Source: Betaproteobacteria bacterium RIFCSPLOWO2_02_FULL_67_26 (GTDB lineage Bacteria > Pseudomonadota > Gammaproteobacteria > Burkholderiales > SG8-41). Taken from it: a DNA stretch of 51,183 nucleotides. Location: positions 1-51,183 of the forward strand of contig MERD01000083.1 in the NCBI GenBank assembly GCA_001771935.1, given 5' to 3'. Within the stretch, counting starts at the first letter, position 1. Each line of letters starts with the position of its first letter. The notes under the pieces were generated by a model. The model was given only the letters and a program-made list of their open reading frames with translations, was not told where the DNA came from and made no database searches. This document shows positions 1-51,183 of the stretch, in pieces. The position numbers and the translations under genes are program-made.

Positions 1-194
1 ATGAGTCAATGATAAGGAGTGCGGTCAGCTCCGGCGGGCATCCTCACCGGTCGCTGCCGGTCAGCTGGAACGCCGCCCCCCACCGCGGGCCTGAACGTTC
101 CGGCTTCATGGTTTTCAAGACACCGATGCCGCGATAAGACGCGTTTTCAAAGTGCGTGCTACGATTGCCGCTCCCGCAACTCGAAGGAGTAACC

Positions 195-785
195 GTGAAG
201 CTTTACACGAGCTCGACGTCGGGCAATGCCTACAAGGTGCGGCTGCTGCTTGAAATGCTCAAGGTGCCGTACGAAAAGACGGTGCTCGATTTCTCCAGGC
301 AAGAGCACAAGCAACCGGCCTTCCTGAAGCTCAGCCCGCGCGGACAGGTGCCGGTGGTCGAGGACGAAGGTCGGACGTATTGGGGCTCGACGGCGGGTCT
401 CGTCTACATCGCGCGCAAGCACGGCGGCGACCAGTGGCTGCCGGCCGATCCGGCGCCGATGGCGGAAGTGATGCAATGGCTGGAGCTCGCCCAGAACGAG
501 CTGCACTACGGCCTGCAGTGGGCGCGCGGCAGCAAGACCGGCATCCGGAAGGTCGGCAGCTACGATGAGTACTACGGCTACGGCAAGAACGGCCTCGCCG
601 TGCTCGAGGGCCGCCTCGGGAACAACCCGTGGCTGGCGCTGGGGCGCCCGACGGTGGCCGATGTCGCCTGCTACCCGTACGTGTCGGTGTCTCCCGAGGG
701 CGGGTTCAAGCTCGAGGATTACCCCGGCGTGCTGGCCTGGACCCAGCGCTTCACGGCGCTGCCGGGCTGGATCAAACGGCTGTGA
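195..785 (+). CDS. Glutathione S-transferase family protein
   Basis: A protein of about 196 residues with the two-domain glutathione transferase layout. The N-terminal thioredoxin-like half (residues 1-77) begins KLYTSSTSGNAYKVRLLL and carries the GQVPVVEDEG turn with the conserved cis-proline, followed by the STA glutathione-binding position. The rest is the all-helical C-terminal domain. The expected role is conjugation or reduction with glutathione in the cytoplasm; the substrate cannot be read. I chose GTG at 195 because AAGGAG lies 5 bases upstream; an ATG at 156 in the same frame would add 13 residues without homology. The stop overlaps the start of the FIST gene (GTGA), so the two are probably translationally coupled. 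Confidence 0.88.
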   Translation: MKLYTSSTSGNAYKVRLLLEMLKVPYEKTVLDFSRQEHKQPAFLKLSPRGQVPVVEDEGRTYWGSTAGLVYIARKHGGDQWLPADPAPMAEVMQWLELAQNELHYGLQWARGSKTGIRKVGSYDEYYGYGKNGLAVLEGRLGNNPWLALGRPTVADVACYPYVSVSPEGGFKLEDYPGVLAWTQRFTALPGWIKRL

Positions 786-1888
786 CCGATTTTCGCTACG
801 CCCACGCCCACGCCGCGGACTGGCGGGAAGCCGCCAATTCCTGTCTCGCCCAGCTGGGGCAAGGGCCGGCGAGCCTCGGCTTTCTCTACGCGACCGACCT
901 GCTGGCCGATCACCTCGCCGACATCCTGGCGCTGTTCAAGAGCAAGACCGGCGTGCGGCACTGGGTCGGAACGCTTGGCCTCGGCGTTTGCGCAAGCGGG
1001 CGGGAATACCTGGACGAGCCGGCCATCGCGGTGATGGTGGGCAATTTCGAGCCGGATACCTTCCGCGTATTCTCGGGCGTCACGGCCGCCGCCGACGTGG
1101 ACAACGTCGCGCTGAAGTGCGGCGAGTCGGCGCCCAATTTCGCGATCGTGCACGCCGATCCCCACAACCCGGGCGTCGCGGAGCTCGTGACCCGGCTTGC
1201 CGGCAAGGTCGAGAGCGGCTTTCTCGTGGGCGGGCTCACCAGCTCCCGCCGGCGCAACCTGCAGATCGCCGACGGCGTGGTGGAGGGCGGGCTCTCGGGC
1301 GTCTCGTTCTCCGACGGCGTGACCGTTGCCACGCGCCTGACGCAGGGCTGCTCGCCGATCGGGACCAAGCACGTGGTGACCGCCTGCCAGCACAACGTCA
1401 TCATCAGCCTGGACGGGCGCGCCGCGCTCGAGGTGTTCAAGGAGGACATCGGGGAGGCGCTCGCGCGCGATTTGAACCGCATCGGCGGCCACGTCTTTGC
1501 CGGGCTGCCGATCACGGGCAGCGACACCGGCGACTACCTGGTGCGCAACCTCGTCGGCATCGACCCCGCCAACCAGTTGATCGCCATCGGCGAATTGCTG
1601 CAGCAGGGCTCGAGCATCATGTTCTGCCGGCGCGACACCAAGACCGCGAACGAGGACATGACCCGCATGCTGGAGAGCATTCGCAAGGGCCTCTACTCGC
1701 GGCCGCGCGGCGGGATCTATTACACGTGCCTCGGGCGCGGCGCAAGCCTGTTCGGGCCCAACTCTGAGGAACTCAAGATGATTTGCGAGTCGCTCGGCGA
1801 TTTTCCGCTGGTCGGGTTCTTCTGCAACGGCGAGATCTCGCACAACCGGCTCTACGGCTACACCGGCGTGCTCACGCTGTTCGTATGA
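782..1888 (+). CDS. FIST N- and C-domain protein
   Basis: A 368-residue protein matching the FIST_N plus FIST_C arrangement: an N-terminal region with HWVGTLGLGVCASGREY and a PDxxRVFSG segment, then a C-terminal domain ending GDFPLVGFFCNGEISHNRLYG style, where the final GFFCNGEI is a typical FIST_C signature. FIST domains are proposed small-molecule sensors, often fused to signalling modules; this one stands alone and has no signal peptide or membrane segment. GTG at 782 overlaps the glutathione transferase stop (GTGA) and its own stop overlaps the next ATG (ATGA), so it is the middle gene of a tightly coupled trio. No effector domain is fused, so its output is unknown. Confidence 0.85.
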   Translation: MTDFRYAHAHAADWREAANSCLAQLGQGPASLGFLYATDLLADHLADILALFKSKTGVRHWVGTLGLGVCASGREYLDEPAIAVMVGNFEPDTFRVFSGVTAAADVDNVALKCGESAPNFAIVHADPHNPGVAELVTRLAGKVESGFLVGGLTSSRRRNLQIADGVVEGGLSGVSFSDGVTVATRLTQGCSPIGTKHVVTACQHNVIISLDGRAALEVFKEDIGEALARDLNRIGGHVFAGLPITGSDTGDYLVRNLVGIDPANQLIAIGELLQQGSSIMFCRRDTKTANEDMTRMLESIRKGLYSRPRGGIYYTCLGRGASLFGPNSEELKMICESLGDFPLVGFFCNGEISHNRLYGYTGVLTLFV

Positions 1889-2592
1889 CGTGGCTCGAGC
1901 GCATCGTCGAAATGCTGCCGCTCACGTGGCTGGACGTGGCTGCGCTGGTGCTGTTCGCCGCGGCGTGGGCCGTGTACCAATGGTACGCGGACTACAGCGC
2001 GACGCCGCGCCCCCGCCTCGGCCGGGAGATGGACCGGTTCACGGGCGAGTGGCTCGTGCAGATGGCCGGGCGCGACAACCGGATGGTGGACGTCAACGTG
2101 CTGCGCAACCTGACGCGCAGCTCGCAATTCTTCGCCTCGACCACCATGCTGATCCTCGGCGCGCTCGTCGCGCTCATGGGCTATGCCGAGCAGGCGGCGC
2201 TGGTGATGGCGGACCTGCCGTTCGCGCAACTGGTGTCGCGGCGCCTGTGGGAAATCAAGATCCTGGTGCTGCTGCTGATCTTCGTCTACGCCTTCTTCAA
2301 GTTCTCGTGGTCGATCCGCCAGTTCAGCTTCGGCTCGATCCTGGTCGGCGCGACGAAGAAACCGACGCCCAGCCCCGAGCAGTACGCGGTGCATACGAAC
2401 CGCATCGCGGTGATCCTGTCCTTCGCCAACCGCAACTTCAACCAGGGGCTGCGCGCCTACTACTTCGGCGTCGCCGCGCTGTCGTGGTTTCTGCACCCGG
2501 CATTGATGATGGTGGTGACGCTGGGCGTGATCTACGTGCTGCACCAGCGCGAATTCCGCTCGCAGACGCTCGAATTGCTGCGGCGGGAGTAG
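1885..2592 (+). CDS. DUF599 family integral membrane protein
   Basis: A 235-residue membrane protein. Hydrophobic segments are seen near residues 14-30 (WLDVAALVLFAAAWAVYQW), 83-100 (STTMLILGALVALMGY), 119-137 (IKILVLLLIFVYAFFKFSW) and 187-215 (AALSWFLHPALMMVVTLGVIY). The motif region around the third helix, with KFSWSIRQFSFGSILVGA, resembles the DUF599 family, whose function is unknown. The start ATG at 1885 overlaps the FIST stop as ATGA, so translation is probably coupled. It converges on the DapA-like gene with 21 bases between stops; that gap contains a short GGGCG/CGCCC inverted repeat without a T-run. Confidence 0.8.
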   Translation: MTWLERIVEMLPLTWLDVAALVLFAAAWAVYQWYADYSATPRPRLGREMDRFTGEWLVQMAGRDNRMVDVNVLRNLTRSSQFFASTTMLILGALVALMGYAEQAALVMADLPFAQLVSRRLWEIKILVLLLIFVYAFFKFSWSIRQFSFGSILVGATKKPTPSPEQYAVHTNRIAVILSFANRNFNQGLRAYYFGVAALSWFLHPALMMVVTLGVIYVLHQREFRSQTLELLRRE

Positions 2593-2613
2593 GGCGGCAG
2601 GCTTCGCCCGCGG

Positions 2614-3609
2614 TCAGGCGGCGCGCTTCAGCAGGCCCGCCGCGCGCGCTCTCGCGGGGAGGCCGGTGGCCTCGAGGTCGGCCCGCATCTGCTCCTTCGC
2701 CTCCGCGCTCATCTCCGCGCACGGCGCGCGCACCGGCCCGCCCGCCATGCCGATACACTCCATCCAGAACTTCTGCTCGGCGATCGCCAGGCGCCCGCCG
2801 CCGCCGTAGCCGGGGATCCATTTCGCGAGGACCGAGCGCAGCGGGTTCAGGCTCCGGCAGATTTCCGTGGCCTTGTTCATGTCGCCCGCCAGCGCGGCGC
2901 GGGTGTAATCGTTCACCGGCGTGTATCCGGGGACCTGGTAGAGGTGCGGGCAGTAGTTCAGCAGCCAGCGATCGCCGCACACGCTGACGTTGTACAGGAA
3001 GGGCGCCTCGTCCGCGACGCTGACCTCGACGTCATGGCCGATGGCGTCGCGCAGGGCGGTGGTGGGCTGGGGCTTGCTGACGCCCTGCTTGAAGCCGCAG
3101 ATGTTCGGCAGCGCCGCCAGCCGCTTCGCGAGCCGCGGCGAGATCGGGTAGGTGGCCTCGGTGTTGAAGAGAACGATCCCGATATCCACGCGATCGCACA
3201 CGAACTTGTAGTAATCGTGCACGGCGTCGTCGCCGCGCGCGGCGACGTAGGGCGTCAGGATGATCACGAAGTCCGCGCCCGCCGCCTGCGCATGCTGTGA
3301 CAGCTTGACCGCCTCGTACGGGTTCTGATGGTGGCAGCCCGCGATCAGCGGGATGCGGCCCTTCGCGGCGTCCACGTTGATCTCGACGACGCGCATGCGC
3401 TCCTCGTTGGTCATCGCCCAGAACTCGCCGACGTTGCCGATGCAGTAGTGGCCCTCGAGCTTGAGCCGGGAGATGCAATGCTCCAGGTTGGCCGCGTTGC
3501 CGGCCTCATCCAGGCGGTCGTCGCCGGTGAAAGTCGTGGGCAGCGCGGTCCACACGCCTTTCAGCACGGTCTTCGCGTATTCCTTGGCTTCGTGCTTGCG
3601 GTACTTCAC
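2614..3609 (-). CDS. DapA-family (dihydrodipicolinate synthase-like) aldolase/lyase
   Basis: A 331-residue TIM-barrel aldolase-family protein. Visible family features are GVWTALPTTF near the N-terminus, the GNVGEFWAMTNEER strand corresponding to the GTTGE motif, LTPYV (Tyr121) and the Schiff-base lysine in ICGFKQG (Lys174). The usual LYNxP strand, whose Tyr acts in catalysis in DapA, reads VLFNTEA here, with Phe at the Tyr position, so it is unlikely to be the lysine-biosynthesis enzyme. Members near TRAP or TTT receptors often act on keto-acids or sugar acids. It is the last gene of the minus-strand run that begins with the TAXI binding protein; 87 bases including a heptamer repeat separate it from the acetyltransferase. 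Confidence 0.82.
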   Translation of the reverse strand: MKYRKHEAKEYAKTVLKGVWTALPTTFTGDDRLDEAGNAANLEHCISRLKLEGHYCIGNVGEFWAMTNEERMRVVEINVDAAKGRIPLIAGCHHQNPYEAVKLSQHAQAAGADFVIILTPYVAARGDDAVHDYYKFVCDRVDIGIVLFNTEATYPISPRLAKRLAALPNICGFKQGVSKPQPTTALRDAIGHDVEVSVADEAPFLYNVSVCGDRWLLNYCPHLYQVPGYTPVNDYTRAALAGDMNKATEICRSLNPLRSVLAKWIPGYGGGGRLAIAEQKFWMECIGMAGGPVRAPCAEMSAEAKEQMRADLEATGLPARARAAGLLKRAA

Positions 3610-3663
3610 GGGATCCTCCGCGCGGGTCAGGGGCTGGATCGGACCAAGGATAGCAAATTCAAC

Positions 3664-3677
3664 GAGTCACGACTCAC
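3664..3677 (-). repeat. GTGANNN heptamer tandem repeat, 2 units
   Basis: On the minus strand two head-to-tail 7-base units read GTGAGTC GTGACTC, between the GNAT stop and the DapA-like start. It belongs to the same dispersed period-7 family as the tracts at 13466, 17601, 42727 and 46049. With only two units it is the weakest copy together with 46049. Confidence 0.5.
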
Positions 3678-3696
3678 GATCCGCGAACCGCCTTCA

Positions 3697-4191
3697 TCAG
3701 AGCAGGCGCTGCAGGAACACGACATCGAGCCAGCGTCCGAACTTGCGGCCGACCTCCCGGAAATGCGCGGCACGGGAGAATCCGCAGGCCTCGAGCAGCC
3801 CGATGGCGCCGGTGGTCTCGCTGCAGCAGCCGCCGACGAGCGCGTGGTGGCCGAGAGCGCGGGCGCGTTCGACCAGGTCGTGCACGATCTTGCGGCCGAT
3901 CCCGCGCCGGTGCCAGTCGGAGTGGATGTAGACGGAGAGCTCGGCGGTGTGCCGGTAAGCCGGCCGGATTCGGAATACCTCGAGCGAGCCCCAGCCGATG
4001 ACCGGACCAGCGGCCTGCGCGACGATGACCGGGTGGCCCGGCGAGCGGCCGTCGAGCCACGCCAGGCGCTGCTCGAGCGTCATCGGCTCGGTGAGGAAGG
4101 TGGCCGTGGAATGAACGACGTAATGGTTCTGGATGTCGTTGATGGCCCCGGCATCATCCCGGGTCGCGAGACGAAGCGAGCAGGCGCTCAT
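3697..4191 (-). CDS. GNAT N-acetyltransferase, phosphinothricin acetyltransferase-like
   Basis: A 164-residue single-domain GNAT enzyme. The N-terminus LRLATRDDAGAINDIQNHYV and the FLTEPMTLEQRLAWLDGR segment resemble the phosphinothricin/methionine sulfoximine acetyltransferase subgroup. The acetyl-CoA-binding motif A is LSVYIHSDWHRRGIGRKIVHDL (R/Q-x-x-G-x-G/A as HRRGIG), followed by GLLEACGFSRAAHFREVGRKFGRW. It would acetylate a small amine or amino-acid analogue in the cytoplasm; the natural substrate is not known. It sits 37 bases downstream of the TRAP permease in the same direction and probably belongs to that transcription unit. Confidence 0.82.
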   Translation of the reverse strand: MSACSLRLATRDDAGAINDIQNHYVVHSTATFLTEPMTLEQRLAWLDGRSPGHPVIVAQAAGPVIGWGSLEVFRIRPAYRHTAELSVYIHSDWHRRGIGRKIVHDLVERARALGHHALVGGCCSETTGAIGLLEACGFSRAAHFREVGRKFGRWLDVVFLQRLL

Positions 4192-4228
4192 GCGGCAGAA
4201 ACCGGCGGGGGCGCGATGAAAGGGAATA

Positions 4229-6226
4229 CTAGCCGCGAGGCGCCGCCGCCGCGGACAGTTTTGTTTCGCCCCGCTCTGCTACCGGAACGTTGCGCCGCCG
4301 CAGCACCCAGTAGCCGACGAACAGGCCGACCGGGATGCAGGAGAGGATCGCGAGCTGCCGGTCCGGATGCAACAGTACGACCAGCGAGATGGCAGCCAGC
4401 GCTAGCCGCAGCAGCCAGTCGACCGCGCGGTGGTCCGCGAACCGCGCCTGGATGCTGAAGATGATGCCAATCGTTGCCGTCATGATCAGCAGCATGGCCC
4501 CGATCTGCGCAAGGCCGGGCTCGAGCACGAGCTCCGGACGGGTAAATACCCCGGCCATCAGGACGAACAGCCCGACGCAGATCAGAATTGCATGGAACAG
4601 GGTCTTCATGAAGGACGTTTCCGCGATCTTCGATGTCACCGCGGCGGATACGGACGTGGGCGGCGTGACCTCGCCCCAGACCGCGATGAAGAACGCGAAG
4701 AAGTGGACGACCCACGGGTCCACGCCGGCCTTGATCATCGGCGGCACGATCACGAGGGCGGTGATGATGTAGGTCGGCGCCGGCGGCAGCCCGGTTCCGA
4801 GCAGCGCGCCGAAAAAGAAGGCGACGAGCGCCATCGCCGCGAGGTTGACCCCCGCGGCCGCGATGAGGAGGGAGCCAACCTTCGTCGGCACGCCGGTGAT
4901 GACCATTGCGCCGGTCATGATCGACAGCGTCGCCAGGAGGAGCGTCAGGTCGGCGGTCATCTCCGCGAAATACTCCACGAAGCGCCCGAGCGTCCCGGTG
5001 AGGTTGCGCCACGGGCGGCCGGGCGCCCGCGCGACCGCGATCAGGTGCGCGACGACCAGGCTGCCGCCGATTCCGATGAAGACGTAGAGCGCGGCGAACA
5101 TGGGCGCGAGATGCAGCACGGCCATCACGCCGATCAGCCCGCCGACGACGCCGACGAAGGCCACAATGTTCATCCAGTCCGTCCAGCGCATGCGCTCGGC
5201 GACGACGGTACCGAGGCGCGCGCGGTGGCGCGTCGAGAGCAGGTAGACCGACACGCTGACGCTCACGTAGTAGATGATGGCGGGCGCGTAGCCGCGCGCG
5301 ACGACGTCGAAATAGCTGCGCCCCATGAATTCCGCCATCAGGAAGGCGGCGATGCCCATCACCGGCGGCATCAGCTGGCCTCCGAGCGAGGAGGCGGTCT
5401 CGATGGCGGATGCGATCTGTCGGGGCATGCCGGCACCGATCATCGCCGGGATGGTCGCCGACCCCACGGTGATCGCATTGGCCGCGCCGCTTCCGCTCAC
5501 GGTGCCGACGGCCATCGAGCCCAGCACGGCGGACTGCGGCAGGGCGTGAGGCGAGCGCGCGGCGATCTGCTTGGACGCCCTCAGGATCGAGTCCACGCAG
5601 CCGAAGGCGCGCAGCGCGGCAAGCACCAGGATGAAGGAGCCGATCAGCGTCAGCGCGAGCTGGGACAGGTTGGAGAAGACGCCGGTCGCCATCTCCACGC
5701 TCATGGCGCTTGCGATGCGCTCCCAGGTGAGCCCGGGATGGAAGAACATGCCGGGCACCACCGAGCCGTATACCGCGTAGAGCATCAGCAGGGCGTTCAG
5801 CACGAACAGGACCAGGTGGCGCCTGCGGGTGTACTCCATGATCAGCACCACCATCAACGATCCCATGGTGAGATCGGCCGCGTTCCAGGTCCCGGCGCGC
5901 ACCGTGCCGATTTCCTCGTACTCGACGAACATGTATACGGCGACGGCGAGCGAGGTGACGATGTAGACCGCGCCGATGACGCCGCTCGCGACGGCCGGGA
6001 GCCGCGGATAGAGCTCGCCCTTGCGCAGCTCGTCCAGCGTGAACAGGATGAAGGTGACCGGAACCAGCACGAGTGCGAGCAGGGCCGGCCCCCCCTCGCT
6101 GGTCCAGTAATAGACGAAGAGGTAGAGGAAGAAGAGAACAGCCGTCAGGGTGTACAGCGCATTGGCCACGGCGCGCGCCCGGGGACCGGGCGCCGCTGAA
6201 CCAGGCTGGGTCGGAATGACTGCCAT
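4229..6226 (-). CDS. TRAP transporter fused permease (DctQ-DctM type)
   Basis: A 665-residue polytopic inner-membrane protein. About four N-terminal helices correspond to the small DctQ subunit. The long DctM-like part shows the family stretch SMAVGTVSGSGAANAITVGS, then ASSLGGQLMPPVMG and later FGALLGTGLPPAPTYI. The length fits the fused permeases that pair with TAXI-type binding proteins. It would import an unknown carboxylate or similar solute with a sodium or proton gradient. The binding-protein gene lies just upstream; the 64-base gap holds a strong stem-loop ending 9 bases before this ATG, and I see no Shine-Dalgarno sequence for this start. Confidence 0.93.
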   Translation of the reverse strand: MAVIPTQPGSAAPGPRARAVANALYTLTAVLFFLYLFVYYWTSEGGPALLALVLVPVTFILFTLDELRKGELYPRLPAVASGVIGAVYIVTSLAVAVYMFVEYEEIGTVRAGTWNAADLTMGSLMVVLIMEYTRRRHLVLFVLNALLMLYAVYGSVVPGMFFHPGLTWERIASAMSVEMATGVFSNLSQLALTLIGSFILVLAALRAFGCVDSILRASKQIAARSPHALPQSAVLGSMAVGTVSGSGAANAITVGSATIPAMIGAGMPRQIASAIETASSLGGQLMPPVMGIAAFLMAEFMGRSYFDVVARGYAPAIIYYVSVSVSVYLLSTRHRARLGTVVAERMRWTDWMNIVAFVGVVGGLIGVMAVLHLAPMFAALYVFIGIGGSLVVAHLIAVARAPGRPWRNLTGTLGRFVEYFAEMTADLTLLLATLSIMTGAMVITGVPTKVGSLLIAAAGVNLAAMALVAFFFGALLGTGLPPAPTYIITALVIVPPMIKAGVDPWVVHFFAFFIAVWGEVTPPTSVSAAVTSKIAETSFMKTLFHAILICVGLFVLMAGVFTRPELVLEPGLAQIGAMLLIMTATIGIIFSIQARFADHRAVDWLLRLALAAISLVVLLHPDRQLAILSCIPVGLFVGYWVLRRRNVPVAERGETKLSAAAAPRG

Positions 6227-6234
6227 GCGAAAGT

Positions 6235-6266
6235 CGGGGGCAGGCGCTGGTCTGCGCCCGCCCCCG
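6235..6266 (-). promoter_or_regulatory. Intercistronic stem-loop between TAXI and permease genes
   Basis: A near-perfect inverted repeat: GGGGGC-A-GGCGC (6236-6247), six-base loop, GCGCC-C-GCCCCC (6254-6265). On the transcribed minus strand the single mismatch becomes a G-U pair, giving an uninterrupted stem of about 12 base pairs. There is no T-run, so it is unlikely to be a full terminator. Its position suggests a 3' mRNA-stabilising or partial attenuation element that lets the binding protein be made in excess of the permease. Confidence 0.6.
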
Positions 6267-6290
6267 GCTCAATTCACCCGTCGCGCCCTG

Positions 6291-7310
6291 CTACTTGGCG
6301 ATCCGGGAATCCCACTTCGCGTCCCACACGCCCTTCTCGCGCATGTATTTTGCGAGTCCCGGATGGATCGGCAGGAGGTTCGCGGCGGAACTGACGCCGA
6401 GTTTCTGGAACCCGGGCATGTCCTTGGCGATCTGGGCGAAGCCCGGATCGGCCTTGACCAGGTCGGGAAGGTTTTTCTCGATCACCTTGAGCATCTGGTA
6501 GACGTCGTCCTGGGGAACCTCGAGGCCGACGTGGAAGCCGTAGTAGAACGGCAGCACCACTACCTTGTCGGCGTGAACGTCCTTCTTGAACACCTCCGGC
6601 TTCAGCTCGAGGATGGCGAAGCCGGCCTTCTTGAGCGCGGCGATTTCCGCGGTGCTGGGGTTGACCGCCGCCCAGTCGGCCGCCAGCGAGGCTTCGGCGA
6701 TCCAGGGCGCGAGTGCGGCTTCGCCGGTGGTGTACAGGCCGAACCCGTCGATGCTGCCGCTCTGGAGCAGCGATCCGGCCGCGGACAAGTCAACCTGGCG
6801 ATACGTGTACTTCATCCCGAGCGCCTCGAATGCCCGCTCGAGCTGGGCGCGCGTGTCCCACGGCGGCATCCCGGTGAAGAGGGCCTTGCCGGCCAGATCG
6901 TTCCAGCCCTTGTATTTGCCCTTGTCGCGCGAGTGCACCGCCATGCCCATGTCGACGGTGTAGGTCCAAAGGGACTGTACCGGCTGGCGTTTCATGCCCG
7001 CCTTGAAGCCCTTGAAGCGCTTGATGTCGTTGGCCATTTCGTAGAAGGCGATGTCGGAGCCGTAGTAGCCTTCGAACTTGCCGGTGGCGTAACCCTTGAT
7101 GGTCACGACCGCCCCCGGCGTCGGCTGCACGGTGACCCGGTAATTCGGCATTTCCCGGTTCAGCACTTCGGCGAGTATGACGAGCGCCTTGTGTCCCGCC
7201 GATCCAACCGCCGAGGTGCCCCACGGAATTTCCTTCACCTGCGACAGCGCCGGGGCGGCCGCGGCGACCGCCAGGCCCGTGACCAGCAAGGCAAGCGTGC
7301 GTTTGAACAT
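6291..7310 (-). CDS. TAXI family TRAP transporter solute-binding protein
   Basis: A 339-residue periplasmic protein. The N-terminal signal peptide is MFKRTLALLVTGLAVAAAAP with likely cleavage at ALS-Q. After it comes the TAXI fold: WGTSAVGSAGHKALVILAEVLN, with the small-residue phosphate-loop-like start, then YATGKFEGYYGSDIAFYEM and LTLxQSG-like SLLQSGSIDGFGLY. It captures the substrate for the fused permease downstream. AAAGGAGGA lies at good spacing upstream of ATG 7310. A TACAAT -10-like hexamer and an 11-base palindrome lie 55-65 bases upstream. It is the first gene of a probable operon: TAXI, permease, acetyltransferase, DapA-like protein. Confidence 0.93.
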   Translation of the reverse strand: MFKRTLALLVTGLAVAAAAPALSQVKEIPWGTSAVGSAGHKALVILAEVLNREMPNYRVTVQPTPGAVVTIKGYATGKFEGYYGSDIAFYEMANDIKRFKGFKAGMKRQPVQSLWTYTVDMGMAVHSRDKGKYKGWNDLAGKALFTGMPPWDTRAQLERAFEALGMKYTYRQVDLSAAGSLLQSGSIDGFGLYTTGEAALAPWIAEASLAADWAAVNPSTAEIAALKKAGFAILELKPEVFKKDVHADKVVVLPFYYGFHVGLEVPQDDVYQMLKVIEKNLPDLVKADPGFAQIAKDMPGFQKLGVSSAANLLPIHPGLAKYMREKGVWDAKWDSRIAK

Positions 7311-7364
7311 GACTGATTCCTCCTTTGTGGATTGGGCGGATTCTTCTGGCGATCCTCCCCCGGC

Positions 7365-7376
7365 ATTGTATTACAA
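7365..7376 (-). promoter_or_regulatory. Candidate -10 element overlapping a GntR/FadR-type palindrome
   Basis: On the minus strand TACAAT (7370-7365) resembles a sigma-70 -10 hexamer upstream of the TAXI gene. Overlapping it, TTGTATTACAA (7366-7376) is a perfect inverted repeat around one base and fits the TNGTNNNACNA pattern known for FadR-subfamily GntR regulators. No GntR gene is in the window, so the regulator would be encoded elsewhere. No good -35 hexamer is visible. Confidence 0.4.
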
Positions 7377-7414
7377 CCGCGCTGCTGGTGGGGATGCGGT
7401 TGTCCCTCGTCACG

Positions 7415-8020
7415 TCACTGGAATGAAGAGCCGGGTTTTCCGAGAAACCTGACTTCCGCGGGGGTCGAAGGGCGCCCGAGCGCCTTGTTACGGTGGGGAA
7501 AACGGCCGAAGCGCTCGATGATCTCGAGGTGGCGGCGGGCGTAATCCAGGAAACTCTCGTAGTCCTTGCGCCAGGGGGGCGCGACCGTATGCGCGAGCCC
7601 GTCGAAACAGCGCACCCCCAGCCTTTGCAGCTCCATGTCTTCCGCGTGCTCGAGCGGGATGTAGAAAAATGCCCGCTGGGCGGGAATCAACTCGCGGTCA
7701 ACCCCGATATTGATGCCGGCAACGGCAATTCGCTGCGCAGCCGGGTCCTGCGCGAACGCGCCCGCGGTGCCGCGGTGGATGTGGCGCGAGAGCTGGTCGA
7801 GCACGATGATGAGCGCGCTGCGGCCGCGCGGCGTTGCCGTCCAATCCTTTTCGAGCTCGCCGCGGCTGGCGCGCTGGTGCAGGGCGCCGAATTGCTCCTT
7901 GATTTCCGCGTCGTAGTCGCGCCCGTCGCCGAACCACATCTTCCGCTTCGCGGGGTCGAGCGCGCCGTCGGCGCCGCAGGCGCCGAACCAGAAGTCCAGC
8001 ACTCCCTCAATCTCGTTCAT
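7415..8020 (-). CDS. DUF924 family protein
   Basis: A 201-residue soluble protein with the DUF924 hallmarks: VLDFWFG at the start, KMWFGDGRDYDAEIKEQFG, then GRSALIIVLDQLSRHIHRGTAGAFAQDP and YIPLEHAEDMELQ. The family is a helical, TPR-like fold with no established activity. Its ATG lies inside the last codons of the HNH nuclease gene, a 14-base overlap, so the two are probably co-translated. Beyond its stop lies the promoter region of the TAXI operon. Confidence 0.88.
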   Translation of the reverse strand: MNEIEGVLDFWFGACGADGALDPAKRKMWFGDGRDYDAEIKEQFGALHQRASRGELEKDWTATPRGRSALIIVLDQLSRHIHRGTAGAFAQDPAAQRIAVAGINIGVDRELIPAQRAFFYIPLEHAEDMELQRLGVRCFDGLAHTVAPPWRKDYESFLDYARRHLEIIERFGRFPHRNKALGRPSTPAEVRFLGKPGSSFQ

Positions 8021-8399
8021 GCTTCCGCTTCAGCAGCGCGCCGAGATTCTCGAACGGCCGGTGGGTGGCCTGGGATTCCTTGCTGCTCCCGGCCGCCTCG
8101 CCGTCGCGGCCGGCGCTGTCGAGATAGCGCCGGTGCTCGGCCTCGTGGCAGTAGGTGCACAGCAATTCCCAGTTGCTGCCGTCGGGCGGGTTGTTGTCGT
8201 GGTTGCCGTCCCGGTGATGGACTTCGAGCAGCTGCAGGTTGGCGTGCGTGAATTCCCGCGCGCAGCGGCCGCAGACCCACGGGTAGAGCTTGAGCGCCTG
8301 CTCGCGGTAACCTTTTTCGCGCGCGGCCCGCGCGCGCCGGTCCTCCGCGATCACGCGGTCCAGCCGGCCGGCGTCGGGTGCTGATTTCCTGGTTGGCAC
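8007..8399 (-). CDS. HNH endonuclease family protein (YajD-like)
   Basis: A protein of about 130 residues with an HNH nuclease core: CGRCAREF zinc knuckle, LEVHHRDGNHDNNPPDGSNW and LLCTYCHEAEH, giving two CxxC pairs and the H-N-H residues. It resembles the small YajD group, thought to be DNA-cleaving or nicking enzymes of unknown purpose. I chose GTG at 8399, which has GGAGG just upstream with short spacing; a TTG at 8435 in frame would add 12 residues. It overlaps the DUF924 start by 14 bases. The low-GC stretch 8430-8465 upstream probably holds its promoter. Confidence 0.8.
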   Translation of the reverse strand: MPTRKSAPDAGRLDRVIAEDRRARAAREKGYREQALKLYPWVCGRCAREFTHANLQLLEVHHRDGNHDNNPPDGSNWELLCTYCHEAEHRRYLDSAGRDGEAAGSSKESQATHRPFENLGALLKRKHERD

Positions 8400-8469
8400 G
8401 GTCCTCCGTGCTCCCTGATGGCGGTTACGAACCAATCCTATTAAATTGAGCTTGTCTTTTCCTAGTGGT

Positions 8470-8922
8470 TCAGCCTTTGGTTACGACGTGAACTTCCGTG
8501 GTCACGGAGTTCGCGATGAAGCACTCCTTGTGCGCCTTGTCGTGCAGCCATTCGAGGTCGGCTGCCGTGGGCGTTTTCGCACCGCCGAACGCAATCTTCG
8601 GGTGCAGATCGACGCGGGTGATCGCCATCTTGCCCGCGGCGTTCTTCTCCAGGTGGCCGATGGCTTCGTCCTCGTAGCTCTCGACGACGAAGCCCCTGTT
8701 GCACGCCACCGCGAGGAAGGTGAGCATGTGGCAGCTCGACAGCGCCGCCACCAGCGCCGCTTCCGGGTCCACGCGCTGCGGGTTGCCGAGATAGGCGGGC
8801 GCGGCCGAGGCGGGCACCTCGACGCCGTTCGGGAATTTCCAGGCGTGGTCGCGGTTGTAGGTCTTGTAGGTGAAGTCCTTGTCACCGCGGGACCATTTGA
8901 TCGTGGCTTTGTGCTCGGACAT
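8470..8922 (-). CDS. OsmC family peroxiredoxin-like protein
   Basis: A 150-residue OsmC/Ohr-fold protein. Both expected cysteines are present: Cys64 in AALSSCHMLTFL, and the second in AHKECFIANSV near residue 133. The NPQRVDPEAALVAALSSCH segment is typical of OsmC rather than Ohr. It would reduce organic hydroperoxides using a Cys pair in the cytoplasm. The start lies two bases after the stop of the upstream gamma-glutamyltransferase gene, so it is the last gene of the Bug-GGT-OsmC transcription unit. Confidence 0.9.
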   Translation of the reverse strand: MSEHKATIKWSRGDKDFTYKTYNRDHAWKFPNGVEVPASAAPAYLGNPQRVDPEAALVAALSSCHMLTFLAVACNRGFVVESYEDEAIGHLEKNAAGKMAITRVDLHPKIAFGGAKTPTAADLEWLHDKAHKECFIANSVTTEVHVVTKG

Positions 8923-8924
8923 CG

Positions 8925-10514
8925 CTAAAAGCCGACCGCTTGGCCGTCGGTGCGCCGCTCCGACGCGCCGAGATAGCCGTCTACCATCTTGTAAATCAGT
9001 TGGGCACGGCCGAAGTCAGTGCTCCAGCGGTCGGCCTGGATCATGCGATGGCCGCGGGCGCCGAGGTCGTCCAGTACCGCCGTGGGAACGCCTTGCTCGA
9101 TATTGACGTCGAATTCCGACTCGACGCGCCAGCGCGGCGCATCGGCCGCGGCTTGCGGGTTCTGCCGGTGGTCCACCATGCGCAGCATGACCTGCGCGTG
9201 GCCCTGGGCCTGCATCGAGCCGCCCATCACGCCGAAGCTCATGACCGGCCGGCCGTCCTTCGTGACGAAGCCGGGGATGATGGTGTGGAAGGGGCGTTTC
9301 CGCGGCGCGACCACGTTCGCGTGACCCGGCTCGAGGACGAAGCCCAGGCCGCGGTTTTGCAGGCTGATGCCGGTGCCGCCCACGACCACGCCCGAGCCGA
9401 AGCCCGAGTAATTCGACTGGATGTAGGAGACCATCATCCCGGACGCGTCGGCGGCGGTGAGATAGACCGTGCCGCCCTGCGCGGGCGTCCCATGCCGCGG
9501 ACTGGCCGCCTTCTCCATGCTGATCGATTTCGCGCGCTCGCGGAGATAAGCCTTGTCGAGCAGCGCCGCGGATTTCACGCGCATCGTCGCCGGGTCGGAT
9601 ACGTACTCGTAGGCGTCGGCGAAGGCGAGCTTCATCGCCTCGATCTGCAGGTGCAGGCTGTCGGCGGAATCCACCGGGATCGCGCCCATGTCGAAGCCTT
9701 CGAGGATGCCGAGCGCGATCAGCGCGGCGATGCCCTGGCCGTTGGGCGGAATCTCGTGCAGCGTATAGCCGCGGTAGTCGATGCCGATCGTTCCGACCCA
9801 GTCGTTCCGGTGCTGCGCCAGGTCCTCGGCCGTCAGCGCTCCGCCGTGTTGCGTCGCCCACGCGGCGATGCGCTCCGCGAGGTCGCCGCGGTAGAACGCC
9901 TCGCCCCGGGTTTCCGCGATGCGCTGGAGCGTTCTGGCATGCGCGGGCGCGAGGAATTTCTCGCCCGCTTCCGGGGCGCGTCCGCGCGGCATGAAGGCCT
10001 CGGCGAACCCCGGCTGCGACTTGAGTTCCTGCACCTGCGCTGCCCACAGCCGGGATATCGTCGGCGACACCATGTAGCCGTCGGTGGCGTAGCGGATCGC
10101 CGGCTCGAACAGGTCGGCGAATGGCAGCTTGCCGAACTTTTCCGACAGGTCCACCCAGGCCGACACCGCGCCCGGCACCGTGACCGAGTCCCAGCCGCGC
10201 CTGGGCATCCCGGACCTGTCCTTGAAGCGGTCGGGCGTCCATGCCGCGGGCGAGCGGCCGGAGGCGTTGAGCCCGTGCAGCTGCCGGCCGTCCCACAGGA
10301 TGCAGAACGCGTCGGCTCCGATGCCGTTGCTGGTGGGCTCGACGACCGTCAGCGTGATCGCGGCGGCGAGCGCGGCATCCACAGCGTTGCCCCCTTTCAT
10401 CAGCATCGAGAGCCCCGCCTGCGCGGCGAGCGGCTGCGAGGTCGCGACGACGTTCTTCGCCAGCACCGGCATGCGCTGGGAGGGATACGGGAAATCCCAA
10501 CTGAACGGCTTCAT
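8925..10514 (-). CDS. Gamma-glutamyltransferase family protein (first of two)
   Basis: A 529-residue Ntn-hydrolase precursor. The early GGNAVDAALAAAITLTVVEP block and GADAFCILWDG fit the large subunit. The processing nucleophile is Thr349 in AQGGTVYLTAADASG, followed by SGVVVGGTGISLQNRG and later MSFGVMGG. The predicted activity is hydrolysis or transfer of gamma-glutamyl groups, or hydrolysis of a related amide. I see no signal peptide, so it may be cytoplasmic, unlike classical periplasmic GGT. The ATG at 10514 starts MKPFSWDFPYPSQRMP; upstream in-frame codons cross an octamer repeat and look non-coding. It lies between a Bug receptor gene and osmC-like gene on the same strand. Confidence 0.88.
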   Translation of the reverse strand: MKPFSWDFPYPSQRMPVLAKNVVATSQPLAAQAGLSMLMKGGNAVDAALAAAITLTVVEPTSNGIGADAFCILWDGRQLHGLNASGRSPAAWTPDRFKDRSGMPRRGWDSVTVPGAVSAWVDLSEKFGKLPFADLFEPAIRYATDGYMVSPTISRLWAAQVQELKSQPGFAEAFMPRGRAPEAGEKFLAPAHARTLQRIAETRGEAFYRGDLAERIAAWATQHGGALTAEDLAQHRNDWVGTIGIDYRGYTLHEIPPNGQGIAALIALGILEGFDMGAIPVDSADSLHLQIEAMKLAFADAYEYVSDPATMRVKSAALLDKAYLRERAKSISMEKAASPRHGTPAQGGTVYLTAADASGMMVSYIQSNYSGFGSGVVVGGTGISLQNRGLGFVLEPGHANVVAPRKRPFHTIIPGFVTKDGRPVMSFGVMGGSMQAQGHAQVMLRMVDHRQNPQAAADAPRWRVESEFDVNIEQGVPTAVLDDLGARGHRMIQADRWSTDFGRAQLIYKMVDGYLGASERRTDGQAVGF

Positions 10515-10520
10515 ATGAAC

Positions 10521-10568
10521 AGGTCGAGAGGTCGAAAAGACGGGAGATCGGGAGATCGGGAGATCGAA
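10521..10568 (-). repeat. Octamer tandem repeat, 6 degenerate units
   Basis: Six head-to-tail 8-base units on the plus strand read AGGTCGAG, AGGTCGAA, AAGACGGG, AGATCGGG, AGATCGGG, AGATCGAA. They occupy the gap between the Bug receptor stop and the GGT start. The period is 8, unlike the period-7 GTGANNN tracts elsewhere in the window, but the location and style are similar. Confidence 0.75.
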
Positions 10569-10596
10569 CAGACTCCCGCCCTCACGGAATCCATGG

Positions 10597-11580
10597 TCAC
10601 AGCGGCTCGATTCCCGCTTCCTTCGCCACTTTTCGCCACTTCGCCAGCTCGGAGCGGATGAGGGCGGCATGCTCGTCGATGCCGCTGCCGACCGGGTCGG
10701 CGCCGCGACTGATCAGCACTTTGTTGTTTTCCGGGTCCTTGATCGCGGCCACCAGGGCGCCGTTGAGCTTCTCGGCGATCGGCCGCGGGATGCCCGCCGG
10801 GCCCACGAATCCGAACATGCTCCGCACCACGTAGCCCTTCAGGCCCGCTTCCTCCATGGTGGGAATGTCCCGGGCCGAAACGGAGCGTTGCTCGCCGGTC
10901 TGCGCGATCATGCGGAGCTTCCCGGCCTTCACATGGCCGAACAGCAGCGGCATGCTGGCGAACAGCATCTGCACGTGGCCCGCGAGAAGATCGATCAGCG
11001 CCGGCCCCGCGCCCTTGTACGGGACGTGCGCGAGCTTGATCCCGGCCACCGAGTTGAGCATCTCGCCGGCGAGGTGGCCGATTCCGCCGCGCCCCGAGCT
11101 CGAATAGAAGATCTGTCCCGGCCGCGACTTGGCGAGCGCGATCAGGTCCTTCACCGACTTCACCGGCATCGACGGGTGCACCACCAGCCCGGAGGGAACG
11201 TCGACGATGACGCCAAGCGCGGAGAAATCCCGCGCCGTGTTGTACGGGATGTTCTTGTAGGTGGAGGGGTTGATGACGAAGCTCGCGGCGACCAGCCCGG
11301 TGGTGTAGCCGTCGGGGGCGCTTCTCGCGATGACGCTGCCGCCCACCGTCCCGCCGGCGCCCGGACGGTAGTCCATGACGAAGTTCTGGCCGACCGCCGC
11401 GCTCATCTTCGGCTCCAGCAGGCGGAAGAACACCTCGCTGTTGCCGCCCGGCGCCGCCGGATTGATGATGCGGATCGGCTTGACGGGGAATGCCTGGGCG
11501 GTTGCGGCTCCCCACGGGCAGCCGAGCGCCACGATTCCCGCAGCGACCGCGATGTAGCGCCGGTTGATCCGTCTTCTCAT
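10597..11580 (-). CDS. Bug family tripartite tricarboxylate transporter receptor (copy 1)
   Basis: A 327-residue periplasmic binding protein. An N-terminal signal peptide (MRRRINRRYIAVAAGIVALG, cleavage near ATAQA) leads into the family start AFPVKPIRIINPAAPGGNSEV. Other family segments are APDGYTTGLVAASF, HVPYKGAGPALIDLLAGHVQM and GLKGYVVRSMFGFVGPAGIPRP. Bug proteins bind organic acids and deliver them to TctAB-type permeases; no permease gene is in the window. ATG 11580 is preceded by AAAAGGAGG at good spacing. It leads the unit Bug-GGT-OsmC and is divergent from the second GGT gene. The ligand is unknown, but the neighbouring GGT genes suggest a gamma-glutamyl or amide-containing compound. 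Confidence 0.93.
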   Translation of the reverse strand: MRRRINRRYIAVAAGIVALGCPWGAATAQAFPVKPIRIINPAAPGGNSEVFFRLLEPKMSAAVGQNFVMDYRPGAGGTVGGSVIARSAPDGYTTGLVAASFVINPSTYKNIPYNTARDFSALGVIVDVPSGLVVHPSMPVKSVKDLIALAKSRPGQIFYSSSGRGGIGHLAGEMLNSVAGIKLAHVPYKGAGPALIDLLAGHVQMLFASMPLLFGHVKAGKLRMIAQTGEQRSVSARDIPTMEEAGLKGYVVRSMFGFVGPAGIPRPIAEKLNGALVAAIKDPENNKVLISRGADPVGSGIDEHAALIRSELAKWRKVAKEAGIEPL

Positions 11581-11750
11581 GCGAACCTCCTTTTCGGGTT
11601 TGACGGACGGTTGGTCCGATTCGTGGGCCGCACAATGGCCTGCCGCGCGATGATACACCACCGATAATCTCCGGTCCCGGCGCCGGGCGCGCGTTCCGGA
11701 TTGCGGATAAAATTGCCCGGTCACGCACGTCGCCTGGAGCTGGAGGAAGA

Positions 11751-13469
11751 ATGGCCACCCACCGCATGAGCATCATGGGCACCCGTCACGTCGTCTCGGC
11801 CGGCCATTACCTCGCGGCGCACGCCGGCTTCGAGGTCCTGGAGGAGGGCGGCAACGCGATCGACGCCGGGGTTGCGGCGGGCATCGCGATCGGCGTGCTG
11901 CAGACCGACAAGGTCAACTTCGCCGGGGTGGCGCCGCAGATCATCTATACGGCGAAGAACAGGAAGGTGCATTGCATAGACGGCCTCGGCGTGTGGCCCC
12001 GGGCGATCACGCCGGATTATTTCCGGAAAAGGCACGGCGGAAAGATTCCGAAAGGCGTGGAGCGTTGCGTGGTGCCCGCCGCGCCCGACGCGTGGATCAC
12101 GGCGCTCGAGAACTTCGGCACCCTGGGCTTCGGCGAGGTCGCCTCCTACGCCATCCGTTTCGCGCGCGACGGCTTCCCGATGCATCCGATGATGTCGGAA
12201 TTCATCAGGAAGAACGAGGAGAACTACAAGCGCTGGCCGGGCAGCAGGAAAGTTTTTCTGCCGAAAAACCGCCCGCCCGAGGTGGGCGAGGTGTTCCGGC
12301 AGCCCGACCTCGGCAGGACCCTGCAGTACATGGCGGACCAGGAGAAAAGGGCGGCGCGCAAGGGGCGCAAAGCCGGGCTCAAGGCGGCCCGCGACGCGTT
12401 CTACCGGGGCGACATCGCGCGCACGGTGACGCAGTACATCGAGAAAGAGGGCGGCCCGATGCGCTTCGAGGACTTCGCGGACTTCCGCGTGAAGTTCGAG
12501 CCCACGGTGCGCACCCGCTTCAACGATATCGACCTGCACGCCTGCGGCCCGTGGTCGCAGGGCCCGGTGCTGCCGATGGCGCTCAACATTCTCAAGGGCT
12601 TCGACCTGAAGTCGATAGGGCACAATTCGCCGCAGTACATCCACGTCGTGACGGAATCGCTGAAGCTCGCCTACGCCGACCGCCACCATCATTTCGGCGA
12701 CCCGCGCTTCGTCGAGGTGCCGATGAAGGGGCTGCTGTCGGACCGCTACACCGCGCACCGCCGCTCGATGATCAGCCTGGAGAAGGCATGGGCGGAGATG
12801 CCGCCGGCAGGCGACCCCGAAACGCTCGCCGATATCCGGCAGCGCTGCGTGCCGGCGCCCGAGTCGGACGACGCACCGGGTCCCGGTGACACCTCATACG
12901 TGTGCGTGATCGACCGCCACGGCAACGCGTTCTCGTGCACGCCGAGCGACGGCTCGGACAAGACGCCGATCATTCCCGGCGTCGGGATCCTGTGCTCCGG
13001 GCGCGGCACGCAGTCCTGGTCGGATCCGTCGCATGCCAGCTCGGTTGCGCCGGGCAAGCGGCCGCGGCTCACGCCCAATCCCGCGATGGCGCTCAAGAAC
13101 GGGCGCGCCTACATGCCGTTCGGCACGCCGGGCGGCGACGTGCAGTGCCAGGCCATGCTGCAGGTGTTCCTGAACGTCAACGTGTTCGGCATGTCGCCGC
13201 AGGCCGCGGTCGAGGCGCCGCGCTTCGCCGGCTACAGCTTCCCCGGCTCGTTCGAGCCGCACCCGTACTATCCCGGCCGTCTCCACATGGAGAAGAGCCT
13301 CGCCGAGGAATTCGGGGAAGAGTTGCGGGACATGGGGCACAAGGTCTACGAATGGGACGAGGGGACCTGGCTGGCGGGCGCCGTGTGCACGATCGTCGCC
13401 GACCACAAGAACGGAGTGCTGCACGGCGGCGCCGACCCGCGCCGGCCGGCGTATGTCCTGGGATGGTGA
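11751..13469 (+). CDS. Gamma-glutamyltransferase family protein (second)
   Basis: A 572-residue GGT-family protein, only distantly similar to the first one. It has EEGGNAIDAGVAAGIAIGVL, the DAFYRGDIA segment and the nucleophile Thr381 in GPGDTSYVCVIDRHGNAFS, then FGTPGGDVQCQAMLQ near the C-terminus. A basic insertion, EKRAARKGRKAGLKAARDAF (residues 198-217), precedes the DAFYRG motif and is not usual. No signal peptide is seen. Good GGAGG precedes ATG 11751. It is divergent from Bug copy 1; the shared 170-base region contains TAAAAT at 11708-11713, a possible -10 element. Its TGA lies inside a heptamer repeat tract that also holds the next gene's start. Confidence 0.87.
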   Translation: MATHRMSIMGTRHVVSAGHYLAAHAGFEVLEEGGNAIDAGVAAGIAIGVLQTDKVNFAGVAPQIIYTAKNRKVHCIDGLGVWPRAITPDYFRKRHGGKIPKGVERCVVPAAPDAWITALENFGTLGFGEVASYAIRFARDGFPMHPMMSEFIRKNEENYKRWPGSRKVFLPKNRPPEVGEVFRQPDLGRTLQYMADQEKRAARKGRKAGLKAARDAFYRGDIARTVTQYIEKEGGPMRFEDFADFRVKFEPTVRTRFNDIDLHACGPWSQGPVLPMALNILKGFDLKSIGHNSPQYIHVVTESLKLAYADRHHHFGDPRFVEVPMKGLLSDRYTAHRRSMISLEKAWAEMPPAGDPETLADIRQRCVPAPESDDAPGPGDTSYVCVIDRHGNAFSCTPSDGSDKTPIIPGVGILCSGRGTQSWSDPSHASSVAPGKRPRLTPNPAMALKNGRAYMPFGTPGGDVQCQAMLQVFLNVNVFGMSPQAAVEAPRFAGYSFPGSFEPHPYYPGRLHMEKSLAEEFGEELRDMGHKVYEWDEGTWLAGAVCTIVADHKNGVLHGGADPRRPAYVLGW

Positions 13470-13493
13470 CCTGTGACCTGTGAACGGTGACCG
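13466..13493 (+). repeat. GTGANNN heptamer tandem repeat, 4 units
   Basis: Four exact head-to-tail 7-base units: GTGACCT, GTGACCT, GTGAACG, GTGACCG. The first unit supplies the TGA stop of the upstream GGT gene and the third begins with the GTG used as the amidase start. Because 7 is not a multiple of 3, each added or lost unit would shift the frame of anything reading through it. Confidence 0.8.
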
Positions 13494-14211
13494 GCACTTC
13501 CTGACATGGCTGGCGCTGTCCACGGCAGTCTGTCTGGCGCAGGCGGCGTCCGCGGCCAGCATCGCGGTTGACGTCGGGCACTACCTGGCTAAGCCGGGCG
13601 TGATCAGCGCCCGGGGCGTTCCCGAGTTCGAGTACAACCTCCGGCTCGCCCGCGAGGTCTCCGCAGCGTTGCAGCGCGCGGGCCACACCGTGCTCCTGAT
13701 CGGCGGCGACGGGCTTGCGGAGGACCTGTGCAAGCGCGCAACGCGCGCGAACGGCATGGATCTTTTCATCTCGATCCACCACGACTCGGTGCAGCCGCGG
13801 TTTTTTTCCGCCTGGGAGCACGAAGGCGAGACGCGGCCCTACAGCGATCATTTTTCCGGCTTCTCGCTCTTCGTTTCACGGCTCAACGGGCATATCGGCG
13901 CCAGCCTCAAGTGCGCCTCGGCTATCGGGGCCGGGCTGAGGCAGGCGGGGTTCGCGCCCTCGCGTTACCACGCCGACCCGATACCGGGCGAGAATCGCCC
14001 GTTTGCCGACGAGGCGAACAGCGTGCACTATTTCGACAACCTGGCGGTGCTGAAGACGGCGAGCATTCCCGCGCTGCTGTTCGAGGCGGGCGTGATCGTC
14101 AACCGCGACGAGGAATTGCGCATGCGCGACCCGGCCGTTCGGCAACCCATGGCCGGCGCTATCGCGGCGGCGGTCGGCGCCTGCCTGGAACGACGTGGAG
14201 CGGGGGGATGA
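13480..14211 (+). CDS. N-acetylmuramoyl-L-alanine amidase (Amidase_3)
   Basis: A 243-residue exported amidase. A signal peptide spans roughly residues 5-26 (FLTWLALSTAVCLAQAASAAS). The zinc-amidase fold follows: IAVDVGHY (His ligand), FEYNLRLAREV (Glu ligand), LFISIHHDS (His ligand) and LLFEAGVIVN, whose Glu is the catalytic base. It would cleave the bond between muramic acid and the stem peptide in peptidoglycan. The only clear start is GTG at 13480, inside the heptamer repeat tract, 10 bases after the GGT stop; no Shine-Dalgarno sequence is visible there. It is about the size of single-domain AmiC-like cores, without AMIN or LysM domains. Confidence 0.87.
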   Translation: MNGDRHFLTWLALSTAVCLAQAASAASIAVDVGHYLAKPGVISARGVPEFEYNLRLAREVSAALQRAGHTVLLIGGDGLAEDLCKRATRANGMDLFISIHHDSVQPRFFSAWEHEGETRPYSDHFSGFSLFVSRLNGHIGASLKCASAIGAGLRQAGFAPSRYHADPIPGENRPFADEANSVHYFDNLAVLKTASIPALLFEAGVIVNRDEELRMRDPAVRQPMAGAIAAAVGACLERRGAGG

Positions 14212-14230
14212 AGGCGGAAGGCGGAAACTG
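14210..14230 (+). repeat. Short heptamer tandem repeat (GAAGGCG), 3 units
   Basis: Units GAAGGCG, GAAGGCG, GAAACTG run from the amidase stop codon toward the hydrolase start. The period is 7 as in the GTGANNN tracts but the core is different, so membership in the same family is uncertain. Confidence 0.45.
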
Positions 14231-14238
14231 GTAGCGGC

Positions 14239-15069
14239 ATGCGGCGAATGCTTTCGAACATTCTCATTCCGGTGGCGATCGCCTACGTGGCAGTGCTGGT
14301 GCTGGTGTTCCTGTTCCAGTCGCGCCTCGTGTTCTACCCGGAGATCGGGCGCGAGGTCGTGCTCACGCCGCAATCGTACGGGCTGCGCTTCGAGCCGGTG
14401 GAGATCCTCACGGCCGACGGCGAGACGCTCGCCGCGTGGTGGGTGCCGGTGGACAACGCGCGCGGTTCCGTCCTGTTTTTTCACGGCAATGCCGGCAACA
14501 TCTCGCACCGCCTCGACTATCTGCTGATGTTCAACCGCCTGCGCTACTCCACGCTGATCGTGGACTACCGCGGCTACGGGCGGAGCACCGGGTCGCCCTC
14601 GGAGGAGGGGACTTATCGTGACGCCGAGGCGGCGTGGGATTATCTGCGCCATGCGCGGCTCGCGCAGCCGGAGCGCGTGGTGATTGCAGGCGAATCGCTG
14701 GGCGGGGCGGTGGCGAGCTGGCTCGCGGCGAAGGTCGGGCCGCGGGCCGTGCTGCTGTTCTCGACCTTCACCTCGGCGACCGACCTGGGGGCGGACGTCT
14801 ACTGGTTCCTGCCGGTGCGCATCCTGAGCCGCATCGGCTACGATAACCTGGAACACCTGAAGTCGATTCGCGCCCCTGTGTTCATCGCGCACAGCCGGGA
14901 CGACGACATCGTGCCGTACCGGCACGGCAGGAAGCTGTTCGAGTCGGCGGGCGAGCCCAAGGCGTTCGTGGAGATGCGCGGCGGGCACAACGACGGGTTC
15001 ATCTTTACGCGGACGGAGTGGGTCGCCCAGCTCGCCGCCTTCCTCGACCGGCACGCGGGAGGCCAGTGA
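14239..15069 (+). CDS. Alpha/beta hydrolase, membrane-anchored (YfhR/ABHD13-like)
   Basis: A 276-residue hydrolase. One N-terminal membrane anchor (residues 8-27, ILIPVAIAYVAVLVLVFLFQ) precedes the QSRLVFYP segment typical of the YfhR/Bem46-like group. The oxyanion region is FFHGNAGNISHR, the nucleophile Ser is in GESLGG, the acid is in SRDDDIVP and the base is His in GGHNDG. The triad is therefore complete. Natural substrates of the group are not established. The gene starts 27 bases after the amidase stop, after a short repeat, and is followed 53 bases later by a RidA gene with its own strong ribosome site. Confidence 0.88.
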   Translation: MRRMLSNILIPVAIAYVAVLVLVFLFQSRLVFYPEIGREVVLTPQSYGLRFEPVEILTADGETLAAWWVPVDNARGSVLFFHGNAGNISHRLDYLLMFNRLRYSTLIVDYRGYGRSTGSPSEEGTYRDAEAAWDYLRHARLAQPERVVIAGESLGGAVASWLAAKVGPRAVLLFSTFTSATDLGADVYWFLPVRILSRIGYDNLEHLKSIRAPVFIAHSRDDDIVPYRHGRKLFESAGEPKAFVEMRGGHNDGFIFTRTEWVAQLAAFLDRHAGGQ

Positions 15070-15122
15070 TCCGCCGCCTGCTGCAGGGTTTCAACTGACC
15101 ACCAACCGAAAGGAGGACGATC

Positions 15123-15524
15123 ATGTCGAAGAACCAGTTCATCAATCCACCGGGCCTGCCGCGTCCCGGCACCTACACACCCGTCGTCGCGACGAGCGGC
15201 GGCCGGACCATTTACGTCTCGGGCCAGGTGCCGGTGAACGAGAAGGGCGAGTTGGTGGGCAAGGGCAATCTCGCGGCGCAGGCGGAGCAGGTCTTCCACA
15301 ACATCGACGCGGCGCTGAAGGGCGCCGGCGCGACATTCGCGGACGTCGTGAAGATCACCACGTTCATCGTCGGCTACAAGCCGGAGCACCGCGCGCTGAT
15401 GCACCAGGTGCGGTCGCGCTACGTGTCGAAGGACAACCCGCCGGCGAGCACGCTGCTGGGCGTGCAGTCCCTCGCTATTGCGGACTACCTGATCGAGGTC
15501 GAGGCGGTGGCCGTGGCGGACTAG
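15123..15524 (+). CDS. RidA/YjgF family protein lacking the catalytic Arg
   Basis: A 133-residue trimer-type RidA-fold protein, starting at ATG 15123 behind AAAGGAGG. Family features include IYVSGQVPVNEKGELVG, VFHNIDAALKGAGATFADVVK and the closing YLIEVEAVA. In enamine/imine deaminases a conserved Arg sits in the PAR-S/T-x-V segment; here it reads PPASTLLGV, so that Arg is absent. It is therefore likely to belong to one of the Rid subgroups without canonical deaminase activity. It converges on the response-regulator gene with a 4-base overlap of the stops. Confidence 0.88.
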   Translation: MSKNQFINPPGLPRPGTYTPVVATSGGRTIYVSGQVPVNEKGELVGKGNLAAQAEQVFHNIDAALKGAGATFADVVKITTFIVGYKPEHRALMHQVRSRYVSKDNPPASTLLGVQSLAIADYLIEVEAVAVAD

Positions 15525-16306
15525 AGGCCGAGTATCGCCTTCACGCTTTCCACCACCGCCTCGGGCCTGAACGGCTTGCTCATGTAGCCGCTCGCGCCGT
15601 AGGCGAGCGCCGCCACCACGTCGTCGCGATCGACCGTGGCCGTCATGACGACGATCGGCACCGTCTTGAAGGTCGGGTGATCGCGAAGCCGGCCGAGCAG
15701 CTCGAGACCGCCGACGTCGGGCAGCGCCACGTCGAGGGCGATGGCGTCGGGCGGCGGCTGCTTGTTCAGTTCGGCGATGATTTCCTCGCGCTTGCCCGCT
15801 GCCCGGGTGTCGAACTTGGCGAGCAGCAGCGCGCGGGTGACGACGAGCGCGTGGGAGTCGTCGGCTTCGATGACGAGGATGGTGTGCTTGTCGCCTCCGG
15901 CGTGCGGCGCGATGCGCTTGGCGGGCCGGTTGATGATGTTGACGTGATACCCCGCCTTCTTGGAAGGGCGGATGCCGGCGATCGTCATTTCCGCGTTGCG
16001 CTTCTGCTGGAGCGTCGGTTCCTTGACCGGGCGGTTGATGAAGCGCGTGAAATCGAGGTCGTTGTCCGCGGGGGCGGCTGCCGGCGCCGGCGCGGCGATG
16101 CGCTGGAGGTAGCCGTCGGCGACCAGCCGGTCGATGGCGGCCCGGATTTTTTCCGCCGGCGCCTGCGGCAGCTTGATCTCGAGGTAAGCGAGCGTGGCCT
16201 TGTCCCCGACCATCCCGAGCAGCGTCTTCAGCCCGGTCGTGAGCTTGCCCGGCTTGGCCGCGAATTCGGCCTTGCCTTTCGGCGTCTGGCTGAAGGTGTC
16301 CGTCAT
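15521..16306 (-). CDS. Response regulator with N-terminal winged-helix-like module
   Basis: A protein of about 261 residues. The C-terminal part (from about residue 140) is a receiver domain: TILVIEADDS acidic pocket, phospho-acceptor Asp in ALDVALPDVGG, Thr in VVMTAT and Lys in YMSKPFRPE, all present. The first 80 residues (TPKGKAEF ... LVADGYLQR) look like a small winged-helix-type module, followed by a Pro/Ala linker and NDLDFT. The same module and linker occur at the start of the coiled-coil/AsmA protein at 25565. No histidine kinase is adjacent. I chose ATG 16306 over a TTG two codons upstream. Confidence 0.83.
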   Translation of the reverse strand: MTDTFSQTPKGKAEFAAKPGKLTTGLKTLLGMVGDKATLAYLEIKLPQAPAEKIRAAIDRLVADGYLQRIAAPAPAAAPADNDLDFTRFINRPVKEPTLQQKRNAEMTIAGIRPSKKAGYHVNIINRPAKRIAPHAGGDKHTILVIEADDSHALVVTRALLLAKFDTRAAGKREEIIAELNKQPPPDAIALDVALPDVGGLELLGRLRDHPTFKTVPIVVMTATVDRDDVVAALAYGASGYMSKPFRPEAVVESVKAILGL

Positions 16307-16448
16307 GTTCAAGGGTGGCCGTCAGTCCGTGCGCAATGAGCGGCGCGGTGGCGTCGGCTCGATTGCGCACAGCCATGCCGGCGCGCAGCGTTCGGAAATG
16401 GCGGAGATTATGCCATGCGCCCACTCGCCGCGCCTGCTGCAGCCTCCG

Positions 16449-17552
16449 TCAGCCGTCGAGCAGCGCCGCCACGTGATCCGCGATGGCGAGCGAGGACGTG
16501 AGGCCCGGGGACTCGATGCCAAAGAGATTGACGAGACCGGCTACGCCATGGTCGCGGGGACCCTGTATCAGGAAGTCCGGGGCGGGCTGGCCGGGGCCGT
16601 GGATCTTGGGCCGGATGCCGGTATACCCGGGCCGCAGCGCGGCGTCCTCGAGGCCGGGGTAGTAGTCGCGGATCGCCTTGTAGAACGCCGCTTCGCGGCT
16701 CTCGTCGAAGCGGTAGTCCACGCGGTCTATCCACGAGAAATCGGGGCCGAACTTGACCTGCCCGCCGAGATCGATGGTGACGTGCACGCCGAGCCAGTCC
16801 CGGCGCGCGACCGGGTAGACCAGCCGCCGGAAGGGTGCCTTGCCGCTGAGCGTGTAGTAGTGGCCAATGGCGTAAAACGCGGGCGGAATGGTCGCCGGCG
16901 GGATGCCGCTGATCGAGCGTGCCACCGCCTGGGCGTTGAATCCGGCGGTGTTGACCACCATCCGGCAGTGCAGCGTCACCGGTTCCGCGCCCCCGACTTC
17001 CAGCACGATGCCGCCGCCGGCCCGCCCGGAGACCACCGGGCTCGCCAGGGCGAGCGCGGCGCCGTGTTCCTGGGCCTCGCCGAGATACGCGAGCATCAGC
17101 CCGTGGCTGTCGATGATGCCGGTGGAGGGGGAGAGAACGCCTGCCACGCCTGCCACTTCGGGCTCGAGTTCGCGCAGGCGCTGCGGCTCGAGCCATTCGA
17201 GATCGCCGACGCCGTTGATGGCGGCCTGTTCCCGGTACTGCTTGAGGCCCGGGACCTGGTCCGCGCCGGTCGCCACGATGATCTTGCCGGTGCGCCGATG
17301 CCCGACGTCGTGCCCGGCGCAGTAGCGGTACAGCGCCTGCTTGCCGGCAACGCAGAGCCGCGCCTTCAGCGAACCGGTGGGATAGTAAATGCCGGCATGG
17401 ATCACTTCGGAATTGCGCGAGCTGGTATGGGTGCCGAAGGCGGTCTCCGCCTCCAGCACGACGACCTCGCGCCCGCTCATCGCAAGCCGGCGCGCGACGG
17501 CGAGGCCGACCACGCCGGCCCCGATGACGGCGCATTCGACACGTTCTGCCAT
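16449..17552 (-). CDS. FAD-dependent oxidoreductase, L-2-hydroxyglutarate dehydrogenase-like (LhgO/DAO family)
   Basis: A 367-residue DAO-fold flavoprotein. The N-terminal dinucleotide motif is VIGAGVVGLAVARRLA with the adenosine-binding Glu in VVLEAE. The segment SSRNSEVIHAGIYYPTGSLKARLCVAG closely resembles L-2-hydroxyglutarate dehydrogenases, as do GYTGIRPKIHGPG and the final NLFGIESPGLTSSLAIA. It would oxidise L-2-hydroxyglutarate or a similar 2-hydroxyacid to the 2-oxo acid and pass electrons to the quinone pool. It is divergent from the DUF3025 gene. Confidence 0.87.
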   Translation of the reverse strand: MAERVECAVIGAGVVGLAVARRLAMSGREVVVLEAETAFGTHTSSRNSEVIHAGIYYPTGSLKARLCVAGKQALYRYCAGHDVGHRRTGKIIVATGADQVPGLKQYREQAAINGVGDLEWLEPQRLRELEPEVAGVAGVLSPSTGIIDSHGLMLAYLGEAQEHGAALALASPVVSGRAGGGIVLEVGGAEPVTLHCRMVVNTAGFNAQAVARSISGIPPATIPPAFYAIGHYYTLSGKAPFRRLVYPVARRDWLGVHVTIDLGGQVKFGPDFSWIDRVDYRFDESREAAFYKAIRDYYPGLEDAALRPGYTGIRPKIHGPGQPAPDFLIQGPRDHGVAGLVNLFGIESPGLTSSLAIADHVAALLDG

Positions 17553-17600
17553 AATTCCATCGGGTGCAGCAAAGCGCGAAGTTTACATCGGATGAACTGC

Positions 17601-17635
17601 GTGAATGGTGAATGGTGAATGGTGAGTAGTGAGTG
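17601..17635 (+). repeat. GTGANNN heptamer tandem repeat, 5 units
   Basis: Five exact head-to-tail units: GTGAATG three times, then GTGAGTA and GTGAGTG. It is the longest tract of the family in this window. It overlaps the start of the DUF3025 gene, supplying both possible start codons (ATG 17619, GTG 17622). Confidence 0.85.
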
Positions 17636-18470
17636 GAACCCGGATTTTCTCTCGCGTTCGCCGATGTTCGATCCGTTGCGGGTACACGCGCCTGCGGCAT
17701 TCGGCGACGATTGGCCGTCTCCCGCGGATCTGCAGCGGCTGCTTGAGCAGCGCGGGCCGCGGGTGAGGAACGCGTCCGGGACGCCGTTGCGTCTCGTGGC
17801 GCAGGGGCGCCGGCCGCGGACCCTCGAGGAGCGCTACGAGGCGCGCATGTTCCTGCGGGGAGAATTGCAGGTGCGGGAACGCAACTGGCACGACCTGCTC
17901 AACGTGCTGGTGTGGCTGGCGTTTCCGCGCGCCAAGGCCGCGCTCAACGCGCGGCATTACGCGGCGCTGGCCGCGCAGCGCGCGGCACGCGCGCCGAATC
18001 GCGGGCCGGCGCAGGACGCGCTGACGCTGTTCGACGAGGGCGGCGTGATCGTGACGTCGGGCGACGACGAGCTGATCGACTGCCTGCGCGGCTGGCGCTG
18101 GAAGGAGCTGTTCTGGGCCCGGCGCGCCCGGCTGCCGGCGCGCATGCGTTTCCATCTCTTCGGCCACGCGCTCTACGAGAAGGCGCTGCAACCCTTCATC
18201 GGCATCACCGGCCGCGGCATCGTGATCAAGGCCGGGGCGGGCCTGCCGGGCGCGCCGCTGGCGGAGCAGCTTGCCGTCCTGGACGCGGCGCTCGCGGCCC
18301 ATTTGTCCGATCCGGCCACGCTCGCCGCGACCCGCGAGCTGGAGGTTGTGCCGGTGCTGGGCGTGCCGGGGTGGTGCCGGGACAACGAACGGGAAGCGTA
18401 TTACGACAACACGGACTACTTCCGCCCGGCCCGGACACGCGGGGATGAGGTCACGCCGAAAACATCGTAG
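17619..18470 (+). CDS. DUF3025 family protein
   Basis: A protein of about 283 residues with the features of DUF3025: WNPDFLSRSPMFDPLR at the start, YEARMFLRGELQVRERNWHDLLNVLVWLAFPRAKAALNARH in the middle and GHALYEKALQPFIGITG later. The function is unknown; it appears soluble, without a signal peptide. Since WNPDFLSRSP looks family-conserved, the start must be upstream of it and therefore lies inside the heptamer tract, at ATG 17619 or GTG 17622. Its end overlaps the end of the convergent diguanylate cyclase gene by 20 bases. Confidence 0.82.
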   Translation: MVSSEWNPDFLSRSPMFDPLRVHAPAAFGDDWPSPADLQRLLEQRGPRVRNASGTPLRLVAQGRRPRTLEERYEARMFLRGELQVRERNWHDLLNVLVWLAFPRAKAALNARHYAALAAQRAARAPNRGPAQDALTLFDEGGVIVTSGDDELIDCLRGWRWKELFWARRARLPARMRFHLFGHALYEKALQPFIGITGRGIVIKAGAGLPGAPLAEQLAVLDAALAAHLSDPATLAATRELEVVPVLGVPGWCRDNEREAYYDNTDYFRPARTRGDEVTPKTS

Positions 18471-19506
18471 TGCGGTTCTTTCCCCCCGCCTTGCTCGCGT
18501 ACATCGCCTGGTCGGCCTTGTCGAGGATGGCCTCGAGATCCGCGCCGTGAGTGGGATAACAGGCAACGCCGATGCTGAGCGTCGCCTCCACCGTCTTCCC
18601 GCGCGTCGAGAGCGGGGCGGACTCCATGCTCTTGCGGATGCGGTCCGCCACGCCGACCGCGCCGCTGCAGGGGGTTTCCGGCAGCAGCACCACGAATTCG
18701 TCTCCGCCGTAGCGCGCGATGAGGTCGGTCTGGCGCAGCTGTCCCCGGATGCACTCCACGGTGAGCTTGAGCAGCCGGTTGCCGGTCTCGTGGCCATGAT
18801 TGTCGTTGACCGTCTTCAGGCTGTCCGAATCGACCATGAGCACGCTGAAGGGGCGGGCATAGCGCTCGGCCTGGAAGAACACCCGCTCCGCCACCGCGGC
18901 AAACGCGCGCATGTTGAGGACCCCGGTCAACTCGTCGGTTTCGGAGAGCACCTTCATGTGGCCGTAGGCGCGGCGGATGTCGGCGGACAGCATGGTGGTG
19001 ATGTAGGCGACGAGCAGCATCGGCGAGATTTGCGCGAGCAGCCGGGCGCCGAAAGGCAGCGACAGCACATCCTCGTGCTTCTGCGGGTAGCCGAGCCAGA
19101 TGTAGCAGACCGCGATGAGGCCCATCTCGAGCAGCGTCGCAATCTTGCCCAGGGTCAGGGCGCTGACGATGATCACCAGGATGTAGAGGTCGCTGAGCGG
19201 GCTGTCGGCGCCCCCGGTGTACGCCAGCACCCAGGTGATGAAAGCAATCATCACCCAGGTCTCGAGCGCGATCTTCCAGTGGGTTTCCTGGCGGTAAAAA
19301 TTGGCGTAGTGGAAGGACAGCACGAACGCGGCGAAAAAGAGCAATGCCATGGACAGCGCCGCGGTCACCTCGTCATCCGGCGCGAGCACCACCTGGTAGA
19401 GCATGACCAGGATCAGCAGCAGCCACTCGATTTCCGCCACCGTGCGCGTGAACCCGCGCAGCTCTTCCGAGCTCAGGGCGGGATCGAAGATCAGGTGGGG
19501 CTGCAT
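18451..19506 (-). CDS. Membrane diguanylate cyclase (GGDEF), paralogue 1
   Basis: A 351-residue protein. About six hydrophobic helices (residues 28-173) form a membrane sensor, followed by a GGDEF domain beginning SETDELTGVLNMRAF. The active site GGDEF is at 267-271. RQTD at 258-261, five residues before it, is an intact inhibitory (I) site for cyclic di-GMP feedback. It would make cyclic di-GMP at the inner membrane. It is the second of two tandem paralogues, starting 46 bases after the first stops. Both share a EELRGFTRTVAEIEWLL-like N-terminus, which points to local duplication. Confidence 0.93.
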   Translation of the reverse strand: MQPHLIFDPALSSEELRGFTRTVAEIEWLLLILVMLYQVVLAPDDEVTAALSMALLFFAAFVLSFHYANFYRQETHWKIALETWVMIAFITWVLAYTGGADSPLSDLYILVIIVSALTLGKIATLLEMGLIAVCYIWLGYPQKHEDVLSLPFGARLLAQISPMLLVAYITTMLSADIRRAYGHMKVLSETDELTGVLNMRAFAAVAERVFFQAERYARPFSVLMVDSDSLKTVNDNHGHETGNRLLKLTVECIRGQLRQTDLIARYGGDEFVVLLPETPCSGAVGVADRIRKSMESAPLSTRGKTVEATLSIGVACYPTHGADLEAILDKADQAMYASKAGGKNRTTMFSA

Positions 19507-19552
19507 CGAGCGGGGTCCGTGAGCGCCGTCTCAGGGCAGGAGCATAGCAAGT

Positions 19553-20677
19553 CTACGCGTCCTCCGAGAATACCGTCACGCGGTTCCGGCCCTGCAGCTT
19601 GCTGGCATACAGCGCACGGTCGGCGTTCTTGGCGAGCATCTCGAAGCTTGCCCCGTGCTCGGGATAAGCGGCGACGCCCACGCTGACCGAAGTCGGGATC
19701 GCGCCGCCGAGCGGGGTGCCGGCGATGTGGCCGCGGATGCGTTCCGCGGCCTCGGCGGCGGCGTCGGACCCGGTCTCGGGCAGCAGGCAGACGAATTCGT
19801 CGCCCCCGTAGCGGGCGATGACATCGGTCGCGCGCAGGTCGTGCTTGACGCAGGCCACGATGAGCTTGATCAGACGGTCGCCGGCATCGTGCCCGTGGTT
19901 GTCGTTCACCTTCTTCAGGTTGTCGGAATCGATCATCAGCAGGCTGAAGACGCGGTTATAGCGCGCCGCGAGCGCGCACTCTCGCACGGCGATGGCGTTG
20001 AACGCGCGCATGTTGTAGACGCCGGTCAACCCGTCGGTCTCCGAGATGAGCTTGATCCTTGCCATGGCGTTCAGGATATCCTGCGACAGCATGGTGGTGA
20101 TGTAGGCGACGAGCAGCATGGGCGCGAGGTCCGCCGCGAAATTGCCGGCCGTGATGATCGAGAGGAACGAGGCGTCCGTCGTGTAGCCGAGGAACAGGTA
20201 GCAGGCGGCGATCAGCCCCACCTGCAGCAACGTCACCATCTGTCCCAGGGTGAGGGCGCTGGTGACGATCGGCAGCAGGTAGAGATTGAGCAGCGGGCTG
20301 TCGAGCCGCCCGGTGTAGTAGAGCACCCAGGTGATGAACACGATCATGATCCAGGTCTCGATGGCCAGCATCCAGCGGCCCGGGTGGCGGATGAAATTGA
20401 AGTAATGAAACCCGATGATGAACGCCGAGAACGCGATCAGCCCGGAATAGATGGCGACGGTGTTGTCCTCGGAGCGGTCCTGGAAGATGTGGTAGAGCAG
20501 GATCAGGATCACCAGCAGCCATTCGATCTCGGCCACCGTGCGCGAGAAGTCCCGCAGCTCGGTGGACTCGAGCTCGGCGTCGCCGGCCGGGCGGGCGCCG
20601 GTCCCGTCCAAGGGGGCGGACGCGCCGGGTGGGCGCGGTGGCGTCGGGGTCGTTACGGTTTCCAATCTCGCGGTCAT
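19553..20677 (-). CDS. Membrane diguanylate cyclase (GGDEF), paralogue 2
   Basis: A 374-residue protein colinear with its neighbour: LRDFSRTVAEIEWLL at residues 41-55, about six membrane helices (55-195), then SETDGLTGVYNMRAF and GGDEF at 291-295 with an RATD I-site at 282-285. A Pro/Ala-rich extension of about 38 residues (TPTPPRPPGAS) precedes the shared part and is absent from the other copy. I chose ATG 20677; an upstream ATG at 20764 would place the start inside the divergent gene. It would synthesise cyclic di-GMP. Confidence 0.93.
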   Translation of the reverse strand: MTARLETVTTPTPPRPPGASAPLDGTGARPAGDAELESTELRDFSRTVAEIEWLLVILILLYHIFQDRSEDNTVAIYSGLIAFSAFIIGFHYFNFIRHPGRWMLAIETWIMIVFITWVLYYTGRLDSPLLNLYLLPIVTSALTLGQMVTLLQVGLIAACYLFLGYTTDASFLSIITAGNFAADLAPMLLVAYITTMLSQDILNAMARIKLISETDGLTGVYNMRAFNAIAVRECALAARYNRVFSLLMIDSDNLKKVNDNHGHDAGDRLIKLIVACVKHDLRATDVIARYGGDEFVCLLPETGSDAAAEAAERIRGHIAGTPLGGAIPTSVSVGVAAYPEHGASFEMLAKNADRALYASKLQGRNRVTVFSEDA

Positions 20678-20698
20678 GTTAATCGAAAACGGGGTTGA

Positions 20699-20728
20699 TT
20701 GCGCAGGGCTCGAGTCGCTGCATATGAT
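20699..20728 (+). promoter_or_regulatory. Candidate sigma-70 promoter
   Basis: TTGCGC (20699-20704), an 18-base spacer, then TATGAT (20723-20728), 30 bases upstream of the ATG at 20758 of the small membrane protein. The -10 match is good and the -35 is partial. Confidence 0.35.
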
Positions 20729-20757
20729 AGCGGAATGCCTCAGGCGGACGGCCGGAC

Positions 20758-21282
20758 ATGACAAACACGGTTACCCTGCCGATCTGGCTGTTCGTCATCC
20801 TCCTGCTGCTGGCGGCGACCGGCCGCTGGTACCGCTTCGGCTACGCCTGCGTCAATTTCGGCCGGCCGGTCTCGATGCGCGATTACGTGCGGCGGACCGG
20901 CGTGGATTTCCGGCGGTTCGACGACCCCGCGCGGCACCACGAGGTCGAGCGGGTCGCCGCGCAGCTCATGGAAGCGATCATGCGCGTCGTCCCGGTGCTG
21001 CCGGTATCGCTGGTCGCCACGGTGTTCCTGCGCAATCGCGACGCCGGCATGTCCGAGCTCGAGATGAAGTCGTCGGTCTACGATCTCATCCTGCAGCTCG
21101 AGGCCGCGGGCGCGCACGTCTACGTGCCGCGCGGCGATCTCGATTATGCGATCGGCGTGGGCCTCCGCATGCTGACACTGCGGCGGATGGTCGAGGAGCG
21201 CGACGGCGTCTATCACGCCGATCCCGCCGAAGCCGCGCTGCTCGCCTACTACGCCAACGCCATCGAGCCACTTTTCCCTTAA
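20758..21282 (+). CDS. Uncharacterised single-pass membrane protein
   Basis: A 174-residue protein I do not firmly recognise. One N-terminal membrane segment (residues 8-20, IWLFVILLLLAAT) is followed by a soluble part with FGRPVSMRDYVRRTGVDF, RVVPVLPVSLVATVFL and a long amphipathic section. The closing RMVEERDGVYHADPAEAALLAYYANAIEPLF resembles the tail seen in some PlsB-like glycerolipid acyltransferases (YYANSI), but the catalytic HxxxxD motif of acyltransferases is absent. It could be a detached C-terminal-like module; this is only a suggestion. It is divergent from the diguanylate cyclase pair and followed by htpX. Confidence 0.7.
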   Translation: MTNTVTLPIWLFVILLLLAATGRWYRFGYACVNFGRPVSMRDYVRRTGVDFRRFDDPARHHEVERVAAQLMEAIMRVVPVLPVSLVATVFLRNRDAGMSELEMKSSVYDLILQLEAAGAHVYVPRGDLDYAIGVGLRMLTLRRMVEERDGVYHADPAEAALLAYYANAIEPLFP

Positions 21283-21313
21283 TATTCAATCCGGACCGGC
21301 TGCGGGCGGGTCA

Positions 21314-21340
21314 TTGAACTCGGACCATCCGCCCCCATCT
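21314..21340 (+). promoter_or_regulatory. Sigma-32 (RpoH) heat-shock promoter of htpX
   Basis: TTGAAC (21314-21319), a 13-base spacer, then CCCCATCT (21333-21340). This fits the heat-shock consensus CTTGAAA-N11-16-CCCCATNT, with the -10 box matching fully. A sigma-70 reading of the same DNA (TTGAAC-18-TCTAAT at 21338-21343) is also possible. It lies 34 bases before the htpX ATG. Confidence 0.65.
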
Positions 21341-21374
21341 AATTGCGGAAGCGACACGCGGAGGAACGCCAGCC

Positions 21375-22292
21375 ATGAAACGGATTTTCCTGCTCATCCT
21401 GACCAATTTTGCGGTGCTGTTCGTGCTGAGCATCTCGATGCAGCTGCTCGGCATCGACCGCATGCTGGCGCAGGAAACCGGATTGAACCTCCAGGGCCTG
21501 CTGCTGATGGCGGCGATCTTCGGGTTCGGCGGCGCCTTCATCTCGCTCGCGATCTCCAAGTGGATGGCGAAAATGGCGACCGGCGCGCAGGTGATCGAGG
21601 TGCCGTCGAACATGACCGAGCGCTGGCTGCTGGACACGGTCAAGCGCCAGGCCGACAAGGCGGGCGTCGGCATGCCGGAAGTCGCGGTTTACGATTCGCC
21701 CGACATCAACGCCTTCGCAACGGGGTGGAACCGCAACAGTGCCCTCGTTGCGGTGAGCACCGGCCTGCTGCAAAACATGACGCAGGAAGAGGCCGAGGCG
21801 GTGCTCGGCCACGAGATGAGCCACGTCGCCAACGGCGACATGGTGACGCTGACCCTGATCCAGGGCGTGCTGAACACCTTCGTCATTTTCCTGTCCCGCG
21901 TCGTCGGCTTCCTGGTGGACCGCGTGCTGCTCCGGAACGAGCGCGGCTACGGCATCGGCTACTGGGTGACCACCATCGTCGCGGAGCTGGTGCTCGGAAT
22001 ACTGGCCGCCATCATCGTTGCCTGGTTCTCCCGGCAGCGTGAGTTTCGTGCCGACGCCGGCGGCGCTGCGCTGGCGGGCCGCGAGAAGATGATCGCCGCG
22101 CTCGAGCGGCTGAAGCTGAACCAGGAGCAGTCGCAACTGCCGGCGCAGATCTCGGCGTTCGGCATCTCCGGCGGCGGCGGCATCATGCGGCTCATGATGT
22201 CCCATCCGCCGCTCGACGAGCGGATAATCGCCCTGCGCGAGGCCCCGGCGCCCGGCCGGCCCGAGAGAGTGTCGCCTGTCCGCCGCGTCTGA
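21375..22292 (+). CDS. htpX: Membrane zinc metalloprotease HtpX
   Basis: A 305-residue M48 protease. Two N-terminal helices (residues 3-25 and 39-58) anchor it in the inner membrane. The cytoplasmic domain holds [13 protein letters not shown], the zinc site HEMSH (from the [14 protein letters not shown] segment), two more helices, and EFRADAGGA whose Glu is the third zinc ligand. It closes with [11 protein letters not shown]. HtpX degrades misfolded membrane proteins under heat or envelope stress, working alongside FtsH. A strong GGAGG site precedes the ATG, and a heat-shock-type promoter lies 34 bases upstream. Length and motifs are standard. Confidence 0.96.
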
Positions 22293-22306
22293 CAGCGGGC
22301 TTTTTT
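22278..22306 (+). terminator. Probable intrinsic terminator of htpX
   Basis: GTCCGC (22278-22283) pairs with GCGGGC (22295-22300), giving six base pairs with one G-T, followed directly by TTTTTT (22301-22306). The hairpin starts within the last codons of htpX and ends 8 bases before the stop of the convergent coiled-coil gene. Confidence 0.5.
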
Positions 22307-22313
22307 GCGTACT

Positions 22314-25300
22314 TCAGGGCTTGAGCACGGGGGTCTTGAGATTGCCCCCGATGGCGAGCGTGCCGCGCGCCACGACGATCGTCTTCGATCCGAGCTCGGC
22401 GCTCACGCGGCCGGACAGATCGCCGGCGGCGTTGACGTCGAAGCTGCCGTTGGCGTTCAACGGCCCGGACGCGAGCTGGACCTGGCGGTAGGCGTAATTC
22501 TTCCCGGAAACCTGGAGCGAGCCGGTAAGGGTGCTGAAAACGGTCTTGCCGCCGCGCATCCCGTCGCGCGACGGGTTCTGGACGGCGCGGACGAGGTCGA
22601 CGTTGTTGAGCGAGCCCCGCTCGATGTTGAACGTCGCCTCCAGTTTCGGCGCCGCGAACAGGTTTTGGAGCCCGGTGCCCTCCAGCGCGAAGACGGCGTT
22701 GGCGGTGAGTTGCCCGGTCGCCGTGAAATCACGGGTAAATGCCGACATCAGCTTCGCGAGATCGGCGTTGGCCACGTTGAAATCGCCCTCCACGCGTATC
22801 GCGTCCGCGCTCCAGCTGGCCCGCGCAGTGCCCTTCACGGGGGCGAACCCGAGCTTGCCCTCGAAGCTGGTAATGTTCGCTTGCTGCGGCTCGAATAGCG
22901 CTTCGAGCGCGAGATCGTCGAATTCCAGCGCGGGGCCGAGCGGCGGCTTCCAGCCGCGCGCTTCCAGGGTGACGCGCAGCGCCTTGTCCTTGGGCGCAAG
23001 TTCGACCTTGACCTTGCCCTCGGTGAGCACCGCGCGCTGCAGCGCACCGTCGGGCCCCAGGGTGACGTCGCCGTCGAACGCAGGCAGGTCCAGGGACTTG
23101 ACCGCCAGCTTGACGGCCCGCAGCTTGAGGCGCCGCACCTGGAGCGGCTGGCCGCCCGCCGCCGGCTTGAGCCAGCCCGGCACCAGCGCAAGGGCGTACT
23201 GGTCGGCGCTCACCGACTTGATCTCGACCTCGTTGAAGCTCTTGCTGGCCCCGAGCAGCGCCATGGGGCCCGCGTTGACGACGATGCTCTCGATCTTGGT
23301 TTCCTGCAGCTTGCCGATGTTTACGCGCTCCAGCGTGAGCTGAGTGCGCAACAGGGAATAGCGCAGGGTGGATATCGAAACCGGCACGCCCAGGCGGTCC
23401 GCCAGGATCTTCTGGGCCCCGCCGATGAAGTTGTTGAGTGGAATCGCTTCGAGCAGCCCGACCACCCCGGCGATCAGCAGGACCAGCGTGATGCCGATCA
23501 CCTTCGGCCAGCTGGTCGGCTGCTTGACCCGAACCGCGACCCCGGCTGAGCGCGAGTCATCCTCGCGCTTCTTCCGGTCCTCCGCCGCCGCCTTGGCGCG
23601 CGCCGCCGCCTCCTGGCGGTAGCGCGCCTCGGCTTCCATCTCGGCCTGCTCGCGCGCCTTGATCTCCTGCTGCACGCGCGCCTTGATCTCGTCCTCCGAC
23701 GAGGCGCGCAGCTGCTGTTCCTGCATGACGCGCGCAACCGCCTCGGCCTTGGCGCGCGCCTCGGCCTGGGCGCGCGCCTGGCGCTCGATTTCCATCTGCG
23801 CGCGCGCCTGCGCGACCGCCTCCTCGGCCTTGCGCGCGATGGCTTCGGCGTCCGCGCGCGCTTTCATCGCGGCCTGGGCGTTGCCGCTGTTCGCCAGCTC
23901 CTGCGCCCTGGCTTCGGCCTCCTCGCGCGCCTTGCGCGCGAGCTCGGTCTGGCGCTCGGCCTCTTCGCGGGCCTTCTTCTCCGACTCGATCCTGGAAGCG
24001 ATCTCAACGGTTGCCCTGGCCTCGGCTTCCTCGCGCGCCTTGCGCTCGGCCTGGATCATGCCCTCGACCTCGGCGCGTGCCTTGGCCTCGGCTTCCACCC
24101 GCGCCTTGGCGAGCGCTTCGTCGCGCGACTTGCGCTCGGCCGCGGCACTGGCTTCGGCTTCCTCGCGGGCCTTGCGCTCGGCCGCGATCCGCGATTCTGC
24201 ATCCTCGCGCGCCTTGCGCTCGATCTCGGACCGGGCCTCGGCTTCATGCCGGGCGCGGTTGGCCTGATCCTGCAGCTCTTTCATCTGCGCCTTGGCGCGC
24301 GTATCCGCCTCCTCGCGCTCCTTGCGCTCCCGCACCTCGCGCGCCTGGCGCTCGATTTCCTCGCGCTGGCGCACCTCGGCTTCGACTTTCGCCTTGCGCT
24401 CGGCTTCGACCCGCGCCTCGGCTTCGACCCGCGCCTTGGCCTTGGCTTCCTCGAGCGCTTTCATGGCGGCTTCCATGCGCGCCTGGGATTCCGCGTCGCC
24501 GCCGCCGCCGCCCGATGCCACCTGCGTGGCGGCTTTCGCTTCGGCCTCGGCCTTGGCCTTCGCGGCTTCCTCCGCCTTGGCGATGGCCTGTGCCACCGCT
24601 TCTTCGGCCGCCTTCGCGCGCGCCTCGGCCTCCTCGCGCGCCTTGCGCTCGGCTTCCTGGTGCGCCTTGATCTCGGCCTCCATCCGGGCGCGCTGCTCGG
24701 CTTCCTGTTTGGCGCGCGCCTCGGCCTGGGCCAGCGCATCCTGCAGCGCTTTCATCTGCGCTTCGACCGCCGTCCGCGCCTTGGTTTCGGCGTCGGCATG
24801 GGCGCGCGCCTCGGTCTCGGCCTTGGCCCGCGCCTCCGCCTCTATCTTGGCCTTGGCCTCGGCTTCGGCCTTGGCCTCGGCGTCGATCCGGGCACGCGCT
24901 TCGGCTTCCGCCCGGGCCTTGGCTTCGGCGTCGGCCCGCGCCTTCGCTTCCATGGCCGCCTTGACCCGCGCTTCGGCCTCTGCCTTCCCCTTGGCATTCG
25001 CCGCCGCCTTGGCCTCCGCCTCGGCCTTGACCCGCGCTTCGGCCGCCGCCTTCGCCGCCGCCTCGGCCTTGACCTTGGCTTCCGTTTCGGCCTTGACCCT
25101 TGCGTCCGCCGCGGCCCGCGCCCGCGCTTCCGCTTCTTGCTTGACTTTGGCTTCGGCCGCCGCGCGCGCTGCCGTAAGCGCCCGGGCCTTCGCCTCGGCC
25201 TCGGCCTTGGCCCGTGCCTCGGCCTCGGCGTTCAGCTTGGTCATTGCCTGGGGGGTGGTGAAATCGAAATCGTCTTCCGTTGCTGCAGGGGCGCCTGCCT

Positions 25301-25565
25301 TTGCCGCGGCGGCGGGCGCTGCCGGCTGCGCGGCTTCCGGAGACGAAAAGACCCGGATGTAGCCGTCGGTGGTCAGCTTCGTGAGTGTTTCATCGAGCGC
25401 CTTGGCGTCCACGCCCGATTTCTTGAGGAGGTCGGCAACGGTGGACTTGCCGTCCACCGCCAGGAACACCTGGCCGCCCGTGCGGTCCAGCTTGGCGGTC
25501 TTGTTCTTGACTTCCAGCACGCCCTTGGGTGTCTTGGAATAGATGGTCTTGGGATGTATGGGCAT
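22314..25565 (-). CDS. Coiled-coil protein with N-terminal winged-helix-like module, one membrane helix and AsmA-like C-terminus
   Basis: A 1083-residue protein. Residues 1-75 (SKTPKGVLEV ... TTDGYIRVF) form a small winged-helix-like module, followed by a Pro/Ala linker and DDFDFT. Residues about 105-670 are a continuous Ala/Glu/Lys/Arg-rich helix with short repeats such as AEARAKAEAE and ERKAREEAEA, broken once by a GGGGG stretch. One membrane helix lies near 687-708 (VIGITLVLLIAGVVGLLEAI). The last 370 residues resemble AsmA/DUF748-type beta-rich repeats, ending SKTIVVARGTLAIGGNLKTP. With this topology the coiled coil is cytoplasmic and the AsmA-like part periplasmic. The head module is shared with the response regulator at 16306. 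It is divergent from the HD phosphohydrolase. The function is unknown; an envelope-spanning structural or lipid-transfer role is a guess. Confidence 0.85.
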   Translation of the reverse strand: MPIHPKTIYSKTPKGVLEVKNKTAKLDRTGGQVFLAVDGKSTVADLLKKSGVDAKALDETLTKLTTDGYIRVFSSPEAAQPAAPAAAAKAGAPAATEDDFDFTTPQAMTKLNAEAEARAKAEAEAKARALTAARAAAEAKVKQEAEARARAAADARVKAETEAKVKAEAAAKAAAEARVKAEAEAKAAANAKGKAEAEARVKAAMEAKARADAEAKARAEAEARARIDAEAKAEAEAKAKIEAEARAKAETEARAHADAETKARTAVEAQMKALQDALAQAEARAKQEAEQRARMEAEIKAHQEAERKAREEAEARAKAAEEAVAQAIAKAEEAAKAKAEAEAKAATQVASGGGGGDAESQARMEAAMKALEEAKAKARVEAEARVEAERKAKVEAEVRQREEIERQAREVRERKEREEADTRAKAQMKELQDQANRARHEAEARSEIERKAREDAESRIAAERKAREEAEASAAAERKSRDEALAKARVEAEAKARAEVEGMIQAERKAREEAEARATVEIASRIESEKKAREEAERQTELARKAREEAEARAQELANSGNAQAAMKARADAEAIARKAEEAVAQARAQMEIERQARAQAEARAKAEAVARVMQEQQLRASSEDEIKARVQQEIKAREQAEMEAEARYRQEAAARAKAAAEDRKKREDDSRSAGVAVRVKQPTSWPKVIGITLVLLIAGVVGLLEAIPLNNFIGGAQKILADRLGVPVSISTLRYSLLRTQLTLERVNIGKLQETKIESIVVNAGPMALLGASKSFNEVEIKSVSADQYALALVPGWLKPAAGGQPLQVRRLKLRAVKLAVKSLDLPAFDGDVTLGPDGALQRAVLTEGKVKVELAPKDKALRVTLEARGWKPPLGPALEFDDLALEALFEPQQANITSFEGKLGFAPVKGTARASWSADAIRVEGDFNVANADLAKLMSAFTRDFTATGQLTANAVFALEGTGLQNLFAAPKLEATFNIERGSLNNVDLVRAVQNPSRDGMRGGKTVFSTLTGSLQVSGKNYAYRQVQLASGPLNANGSFDVNAAGDLSGRVSAELGSKTIVVARGTLAIGGNLKTPVLKP

Positions 25566-25632
25566 GGGTGGGATGGCGTATCGGCCGGCGCCGCGTGCGG
25601 AATAGCCTCGGGTTTTCAGGCCATTTCCGCCA

Positions 25633-25677
25633 TTGCAATAGTAGGTTCATTATAGTCTAATACCCCGCTAAAACTAA
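25633..25677. promoter_or_regulatory. Divergent promoter region, coiled-coil gene and HD gene
   Basis: An AT-rich island in the 146-base divergent gap. On the minus strand TATAAT (25654-25649) is a perfect -10, with a weak TTAGTT (25677-25672) at 17 bases. On the plus strand TTGCAA (25633-25638) and TCTAAT (25656-25661) are 17 bases apart. The two overlap, so the genes may compete for polymerase. Confidence 0.45.
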
Positions 25678-25711
25678 CAGGCAGGTTGCTGGATTTCCGG
25701 GGCGCACGACG

Positions 25712-26671
25712 ATGCACGAACGACGCAACGATTACGACGTCACCAATCGCGTCAACACCACCGACCCGAAGGCGGTATCCGAGGAAGTCTGCCGCATCTA
25801 CCGGGATCTCTACCAGCTCGGCACACCGCGCAATCTCAACCAGGTGTTCACCGACCTGGCGCGGCTCTACCGCGGCGAGAACCCCGGTTATTGCGAGTGC
25901 GACACGGATTATCACGATGTCCAGCACGTGCTGGACGTGACGCTCGGCATGGCGCGCCTGATGGATGGCTGCGTGCGGGCAACCAGCTCCGAGACCATTA
26001 CCGAGCGGCTGTTCCGGTTCGGGATCATCACCGCGCTCCACCACGACTGCGGCTACATCCGCCACCGCAAGGACACCAAGCATGCGAACGGAGCGGAGTA
26101 CACCGCCGTGCATGTTTCCCGCGGCGCGCGCTTCCTGGAGGAATACCTGCCCACGATCGGCATGGCGGACCTCGCGCAGGCCGCCGCACGCACCGTCCAC
26201 TTCACGGGCTACGAGATCCCGGTGGACAAGATCAGGGTGCCGGGGCCCGAATTCCGGCTGATCGGCAACCTCCTCGGCAGCGCCGACATTCTCGCGCAGA
26301 TGGCCGACCGCTGCTACCTCGAGAAATGCTACGACCGGCTCTATCCGGAGTTCGTGCGCGGCGGCATTGCCCGCAAGCGCCACAAGGACGGCCACGAGGA
26401 GATCATCTTCGCCTCGGCTGCCGACCTGATCTTCAAGACGCCGCGCTTCTACCAGGGCGCGACCAAGCGCCTGAAGCAGGATCTGGGCGGGTGCTACAAC
26501 TACATCGCCGAGCACTTCGGCGGGCAGAACCTGTATTTCGACGAGCTCGAGAAGAACATCAGCCACGCGCGCTCGATCGCCGTCGAAGGCGACATCTCGC
26601 TGCTGCGCCGGCGTCCGCCGAAGCTCACCGAGGGCGCGGAACCCGGGCAGGCGCAGAAGCTGCTGATCTAG
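25712..26671 (+). CDS. HD-domain phosphohydrolase, cyclic-nucleotide phosphodiesterase-like
   Basis: A 319-residue soluble protein. The metal-site residues are in DYHDVQHVLDV (residues 66-76) and ALHHDCGYIRH (109-118), with a later LGSADILAQM that could give the distal Asp. The spacing and flanking residues resemble class I 3',5'-cyclic nucleotide phosphodiesterases (YHNxxHAxDV and HDxxH) more than HD-GYP proteins, since no GYP motif is seen. The predicted activity is hydrolysis of a cyclic nucleotide or other phosphoester; the substrate is unknown. It is divergent from the coiled-coil gene and close to two diguanylate cyclases. Its stop overlaps the stop of the convergent oxidoreductase by 4 bases. 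Confidence 0.78.
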   Translation: MHERRNDYDVTNRVNTTDPKAVSEEVCRIYRDLYQLGTPRNLNQVFTDLARLYRGENPGYCECDTDYHDVQHVLDVTLGMARLMDGCVRATSSETITERLFRFGIITALHHDCGYIRHRKDTKHANGAEYTAVHVSRGARFLEEYLPTIGMADLAQAAARTVHFTGYEIPVDKIRVPGPEFRLIGNLLGSADILAQMADRCYLEKCYDRLYPEFVRGGIARKRHKDGHEEIIFASAADLIFKTPRFYQGATKRLKQDLGGCYNYIAEHFGGQNLYFDELEKNISHARSIAVEGDISLLRRRPPKLTEGAEPGQAQKLLI

Positions 26672-27642
26672 CCGCCCACCAGCAGCAGGATCTTCCCGGT
26701 GTGCCCGCTCGATTCCATGAGCGCGTGCGCGCCGGCCGCTTCCGCGAGCGGAAAGGTCCGGCCGGTCACCACGCGGATGGCGCCGCGCTCGATCAGCGGC
26801 CAGACCTTTTCCTCCAGCTCGCGCGCGATCCTCGCCTTGAAGGCGGCCGGCCGCGTACGCAGTGTCGAGCCGGTGTAGGTCAGGCGCTTCAGCAGCACGG
26901 GCATCAGGTTGATGTCCACCTTGGAGCCGGCCGCGAAGGCGAGCTGGATGATGCGGCAGTCGTGGCTCGCGGCCTTGAAGTTCTTCTCGATGTTTGCGCC
27001 GCCGACGATATCGAGGATCACGTTCGCGCCGCCCGCCTGGCGCACGATCTCGACGAAGTCCTCCTGCCGGTAGTCGACCACGCGGTCGGCGCCCAGGTCG
27101 CCGCAGATCCGGCACCGCTCCTGCGGGCTGTCGGTCGCGATGACTTTCGCGCCGAACGCCTTGCCGAGCTGGATCGCCGTCGTGCCGATGCCGCCCGCGC
27201 CGCCGTGCACCAGGAACGTTTCTCCCGCCGCGAGACCGGCGCCCATGAAGACGTTGCTCCAGACGGTGAAAAAGGTCTCGGGCAGCCCGGCCGCGTCGCG
27301 CAATGCCACGCCCTTCGGTATCGGCAGGCACAGCTCCGCGTCGACGGCGCAGTATTCGGCGTAACCGCCGCCGTTCGCGAGAGCGGTCACCTGGTCGCCG
27401 GCCGACCAGCGCTGCACCTGGCTGCCGACGGCGATGACCTCGCCGGACACTTCGAGCCCGAGCAGATCCGAGGCGCCGGCGGGCGCGGGATACAGCCCCT
27501 TGCGCTGCATCAGGTCCGGGCCGTTGACGCCGGTTGCCGCGACCCTGACCAGCACTTCGCCCGGCGCGGGTTCGGGCCGCGGCCGGGTGACGGGCGTGAG
27601 GACTTCGGGCCCGCCGGGCCTGGAGATTTCGATCGCTTGCAT
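26668..27642 (-). CDS. NAD(P)H-quinone oxidoreductase, zeta-crystallin/PIG3 type
   Basis: A 324-residue medium-chain reductase without zinc ligands. The N-terminus MQAIEISRPGGPEVL, the substrate-entry VAATGVNGPDLMQRKG and the cofactor loop VHGGAGGIGTTAIQLGKAFGAKV are diagnostic, as is the IVGGANIEKN segment of the PIG3 group. It would reduce quinones or enones with NADPH in the cytoplasm. I chose ATG 27642 because residues upstream of it are not family-like and would run into the promoter of the divergent deacetylase gene. Confidence 0.9.
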   Translation of the reverse strand: MQAIEISRPGGPEVLTPVTRPRPEPAPGEVLVRVAATGVNGPDLMQRKGLYPAPAGASDLLGLEVSGEVIAVGSQVQRWSAGDQVTALANGGGYAEYCAVDAELCLPIPKGVALRDAAGLPETFFTVWSNVFMGAGLAAGETFLVHGGAGGIGTTAIQLGKAFGAKVIATDSPQERCRICGDLGADRVVDYRQEDFVEIVRQAGGANVILDIVGGANIEKNFKAASHDCRIIQLAFAAGSKVDINLMPVLLKRLTYTGSTLRTRPAAFKARIARELEEKVWPLIERGAIRVVTGRTFPLAEAAGAHALMESSGHTGKILLLVGG

Positions 27643-27691
27643 CGGTCGTGGAAGATCTGCGGTCGTTGCGGAGCGTGATGACCGGCATTTT

Positions 27692-27725
27692 TTGGAGCGC
27701 CGGTCTTGTGTTCTAATACTAACAC
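27692..27725 (+). promoter_or_regulatory. Candidate promoter with overlapping palindrome
   Basis: TTGGAG (27692-27697) and TAATAC (27714-27719), 16 bases apart, form a weak sigma-70 promoter for the deacetylase gene. The -10 lies within the inverted repeat GTGTT-N8-AACAC (27708-27725), a possible operator. The regulator is unknown. Confidence 0.35.
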
Positions 27726-27746
27726 GCCAAAAAACTGGAGATCGCA

Positions 27747-28658
27747 TTGGCTTCCGCCTTCGTGCCCGGGCACAACCGTTACGATTACGTCCCGCTTACC
27801 GGGCGCAAGGACTACAGCTGGCCCGGCGGCAAGCGGCTGGCGTTCTGCATCACCACCAACGTCGAAGTGTTCGCCTTCGGCAAGGGCAGGGGGCACGACA
27901 ATGCCAAGCACGGCGAGCCGCAGACCCAGCGCAATTATTCCTGGCGCGACTACGGCAACCGCGTCGGCATCTGGCGGCTGTTCGACCTGGCCGCGGAACT
28001 GCAGATGCCGCTCGCGCACAACGCGAACAGCCTGCTCTACGACCATGCGCCGCAGATCATGGACCGCATCCGGAGCCGGGGCGACGAGATCGTCGGGCAC
28101 GGGCGCACCAACTCGGAAAACCTCCACGATTTTCGCTGGGAAGCGGACGAGGCGCGCGTGATCCGGGAGGTGACCGAAACGTTCGCGAAGCGCGAGGGCC
28201 GGCCGCCCAAGGGCTGGATGGGGGCGGGCACCTACGAGAATCCGTGGACCCCGGACCTGCTGAAGGAGGCGGGCTACACCTACATCATGGACTGGCCGCA
28301 CGACGACCAGCCGATCTGGATGCGGACGCGCTCGGGGCCGATCCTGTCGGTGCCGTACCCGGCGGAGCTGAACGACTCGCCCCAGATCATCCACCGCCAG
28401 CACACCGGGCGTGAATTCTGCGACATGATGGTGGACCAGTTCGAGGAGATGGTCGAGCAAAGCGAGCGTCACCCGCTCGTCTGCAATATCTCGATCCACC
28501 CCTACGTGTTCGGCTACCCGTTCCGGCTGCGTCCGTTGCGCAACGCGCTCAAGCACTGCTTCGCCAGCCGCTTCATGGGGCGCGTCTGGAAATGCAAGCC
28601 GGAAGATATCGCCGACTACTGCGCTTCGCTCCCGCCCGGTATCGTCCCCGGCGGCTGA
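27747..28658 (+). CDS. Polysaccharide deacetylase family protein, allantoinase (PuuE)-like
   Basis: A 303-residue NodB-homology protein. WPGGKRLAFCITTNVEVFAFG resembles the first motif of the PuuE-like branch, where the classical TFDD is altered. Other matches are RGDEIVGHGRTNSENL, GWMGAGTYENPWTPDLLKEAGYTYIMDW and DDQPIWM. It probably hydrolyses a C-N bond in a small molecule rather than a polymer. There is no signal peptide, so it is likely cytoplasmic. The start is TTG at 27747, preceded by CTGGAG; no better start lies downstream before the first motif. It converges on the acyl-CoA ligase gene with a one-base gap. Confidence 0.83.
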   Translation: MASAFVPGHNRYDYVPLTGRKDYSWPGGKRLAFCITTNVEVFAFGKGRGHDNAKHGEPQTQRNYSWRDYGNRVGIWRLFDLAAELQMPLAHNANSLLYDHAPQIMDRIRSRGDEIVGHGRTNSENLHDFRWEADEARVIREVTETFAKREGRPPKGWMGAGTYENPWTPDLLKEAGYTYIMDWPHDDQPIWMRTRSGPILSVPYPAELNDSPQIIHRQHTGREFCDMMVDQFEEMVEQSERHPLVCNISIHPYVFGYPFRLRPLRNALKHCFASRFMGRVWKCKPEDIADYCASLPPGIVPGG

Positions 28659-28659
28659 T

Positions 28660-30138
28660 TCACGCCTTTGACGCGAGGCGCCGCAGCGCCCCGCGATCGA
28701 CCTTCCCGACGCCGATCTCCGGCAGCGCGTCGAGTACCACGACCCGCGCGGGCACGCAGGCGCGCGTGAGCGCGCTGCGGACGAGCTCCTGGATCGCCCG
28801 TTCGCGAACCGAAGCTCCCCCCTGCGCCACGACGAACGCCACCGGCACCTCGCCGAGATCGGGATCGGGCGCGCCGACGACACAGCAGCTGCGCACGGCC
28901 GGGTCGTGCAGTATGGCCTCCTCGATGCGTCCCGGCGACAGGTTTTCACCGCCGCGGATGATGATCTCCTTCAGCCGTCCGCTCACCGTGAGATAGCCCT
29001 CGGCGTCGAGCGCGCCGAGATCGCCGGTGCGCAGCCACCCGTTGCGGATCGACGGCCCGTCTCCGTGCGCGGACGGCGGGACGTAGCCTTTCATCAGCGA
29101 CGGCCCGGCGATGCAGATTTCGCCTTCCGTGCCGGGCGCTACCGGCGTTTCCTCGACCGGCCTGAACACGGCCACGCGCTGGCCGGCCAGCGCGGTGCCG
29201 ACCGTGCCAATCTTGCGGGCGGCCGTGGGATTCATCGCCACCGTGCAGGTGGCTTCGGACAGACCGTAGGAATGGATGAGCGGTATCCCGAGATGGCGCT
29301 CGACTTCCCGGTGCAGCTGCGCGGTCAAGGGCGCGGACCCGGAGCGCGCGAATCGCAGGCTGGAGAGCGCGCCGCGCGGCGGCGCGTGAGCGAGCAGGCG
29401 GGAGTAGTGCGTCGCGACGCCGGTGATATACGTGGGCCGGTGCGCGGCGACCTCGTCGAAAAACGTTTCGGCGTGAAACCGCTCCAGCATCACCACCGAC
29501 GCGCCGCAGGCAAGGGGAACGATCAGCAGGTTGTTGACGCCGTTGGTGTGGTGCATCGGCATCATGTGCAGCACCCGGTCCGCGGGCGTGACGCCGGTGC
29601 GCTCGGCGACGCCCCGCGTGTTCGAGAGCAGGTTGCCGTGCGTCAGCAGCACGGCCTTCGACGTGCCCGTGCTGCCGGTGGTCGAGAGCAGCACTGCGTC
29701 GTCCGCGGGCGTGAGATCGGTGACGATGCGCGGCAATGCGCTGCGCGCATCCTCCAGGCGGATGACGGGCCCCGGCGCGGTTGCCGCCGCGACTTCCGCA
29801 TGCCCGGCGTCGGCCAGGCGCCAGCGGACGTCTGAACTGCGCAACCGTAGTCCAACTTCTTCCGGAGGCAGGCGCGGATCGATAACATTGGCCACGCCGC
29901 CCGCCGCCAGGATGCCTAGAAAACCCGCTGCCGCGTCGGCGGTCCGGCCCGCGAACAGGGCGACCCTCTCTCCGCGGCGCAGCCCGCGATCGAGCAGCAG
30001 CCCCGAGACGCGCATGACGGCGTCCGCCAGCGCGGCGTAGTCGAGCCATCGTCCGCCGGCCCACAGCGCCGGCCGGGCGCGAATCGCGGGGTCGCGCGCG
30101 GTGTCGAGTATCCGCTGGGGGATGGAGGTGGCGTTCAC
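28660..30138 (-). CDS. AMP-dependent acyl-CoA synthetase/ligase
   Basis: A 492-residue adenylate-forming ligase. Visible motifs are the phosphate loop LLSTTGSTGTSKAVLLTH, MMPMHHTNGVNN, HSYGLSEATC, WLRTGDLGALDAEGYL, the hinge GRLKEIIIRGGENLSP and the C-terminal catalytic Lys in EIGVGKVDRGAL. It would activate an organic acid to its CoA thioester with ATP. It is the last gene of the minus-strand CoA operon and overlaps the upstream CoA-transferase gene by 4 bases. The acid it uses cannot be read from the sequence. Confidence 0.93.
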   Translation of the reverse strand: MNATSIPQRILDTARDPAIRARPALWAGGRWLDYAALADAVMRVSGLLLDRGLRRGERVALFAGRTADAAAGFLGILAAGGVANVIDPRLPPEEVGLRLRSSDVRWRLADAGHAEVAAATAPGPVIRLEDARSALPRIVTDLTPADDAVLLSTTGSTGTSKAVLLTHGNLLSNTRGVAERTGVTPADRVLHMMPMHHTNGVNNLLIVPLACGASVVMLERFHAETFFDEVAAHRPTYITGVATHYSRLLAHAPPRGALSSLRFARSGSAPLTAQLHREVERHLGIPLIHSYGLSEATCTVAMNPTAARKIGTVGTALAGQRVAVFRPVEETPVAPGTEGEICIAGPSLMKGYVPPSAHGDGPSIRNGWLRTGDLGALDAEGYLTVSGRLKEIIIRGGENLSPGRIEEAILHDPAVRSCCVVGAPDPDLGEVPVAFVVAQGGASVRERAIQELVRSALTRACVPARVVVLDALPEIGVGKVDRGALRRLASKA

Positions 30139-31325
30139 TTGATCGCGCCTTGCTCCCGCAGGCGCGCGATCTGCTCCGGCGGCAGCGACAGCAGCTCGCC
30201 CAGAACGGCGTCAGTGTGCTCGCCCAGCCGCGGCGCCGGCCGCGATGGCGTGCTGCTTATGTCGGACATCTTGATCGGATTGCCGGGCATCCGCACCTTG
30301 CCCACGTCCGGATGGTCGTACTCGAGAATCATCTCGCGCTCGGCGACCGGCGGCTCGGCGAACGCGCCGTCCAGGTTGTTGACGGGCGCGGCCGGCACCT
30401 CGGCGGCGCGCAGCCGCTCGAGCCAGTCCGCGACCGTGCGCGTGCGAAACGTCCGTTCGAGCTGCGGGACCAGCGCCTCGCGATGGGCGATGCGGGCGGC
30501 GTTGGTCGCGAACCGTGGATCGGCGGCGAGCCCGGGCTCTCCCAGTGCGTCGCAGAGCTTGCGCCAGAAACCCTCCTGGCGGGTAGCGACGACGAGATGG
30601 CCGTCCTGCGCCTCGAAGGCCTGCCAAGGCACCGAGTACTCATGCGCTGAACCCGGCGGCCGGGGGAGCACGCCGTCGGTCAGCCACAGGGTGGCGATGT
30701 AGCTCAGCAGGTTCAGCATCGCGTCGAACATCGAGATTTCCACGCGCTGCCCGCGACCGGTGCGCTCCCGCGCGTAGAGCGCGGCGAGTATGCCCTTGCA
30801 CGAGTAAATGCCGCCGCTCATGTCGGCGAGCGGAATGCCCACCCGCACCGGCGGGCGACCGGGCTCGCCGGTGATCGCCATGTGGCCGCTGATCGCCTGG
30901 ATGATGAGATCGAGGGCGGGGTAGTCCCGGTAGGCGCCGGCCGTGCCGAAGCCGGTGACCGAGCACTGGATGATGCGCGCGTTGATGCGGCTCAGCGTCT
31001 CGTAATCGATCCGCAGCCGCTCGAGCACGCCGGGACGGAAGTTGTCCACCACCACGTCGGAGGCTTTCACGAGGTTGTAAAAGACCTCGCGGCCGGCCTC
31101 GGTCTTGAGATTGATGACGATGCTCTTCTTATTGCGGTTGAACGTGAGGAACAGCGCGCTCAGGCCCCGGTACGGCGCGACCGACGGGATGCGGCCGAGA
31201 TCCCCTTCGGGCGTCTCCACCTTGATCACCTCGGCGCCGAGGTCCGACAGCACCTGGCTGCCGTAGGTGCCGGCGATGATCTGGCCGAGCTCCAGCACGC
31301 GCACGCCCTCGAGCGGAAGGGACAT
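30135..31325 (-). CDS. CaiB/BaiF (class III) CoA-transferase family protein
   Basis: A 396-residue class III CoA-transferase. LEGVRVLELGQIIAGTYGSQVLSDLGAEVIKVE is the classic N-terminus, followed by NRNKKSIVINLKTEAGRE and VVDNFRPGVLERL. The catalytic Asp is Asp168 in PLADMSGG, matching Asp169 of formyl-CoA transferase. It moves CoA between organic acids through an aspartyl-CoA intermediate. It lies 12 bases after the acyl-CoA dehydrogenase gene and overlaps the ligase start by 4 bases, so all three are probably co-expressed. Confidence 0.94.
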   Translation of the reverse strand: MSLPLEGVRVLELGQIIAGTYGSQVLSDLGAEVIKVETPEGDLGRIPSVAPYRGLSALFLTFNRNKKSIVINLKTEAGREVFYNLVKASDVVVDNFRPGVLERLRIDYETLSRINARIIQCSVTGFGTAGAYRDYPALDLIIQAISGHMAITGEPGRPPVRVGIPLADMSGGIYSCKGILAALYARERTGRGQRVEISMFDAMLNLLSYIATLWLTDGVLPRPPGSAHEYSVPWQAFEAQDGHLVVATRQEGFWRKLCDALGEPGLAADPRFATNAARIAHREALVPQLERTFRTRTVADWLERLRAAEVPAAPVNNLDGAFAEPPVAEREMILEYDHPDVGKVRMPGNPIKMSDISSTPSRPAPRLGEHTDAVLGELLSLPPEQIARLREQGAIK

Positions 31326-31337
31326 CGTTGCCGCCCC

Positions 31338-32480
31338 TCAAAGCCCGAGGCCGCGCGCAATGATGTTGCGCTGGATCTCGGAGGTGCCGGCGCCGATGAC
31401 GGCGAGCCGCGAGTCGCGGAAGAAGCGCTGCATCGGGTATTCCATGCAGTAGCCGTAGCCGCCGAGGACCTGCAGGCCCATGTCGGAGATCGCCTTGTAC
31501 GATTCGCCGGTGTAGAGCTTCACCACCGCCGCGTCGTGCCGCGTCGCCTTGCCCTGCGCGAGCAGCCACGCAAAGCGGTAGACCAGCAGGCGCGAGAGGT
31601 CGAGCATCACCTTCATGTCGGCGAGCTTGTGCGAGATCGCCTGGAACTGCCCGATCGCGCGCCCGAACTGCTTGCGGTTCTTGGCGTAATCGAGCGCGTA
31701 GTCGAAGGCCGCGGCGGCCGCGCCGGTACGGGCCGCCGAGAGGCACAGGCGCTCGTACCAGAGCGTGGTGTCCACCGCGTCCCAGCCGCGGTCGACCTCG
31801 CCGAGCACGGCGTTCGCCGGCACCTTGACGTCGGCATAGAACACCTGGGTGGTGCCGATCGCGCGCTGCCCCAGCGTCTCGATCTTGCGCACGGTGATGC
31901 CCGGCAATGTCGTGTCCACCAGGAAGTTGGTGATGCCGTGCTGCTTCTTCTCCCCGGAGGCGGTGCGGGCGACCAGCAGGCAGTAATCGCTGATGTCCAT
32001 GCCCGAGGTGAAGACCTTCTGCCCGTTGATGACGTAGCCGTCGCCGGACCGCGTGGCGCGCGTGGTGAGCGCTGCCGCGTCCGAGCCGGCATGCGGCTCG
32101 GTGAGCCCGAAACAAAACGACAGCTCCCCGCGCGCGACGCGGGGCAGCAGCGTTCGCTTTTGTTCCGGGGTGCCGTGCGCCAGCACCGCGTAGCCGCCGT
32201 AGGTCAGCGTGCGGAACACCCACATCGCGAGTTCCTCGAAATGCCGGCCCGCTTCTTCCAGGAAGATCGCGAGCTCGATCGCGGAACCGCCGCTGCCGCC
32301 GTACTCCGCCGGTATCGTGAGGCCAAGCCAGCCCTGCTTGCCGAGCGCGTCGTACGCTTCGCGCGGCGGGCGCGCCTCGCGGTCGCAGCGCTCGGCGTAT
32401 TCCGGCGGGCAGACCGCGCGCAGCAGTTCCTGCACGTGCCCGCGCAGGGCTTCCTGCTCCGGCGTGAAGGAGAAATCCAC
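31338..32480 (-). CDS. Acyl-CoA dehydrogenase
   Basis: A 380-residue acyl-CoA dehydrogenase: VDFSFTPEQEALR start, LTEPHAGSDAAALTTRA, YVINGQKVFTSG, and QVLGGYGYCMEYPMQRFFRD. The C-terminal flavin-site loop reads VIGAGTSEIQRN, so the catalytic Glu of the medium-chain type (YEGT) is not there. The isovaleryl-CoA type, which has IGAGTSE, carries its base on another helix. It would make an enoyl-CoA with electrons passed to ETF. GTG 32480 starts two bases after the lyase stop and matches the family start; TTG or ATG starts upstream would overlap the lyase gene. Confidence 0.93.
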   Translation of the reverse strand: MDFSFTPEQEALRGHVQELLRAVCPPEYAERCDREARPPREAYDALGKQGWLGLTIPAEYGGSGGSAIELAIFLEEAGRHFEELAMWVFRTLTYGGYAVLAHGTPEQKRTLLPRVARGELSFCFGLTEPHAGSDAAALTTRATRSGDGYVINGQKVFTSGMDISDYCLLVARTASGEKKQHGITNFLVDTTLPGITVRKIETLGQRAIGTTQVFYADVKVPANAVLGEVDRGWDAVDTTLWYERLCLSAARTGAAAAAFDYALDYAKNRKQFGRAIGQFQAISHKLADMKVMLDLSRLLVYRFAWLLAQGKATRHDAAVVKLYTGESYKAISDMGLQVLGGYGYCMEYPMQRFFRDSRLAVIGAGTSEIQRNIIARGLGL

Positions 32481-32482
32481 GG

Positions 32483-33376
32483 CTATTTCCCGTCGAGGCG
32501 CGCCCATTCCAGCACGCGCTTCGCGCGCTGGTACATGGCGTAGTCCACCAGCTTGCCATCCACCGTGATGGCCGCCGACGCCCCGGTCTTTTCCACCGCC
32601 TCGAACTCGCTGACCACGCGCCGGTAGTAGGTGGCGTCCGCTTCGGACACCGCGTAGGCCTGGCGCGCGGGCGCGATCTGCTTGGGATGAATCACCGTGC
32701 GCCCGACGTAGCCGAGGCGGGCGGACAGCGCGCAGTCCTGCGCGAAACCCGCCTCGTCGGAGAGATCGCTGAAGACGCCATCGAGCGGGGTGACGCCGGC
32801 GGCGCGGCTCTCGAGCAGGACCTTGGAGCGCGCGTAGAACAATTCGGTGCCCTCGATCGACCAGCCGCAGCCGAGGTCGGTCTGGAGATCGCCGTCACGC
32901 GCGCTGCCGATGCAGGTGGCGCTGACGCGCGGCGTGGCGCGCGCCAGCTCGTAACAACGCATCACCCCGAGCGCGGTCTCGAGCATGGGGACGATCCTGA
33001 CGGTGCCGGCGGACATGCCTTTCGCCGCTTCGAGCCGCTCGAGCATCGCCGCTGCGTCCTTCATCTCCTCAACCGCCTCCACCTTGGGCAGAAAAATCGC
33101 GTCGAGCCCCGGCCGCACCACGGCCGCAAGATCGTCGGCGAGGAGTCCGGTCGCAACGGCGTTGGTGCGAACCGTGATCACCGGGCGCGTGGCGGCGGGC
33201 AGCGCCGCCGTGCCGTCTATCGCCTGCGCCACCAGCACGCGGGCTTCCGCCTTCGCCAGGATCGCCACCGAGTCCTCGAGATCCAGGATCACGGCGCTGG
33301 CGCCGCTATCGATCGCCTTCGCCATCACGCGCGCCCTGGCTCCGGGCGCGAACAAGGCGGTTCGTATGTGCTTCAA
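32483..33376 (-). CDS. HpcH/HpaI aldolase/citrate lyase beta (CitE-like) family protein
   Basis: A 297-residue CitE-like TIM barrel: IRTALFAPGARARVMAKA, ASAVILDLEDSV with the metal-binding acidic pair, VRTNAVAT, DAIFLPKVE, IVPMLETALGVM and YVGRTVIHPKQIAPA. The last motif is strongly conserved in malyl-, citramalyl- and related acyl-CoA lyases. It would cleave a beta-hydroxyacyl-CoA to two products. The start is TTG at 33376 with GGAGGA upstream. It lies between the CoA-transferase B gene (72-base gap) and the acyl-CoA dehydrogenase gene (2-base gap). Confidence 0.92.
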   Translation of the reverse strand: MKHIRTALFAPGARARVMAKAIDSGASAVILDLEDSVAILAKAEARVLVAQAIDGTAALPAATRPVITVRTNAVATGLLADDLAAVVRPGLDAIFLPKVEAVEEMKDAAAMLERLEAAKGMSAGTVRIVPMLETALGVMRCYELARATPRVSATCIGSARDGDLQTDLGCGWSIEGTELFYARSKVLLESRAAGVTPLDGVFSDLSDEAGFAQDCALSARLGYVGRTVIHPKQIAPARQAYAVSEADATYYRRVVSEFEAVEKTGASAAITVDGKLVDYAMYQRAKRVLEWARLDGK

Positions 33377-33448
33377 AGCGGGACTCCTCCGGACGGGTGC
33401 TCCCGGGATGATAACAGCGCGGCGGGACCGGGGTGCCAGGTCGCCGGC

Positions 33449-34171
33449 TCAGGCGACTTCAGCAGCGAATTCGCCGGCCGGGTCCAGGCTGTCCAGCGCG
33501 GAACGTTCGCGCGCGGTGAGCGGCGCGGTCGGCGTCGCCCCGTTCGCGTCGAACTTGAATCCGGTGCGCCGGACGATTTCGTCGGGCGTGACCTGCGGAT
33601 TCCACGACTCGAGCGCGAGGCGGCCGTCTTCTTTCTGGAACACGGCGAGCGGGGTGACCACCGTCTGCAGGTTGCCGGCGGCGGTGACGAAATCGAGCTT
33701 TTCCACGAGCGTGCGGGTGGAATGCTCGGTGCGCCAGGTCGCGACGCGCCGCGCCGTCGGCATCATGACCGCCGCGCCGCCGCCGCCGGGCAGCCGGACC
33801 TTCGGGTTCCGCCACTCCCCGATCACCGAGACGTTGGTGCGGCCCCGGCCATCCACCTGCGCGCAGCCGAGGAACACGAGGTCGAGCCCGCCGCGCGCGC
33901 ACAGGTCATAGAAGTCCTCGTTGGCGAAGATGGCGGGGGAGCCGGCTACGATGGCCGGATCGCTGCTGGAATGCGGGACCTTGCCGGGCTCGGGCTCCAC
34001 CCCGCCCGCAACGTTGAGCCAGGTAAAGTGAAAATCGTACGCGCGCTTGGCCAGCAGGCAGGCGAGCATCGGCAGCGTGGAATTCACGCCGCTGAACGCG
34101 AGCTCGCTCGGCCGTATCTGCCGCGCGAGGTTGACGACGATGTACGAGAACGGGGTCCAGTCGTTTTTCAA
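33449..34171 (-). CDS. Class I CoA-transferase subunit B-like protein (GctB/IpdB group)
   Basis: A 240-residue beta-type subunit. It shows AFSGVNSTLPMLACLLAKR, the LDLVFLGCAQVDGRGRTNVS block and KVRLPGGGGAAVMMPTARRV, which are standard. The expected active-site Glu strand reads WLNVAGGVEPEP, with no E in the E-x-G position, so this may be a hydrolase- or lyase-like member such as IpdAB rather than a true transferase. That alignment is by eye. The start is TTG, whose TTGA overlaps the stop of the A-subunit part, with GGAGA just upstream, so coupling is likely. Confidence 0.85.
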   Translation of the reverse strand: MKNDWTPFSYIVVNLARQIRPSELAFSGVNSTLPMLACLLAKRAYDFHFTWLNVAGGVEPEPGKVPHSSSDPAIVAGSPAIFANEDFYDLCARGGLDLVFLGCAQVDGRGRTNVSVIGEWRNPKVRLPGGGGAAVMMPTARRVATWRTEHSTRTLVEKLDFVTAAGNLQTVVTPLAVFQKEDGRLALESWNPQVTPDEIVRRTGFKFDANGATPTAPLTARERSALDSLDPAGEFAAEVA

Positions 34172-34662
34172 ACTATCTCCGGAGCAGCGTTGAGATGCGC
34201 CTCAAGCGCGCCGTCTTCATCCCGCAGATAGGACTCGACCGCCGCGTAGTCGATCTCGTAATCCGGGTGCATCGAGCCTGGCCATGCTCCGCGCGGCACG
34301 ATCGCGGCGGCTTCCACCATGAAGCCCGGAACCAGCGTGAGCTCCGGCTGAGCCGCGAGCGTTGCGGTCGGTACGAGTCTTTCGGCCGTGACCAGCACGC
34401 GCTTCGCCGCGCGTGTCAGCGGGTGGTCCCAGAACGGCGAGCCCAGCACGCGCGCATTGCCGTGCTCGTCCACTGCGTTCACATGGATGACCGCCACGTC
34501 GGGCCGGATCGCGGGGATGACGTAGACCTCTTCGCCCGAGCCGTAGGGATCCTTGACCTTGCGCCAGCCGTTCAACGCGGCGAGGTCGCTGCCGTGAACG
34601 CCTCCGACCGGCTGGAAGGGGACCCCATATGCGGCTGCACGCAGCCCGGCGACGAGCGTCAT
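34168..34662 (-). CDS. Class I CoA-transferase subunit A, C-terminal part (after in-frame TGA)
   Basis: A 164-residue segment that continues, in the same frame, from the preceding 34663-34983 part after a TGA codon at 34665-34663. MTLVAGLRAAAYGVPFQPVGG, HGSDLAALNGWRKVKDPY, PAIRPDVAVIHVNAVDEHGNARVLGSPFWD and YEIDYAAVESYL are conserved A-subunit blocks. The reading frame is fully open with no decay beyond the single TGA. An ATG directly follows the TGA, so re-initiation could give a separate polypeptide. It overlaps the B-subunit TTG start by 4 bases. It may alternatively be the second half of one broken or read-through gene. Confidence 0.75.
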   Translation of the reverse strand: MTLVAGLRAAAYGVPFQPVGGVHGSDLAALNGWRKVKDPYGSGEEVYVIPAIRPDVAVIHVNAVDEHGNARVLGSPFWDHPLTRAAKRVLVTAERLVPTATLAAQPELTLVPGFMVEAAAIVPRGAWPGSMHPDYEIDYAAVESYLRDEDGALEAHLNAAPEIV

Positions 34663-34983
34663 TCAGGCGTGCTCTTCGAGCGCGGCCTCCTTGCGCTCGA
34701 TCGCTCTCCGGTACCACGGCGCCAGGCCGAAATTGCCTTCCATCGCGACGATGCCCGCGCGAACCTTCGCGACCGCGCCGGCACGGCACAGCAGGTCGAG
34801 GTCGTAGCCGGGAGAAGGCTTGATGATCTCCAGCCGGCGCCGGCGCTGGCGCGCGAGTTCCCGCACCAGCGCGAAGGCGCCGCGGTGCAGGAACACGCCG
34901 CCCAGCCCGAGCGCGCAACCGTCCGGAATGTGGGCTGCCAGTTCGGGTAAGCTCACGAGCTTGGACGGCGCGGCTTGTGGCAT
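34663..34983 (-). CDS. Class I CoA-transferase subunit A, N-terminal part (ends at in-frame TGA)
   Basis: A 106-residue segment with the A-subunit N-terminal features: KLVSLPELAAHIPDGCALGLGGVFLHRGAFALVREL, then IKPSPGYDLDLLCRAGAVAKVRAGIVAMEGN and GLAPWYRRAIERKEAALEEHA. It stops at TGA (34665-34663) while homologous sequence continues in the same frame. A full-length subunit would be about 271 residues from ATG 34983. From memory of related proteins, EEHA is usually followed by Cys, so the TGA may replace TGC/TGT. Possible readings are a nonsense mutation, a sequencing error, a split subunit or recoding. It is divergent from the RidA gene at 35021. Confidence 0.7.
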   Translation of the reverse strand: MPQAAPSKLVSLPELAAHIPDGCALGLGGVFLHRGAFALVRELARQRRRRLEIIKPSPGYDLDLLCRAGAVAKVRAGIVAMEGNFGLAPWYRRAIERKEAALEEHA

Positions 34984-35020
34984 GATTAGCTTTCGCTGGT
35001 CCACGAAAATCATAGCTGAT

Positions 35021-35500
35021 ATGGGCCTCATTGAGGGGAAGCTCGCGAACATGGGGCTGCGGCTGCCGCCGGTGCATCCCTATCCGAGCCCGAACCGCAT
35101 CCCGTGCGTGCAGGTCGGCACGATACTGTTTCTCGGCGGGCACAGCACGGCGCGGCATCCGCTGATGCTGGGCGCGAAGAACACCGGCAAGGTGGGGCTG
35201 GAAGTGACGGAGCAGGAGGCCTGCGTTGCCGCGCGCGCGGTCGCGCTGCAGATCCTCGCCTCGATCAAGGCGCTCACCGGCGACCTCGACCGCGTAAAGC
35301 GCGTGATCCGGCTGCACGGCATGGTGAACTCCGCGCCCGGCTTTGAGCGCCAGTTCGCGGTGATCGACGGGGCTTCCGACCTGTTCTACGAGCTGTGGGG
35401 TCCGGAGCGCGGCGCCCACGCCCGCTCCGCCATCGGCGTGGCCGAGCTGCCGCGCCGTTCGATATTGGAGATCGTGGGGGAGTTCGAGCTTTATCCCTGA
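35021..35500 (+). CDS. RidA/YjgF family protein (longer type)
   Basis: A 159-residue RidA-family protein: MGLIEGKLANMGLRLP, then TILFLGGHS, VALQILASIKALTGDLDRVKRVIRLHGMV and the end ARSAIGVAELPRRSILEI. Here the Arg of the deaminase site (HARSAIGV) is kept, unlike the copy at 15123. It would deal with reactive imines or belong to the catabolic route. Only 37 bases separate it from the divergent CoA operon, so the two share a compact control region. A Bug gene follows 20 bases after its stop. Confidence 0.85.
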   Translation: MGLIEGKLANMGLRLPPVHPYPSPNRIPCVQVGTILFLGGHSTARHPLMLGAKNTGKVGLEVTEQEACVAARAVALQILASIKALTGDLDRVKRVIRLHGMVNSAPGFERQFAVIDGASDLFYELWGPERGAHARSAIGVAELPRRSILEIVGEFELYP

Positions 35501-35520
35501 AACCTGGAGGAGGAAGAGCC

Positions 35521-36504
35521 ATGAACGCGATATCACGGTTGGCGTGCCTGATCCCGGTCGCGCTGTCCCTTGCCGGCGCCGCGGCGCAGGCGGTGGCGCA
35601 GGCCTATCCCGTCAAGCCCATACGCATCGTCGTGCCGTTCCCGCCAGCGAGCGGGGCGGATATCCTGGCGCGCGCGGTGGCCGCGAAGCTCACGCAACGG
35701 TCCGGCCAGCAGGTCCTGGTGGATCCGCGGCCCGGAGGCAGCGGCATCATCGCGGCGGAGGTCGTGCTCAATGCGCCGGCCGACGGCTACACGCTGATGG
35801 TGGGAACCTCGTCGACCCACGCCATCAGCCTGAGCGTGCGCCGCAAGCTCCCGTACCACCCCGTGCGCGATTTCATGCCGATCTCCAAGATCGCGGTCGT
35901 GCCGATGCTGGTGACGGTGCATCCCTCCGTGCCGGTGAAGAACGCGAAGGAGCTGATCGCCTTTGCCCGGTCGCGGCCCGGGCAGATCGCCTTTGCCACG
36001 GCCGGGATCGGCACGACCGGTCATCTTGCCGGCGAGCTGTTCAAGTCGATGGCCCGCGTGGAGTTCGTGCACGTCGCTTACCGGGGCAGCCCGCAGGCGC
36101 TGATCGAAACCGTCAGCGGCCAGGTGTCGATGGCGATTTCGCCGATCCTGACCGCGTATCCGCAGGTCGCGGCGGGCAGGTTGAGGGCGCTCGCGGTGAC
36201 CACGCCCCGGTCATCTCCCACCGCGCCCAGCGTGCCGCCGCTGGCGGAGGCGGCCGGCCTGCCGGGCTATGAGGCGACCTTGTGGTACGGGCTGTTCGCG
36301 CCGGCCGGCACGCCGCGGGATATCGTGACGCGGCTCAGCAGTGAAGTGGTGGCGATACTGGGGCTCAACGACGTGGGCGAATCGCTCAGGAAGCAGGGCG
36401 CGCAGCCGGAGGGCATGACCCCTGACGCATTCGCCGCCTACCAGAAGTCCGAGATCGCGAAGTGGGCGAAGGTGGTGAAGGAATCCGGCGTCACCGTCAA
36501 TTGA
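35521..36504 (+). CDS. Bug family tripartite tricarboxylate transporter receptor (copy 2)
   Basis: A 327-residue receptor. The signal peptide runs to about residue 27 (LACLIPVALSLAGAAAQAVA), then QAYPVKPIRIVVPFPPASGADILARAV. Later blocks are APADGYTLMVGTS, FVHVAYRGSPQALIETVSGQV and GLPGYEATLWYGLFAPAGTPRD. GGAGGAGGAA precedes ATG 35521. It follows RidA closely and precedes the adenylosuccinate-lyase-family gene by 42 bases, suggesting its ligand feeds that pathway. Confidence 0.94.
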   Translation: MNAISRLACLIPVALSLAGAAAQAVAQAYPVKPIRIVVPFPPASGADILARAVAAKLTQRSGQQVLVDPRPGGSGIIAAEVVLNAPADGYTLMVGTSSTHAISLSVRRKLPYHPVRDFMPISKIAVVPMLVTVHPSVPVKNAKELIAFARSRPGQIAFATAGIGTTGHLAGELFKSMARVEFVHVAYRGSPQALIETVSGQVSMAISPILTAYPQVAAGRLRALAVTTPRSSPTAPSVPPLAEAAGLPGYEATLWYGLFAPAGTPRDIVTRLSSEVVAILGLNDVGESLRKQGAQPEGMTPDAFAAYQKSEIAKWAKVVKESGVTVN

Positions 36505-36546
36505 TCCGCGCCAGCGGCTGGACGCGCGGATCAGGCTTAGGCAAAG

Positions 36547-37911
36547 ATGGCATCAGGAGTTTTCGACGACGCGCTGATCGGGCACCTGTGGAGCACGGAC
36601 GAGCTGCGCGCGATCTTCAGCGACCGCGGCCGGGTGCAGAAGTGGTACGACTTCGAGGCGGCGCTGGCGCTGGAGCAGGCCGGGCTGGGCATCATCCCGC
36701 GCGCGGCCGCGCAGGAAATCGCCGCCAGGGCGAAGGTCGAGAACGTGGACCTTGCCGCGATCGCCGCGGAAATCCGCCGCATCAAGCACCCGCTGGTGCC
36801 GGCGCTGAAGGCGGTCGAAAGGCTCTGCCGGGACGGGCACGGCGAATTCATCCACTTCGGGCCGACGACGCAGGACGTGCTCGACACCGGCACCGTGCTG
36901 CAGATGAAGGAAGCCCACGCGGTCTACCTGCGCGACCTGAAGGCGATCGGCGGCGCGCTTCGCGACCTGGCGGAAGCGCACAAGGCGACGCCGATGGCCG
37001 GCCGCTCCCACGGGGTGCAGGCGCTGCCGATCACCTTCGGCCACAAGGCGGCGATCTGGCTCTCCGAGATGGGGCGCAATTACGAGCGCCTGCGGAGCCT
37101 CGAGGCGCGCGTGTTCGTCGGTGGAATGGTCGGGGCGGTGGGCACGCAGGCCTCGTACGGGCCGCAGGCGTTCGAGCTCGAGCGGCGCCTCATGCGGCGC
37201 CTGGGCCTCGGGGTCGCCGACATCAACTGGCAGCCGGCGCGCGACCGGTTCGCGGAGTACGTGTGCGTGCTGGCGATCATCGGCCAGACGCTGGGGAAGA
37301 TCGCGAACGAGATCATCAACCTCGAGCACACCGAGATCGGCGAGGTGTTCGAGCCCTTCAGCGAGGGCAAGGTCGGCTCCTCCACCATGCCGCACAAGCG
37401 CAACCCGTCGAGCTGCGAGGCGGCGGTGAGCGTCTCCCGGGCCCTGCGCTACAACGCGGCGTTCATGCTGGAGTGCATGATCATCGAGCACGAGCGCGAC
37501 GGCTCGGCGTGGCGCGGGGAGTGGAAGGCGCTGCCCGAGTCCTGCCTGATGGCGGGCGGGCTGCTGGCGACGATGAAAACCGTGCTGTCCGGCCTGCACG
37601 TGGACGCCGGGCGCATGCGCAGGAACCTCGATCTCCTGGGCGGATTCCTGCTCTCGGAGCGCGTGATGTTCGCGCTCTCGGACAAGGTCGGCAAGCAGAC
37701 CGCCCACGACCTGGTGTACGAGGCGTCCATGCGCGGCATCGAGCACGGCGCCAGTTTCGAGCGGGCGCTGATGCAGGACCCGCGCGTCGCGGCGGCGCTC
37801 ACGCCCGAGGCGCTGCGCCAGGCGCTCGACCCCACGACCTACGTCGGCCTCGCCCCGCAGATCGTGGACAGGGTGCTGGCCGAGGCGAAGGCGAGCGGCT
37901 GGCTGGATTGA
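36547..37911 (+). CDS. Adenylosuccinate lyase/fumarase superfamily protein (PurB/PcaB-like)
   Basis: A 454-residue lyase. The superfamily blocks are all present: FGPTTQDVLDTG (104-115), MAGRSHGVQALP (150-161) and the signature GSSTMPHKRNP (277-287) carrying the mobile catalytic Ser. It resembles the branch that includes adenylosuccinate lyase and 3-carboxy-cis,cis-muconate cycloisomerase. In a catabolic cluster with D-hydroxyacid dehydrogenase and Bug receptors, a role in elimination from, or lactonisation of, a carboxylated intermediate is more likely than purine synthesis. It is followed 3 bases later by the dehydrogenase gene. Confidence 0.9.
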   Translation: MASGVFDDALIGHLWSTDELRAIFSDRGRVQKWYDFEAALALEQAGLGIIPRAAAQEIAARAKVENVDLAAIAAEIRRIKHPLVPALKAVERLCRDGHGEFIHFGPTTQDVLDTGTVLQMKEAHAVYLRDLKAIGGALRDLAEAHKATPMAGRSHGVQALPITFGHKAAIWLSEMGRNYERLRSLEARVFVGGMVGAVGTQASYGPQAFELERRLMRRLGLGVADINWQPARDRFAEYVCVLAIIGQTLGKIANEIINLEHTEIGEVFEPFSEGKVGSSTMPHKRNPSSCEAAVSVSRALRYNAAFMLECMIIEHERDGSAWRGEWKALPESCLMAGGLLATMKTVLSGLHVDAGRMRRNLDLLGGFLLSERVMFALSDKVGKQTAHDLVYEASMRGIEHGASFERALMQDPRVAAALTPEALRQALDPTTYVGLAPQIVDRVLAEAKASGWLD

Positions 37912-37914
37912 AAG

Positions 37915-38895
37915 ATGAAGATCTCGATCCTCGACGACTACCAGAACACCGTCCGCACGCTGCCGTCGTTCGCCAAGCTGGCCGGGCACGACGTCACCAT
38001 CTGGAACGATCACACCAAGGACGTTGACACGCTCGCCGCGCGGCTGAAGGACACCGAGGCGCTGGTGCTGATCCGCGAGCGCACGCCGATCCGCGCGCCG
38101 CTCATCGAGCGCCTGCCGAAGCTGAGGCTCATCAGCCAGAGCAGCGTCTACCCGCACATCGACGTGGACGCGTGCACGCGCCGCGGCGTCGTGCTGTGCT
38201 CGAACCTGCACCCGGGCGAGCCGTCGTACGCGACCGCGGAGCTGGCGTGGTGCCTGATCATTTCCGCGATGCGCAGCGTCCCGCAGGAGGTCGCGGCGCT
38301 GAAGGCCGGCCGGTGGCAATCCACGATCGGCGGAGCGCTGCGCCATCGCACGCTCGGCATCCTCGGCTATGGCCGCATCGGGGCGGTGCTGGCGCGTTAC
38401 GCAAAGGCGTTCGAGATGCGCGCGCTCGCCTTCGGCCGCGAGCGTTCCGCGGAGCGCGCGCGCGCCGACGGCGTCGCGGTCGCCGCGAGCAGGGAAGCGC
38501 TGTTCGAGCAATCGGACGTGCTCACGCTGCACGTGCGCTTGACCCCGGAGACGCGCGGCCTGGTCACCGCGGGAGACCTGGCGCGCATGAAGCCGACGGC
38601 GCTGATCGTGAACACCAGCCGCGCGGGCCTGATCGAGCCGGGCGCGCTCGTCGCCGCGCTCAGGCGCGGCCGCCCCGGCCTGGCGGCGGTGGACGTGTAC
38701 GAGGAGGAGCCGATGCTGGACCCGGAGCATCCGTTGCTCAAGATGAGCAACGTGGTGTGCACGCCGCACCTGGGCTACGTCGAGCGCGACGGCTACGAGC
38801 GGATCTTCGGCGCGGCCTTCGACCAGATCCTCGCCTTCATCGCGGGCAAGCCGCTCAACGTCATCAACCCCGAGGCGCTCATCGGCAGCCGTTGA
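37915..38895 (+). CDS. D-2-hydroxyacid dehydrogenase family protein (first)
   Basis: A 326-residue NAD-dependent enzyme. Features are LGILGYGRIGAVLARYAKAF (nucleotide loop), NTSRAGLIEPGAL with the substrate-binding Arg, DVYEEEPM with the catalytic Glu and TPHLGYVERDGYE with the catalytic His. It would interconvert a 2-oxo acid and a D-2-hydroxyacid. Its ATG lies three bases after the lyase stop, so co-expression is very likely. A second family member lies in the UbiD operon at 42777 and is not closely similar. Confidence 0.92.
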   Translation: MKISILDDYQNTVRTLPSFAKLAGHDVTIWNDHTKDVDTLAARLKDTEALVLIRERTPIRAPLIERLPKLRLISQSSVYPHIDVDACTRRGVVLCSNLHPGEPSYATAELAWCLIISAMRSVPQEVAALKAGRWQSTIGGALRHRTLGILGYGRIGAVLARYAKAFEMRALAFGRERSAERARADGVAVAASREALFEQSDVLTLHVRLTPETRGLVTAGDLARMKPTALIVNTSRAGLIEPGALVAALRRGRPGLAAVDVYEEEPMLDPEHPLLKMSNVVCTPHLGYVERDGYERIFGAAFDQILAFIAGKPLNVINPEALIGSR

Positions 38896-38947
38896 CGAGC
38901 GCGGGTGGTATTATTGAATTGAATAATTGCATCGAGGAGACCACACC

Positions 38948-39940
38948 ATGCAGCTCGTTCGCCATGCGTTTTGCGCGGCCATCACCGCCGCTTGCACGTT
39001 GCACTTTGCCGCGCCCGCGTTGGGGCAGACGGATCGCTATCCCTCGCGGCCCTTGCGGATGATCATTCCTTTCGCGCCGGGCGGCGCGTCGGATTTCATC
39101 GGCCGCATATTGCAGCCCAAGCTCGCGGAGGCGCTCGGGCAGCAGGTGGTCGCGGACAACCGCCCGGGGGCCTCGGGAAACATCGGGGTCGAAACCGCGG
39201 CCCGGGCGACGCCCGATGGCTATACGTTTCTGCTCGGGAACGTCAGCTCCACGGGGATCAACCCGAGCATGTTTCCGAACTTCCCGGTGCGGGTGCTGCG
39301 CGATTTGATCCCGATAACGCTGGTGGTCGATGTGCCGGGCGCGCTGGGGATACACGGCGGCCTGCCGCCGAACAACCTCAAGGAGTTCGTCGCATACGCC
39401 AAGCAACATGGCGGCAAGTTGAGCTACGGTTCCGCGGGATACGGCAGCGCCCAGCGGATGGCGTTCGAGTACTTCATGAGCAAGGCGGGCATCAAGCTCC
39501 TGCACGTCCCCTACAAGGGCGGCGCCGGAGCCTCGACGATTGCGACGATCTCGGGCGAAGTTGCCGCGACGATGGTCACCACCGCCTCCATGGTGCCGCA
39601 CGCCAGGACCGGAAAAATCAAGATCCTCGCCGTGGTCTCGAAGAAACGCGTGAACGCCCTCCCGAACATTCCGACCATGATCGAATCGGGGTACCCGGAA
39701 CTCAACCTCGGCTCCTGGCAGGGAATTTTCCTGCCCAAGGGCACGCCGCGCCCGATCGTCGACACGCTCTTCAAGACCTTCACCAAGGTGGTCCACGATC
39801 CGTGGATCGGGGAACGCTACGCGAAAGCGAGCGCCCAGCAGATCACCAGCGACTCGCCGGAGGATTTCTCGAAGTTCATGAGGGAGCAGAACGCGTTCTG
39901 GGGGAAGCTCATCAAGGATCTCGGTATCGAAACCCAATAG
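38948..39940 (+). CDS. Bug family tripartite tricarboxylate transporter receptor (copy 3)
   Basis: A 330-residue receptor with signal peptide (residues 5-27, HAFCAAITAACTLHFAAPA) and the family blocks RYPSRPLRMIIPFAPGGASDFIGR, DNRPGASGNIGVE, LLHVPYKGGAGASTIATISG and GSWQGIFLPKGTPRP. GAGGAG is placed well before ATG 38948. It is the last gene of the plus-strand run from 35021 and converges on the flavoprotein gene with 3 bases between stops. Confidence 0.94.
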   Translation: MQLVRHAFCAAITAACTLHFAAPALGQTDRYPSRPLRMIIPFAPGGASDFIGRILQPKLAEALGQQVVADNRPGASGNIGVETAARATPDGYTFLLGNVSSTGINPSMFPNFPVRVLRDLIPITLVVDVPGALGIHGGLPPNNLKEFVAYAKQHGGKLSYGSAGYGSAQRMAFEYFMSKAGIKLLHVPYKGGAGASTIATISGEVAATMVTTASMVPHARTGKIKILAVVSKKRVNALPNIPTMIESGYPELNLGSWQGIFLPKGTPRPIVDTLFKTFTKVVHDPWIGERYAKASAQQITSDSPEDFSKFMREQNAFWGKLIKDLGIETQ

Positions 39941-39943
39941 GCA

Positions 39944-41509
39944 TCAGTCGTCCCAGGGTTTGAGGCCCGCGGCGCCGCGGCCGGCGACGCGGCCGGTGAC
40001 GAAGCATTCGGCGATGTTGCCGCCGGAGAGATAGAGGTGGCCGAAGGCGCTGCCGAGCTCGCCGGCGGCGTAGAGGCGCGGGATCGGCTTGCCGTAGACG
40101 TCGATGACGCGCGACTGCGCGTCGTGCACCGGGCCGCCCTGGGTGTTGGACATCGTCGCCCACACCGGCGCGCCGTAGAACGGCGGCTTCGTGACGGACG
40201 TCATGGTGCCGCCGGGGCGGCCGTAATCCTCGTCGCGGCCGCGGCCGCATTGCTCGTTCCAGCGCGATACGGACCCGACCACCGCCTCGGGCTCGAGTCC
40301 GAGCTGGATCGCGAGGCCCTCGAGCGTGTCCGCGCGCTTCAGCACGCCCAGCCCGACCTCCTTCAGGTTGTCGTCGCTCCAGGTGTAGCGGATGCCCTTG
40401 TCGTTGGAGGTCGCTTTTCCGAGCGGGTACTGCTTGCGCCCCTCTTCGTCGCAGATCATGAACGCCGGGTTGCGCGGAAAGCGCTGCCGGACGGGGTCGT
40501 AGTGCTGCATCGGCCGCACGCCCGTGTCCTGCGTGTAGGGCTGGTACTCCGACATGAAGCGGCGGCCGTCCTGGTCGAGCAGGATCCACGCCATCTTCAC
40601 CCGCGCGCGGCCCTCCTCGCCGGGGAACCAGTCGGGGAAGCGCTTGAGGCGGATCGCGTACGGGTAAGCCGGATCGGGGTGGCGGAAGCCGTAGGCGCCG
40701 TGGATATGCCACATGTGCCACAGCGCCGCGCCGAGATCCTGCGCCATGCGGATGCCGTCCCCGGTGTTGGTGCGGGCCGCGGCATTGTAGACGGGCTTGC
40801 CCTCGAGGAACTGGGCTTTCATCTCCGCGTTGCCCTCGAACCCGCCGCAGGCCAGGACCACGCCGCGCCGCGCCTGGATCGCGCGCCCGGCGCCGTAGGC
40901 CGCGACCTCCACGCCGCGCACTTCGCGCGTTCCGGGTTCGGCGATCAGCCGCAGCGCCGGGGTGGCGAGCCGGGTTTCGACCCCGCGCTTCCGAAGGTGG
41001 TCGTGGATGATCTTGTAGAGCTTCGGCCCGCCCGGCGCGCCGTTGGCCCACGGGTAGTGCCCGGCGGCGTCGAATCCCGGAACGTCCACGACGGTGGTGT
41101 GGTAGAACGCCTCGTTGCCGGGAAACGGGTAGTTGGCCCCGACGCGCCGGCGCTCGGGATCGTCGGGACCGCCGCCCGCCGCCTCCGCCACCGAGGTGCT
41201 GATCACGGCGCCGTTGATCTTCGCAAGCTCGCGCACGGCGGCCTCCAGCTCGCACATGCCCCCGGCCAGCACGCGCAGCACGTCGTCCGGCGTGCGCCCG
41301 TCGTTGGTCGCCTGGAGATAGGCGAACGCGGCCTGCGGATCGCGCGCGCTGCGCACCGCGCCGTAGGAGCAGATCGAAAGCCCGCCCGGGACCTCGGATT
41401 TCTCGATCAGCAGGACTTTGGCGCCCGCGTCCGCCGCCGTGATCGCCGCGATGCCGCCGGCCAGGCCGGATCCGGCGACAACGACGTCGGTGCTCTCGTC
41501 AAACCGCAT
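39944..41509 (-). CDS. FAD-dependent fumarate reductase/succinate dehydrogenase-type flavoprotein
   Basis: A 521-residue flavoprotein. The FAD motif is VVVAGSGLAGGIAAITAADAGAKVLLIEKSEVPGG; later are LACGGFEGNAEM, NTGDGIRMAQDLGA, NTQGGPVHDAQSRVID and the C-terminal LYAAGELGSAFGHLYLSGGNI. It resembles the tricarballylate dehydrogenase, 3-ketosteroid dehydrogenase and fumarate reductase group. It would introduce or reduce a C=C bond next to a carbonyl. It is the last gene of the UbiD operon, 18 bases after the small protein. ATG 41509 is preferred over GTG 41512. Confidence 0.9.
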   Translation of the reverse strand: MRFDESTDVVVAGSGLAGGIAAITAADAGAKVLLIEKSEVPGGLSICSYGAVRSARDPQAAFAYLQATNDGRTPDDVLRVLAGGMCELEAAVRELAKINGAVISTSVAEAAGGGPDDPERRRVGANYPFPGNEAFYHTTVVDVPGFDAAGHYPWANGAPGGPKLYKIIHDHLRKRGVETRLATPALRLIAEPGTREVRGVEVAAYGAGRAIQARRGVVLACGGFEGNAEMKAQFLEGKPVYNAAARTNTGDGIRMAQDLGAALWHMWHIHGAYGFRHPDPAYPYAIRLKRFPDWFPGEEGRARVKMAWILLDQDGRRFMSEYQPYTQDTGVRPMQHYDPVRQRFPRNPAFMICDEEGRKQYPLGKATSNDKGIRYTWSDDNLKEVGLGVLKRADTLEGLAIQLGLEPEAVVGSVSRWNEQCGRGRDEDYGRPGGTMTSVTKPPFYGAPVWATMSNTQGGPVHDAQSRVIDVYGKPIPRLYAAGELGSAFGHLYLSGGNIAECFVTGRVAGRGAAGLKPWDD

Positions 41510-41530
41510 CACGATGCCGCGGATGCCGGT

Positions 41531-41770
41531 TCAGGTCGCCGGCGCCAGGACCTGGATGTGGTCGCGGTTGACATCGATGAACGGGGCGGCCAGCACCTGG
41601 CGGCCCCCGAGCTCGGGCTCGTAGACCTCCGCGTCGGTGACGGCAATGAAGCCCTTGGCCTCGACGATGAAGTCCGTCACGCGCGCCCCCGGCAGGACGT
41701 CGACGTATCCCTTGATGCGGTACTGGCCGGTCAGGATGGTGACCCTGGTCCGGTTCTCGACTTTATCCAT
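41531..41770 (-). CDS. Small protein, DUF6812-like
   Basis: A 79-residue protein: RVTILTGQYRIKGYVDVLPGARVTDFIVEAKGFIAVTDAEVY and a later APFIDVNRDHIQVLAP. The pattern of G-x-V, R-V-T-D-F, AVTDAEV and a final VNRDHI resembles a small beta-rich family I associate with DUF6812. There is no signal peptide or cysteine. AAGGAG is well placed upstream of its ATG. It lies tightly between the glyoxalase-like and flavoprotein genes (19 and 18 bases), so it is a real gene of the operon. Its role is unknown. Confidence 0.78.
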   Translation of the reverse strand: MDKVENRTRVTILTGQYRIKGYVDVLPGARVTDFIVEAKGFIAVTDAEVYEPELGGRQVLAAPFIDVNRDHIQVLAPAT

Positions 41771-41789
41771 AGCTTTTTCTCCTTGCGGC

Positions 41790-42707
41790 TCAATCGAAGT
41801 TCAGGACACCCGAATTCGCGGGCTCGAAAATGATGATACCGCCGACGGCCGCCGAAAGCTTCACCATCAGCCGCCGGTTTCCCAGGATGTGGACGCGCGC
41901 GCGGGCGCGGCGCAGGAATTCGCCGGTTGCCGCGATGTCTTCGCTCTCGAGGATGCAGCCGGCGATCCAGGGCAGCGACGGCGGCACGACGTCGAGCCGG
42001 CGCTGCAGAGTTTCGCGGTCGAGAAACAGCAGGCGGCCGCGCGCGGTGTCGATGCGCCACACGCTCCCGCTCACTTGCGCGAGCAGCCCGGTGTAGCGCG
42101 CGAAGCGCCGCGCCGCCTCCTGCGCGTCGGCGACGCGCAGGATCACTCCGCTCAACGCCGCCGCCCGGTTGGGATGATCCAGCCAGCGCCGCTGCCAGAT
42201 GAGCTCCGGCGTGTGCTGCTGGCAGAACTGGATGCGGCCTTCGGGCATCGTGCCGGGAGGCACCCGCACCACCGTGAAGCGCACCGTGCCTTCCCCGGAC
42301 TCGGTGCCGATCTGGCGCTGGAGGGCAACGGGAGGCAGCGGATCAAATCCGGATTTCCGGATCCTGGCGTGATCGGCTTCGGGCGCCGCGGTGCCGAACG
42401 CGATGAGATGCGCGCCCGCATAGCGCTTGATCGCCGCGCGGAGCTGGCCGGCGTGCGCAGTGTCGCCGGTCGGCGTGACGATTTCCAGGTACCCGCGCCC
42501 CAGCATCACGCAGCGGTTTCCCGCGCCGGCGGGCACGAGCGGCCCGCCCGGCTCGGAACGGTGCGAGTGCGCGGAAAAGGGGGTCAGCGTGAAACCGAGC
42601 TTCTCCAGCGCGCTGCTCGCCGCATCGATGTGCGGCACGAAGTGCGCGACGTGGTCCAGCACCAGCTCTCCTGCTGCGGGCACCTGAGCGGAAGCGACGG
42701 AGATCAT
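41790..42707 (-). CDS. Glyoxalase-like (VOC superfamily) protein
   Basis: A protein of about 305 residues. LVLDHVAHFVPHIDAASSALEKLGFTLTPFSAHS is the usual opening of the glyoxalase-like domain (PF13468-type), with GNRCVMLGRGYLEIVTPTG next. A second, degenerate repeat follows from about residue 165. A metal-dependent isomerase, dioxygenase or hydrolase role is possible. I chose ATG 42707; a TTG at 42722 is the alternative. It is preceded by a heptamer repeat tract and the dehydrogenase gene on the same strand. Confidence 0.82.
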   Translation of the reverse strand: MISVASAQVPAAGELVLDHVAHFVPHIDAASSALEKLGFTLTPFSAHSHRSEPGGPLVPAGAGNRCVMLGRGYLEIVTPTGDTAHAGQLRAAIKRYAGAHLIAFGTAAPEADHARIRKSGFDPLPPVALQRQIGTESGEGTVRFTVVRVPPGTMPEGRIQFCQQHTPELIWQRRWLDHPNRAAALSGVILRVADAQEAARRFARYTGLLAQVSGSVWRIDTARGRLLFLDRETLQRRLDVVPPSLPWIAGCILESEDIAATGEFLRRARARVHILGNRRLMVKLSAAVGGIIIFEPANSGVLNFD

Positions 42708-42726
42708 TTCGGCGGTCGGCAACGGC

Positions 42727-42747
42727 GTGAATAGTGAACGGTGAACG
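42727..42747 (+). repeat. GTGANNN heptamer tandem repeat, 3 units
   Basis: Three head-to-tail units on the plus strand: GTGAATA, GTGAACG, GTGAACG. The tract lies between the dehydrogenase stop (42777) and the glyoxalase-like start (42707), both on the minus strand. Confidence 0.75.
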
Positions 42748-42776
42748 GACCGATCTCCACTAGCGCGGACGAATTC

Positions 42777-43775
42777 TCAGTAGCCGCGGCGGGAATCGAC
42801 GCGGTTCTTCAGCGGCTTCCCCTTCAGAAACCGCTCGAGGTTGGCGAACCAGATATCGAGGGAGATATCCAGGTAGTGCTCGCCGTCGTCGCACGAAATG
42901 TGAGGCGTGATGACGAGGTTGGGCGTGTCCCACAGCGGCGACTCCGGCGGCAACGGCTCGGGGTCCACGACGTCGAGCAGCGCGCCGGCGAGCTCGCCGC
43001 GCCGCAGCTTCGCGGCCAGCGCCTCGTGATCGAGCACCTGCGCGCGCGCGATGTTGATGACGCCGGCGGCGGGCTTCAGGAGATCGAGGCGCGCGCGGCT
43101 CATGAGGTTCCGGGTGTCGGGGGTGAGGGGCACCGCCAGGACCACGTAATCGGCCAGGGGCAGCAGCCGGTCGAGCGCGGCGGTCTTGTGCACGGTATCG
43201 GCGTGGGGGACTCTCTTCCCGCCGCGGCTGACGCCCGCCACCTTGAGTCCGAGCTGCTTCGCCGCGCGCGCCGCCGCCTGGCCGAGATCGCCGAGGCCCA
43301 CGATGAGCGCGGTCTTGCCGGCGATGCTCGGCGAGAACACCTGCTGCCAGCGGCGCGCGTGCTGGTTGGAGATGATCTCCGCCATGCGCGTGTTGAGCAG
43401 GGTGTAGGCCATGCGCATGTACTGCTCCGCCTTCACGCCGTGCGCGCCGTGGTTGTTGGTGAGCACCGCGCCCGGCGGCAGCCAGTCGAGCGGCAGGAAC
43501 CGGTCCACGCCCGCCATGGTGACATGTATCCACTTGAGCCTCGGCGCGCGTTCCGCGAGGCGCTCGAGGCGGCCGCGGATGCCGATCAGGAAGTCGGATT
43601 GCCCGAGCGCCTGGTCGAGGGTCGTGCCGTCCCAGCCGATGCTCGCTTCGAGGCGTCGCGCGAGCCCGCGGTGCCGCGCGCAGGCCGCGGCCCAGCGCGC
43701 CTCGGTCAGGTGGTACACCTCCGGCCGCCCGCGCAGGTTCTCGATGTGCACCCGGAATTTATTGGCAGTCGTCAC
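42777..43775 (-). CDS. D-2-hydroxyacid dehydrogenase family protein (second)
   Basis: A 332-residue NAD-dependent dehydrogenase. Motifs are ALIVGLGDLGQAAARAAKQLG, INIARAQVLDHEAL (Arg), DVVDPEPLP (Glu) and ITPHISCDDGEHY (His). The family includes reductases of glyoxylate, hydroxypyruvate and bulkier 2-oxo acids. The start is GTG 43775, located inside the last codons of ubiD-like gene (17-base overlap), which suggests coupled translation. It may reduce a 2-oxo acid made in the decarboxylation route. Confidence 0.9.
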   Translation of the reverse strand: MTTANKFRVHIENLRGRPEVYHLTEARWAAACARHRGLARRLEASIGWDGTTLDQALGQSDFLIGIRGRLERLAERAPRLKWIHVTMAGVDRFLPLDWLPPGAVLTNNHGAHGVKAEQYMRMAYTLLNTRMAEIISNQHARRWQQVFSPSIAGKTALIVGLGDLGQAAARAAKQLGLKVAGVSRGGKRVPHADTVHKTAALDRLLPLADYVVLAVPLTPDTRNLMSRARLDLLKPAAGVINIARAQVLDHEALAAKLRRGELAGALLDVVDPEPLPPESPLWDTPNLVITPHISCDDGEHYLDISLDIWFANLERFLKGKPLKNRVDSRRGY

Positions 43776-45399
43776 CGGATCGCGGGGGCTTGGCCGCGAA
43801 GGCGGAGCCGCGCACGCACAGGCGGCCGCGCGCGTCCTGCCACAGCTTTTCGTCGGCGTGGAGCCTGCCCAGGGCGCGCGCCACGGCCTGGAACTCGAAT
43901 TCGCCGAAGTGCTCGGCGATCTCCTGGTAGTACTTCGGTTCCGTCTCGATCAGCTTGAGGATCCGCTCCGCGAGCTGCGCCGCGACCCGCTCGTCGTGGC
44001 CGGCGGCCTTCGGCCCGGCGTCGGCCTTGCCCTTGACGTAGTCGGCGATCTTCGCGCGGTCGGCGTGGGCGTAGGCGATGCGCTCGAACCGCTCGCGCGG
44101 GATGCCTTCGCCGATGGTGGCGTCGATGCCGACCTTGGCGCCGGTCGGCACCATGCCCGGCGGCGTGACCGCGAGGCTCGGGTCGAGCGGCTTCGCGCGC
44201 GCGCCGGGGATGATGATGACGTCCTGGTCGCCCTGCACGCGCGTGGCGATCGCCCATTCGACGTCGGTGGCGTCGAATACGTCGATGTCGTCGTCCACCA
44301 CCACCACGTGCTTGATGTCCTGCGCGGTCAGGGCGGCGAGGAGCGCGTTCTTGCCTTCGCCGGCCTGCTTCCTGATCGATACGATGGCATGCCAGAAGCC
44401 GCAGCCGCCGAGGGTCACGTTGATGTCCTTCACCTGCACCCCGGCGTTCCTGAGTGCCCGGCGGATCGCGGTGTAGCGCGTCGGCGCGGCCAGCCAGGTG
44501 TTCTCCCACGGCATGTGCAGCGCGTAGTAGATCGCGTCCTTGCGCCGGGTGATGGCCTTGACCTTCACCAGCGGATTCCAGTGCAGCCCGCCCATCAGGC
44601 GCGTGAACTCGCCGAAGCGGCCCTCGGGATGCGTCCAGCCGGTCGGCAGGATCTCGGCCTCGAGCACGATCTCGGCGTCGGCGAGGCAGGGCATGTCGAT
44701 CGTCTGGCACGTCGTGAGCTCCACCGGCGCGCCGCGGATGCCGCCGGCGATCGCCATCTCGTCCACGCCCAGCGGCGCGCGGAAGCCCGAGCCCATGATC
44801 TCGAACGGGTGGGTGCCGATCGAGATCGAGATCGGGCAGGGGCGCCCCGCCTCGAACGCGCGTTGCGCGAACAGGCGCATGTTGTTGGGCGTGACGATGT
44901 CGATACCCGTCAGGTTCCGCTCCTTCACCATGAAGCGGTACATGCCGGAGTTGATGCCGTATTCCGGGTCTCTCGCGATCACCACGCCGGCGGTGATCAT
45001 CGGGCCGCCGTCGTGGATCGAGGACATCGGGATCGGCAGGCGGAACAGGTCCACCTCGCCGTCGGTTTCGATGACTTCCTTGTGGCGCGCGGTCTCCACG
45101 GCTTTCGGCTTGATGGGATTGTCGATGCCCTGCTGCAGCCGGTGCTCGATCTCCGGGTAGCTGGCGCAGCCCATGGAGAGGATGGCGCGGTTGCGCGTGC
45201 GGATGATGCCGGAGACGACGGGCATGTCGTAGCCGATGACGTTGTGGAAGAGGAGCGCGGTCTCCGCCTGGTCCACCAGCGTGGCGATGTGCCGGATGTC
45301 CACCGGCTGGCGGATGTCGGTCAGCTCCTTCCCGGCGCGCAGCCGGTCGAGGAACTGCCGGAAGTTCTCGTGCCGCACGTCCGGTTTTTCCATCTTCAT
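43759..45399 (-). CDS. UbiD family prenyl-FMN-dependent decarboxylase
   Basis: A 546-residue UbiD-like enzyme. Residues 12-30 (NFRQFLDRLRAGKELTDI) are the family start. INSGMYRFMV (149-158) is a cofactor-binding segment and ADAEIVLEAEI plus EGRFGEFTRLMGG (240-271) hold the catalytic Glu/Arg network. It would reversibly decarboxylate an aromatic or alpha,beta-unsaturated acid with prenyl-FMN. It is longer than housekeeping UbiD and lies with UbiX, a dehydrogenase and a flavoprotein, so a catabolic role is likely. ATG 45399 overlaps the UbiX stop as ATGA; longer upstream readings of this frame lie inside the UbiX gene. Confidence 0.94.
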   Translation of the reverse strand: MKMEKPDVRHENFRQFLDRLRAGKELTDIRQPVDIRHIATLVDQAETALLFHNVIGYDMPVVSGIIRTRNRAILSMGCASYPEIEHRLQQGIDNPIKPKAVETARHKEVIETDGEVDLFRLPIPMSSIHDGGPMITAGVVIARDPEYGINSGMYRFMVKERNLTGIDIVTPNNMRLFAQRAFEAGRPCPISISIGTHPFEIMGSGFRAPLGVDEMAIAGGIRGAPVELTTCQTIDMPCLADAEIVLEAEILPTGWTHPEGRFGEFTRLMGGLHWNPLVKVKAITRRKDAIYYALHMPWENTWLAAPTRYTAIRRALRNAGVQVKDINVTLGGCGFWHAIVSIRKQAGEGKNALLAALTAQDIKHVVVVDDDIDVFDATDVEWAIATRVQGDQDVIIIPGARAKPLDPSLAVTPPGMVPTGAKVGIDATIGEGIPRERFERIAYAHADRAKIADYVKGKADAGPKAAGHDERVAAQLAERILKLIETEPKYYQEIAEHFGEFEFQAVARALGRLHADEKLWQDARGRLCVRGSAFAAKPPRSGDDCQ

Positions 45400-46010
45400 T
45401 GTGCCGGGGGCTCCTTCATTCCCTGCCAGCGCTTGATGCGGTTGTGCTCGACGCCGAAGAGGTCGAGCACGCGGCCCACCGTGTGGTTCACCAGGCCGTC
45501 CACGGTTTTTGCGCGGCTGTAGAAGGCCGGCACCGGCGGGTAGACGATGCCGCCCATCTCGGTCACCTGGACCATGTTGCGAAGATGCGCGAGGTTGAGC
45601 GGCGCCTCGCGGACGATCAGCACGAGGCGCCGGCGCTCCTTGAGGATCACGTCCGCCGCGCGCGAGACGAGATTGTCGGAGAAGCCGAGCGCGACCGCGG
45701 CGAGCGTCTTCATCGAGCACGGCGCGATCACCATGCCGTGGGTGACGAACGAGCCGCTCGAGATCGAGGCGCCGACGTCGCGCACGTTGTGCACCACGTC
45801 GGCGAGCTTCGCCAGGTCCTTGCGCGTCAGCTTGTGGTCGTACCAGGCGTTGAGCGCGCCGGCGTCGGAGACGATGAGATGAGTTTCCCAGCCGCCGATC
45901 GCGCGCAGCGTCTCGAGGATGCGCACGCCGTAGATCGACCCGGTCGCGCCGGTCATCGCGACGATCAGGCGCTTCTTCCGGCCACCGGCCGCTTTCTTGG
46001 CGGTTTTCAT
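45396..46010 (-). CDS. UbiX family flavin prenyltransferase
   Basis: A 204-residue flavoprotein. RLIVAMTGATGSIYGVRILE holds the FMN/phosphate-binding loop, VSDAGALNAW follows, and VIAPCSMKTLAAVALG and ADVILKERRRLVLIVREAPLN are diagnostic for UbiX. It makes prenyl-FMN from FMN and dimethylallyl phosphate, the cofactor needed by the adjacent UbiD enzyme. The coupling ATGA overlap with ubiD-like gene supports a dedicated pair. It is about 58 bases downstream of the thioesterase gene. Confidence 0.95.
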   Translation of the reverse strand: MKTAKKAAGGRKKRLIVAMTGATGSIYGVRILETLRAIGGWETHLIVSDAGALNAWYDHKLTRKDLAKLADVVHNVRDVGASISSGSFVTHGMVIAPCSMKTLAAVALGFSDNLVSRAADVILKERRRLVLIVREAPLNLAHLRNMVQVTEMGGIVYPPVPAFYSRAKTVDGLVNHTVGRVLDLFGVEHNRIKRWQGMKEPPAQ

Positions 46011-46048
46011 AATGGAATCAGGCTATATCCTACACGACTGCCCAATGC

Positions 46049-46062
46049 GTGATGGGTGATGA
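46049..46062 (+). repeat. GTGANNN heptamer tandem repeat, 2 units
   Basis: Units GTGATGG and GTGATGA lie between the thioesterase stop and the UbiX start. Two units only, so membership in the family is moderate evidence. Confidence 0.45.
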
Positions 46063-46068
46063 ACCGCG

Positions 46069-46488
46069 TTACTTGGGCGCGGCCGTAAAGTACGTCCCTC
46101 GCCCGCTTGCCACCAGCGCGCCATCCTTGTCGTAGAGGTACGCCTCGGCGGTGGAGTACTGGCTGCCCATGCGCACGGCGCGTGCCTTCGCGGTGAGGTC
46201 GCCCGGCATTGCGGCCTTGTGATAGTCCACGCGGATGTCGATGGTCGGCACCGGCCGGCCGAGCTGCGCGGCGATGGCGTAGTCGGCCGCGACATCGATG
46301 ATCGCGGCGAGGATGCCGCCGTGGGTGTAGCGGCGCTCAGGATTCACCACCCACTCCTCGCGCCACGCCGCCTTCACCTCGATGCCTTCGGCGTCAACCT
46401 TCAGCACAGTGAAGTTCAGCCAGCGGTTGAACGGTCCGCGAGTGATCAGTTCCTGAAGCTTTTCCTTAGTGACAGGTTCTTCAGCCAT
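46069..46488 (-). CDS. PaaI-type hotdog thioesterase
   Basis: A 139-residue hotdog-fold protein. RRYTHGGILAAIIDVAADYAIAAQ contains the HGG turn and the acidic residue on the long helix typical of PaaI-like acyl-CoA thioesterases, followed by TIDIRVDYHKAAMPGDL. It would hydrolyse an acyl- or aryl-CoA in the cytoplasm. It precedes UbiX on the same strand with a 58-base gap, so it may be the first gene of the UbiD operon. Confidence 0.88.
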   Translation of the reverse strand: MAEEPVTKEKLQELITRGPFNRWLNFTVLKVDAEGIEVKAAWREEWVVNPERRYTHGGILAAIIDVAADYAIAAQLGRPVPTIDIRVDYHKAAMPGDLTAKARAVRMGSQYSTAEAYLYDKDGALVASGRGTYFTAAPK

Positions 46489-46519
46489 GTACTGGGTCCT
46501 ATTAGCCCGCTAATCAATT

Positions 46520-46834
46520 CTAGAGGATGAGTTCCAGATACTCTCCGGGCTTTACCGAAGCAAGGGCCGAGGCGATGCCTGGCACGTGCGCGCTTAACCG
46601 CGGCCAGCTCGTCGTGGGCAGCACCAGAACGGCAAGCTTCCGGCCGGACAGGGATTGCTGATGGCGCAGATTCTTGTCGGTGGTTACAAGGACATCAAAC
46701 CGGCCTTCGGCAGCCGCGAGGAGTTCGCCGTTGGTCAACCGTGACCAGCCGAGCTCGAAGGCGGTTTCGACTTGATGCCCGGAGAAGTGCTGCCTGAGAG
46801 GGAGAGGAACGCCTTGGTCGAACAGGATCCGCAT
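46520..46834 (-). CDS. DUF5615 PIN-like toxin
   Basis: A 104-residue protein: MRILFDQGVPLPLRQHF at the start, GWSRLTNGELLAAAE and FDVLVTTDKNLRHQQSL, which match the DUF5615 PIN-like family. Acidic residues Asp6 and the D in TTDKN are likely metal ligands of an RNase. It starts 12 bases after the stop of the DUF433 gene, the usual antitoxin partner. Confidence 0.87.
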   Translation of the reverse strand: MRILFDQGVPLPLRQHFSGHQVETAFELGWSRLTNGELLAAAEGRFDVLVTTDKNLRHQQSLSGRKLAVLVLPTTSWPRLSAHVPGIASALASVKPGEYLELIL

Positions 46835-46846
46835 TCCGACCGCAAC

Positions 46847-47065
46847 TCAGGCGGTTTGAACGCTTCGTGCCGCGTGCTCGAGGACGGCGTCAACCTGTTC
46901 GCGAGTGACGCCGGGAAACCATTTGAGGAATTGGTCGACCGTAGCGCCGCCTTCGAGGTTTTCGAACAGGGCGCTCACCGGCACCCGGGTGCCGCGAAAC
47001 ACCCACGCCCCACTGAGCTTTTGCGGGTCGCGCTCGACGGCCTGGCAGGTGGTCCAATCCAGCAT
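46847..47065 (-). CDS. DUF433 antitoxin
   Basis: A 72-residue protein. GAWVFRGTRVPVSALFENLEGG and VDQFLKWFPGVTREQVDAVLEHA are characteristic of the DUF433 helix-turn-helix family. It is the first gene of a two-gene toxin-antitoxin unit with the DUF5615 toxin and would neutralise it and repress the pair. It lies 79 bases downstream of the LysR-1 stop. Confidence 0.88.
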   Translation of the reverse strand: MLDWTTCQAVERDPQKLSGAWVFRGTRVPVSALFENLEGGATVDQFLKWFPGVTREQVDAVLEHAARSVQTA

Positions 47066-47144
47066 GGGGATACTCTACTTTGAACCGGTCCGCGGAGCAA
47101 ACCACAAAAGCGGGTGAATGGGTCACAACCCAACAAGCGGCATC

Positions 47145-48053
47145 TTACCTACCTTTGGAGATATCCTTCGCCGTCGTCTTCAGTATCTCGATGAAGCGCC
47201 GGGCGGCGGGGGAGAGGTAGCCGTCCTTTCGGTAAGTCACCATGACGTGGCGCGCGATGGTGAGTTCCTTCACCGGAAGCACAGTTACCGGCAGCGAACG
47301 GCTCGTTTGTCGAACCGCCCGGCGAACGCCCTGGCCGAGGAAACCGGCGTAGGCTATCACCCGCCGCCGCACGACACTCGAATTGGAAATCATGGTGAAT
47401 TGGGGCAGAGGAAGCCCCTTGTTCTCGAACGCGCGAGTGAATGCGTCCCATACCGGCCCACTCGCGCCCGGTCTGACCCACCGTTCTTTCGCAGCCTCGG
47501 CGAGAGTCACGCGCCTGCGCCCGGCCAGGCGATGCGTGGTCGAAGCGATGACGACGAATTCATCCTCGTAGAGGGGCTCATGCACGAGATCGTCCGCCTG
47601 CGCAGACGGGCTGGTGCTGACGATGAAATCGAGTTCTCCTTTTCGAAGCGCAAGCACCATGGATTCCAGCGACGTCACGGTAACCGTCAGCGCGATCTTG
47701 GGCGCTTCGTTAAGCAGGGCAGCGGACGCCACGGCAACCAGTTCCTCGAGGACGCCTACCTGCGTGCTGATGCGCAAGTCTCCCGACCGCCCCTGGCTGA
47801 GGTCCGTGATCTCTCGCCCAATGTCCTGGCGCACGAGTCGCAGCCGTTGCAGATGTGACTGCAGGGCACGACCGACCGAGGTCAACTCAACGCCTTTCGG
47901 GGTGCCTTTGACCAGTTTTGCCTGCAGGGATTTCTCCAGCCGGCGCAGGCTCATGCTCAGCGCCGGCTGGCTCAGCCCGAGCGCTTCCGCTGCCCGCCCA
48001 AGGTGTCCATGTTCGGCAACGACGGCGAAATAGTCGAGGTCCCGTTCGTTCAT
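47145..48053 (-). CDS. LysR family transcriptional regulator 1
   Basis: A 302-residue LysR regulator. The N-terminal winged helix is LDYFAVVAEHGHLGRAAEALGLSQPALSMSLRRLEKSLQ, followed by the effector-binding domain from about residue 90 (GDLRISTQVGVL). It is divergent from a Bug receptor gene and almost certainly controls it. It is a paralogue of the regulator at 50921: the C-terminal YLSPAARRFIEILKTTAKD is nearly the same in both. The upstream region has a 33-bp element shared with that second module. Confidence 0.94.
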   Translation of the reverse strand: MNERDLDYFAVVAEHGHLGRAAEALGLSQPALSMSLRRLEKSLQAKLVKGTPKGVELTSVGRALQSHLQRLRLVRQDIGREITDLSQGRSGDLRISTQVGVLEELVAVASAALLNEAPKIALTVTVTSLESMVLALRKGELDFIVSTSPSAQADDLVHEPLYEDEFVVIASTTHRLAGRRRVTLAEAAKERWVRPGASGPVWDAFTRAFENKGLPLPQFTMISNSSVVRRRVIAYAGFLGQGVRRAVRQTSRSLPVTVLPVKELTIARHVMVTYRKDGYLSPAARRFIEILKTTAKDISKGR

Positions 48054-48090
48054 CTCTATAAGCGGAATTGATTGAGATGGCAAAACCACA

Positions 48091-48123
48091 TAATTGCGTA
48101 GATAGATTCCGGGTGTCAACATG
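48091..48123. promoter_or_regulatory. Conserved LysR-Bug intergenic element, copy A
   Basis: A 33-bp segment starting TAATTGCG and ending GTGTCAACATG. It aligns without gaps to 50953-50985 with 26 identical bases of 33 (counted by eye). It lies 37 bases from the LysR-1 start and 41 bases before the Bug ATG, and is the likely binding site or promoter core of both divergent genes. Confidence 0.7.
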
Positions 48124-48164
48124 CCCGTGATTCTGCACGGCTTACATTGTCGAAGGAGGCTTTC

Positions 48165-49136
48165 ATGAGAACGGTCACGTGGATGCTTGCACTGCTGCTG
48201 ATGGCTGCTGCGCAAACCGCGGGCGCGCAGGCCTATCCCACGAAACCCGTGCGCATCATGGTGGGATATCCGCCGGGCGGTGGTGTCGATACCGCGGCCC
48301 GCATGGTGGCGGGCGCGCTTTCCGGGATCTGGGGTAGTAGCGTGATCGTCGAAAACCGGCCGGGCGCGTCCGGCAACATTGCCACCGAGTACACGGCCAG
48401 GGCTGCGCCCGACGGCTACACTCTGGTCCTGTGCAACCTCGGTTCGCACAGCGTCACGCCGGCGCGCTTCAGCAAGAGACTCAATTACGATCCGATCGCG
48501 GACTTCGCATTTCCCGCCATGATCGGCGGCGTGCCCAATGTCTTCATGGTGCATCCCTCGATGCCCACGAAAAACCTCAAGGAGTTTGTCGGCTACGCCA
48601 GGGCGCATCCCGGCAAGGTGAACTTCGGTTCTTCCGGCGTCGGCGGGTCGCCCCACCTGTCCGTGGAGCTGTTCAAGATGACGAGCGGAATCGATATCGT
48701 GCACGTGCCCTACAAGGGAGTGGCGCTGACCCTCGCCGATGTCATGAGCGGGCACATGGAATCCGCGGTCGGCAACCTGGCTGGCGCATCGCTGGCGGCA
48801 ATCCGGGCGAAGAAAGTACGGCCCCTCGGCGTCACCTCGGCGAGTCGCAATGCGCAGGTGCCGGACGTGCCGACCTTCGCCGAGCAGGGCGTGCCGGATT
48901 ACGACGTCACGGTTTGGTACGGGATCTGCACCCAGTCGAAGGTGCCGCAGCCGATACTCGCCAAGCTCAACGCCGATCTCAACAGGCTGCTCGGCAGCGG
49001 GCCGTTGAAGCAGCGCCTGGAGGATCAGGGCATCACGGTCATGCCCAGGTCACCGGAAGCGTTCGCCGCGCAGGTCAGGTCGGAGATCGCCAAATGGACC
49101 TGGGTGGTGCAGCAGGCGAAGCTCGAGTCGGAGTAA
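48165..49136 (+). CDS. Bug family tripartite tricarboxylate transporter receptor (copy 4)
   Basis: A 323-residue receptor. The signal peptide is MRTVTWMLALLLMAAAQTAG followed by AQAYPTKPVRIMVGYPPGGGVDTA, then NRPGASGNIATEYTARAAPDGYT, IVHVPYKGVALTLADVMSGH and VPDYDVTVWYGICTQSKVPQ. AAGGAGG precedes ATG 48165. It is divergent from LysR-1. Directly after its stop lies a remnant of an acyl-CoA ligase on the other strand. Confidence 0.94.
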   Translation: MRTVTWMLALLLMAAAQTAGAQAYPTKPVRIMVGYPPGGGVDTAARMVAGALSGIWGSSVIVENRPGASGNIATEYTARAAPDGYTLVLCNLGSHSVTPARFSKRLNYDPIADFAFPAMIGGVPNVFMVHPSMPTKNLKEFVGYARAHPGKVNFGSSGVGGSPHLSVELFKMTSGIDIVHVPYKGVALTLADVMSGHMESAVGNLAGASLAAIRAKKVRPLGVTSASRNAQVPDVPTFAEQGVPDYDVTVWYGICTQSKVPQPILAKLNADLNRLLGSGPLKQRLEDQGITVMPRSPEAFAAQVRSEIAKWTWVVQQAKLESE

Positions 49137-49137
49137 G

Positions 49138-49302
49138 TCACTCATCAGCGGGCGCGAAGCGCCCCCCGGCGACCCATAGGCGTAGCCGCTCCCGGTCGAT
49201 CTTGTTGGTGCCGGCGAGCGGTAGTTCCTTGAGGAAAAACACGCGCGCGAGTGACGGGAGGCGGTCCCATTCGCCAGCGCGAACCGATGCGTTCGTGTCA
49301 GA
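49138..49302 (-). pseudogene. C-terminal remnant of an AMP-dependent acyl-CoA ligase
   Basis: On the minus strand the stretch from about 49302 to the stop TGA at 49140-49138 translates to EWDRLPSLARVFFLKELPLA then GTNKIDRERLRLW and a short tail. LPLAGTNKIDRERL is the C-terminal catalytic-Lys motif of acyl-CoA ligases. It has no start codon; an in-frame TGA at 49305-49303 and the PIN gene cut it off. About 50 residues remain of an enzyme that would need about 500. It is too short to be a gene and is best read as a broken ligase. Confidence 0.75.
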
Positions 49303-49702
49303 TCAGATTACGCAACGCACGGCCCGAAGGGGTGCGGTAGGTCCTGAAGTGGTGTGCGTCAGTGGTGATGATATCGAATACCCGCAATTGGTCGGCGAGC
49401 CAGACGAGCGAAGCGTCGGTCACGTCCATCTCGGCGTCGCTGTATTTCTCGACGAGGGCCGCAATTGGCACGATGGCGGCCGGTGGTAGCTCATGAAGGG
49501 TCGCTCCGCCATCCTTGACCCACCGCAGGAACCGCACGCCGGCGTGTGCCGGCAGGAGATGAACGGTTTCGACCAGGACGGGCCAGGTAGTCAGCAGGCT
49601 GCCCCGGAACCCGCCGAAGAAGGCGGCGACGCGCGGGTGTTCGCCGTCTCTGCGATTGAACCAGGCGACGAGGGCACCGGTGTCAACGAGCGTGCCTGGC
49701 AC
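49298..49702 (-). CDS. PIN domain toxin (VapC-like)
   Basis: A 134-residue PIN protein: LVDTGALVAWFNRRD with the first Asp, TTWPVLVETVHLL with Glu, and MDVTDASLVWLADQL with the paired Asp residues; then DIITTDAHHFRTYR. These are the usual metal-binding acids of PIN ribonucleases. The start is GTG 49702, inside the end of the antitoxin gene (20-base overlap). Its last bases touch the ligase remnant, so its arrival may be linked to the loss of that ligase. Confidence 0.9.
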   Translation of the reverse strand: MPGTLVDTGALVAWFNRRDGEHPRVAAFFGGFRGSLLTTWPVLVETVHLLPAHAGVRFLRWVKDGGATLHELPPAAIVPIAALVEKYSDAEMDVTDASLVWLADQLRVFDIITTDAHHFRTYRTPSGRALRNLI

Positions 49703-49937
49703 GGATACGCTGCTTCAGGTGGCGACGGGCGTTGCGCGACAGGTCCTTCGGGCCGTCGAAGCAACCGACCAGCCCGTGCTTCTGCGCAAGCTCCGCCGGC
49801 GTCTTCGCACCAGCGCTCCTCGCGAACAGGCCCAGCGCCTCCTTCACGATGCCGCTCGGCGTCTTGCCAGTGGCCGCGCCCAGCCGCTCGATTTCGGCTT
49901 GTTCCTGGTCGGATAACCGCACCGAAAGAATCTTCAT
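49683..49937 (-). CDS. Ribbon-helix-helix (CopG-like) antitoxin
   Basis: An 84-residue protein. KILSVRLSDQEQAEIERLGAATGKTPSGIVKEAL is a ribbon-helix-helix DNA-binding domain; the tail with GLVGCFDGPKDLSRNARRHLK would bind the toxin. It is the first gene of the pair with the overlapping PIN toxin. I chose ATG 49937; upstream in-frame ATGs look non-coding. Confidence 0.87.
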   Translation of the reverse strand: MKILSVRLSDQEQAEIERLGAATGKTPSGIVKEALGLFARSAGAKTPAELAQKHGLVGCFDGPKDLSRNARRHLKQRIRARHAR

Positions 49938-50003
49938 CAAGGCTCCGAACAAGTGTAATACAGGTCCATCATACACTCGACGGATGCACGGAGCAAGACC
50001 GGA

Positions 50004-50921
50004 TCACGGCTTTCCCGGGGCGACTTCCTTGGCTGTCTTCTTCAGGATCTCGATGAACCGCCGGGCGGCGGGGGAGACGTAGGAGTCGTTGCGGTAGATC
50101 ACGCCGACACGGCGTATACGCTCCAATTCCTTGACGCGAAGCTCGGCAAACCGGACTTCCGGAGACGCTTCTCGTGCCACTCGCGTCGAGCTATAGCCGA
50201 GCAGGTTGGTGAAGGATGCAAGATAGTCCCTGAGTGCTAGGGAACCGGTTACCACTGCGATCCGGGGTGGTGGCAAGCCACTTTCTTCGTATCCGCGGCG
50301 CATCCGCTGCGTTGCCGGCGAATTGGCCGCCAATATTACCCACCGTTCCTGCGCGAGATCGGTGATGGTTACCCGCTTGCGCGACGCGAGACGGTGATTA
50401 ACAGAGGTGATGACGACGAATTCGTCCTCAAATAAATGCTCCTCGACGAAATCGTCGCCAAGCGATCCCGTAATTGGACCCACAACCAAATCGAGTTCGC
50501 CGTTCCGTAATGCCGAAAGCAACGCGTCCGTCGGCTCGATTGTCACCGCGAACGTGACGTTCGGCGCTTCGACGAACAGCGTCTTGCATGCTGCCGAGAC
50601 GGGGTAGCGTATGAATCCCAGGACCACGCCGATACGCAGGTGCCCGGCGCGTCCATGACCGATGTCTGCCGCTTCCTGCGCGATGTCATCGAGCGCCAGG
50701 CGCAGCCGGCGTACGCGCGACAAAAGTGCAGTTCCGGCCGCAGTGAGGTCAACGCCTTTGGGTGTTCGTTTGACCAGCTTCGCGCCAACTGAGCGCTCCA
50801 GTCGGCCCAGGCTCTTGCTGAGGGCGGGTTGGCTCAAACCCAGAGCTTCCGCGGCACGCCCAATGTGGCCGTTCTCGGCAACGACGGAGAAATATTCCAT
50901 GTCCCGCAATTGATCCTTCAT
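50004..50921 (-). CDS. LysR family transcriptional regulator 2
   Basis: A 305-residue LysR regulator, paralogous to LysR-1. Its winged helix (MEYFSVVAENGHIGRAAEALGLSQPALSKSLGRLERSV) and its end (SYVSPAARRFIEILKKTAKEV) match the other copy closely, while the effector domains differ (GFIRYPVSAACKTLFVEAP). It is divergent from a Bug gene at the window end and probably controls it. The coding region looks slightly richer in A and T than the catabolic genes before it. Confidence 0.94.
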   Translation of the reverse strand: MKDQLRDMEYFSVVAENGHIGRAAEALGLSQPALSKSLGRLERSVGAKLVKRTPKGVDLTAAGTALLSRVRRLRLALDDIAQEAADIGHGRAGHLRIGVVLGFIRYPVSAACKTLFVEAPNVTFAVTIEPTDALLSALRNGELDLVVGPITGSLGDDFVEEHLFEDEFVVITSVNHRLASRKRVTITDLAQERWVILAANSPATQRMRRGYEESGLPPPRIAVVTGSLALRDYLASFTNLLGYSSTRVAREASPEVRFAELRVKELERIRRVGVIYRNDSYVSPAARRFIEILKKTAKEVAPGKP

Positions 50922-50952
50922 AACTCGAATTCATGAAATTGATAATTCCAGA

Positions 50953-50985
50953 TAATTGCGAGAATCGATATCCGGTGTCAACATG
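50953..50985. promoter_or_regulatory. Conserved LysR-Bug intergenic element, copy B
   Basis: A 33-bp segment TAATTGCGAGAATCGATA followed by TCCGGTGTCAACATG, 31 bases from the LysR-2 start and 60 bases before the Bug ATG. The 3' part is identical to copy A at 48091-48123 and the whole shares 26 of 33 bases. Confidence 0.7.
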
Positions 50986-51045
50986 GCTTCGCGATTCGGA
51001 GCAGTGCGAGGGGTGCAGCCAGCGATGCAACAAAGGAGAAAAGTC

Positions 51046-51183
51046 ATGATACGACCGATCCTCAGATGCATCAGCGCTGTTCTCGGCGTGGGCCTGTTGC
51101 TGCTTGGAATGTCGGCACACGCGCAGCGCGCGTCCAGAAGTTCAGAACCTGGCGCAAATTTGTCGAATGGGCAGGCTTATCCA
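51046..51183 (+). CDS. Bug family receptor, N-terminal part (cut by window end; copy 5)
   Basis: The first 46 codons of a gene that continues beyond the window. MIRPILRCISAVLGVGLLLL is a signal peptide, with likely cleavage at AHA-Q. The final GQAYP is the typical start of a mature Bug protein (QAYPxKPI). AAAGGAG precedes ATG 51046. A stretch of about 15 residues between the cleavage site and QAYP is longer than usual. It is divergent from LysR-2. Confidence 0.8.
   Translation, partial: MIRPILRCISAVLGVGLLLLGMSAHAQRASRSSEPGANLSNGQAYP

Follow-up and report, generated by a model that had tools for sequence, protein, structure and literature searches.

A bacterial AsmA-superfamily protein preceded by a winged-helix-like head and a long predicted single alpha-helix

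The gene described here occupies positions 22314..25565 on the minus strand of the window, the whole stretch of 51,183 nucleotides that was analysed (contig MERD01000083.1 of Betaproteobacteria bacterium RIFCSPLOWO2_02_FULL_67_26). From an ATG at 25565 a frame of 1083 codons runs to 22314 without an internal stop, and the start codon is consistent with the N-termini of homologues, which read M-(A)-(M/I)-H-P-x-T. All of the parts that a first-pass annotation had assigned to this open reading frame are present: a head, about 560 residues rich in Ala, Glu, Lys and Arg, one membrane helix and an AsmA-type C-terminus. Base composition is strongly skewed across 23500-25250, corresponding to the helical stretch, and the plus-strand open reading frames across 22314-25565 are shadow frames. 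When 60 related genomes were searched with the last 415 residues of the protein, a full-length homologue was identified in about 34, nearly always as one open frame of roughly 800-1677 residues; these relatives cover most of the same family's genomes and also many in other families of the order, and the same search found an additional shorter copy of about 450-500 residues in relatives and in this genome. More than 30 related genomes hold the gene intact in a single frame, which excludes the joining of two genes by a frameshift, a pitfall that the first-pass annotation had named as possible; the 1083-residue protein is a real and widely conserved bacterial membrane protein. No match to the gene was found in the plasmid collection searched.

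Within the family, gene order around the 1083-residue gene is kept to varying degrees, running from a quinone-type oxidoreductase gene through a divergent HD-type gene and the gene itself to a convergent HtpX gene and, beyond HtpX, to one or more GGDEF genes, a DUF3025 gene, an FAD oxidoreductase gene and a response regulator gene that bears the same head. By our own count HtpX adjoins the gene in 21 of 27 same-family (f1) loci, and the conservation beside HtpX and the HD-type gene that had been proposed for checking was thus found at this level. Outside the family the order is largely lost, with no shared operon among the neighbours in distant families, so that the gene is probably transcribed as a unit of its own and the synteny around it is mostly a matter of kinship. 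The divergent neighbour (25712-26668, plus strand) is conserved and HD-like by eye, its label being taken over from the earlier annotation, and it gave no Pfam match at 1e-5. Two tandem membrane GGDEF proteins are encoded at 18451-20677 on the minus strand, where relatives have one or two, and are apparently a duplicated diguanylate cyclase.

The C-terminal domain (residues 712-1083; 22317..23432, minus strand) comprises about 20 predicted strands in 372 residues, a length that is nearly invariant in the family (385-399 residues when counted from the start of the transmembrane helix). Pfam AsmA (PF05170) matches 36 of 41 aligned members with a best E-value of 1.1e-15, other Pfam matches among members being DUF748, YhdP and T2SSN, and the NCBIfam AsmA and GspN models match 14 and 11 of 24 members, respectively. 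The AsmA/DUF748 assignment expected at the outset thus stands for the family, whereas the window sequence by itself remains below threshold (DUF748, E 0.007; NCBIfam AsmA, E 0.004); a single-sequence search of the PDB with this C-terminus likewise returned no match. As a profile, the domain matches TamB among PDB entries (E 5.4e-6) and, in a one-target search, the AsmA protein encoded by the same genome (E 3.6e-9); genome contigs were scanned with a profile from a 24-row alignment. In the AF2 model (pLDDT 83) the transmembrane helix is accompanied by one further helix and some 20 strands, with the membrane-proximal third only moderately confident. Foldseek matched the model below E 0.001 to one structure, the N-terminal fragment of Vps13 (6cbc, E 8.6e-5), at low TM-scores of 0.14/0.19. 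AsmA-like proteins have been compared with Vps13 and Atg2 (PMC8593681, PMC10900882), relative to which the present groove is bacterial and far shorter.

By profile and predicted fold, the C-terminal domain is a member of the AsmA superfamily. As in AsmA, YicH, YhdP, TamB, YdbH and PA2708, a single N-in transmembrane anchor is followed by a periplasmic, beta-rich groove. At 372 residues this groove falls short of the approximately 900-1250 residues of the periplasm-spanning YhdP/TamB/YdbH type, a property shared with the short AsmA-type protein PA2708 of P. aeruginosa, which cannot span the periplasm (PMC10900882). In contrast to the described members, which begin with the transmembrane helix, some 690 cytoplasmic residues come first here. 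The protein is of the AsmA superfamily by domain, but no description of a cytoplasmic head and strut such as these was found in the literature, as covered by open papers, and a search combining AsmA, coiled coil and winged helix returned no paper. The genome also encodes a 446-residue AsmA-like paralogue of the C-terminal domain without head or strut (L049, C98:3689-4906), and a paralogue of this kind is present in many relatives. In a tree, the root split that bears on a single origin of all strut-bearing C-terminal domains apart from the strut-less paralogue is weak (66/29).

The single transmembrane helix (residues 690-711; 23433..23498, minus strand) has a 19-residue Kyte-Doolittle mean of 2.52 and is helical in the AF2 model, and neither a signal peptide nor another hydrophobic segment was found ahead of it. 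In 34 of 35 homologues the part before this helix has more Lys and Arg than the part that follows. By the positive-inside rule, this excess and the lack of a signal peptide point to an N-in orientation in which the head and strut would be cytoplasmic and the AsmA part periplasmic. Such an arrangement agrees with the cytoplasmic placement of the helix in the first-pass annotation and with the topology implied by its "cytoplasm-to-envelope linker", the cytoplasmic connection of which would be a putative binding partner of the head.

Most of the cytoplasmic portion is a long charged helix, here termed the strut, at about residues 110-670 (23556..25238, minus strand). Its sequence has no proline, opposite charges are enriched at i/i+4 spacing (z 19.5), like charges are depleted (z -8.1), the charge period is 7.6 and the heptad score is z 2.8. 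This pattern extends to all 35 homologous struts analysed, in which opposite charges at i/i+4 are enriched at z 6.2 to 26.6 (median 18.0) and like charges depleted at z -3 to -15 (median -7.7); the extreme is the strut of L038, a nearly pure E/R helix with a period of 8.0. Heptad scores for the 35 struts lie close to those of shuffled sequences, ranging from z -1.5 to 3.0 with a median of 1.3 (-1.1 when Ala is counted) versus 7.9 (15.7 with Ala) for a tropomyosin control. Hydrophobic residues make up about 10% of the strut, with no 3.5-residue periodicity found. A heptad coiled coil is thus rejected and, because opposite charges are enriched at i/i+4 with no heptad signal, the "coiled coil" of the earlier annotation gives way to a predicted salt-bridged single alpha-helix (SAH), the class characterized by this i/i+4 pattern (PMC5347031, PMC5812594). 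The strut shares with SAH (ER/K) domains their salt-bridge pattern, few hydrophobics and lack of heptads, but it is known by prediction, is Ala-rich and far exceeds in length the designed SAHs of 98 residues and the 128-Å helix of CAF-1 (PMC5347031, PMC10335832). A true coiled-coil scaffold, in which the helix would dimerise or form filaments and so organise AsmA molecules at a site in the cell, is unlikely: the missing heptad periodicity, with Ala included or not, and the scarcity of hydrophobics speak against it, and in its favour are the potential of an Ala-rich helix to pack as an Ala-coil and the polar enrichment of the AsmA-family proteins YhdP, TamB and YdbH in E. coli (PMC12977461).

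A long Ala/Glu/Lys-rich helix is also a feature shared with domain II of TolA, and the NCBIfam TolA model matches the present helix at E 1.5e-11, below its cut-off. This match covers the low-complexity helix only, and membership of the TolA family was rejected on that basis. A TolA-like force transducer is barely credible, as domain II of TolA is periplasmic and follows the transmembrane helix (PMC12204202) whereas the strut precedes it on the predicted cytoplasmic side, and the C-terminus is AsmA-like with no TolA C-terminal domain.

Among homologues the strut can be as short as 285 or as long as 1128 residues, with the head and C-terminus constant in size. An alpha-helix rises 0.15 nm per residue, at which fully helical struts would reach about 43-169 nm, and the one in the window about 84 nm. 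Two short interruptions recur at similar positions: SGGGGGD at residues 351-357 (24495..24515, minus strand), with a break at residues 334-366 in most close homologues and a consensus among them of SVGGD, and NSGN at residues 559-562 (23880..23891, minus strand), about 130 residues before the transmembrane helix, with equivalents 128 to 149 residues ahead of that helix in at least 14 homologues. Struts free of any interruption occur in several members, and in a few homologues proline-rich patches take the place of continuous helix. Fourfold variation in length, imperfect tandem repeats in the DNA of the strut and a relative entirely without one (L143, described below) would all fit a low-complexity stretch that has expanded without a function of its own between two domains that have one, but we regard this explanation as distinctly improbable considering that the i/i+4 charge order is kept across differing compositions (Ala 10-35%), that the break positions are conserved and that nearly all members have a strut.

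The head (residues 1-75; 25341..25565, minus strand) carries KTxKG and VDGKST motifs, and the features common to 33 aligned heads are KTxKG, a VDGKS(T) turn and a C-terminal DGYI(K/R)VF. Its AF2 model (pLDDT 82) has a winged-helix-like arrangement without the second wing strand. Profile searches assigned the head to no Pfam or NCBIfam family and gave weak winged-helix matches only, the best being the regulators Lrp, MarR and TrmB, with PqqD in 4 of 33 heads. The head thus falls in the fold class of the PqqD/RRE and MarR/Lrp winged helices, from which it is distinguished by sub-threshold similarity and by its own KTxKG and VDG motifs. Behind an Ala/Pro-rich linker downstream of the head lies the motif D(L/F)DFT (consensus DLDFT), represented here by DFDFT at residues 99-103 (25257..25271, minus strand) and found in nearly all full-length homologues as well as in several head-bearing response regulators.

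A winged-helix fold with such regulators as its top profile matches could indicate a transcription factor anchored in the membrane after the manner of ToxR or CadC, with a DNA-binding head at the end of a long tether and an AsmA domain that acts as envelope sensor; the basic N-terminal stretch of the head (net +3 to +5) makes nucleic-acid binding conceivable. However, the basic recognition helix and wing of a DNA-binding winged-helix regulator are missing from the head: the putative recognition helix (helix 3) is acidic in most heads, with a mean net charge of -1.6 and a net positive charge in only 2 of 33, and the model lacks the second wing strand. PqqD-like matches point instead to a peptide-binding fold, and the same head is carried by receiver, PAS and small cytoplasmic proteins, leaving a tethered transcription factor rather unlikely. 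A weak structural match to 7od9, in which the C-terminal domain of CheF from an archaeon was determined together with activated CheY, suggests the hypothesis that the head may bind receiver domains.

Only 6 kb away in the window, a 261-residue response regulator (15521..16306, minus strand) with a Response_reg receiver domain (E 7.5e-20) shares this head, its N-terminal 70 residues and DLDFT motif being homologous to those of the 1083-residue protein (34% identity over 78 residues, E 3e-4 in an own-genome search). Head-bearing response regulators of several relatives also have the DLDFT motif. A functional partnership between the two proteins is possible, on the grounds of homology and partial synteny within one family. 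The head is present in 140 of 300 genomes of the order and, among the matches listed there, lies in frames longer than 700 residues in about 70 cases, an AsmA end not being confirmed for each. Among 229 genomes from the wider class, none outside the order showed a long form. Small, cytoplasmic proteins in other Gammaproteobacteria also bear the head. Further combinations occur in single open reading frames. One of 523 residues (L145, G013:C87) joins the head to a charged helix and PAS-like domains, another of 1106 residues (L144, G023:C170) has the head, a very long Ala/Gln-rich helix and a transmembrane helix without an AsmA domain, and one of about 596 residues (L143, G048:C5) has the head, a Pro-rich linker, a transmembrane helix and an AsmA-like domain without the helical strut. 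Its presence on response regulators, a PAS protein and other carriers makes the head look like a mobile adaptor.

From this anatomy, which is well supported, we infer a function at a probability of about 0.5: the protein would be a membrane-anchored, short AsmA protein in which a cytoplasmic SAH strut holds an adaptor at a distance to position or regulate it. The single-pass inner-membrane protein would expose a short beta-groove of the AsmA/Vps13 type, probably for holding lipids or passing them on at the face of the inner membrane, its roughly 20 strands being too few to cross the periplasm unaided. On the other side, the salt-bridge-stabilised helix of about 560 residues, with its two conserved breaks, would present the winged-helix adaptor far from the membrane if straight. 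The adaptor most likely binds protein rather than DNA, possible partners being the receiver-domain signalling proteins that bear the same head, and on its long stiff arm it may recruit or sense a distant partner and thereby position or switch the AsmA groove. The fixed C-terminal length set against a variable strut is consistent with a positioned AsmA protein, and the polar enrichment of the E. coli AsmA-family proteins makes a positioning role plausible. The position or activity of a lipid-handling protein of the envelope could thus be set from within the cytoplasm, and the Burkholderiales family offers a testable case for the placement or regulation of AsmA-family lipid transporters. More tentatively, and less likely than not, the proteins may form a new class of lipid-handling envelope proteins coupled to signalling, in which cytoplasmic two-component systems place or switch the transfer of lipids in the periplasm through an adaptor shared with response regulators and an SAH-set reach of tens to more than a hundred nanometres. 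The strut is in itself an unusually long predicted bacterial single alpha-helix, for which homologues provide natural length variants.

Seven metagenome-assembled genome (MAG) records that share this betaproteobacterial locus (L102, L104, L110, L116, L118, L120 and L122) are titled Bordetella parapertussis or Chitinophaga pinensis, species titles that look wrong.
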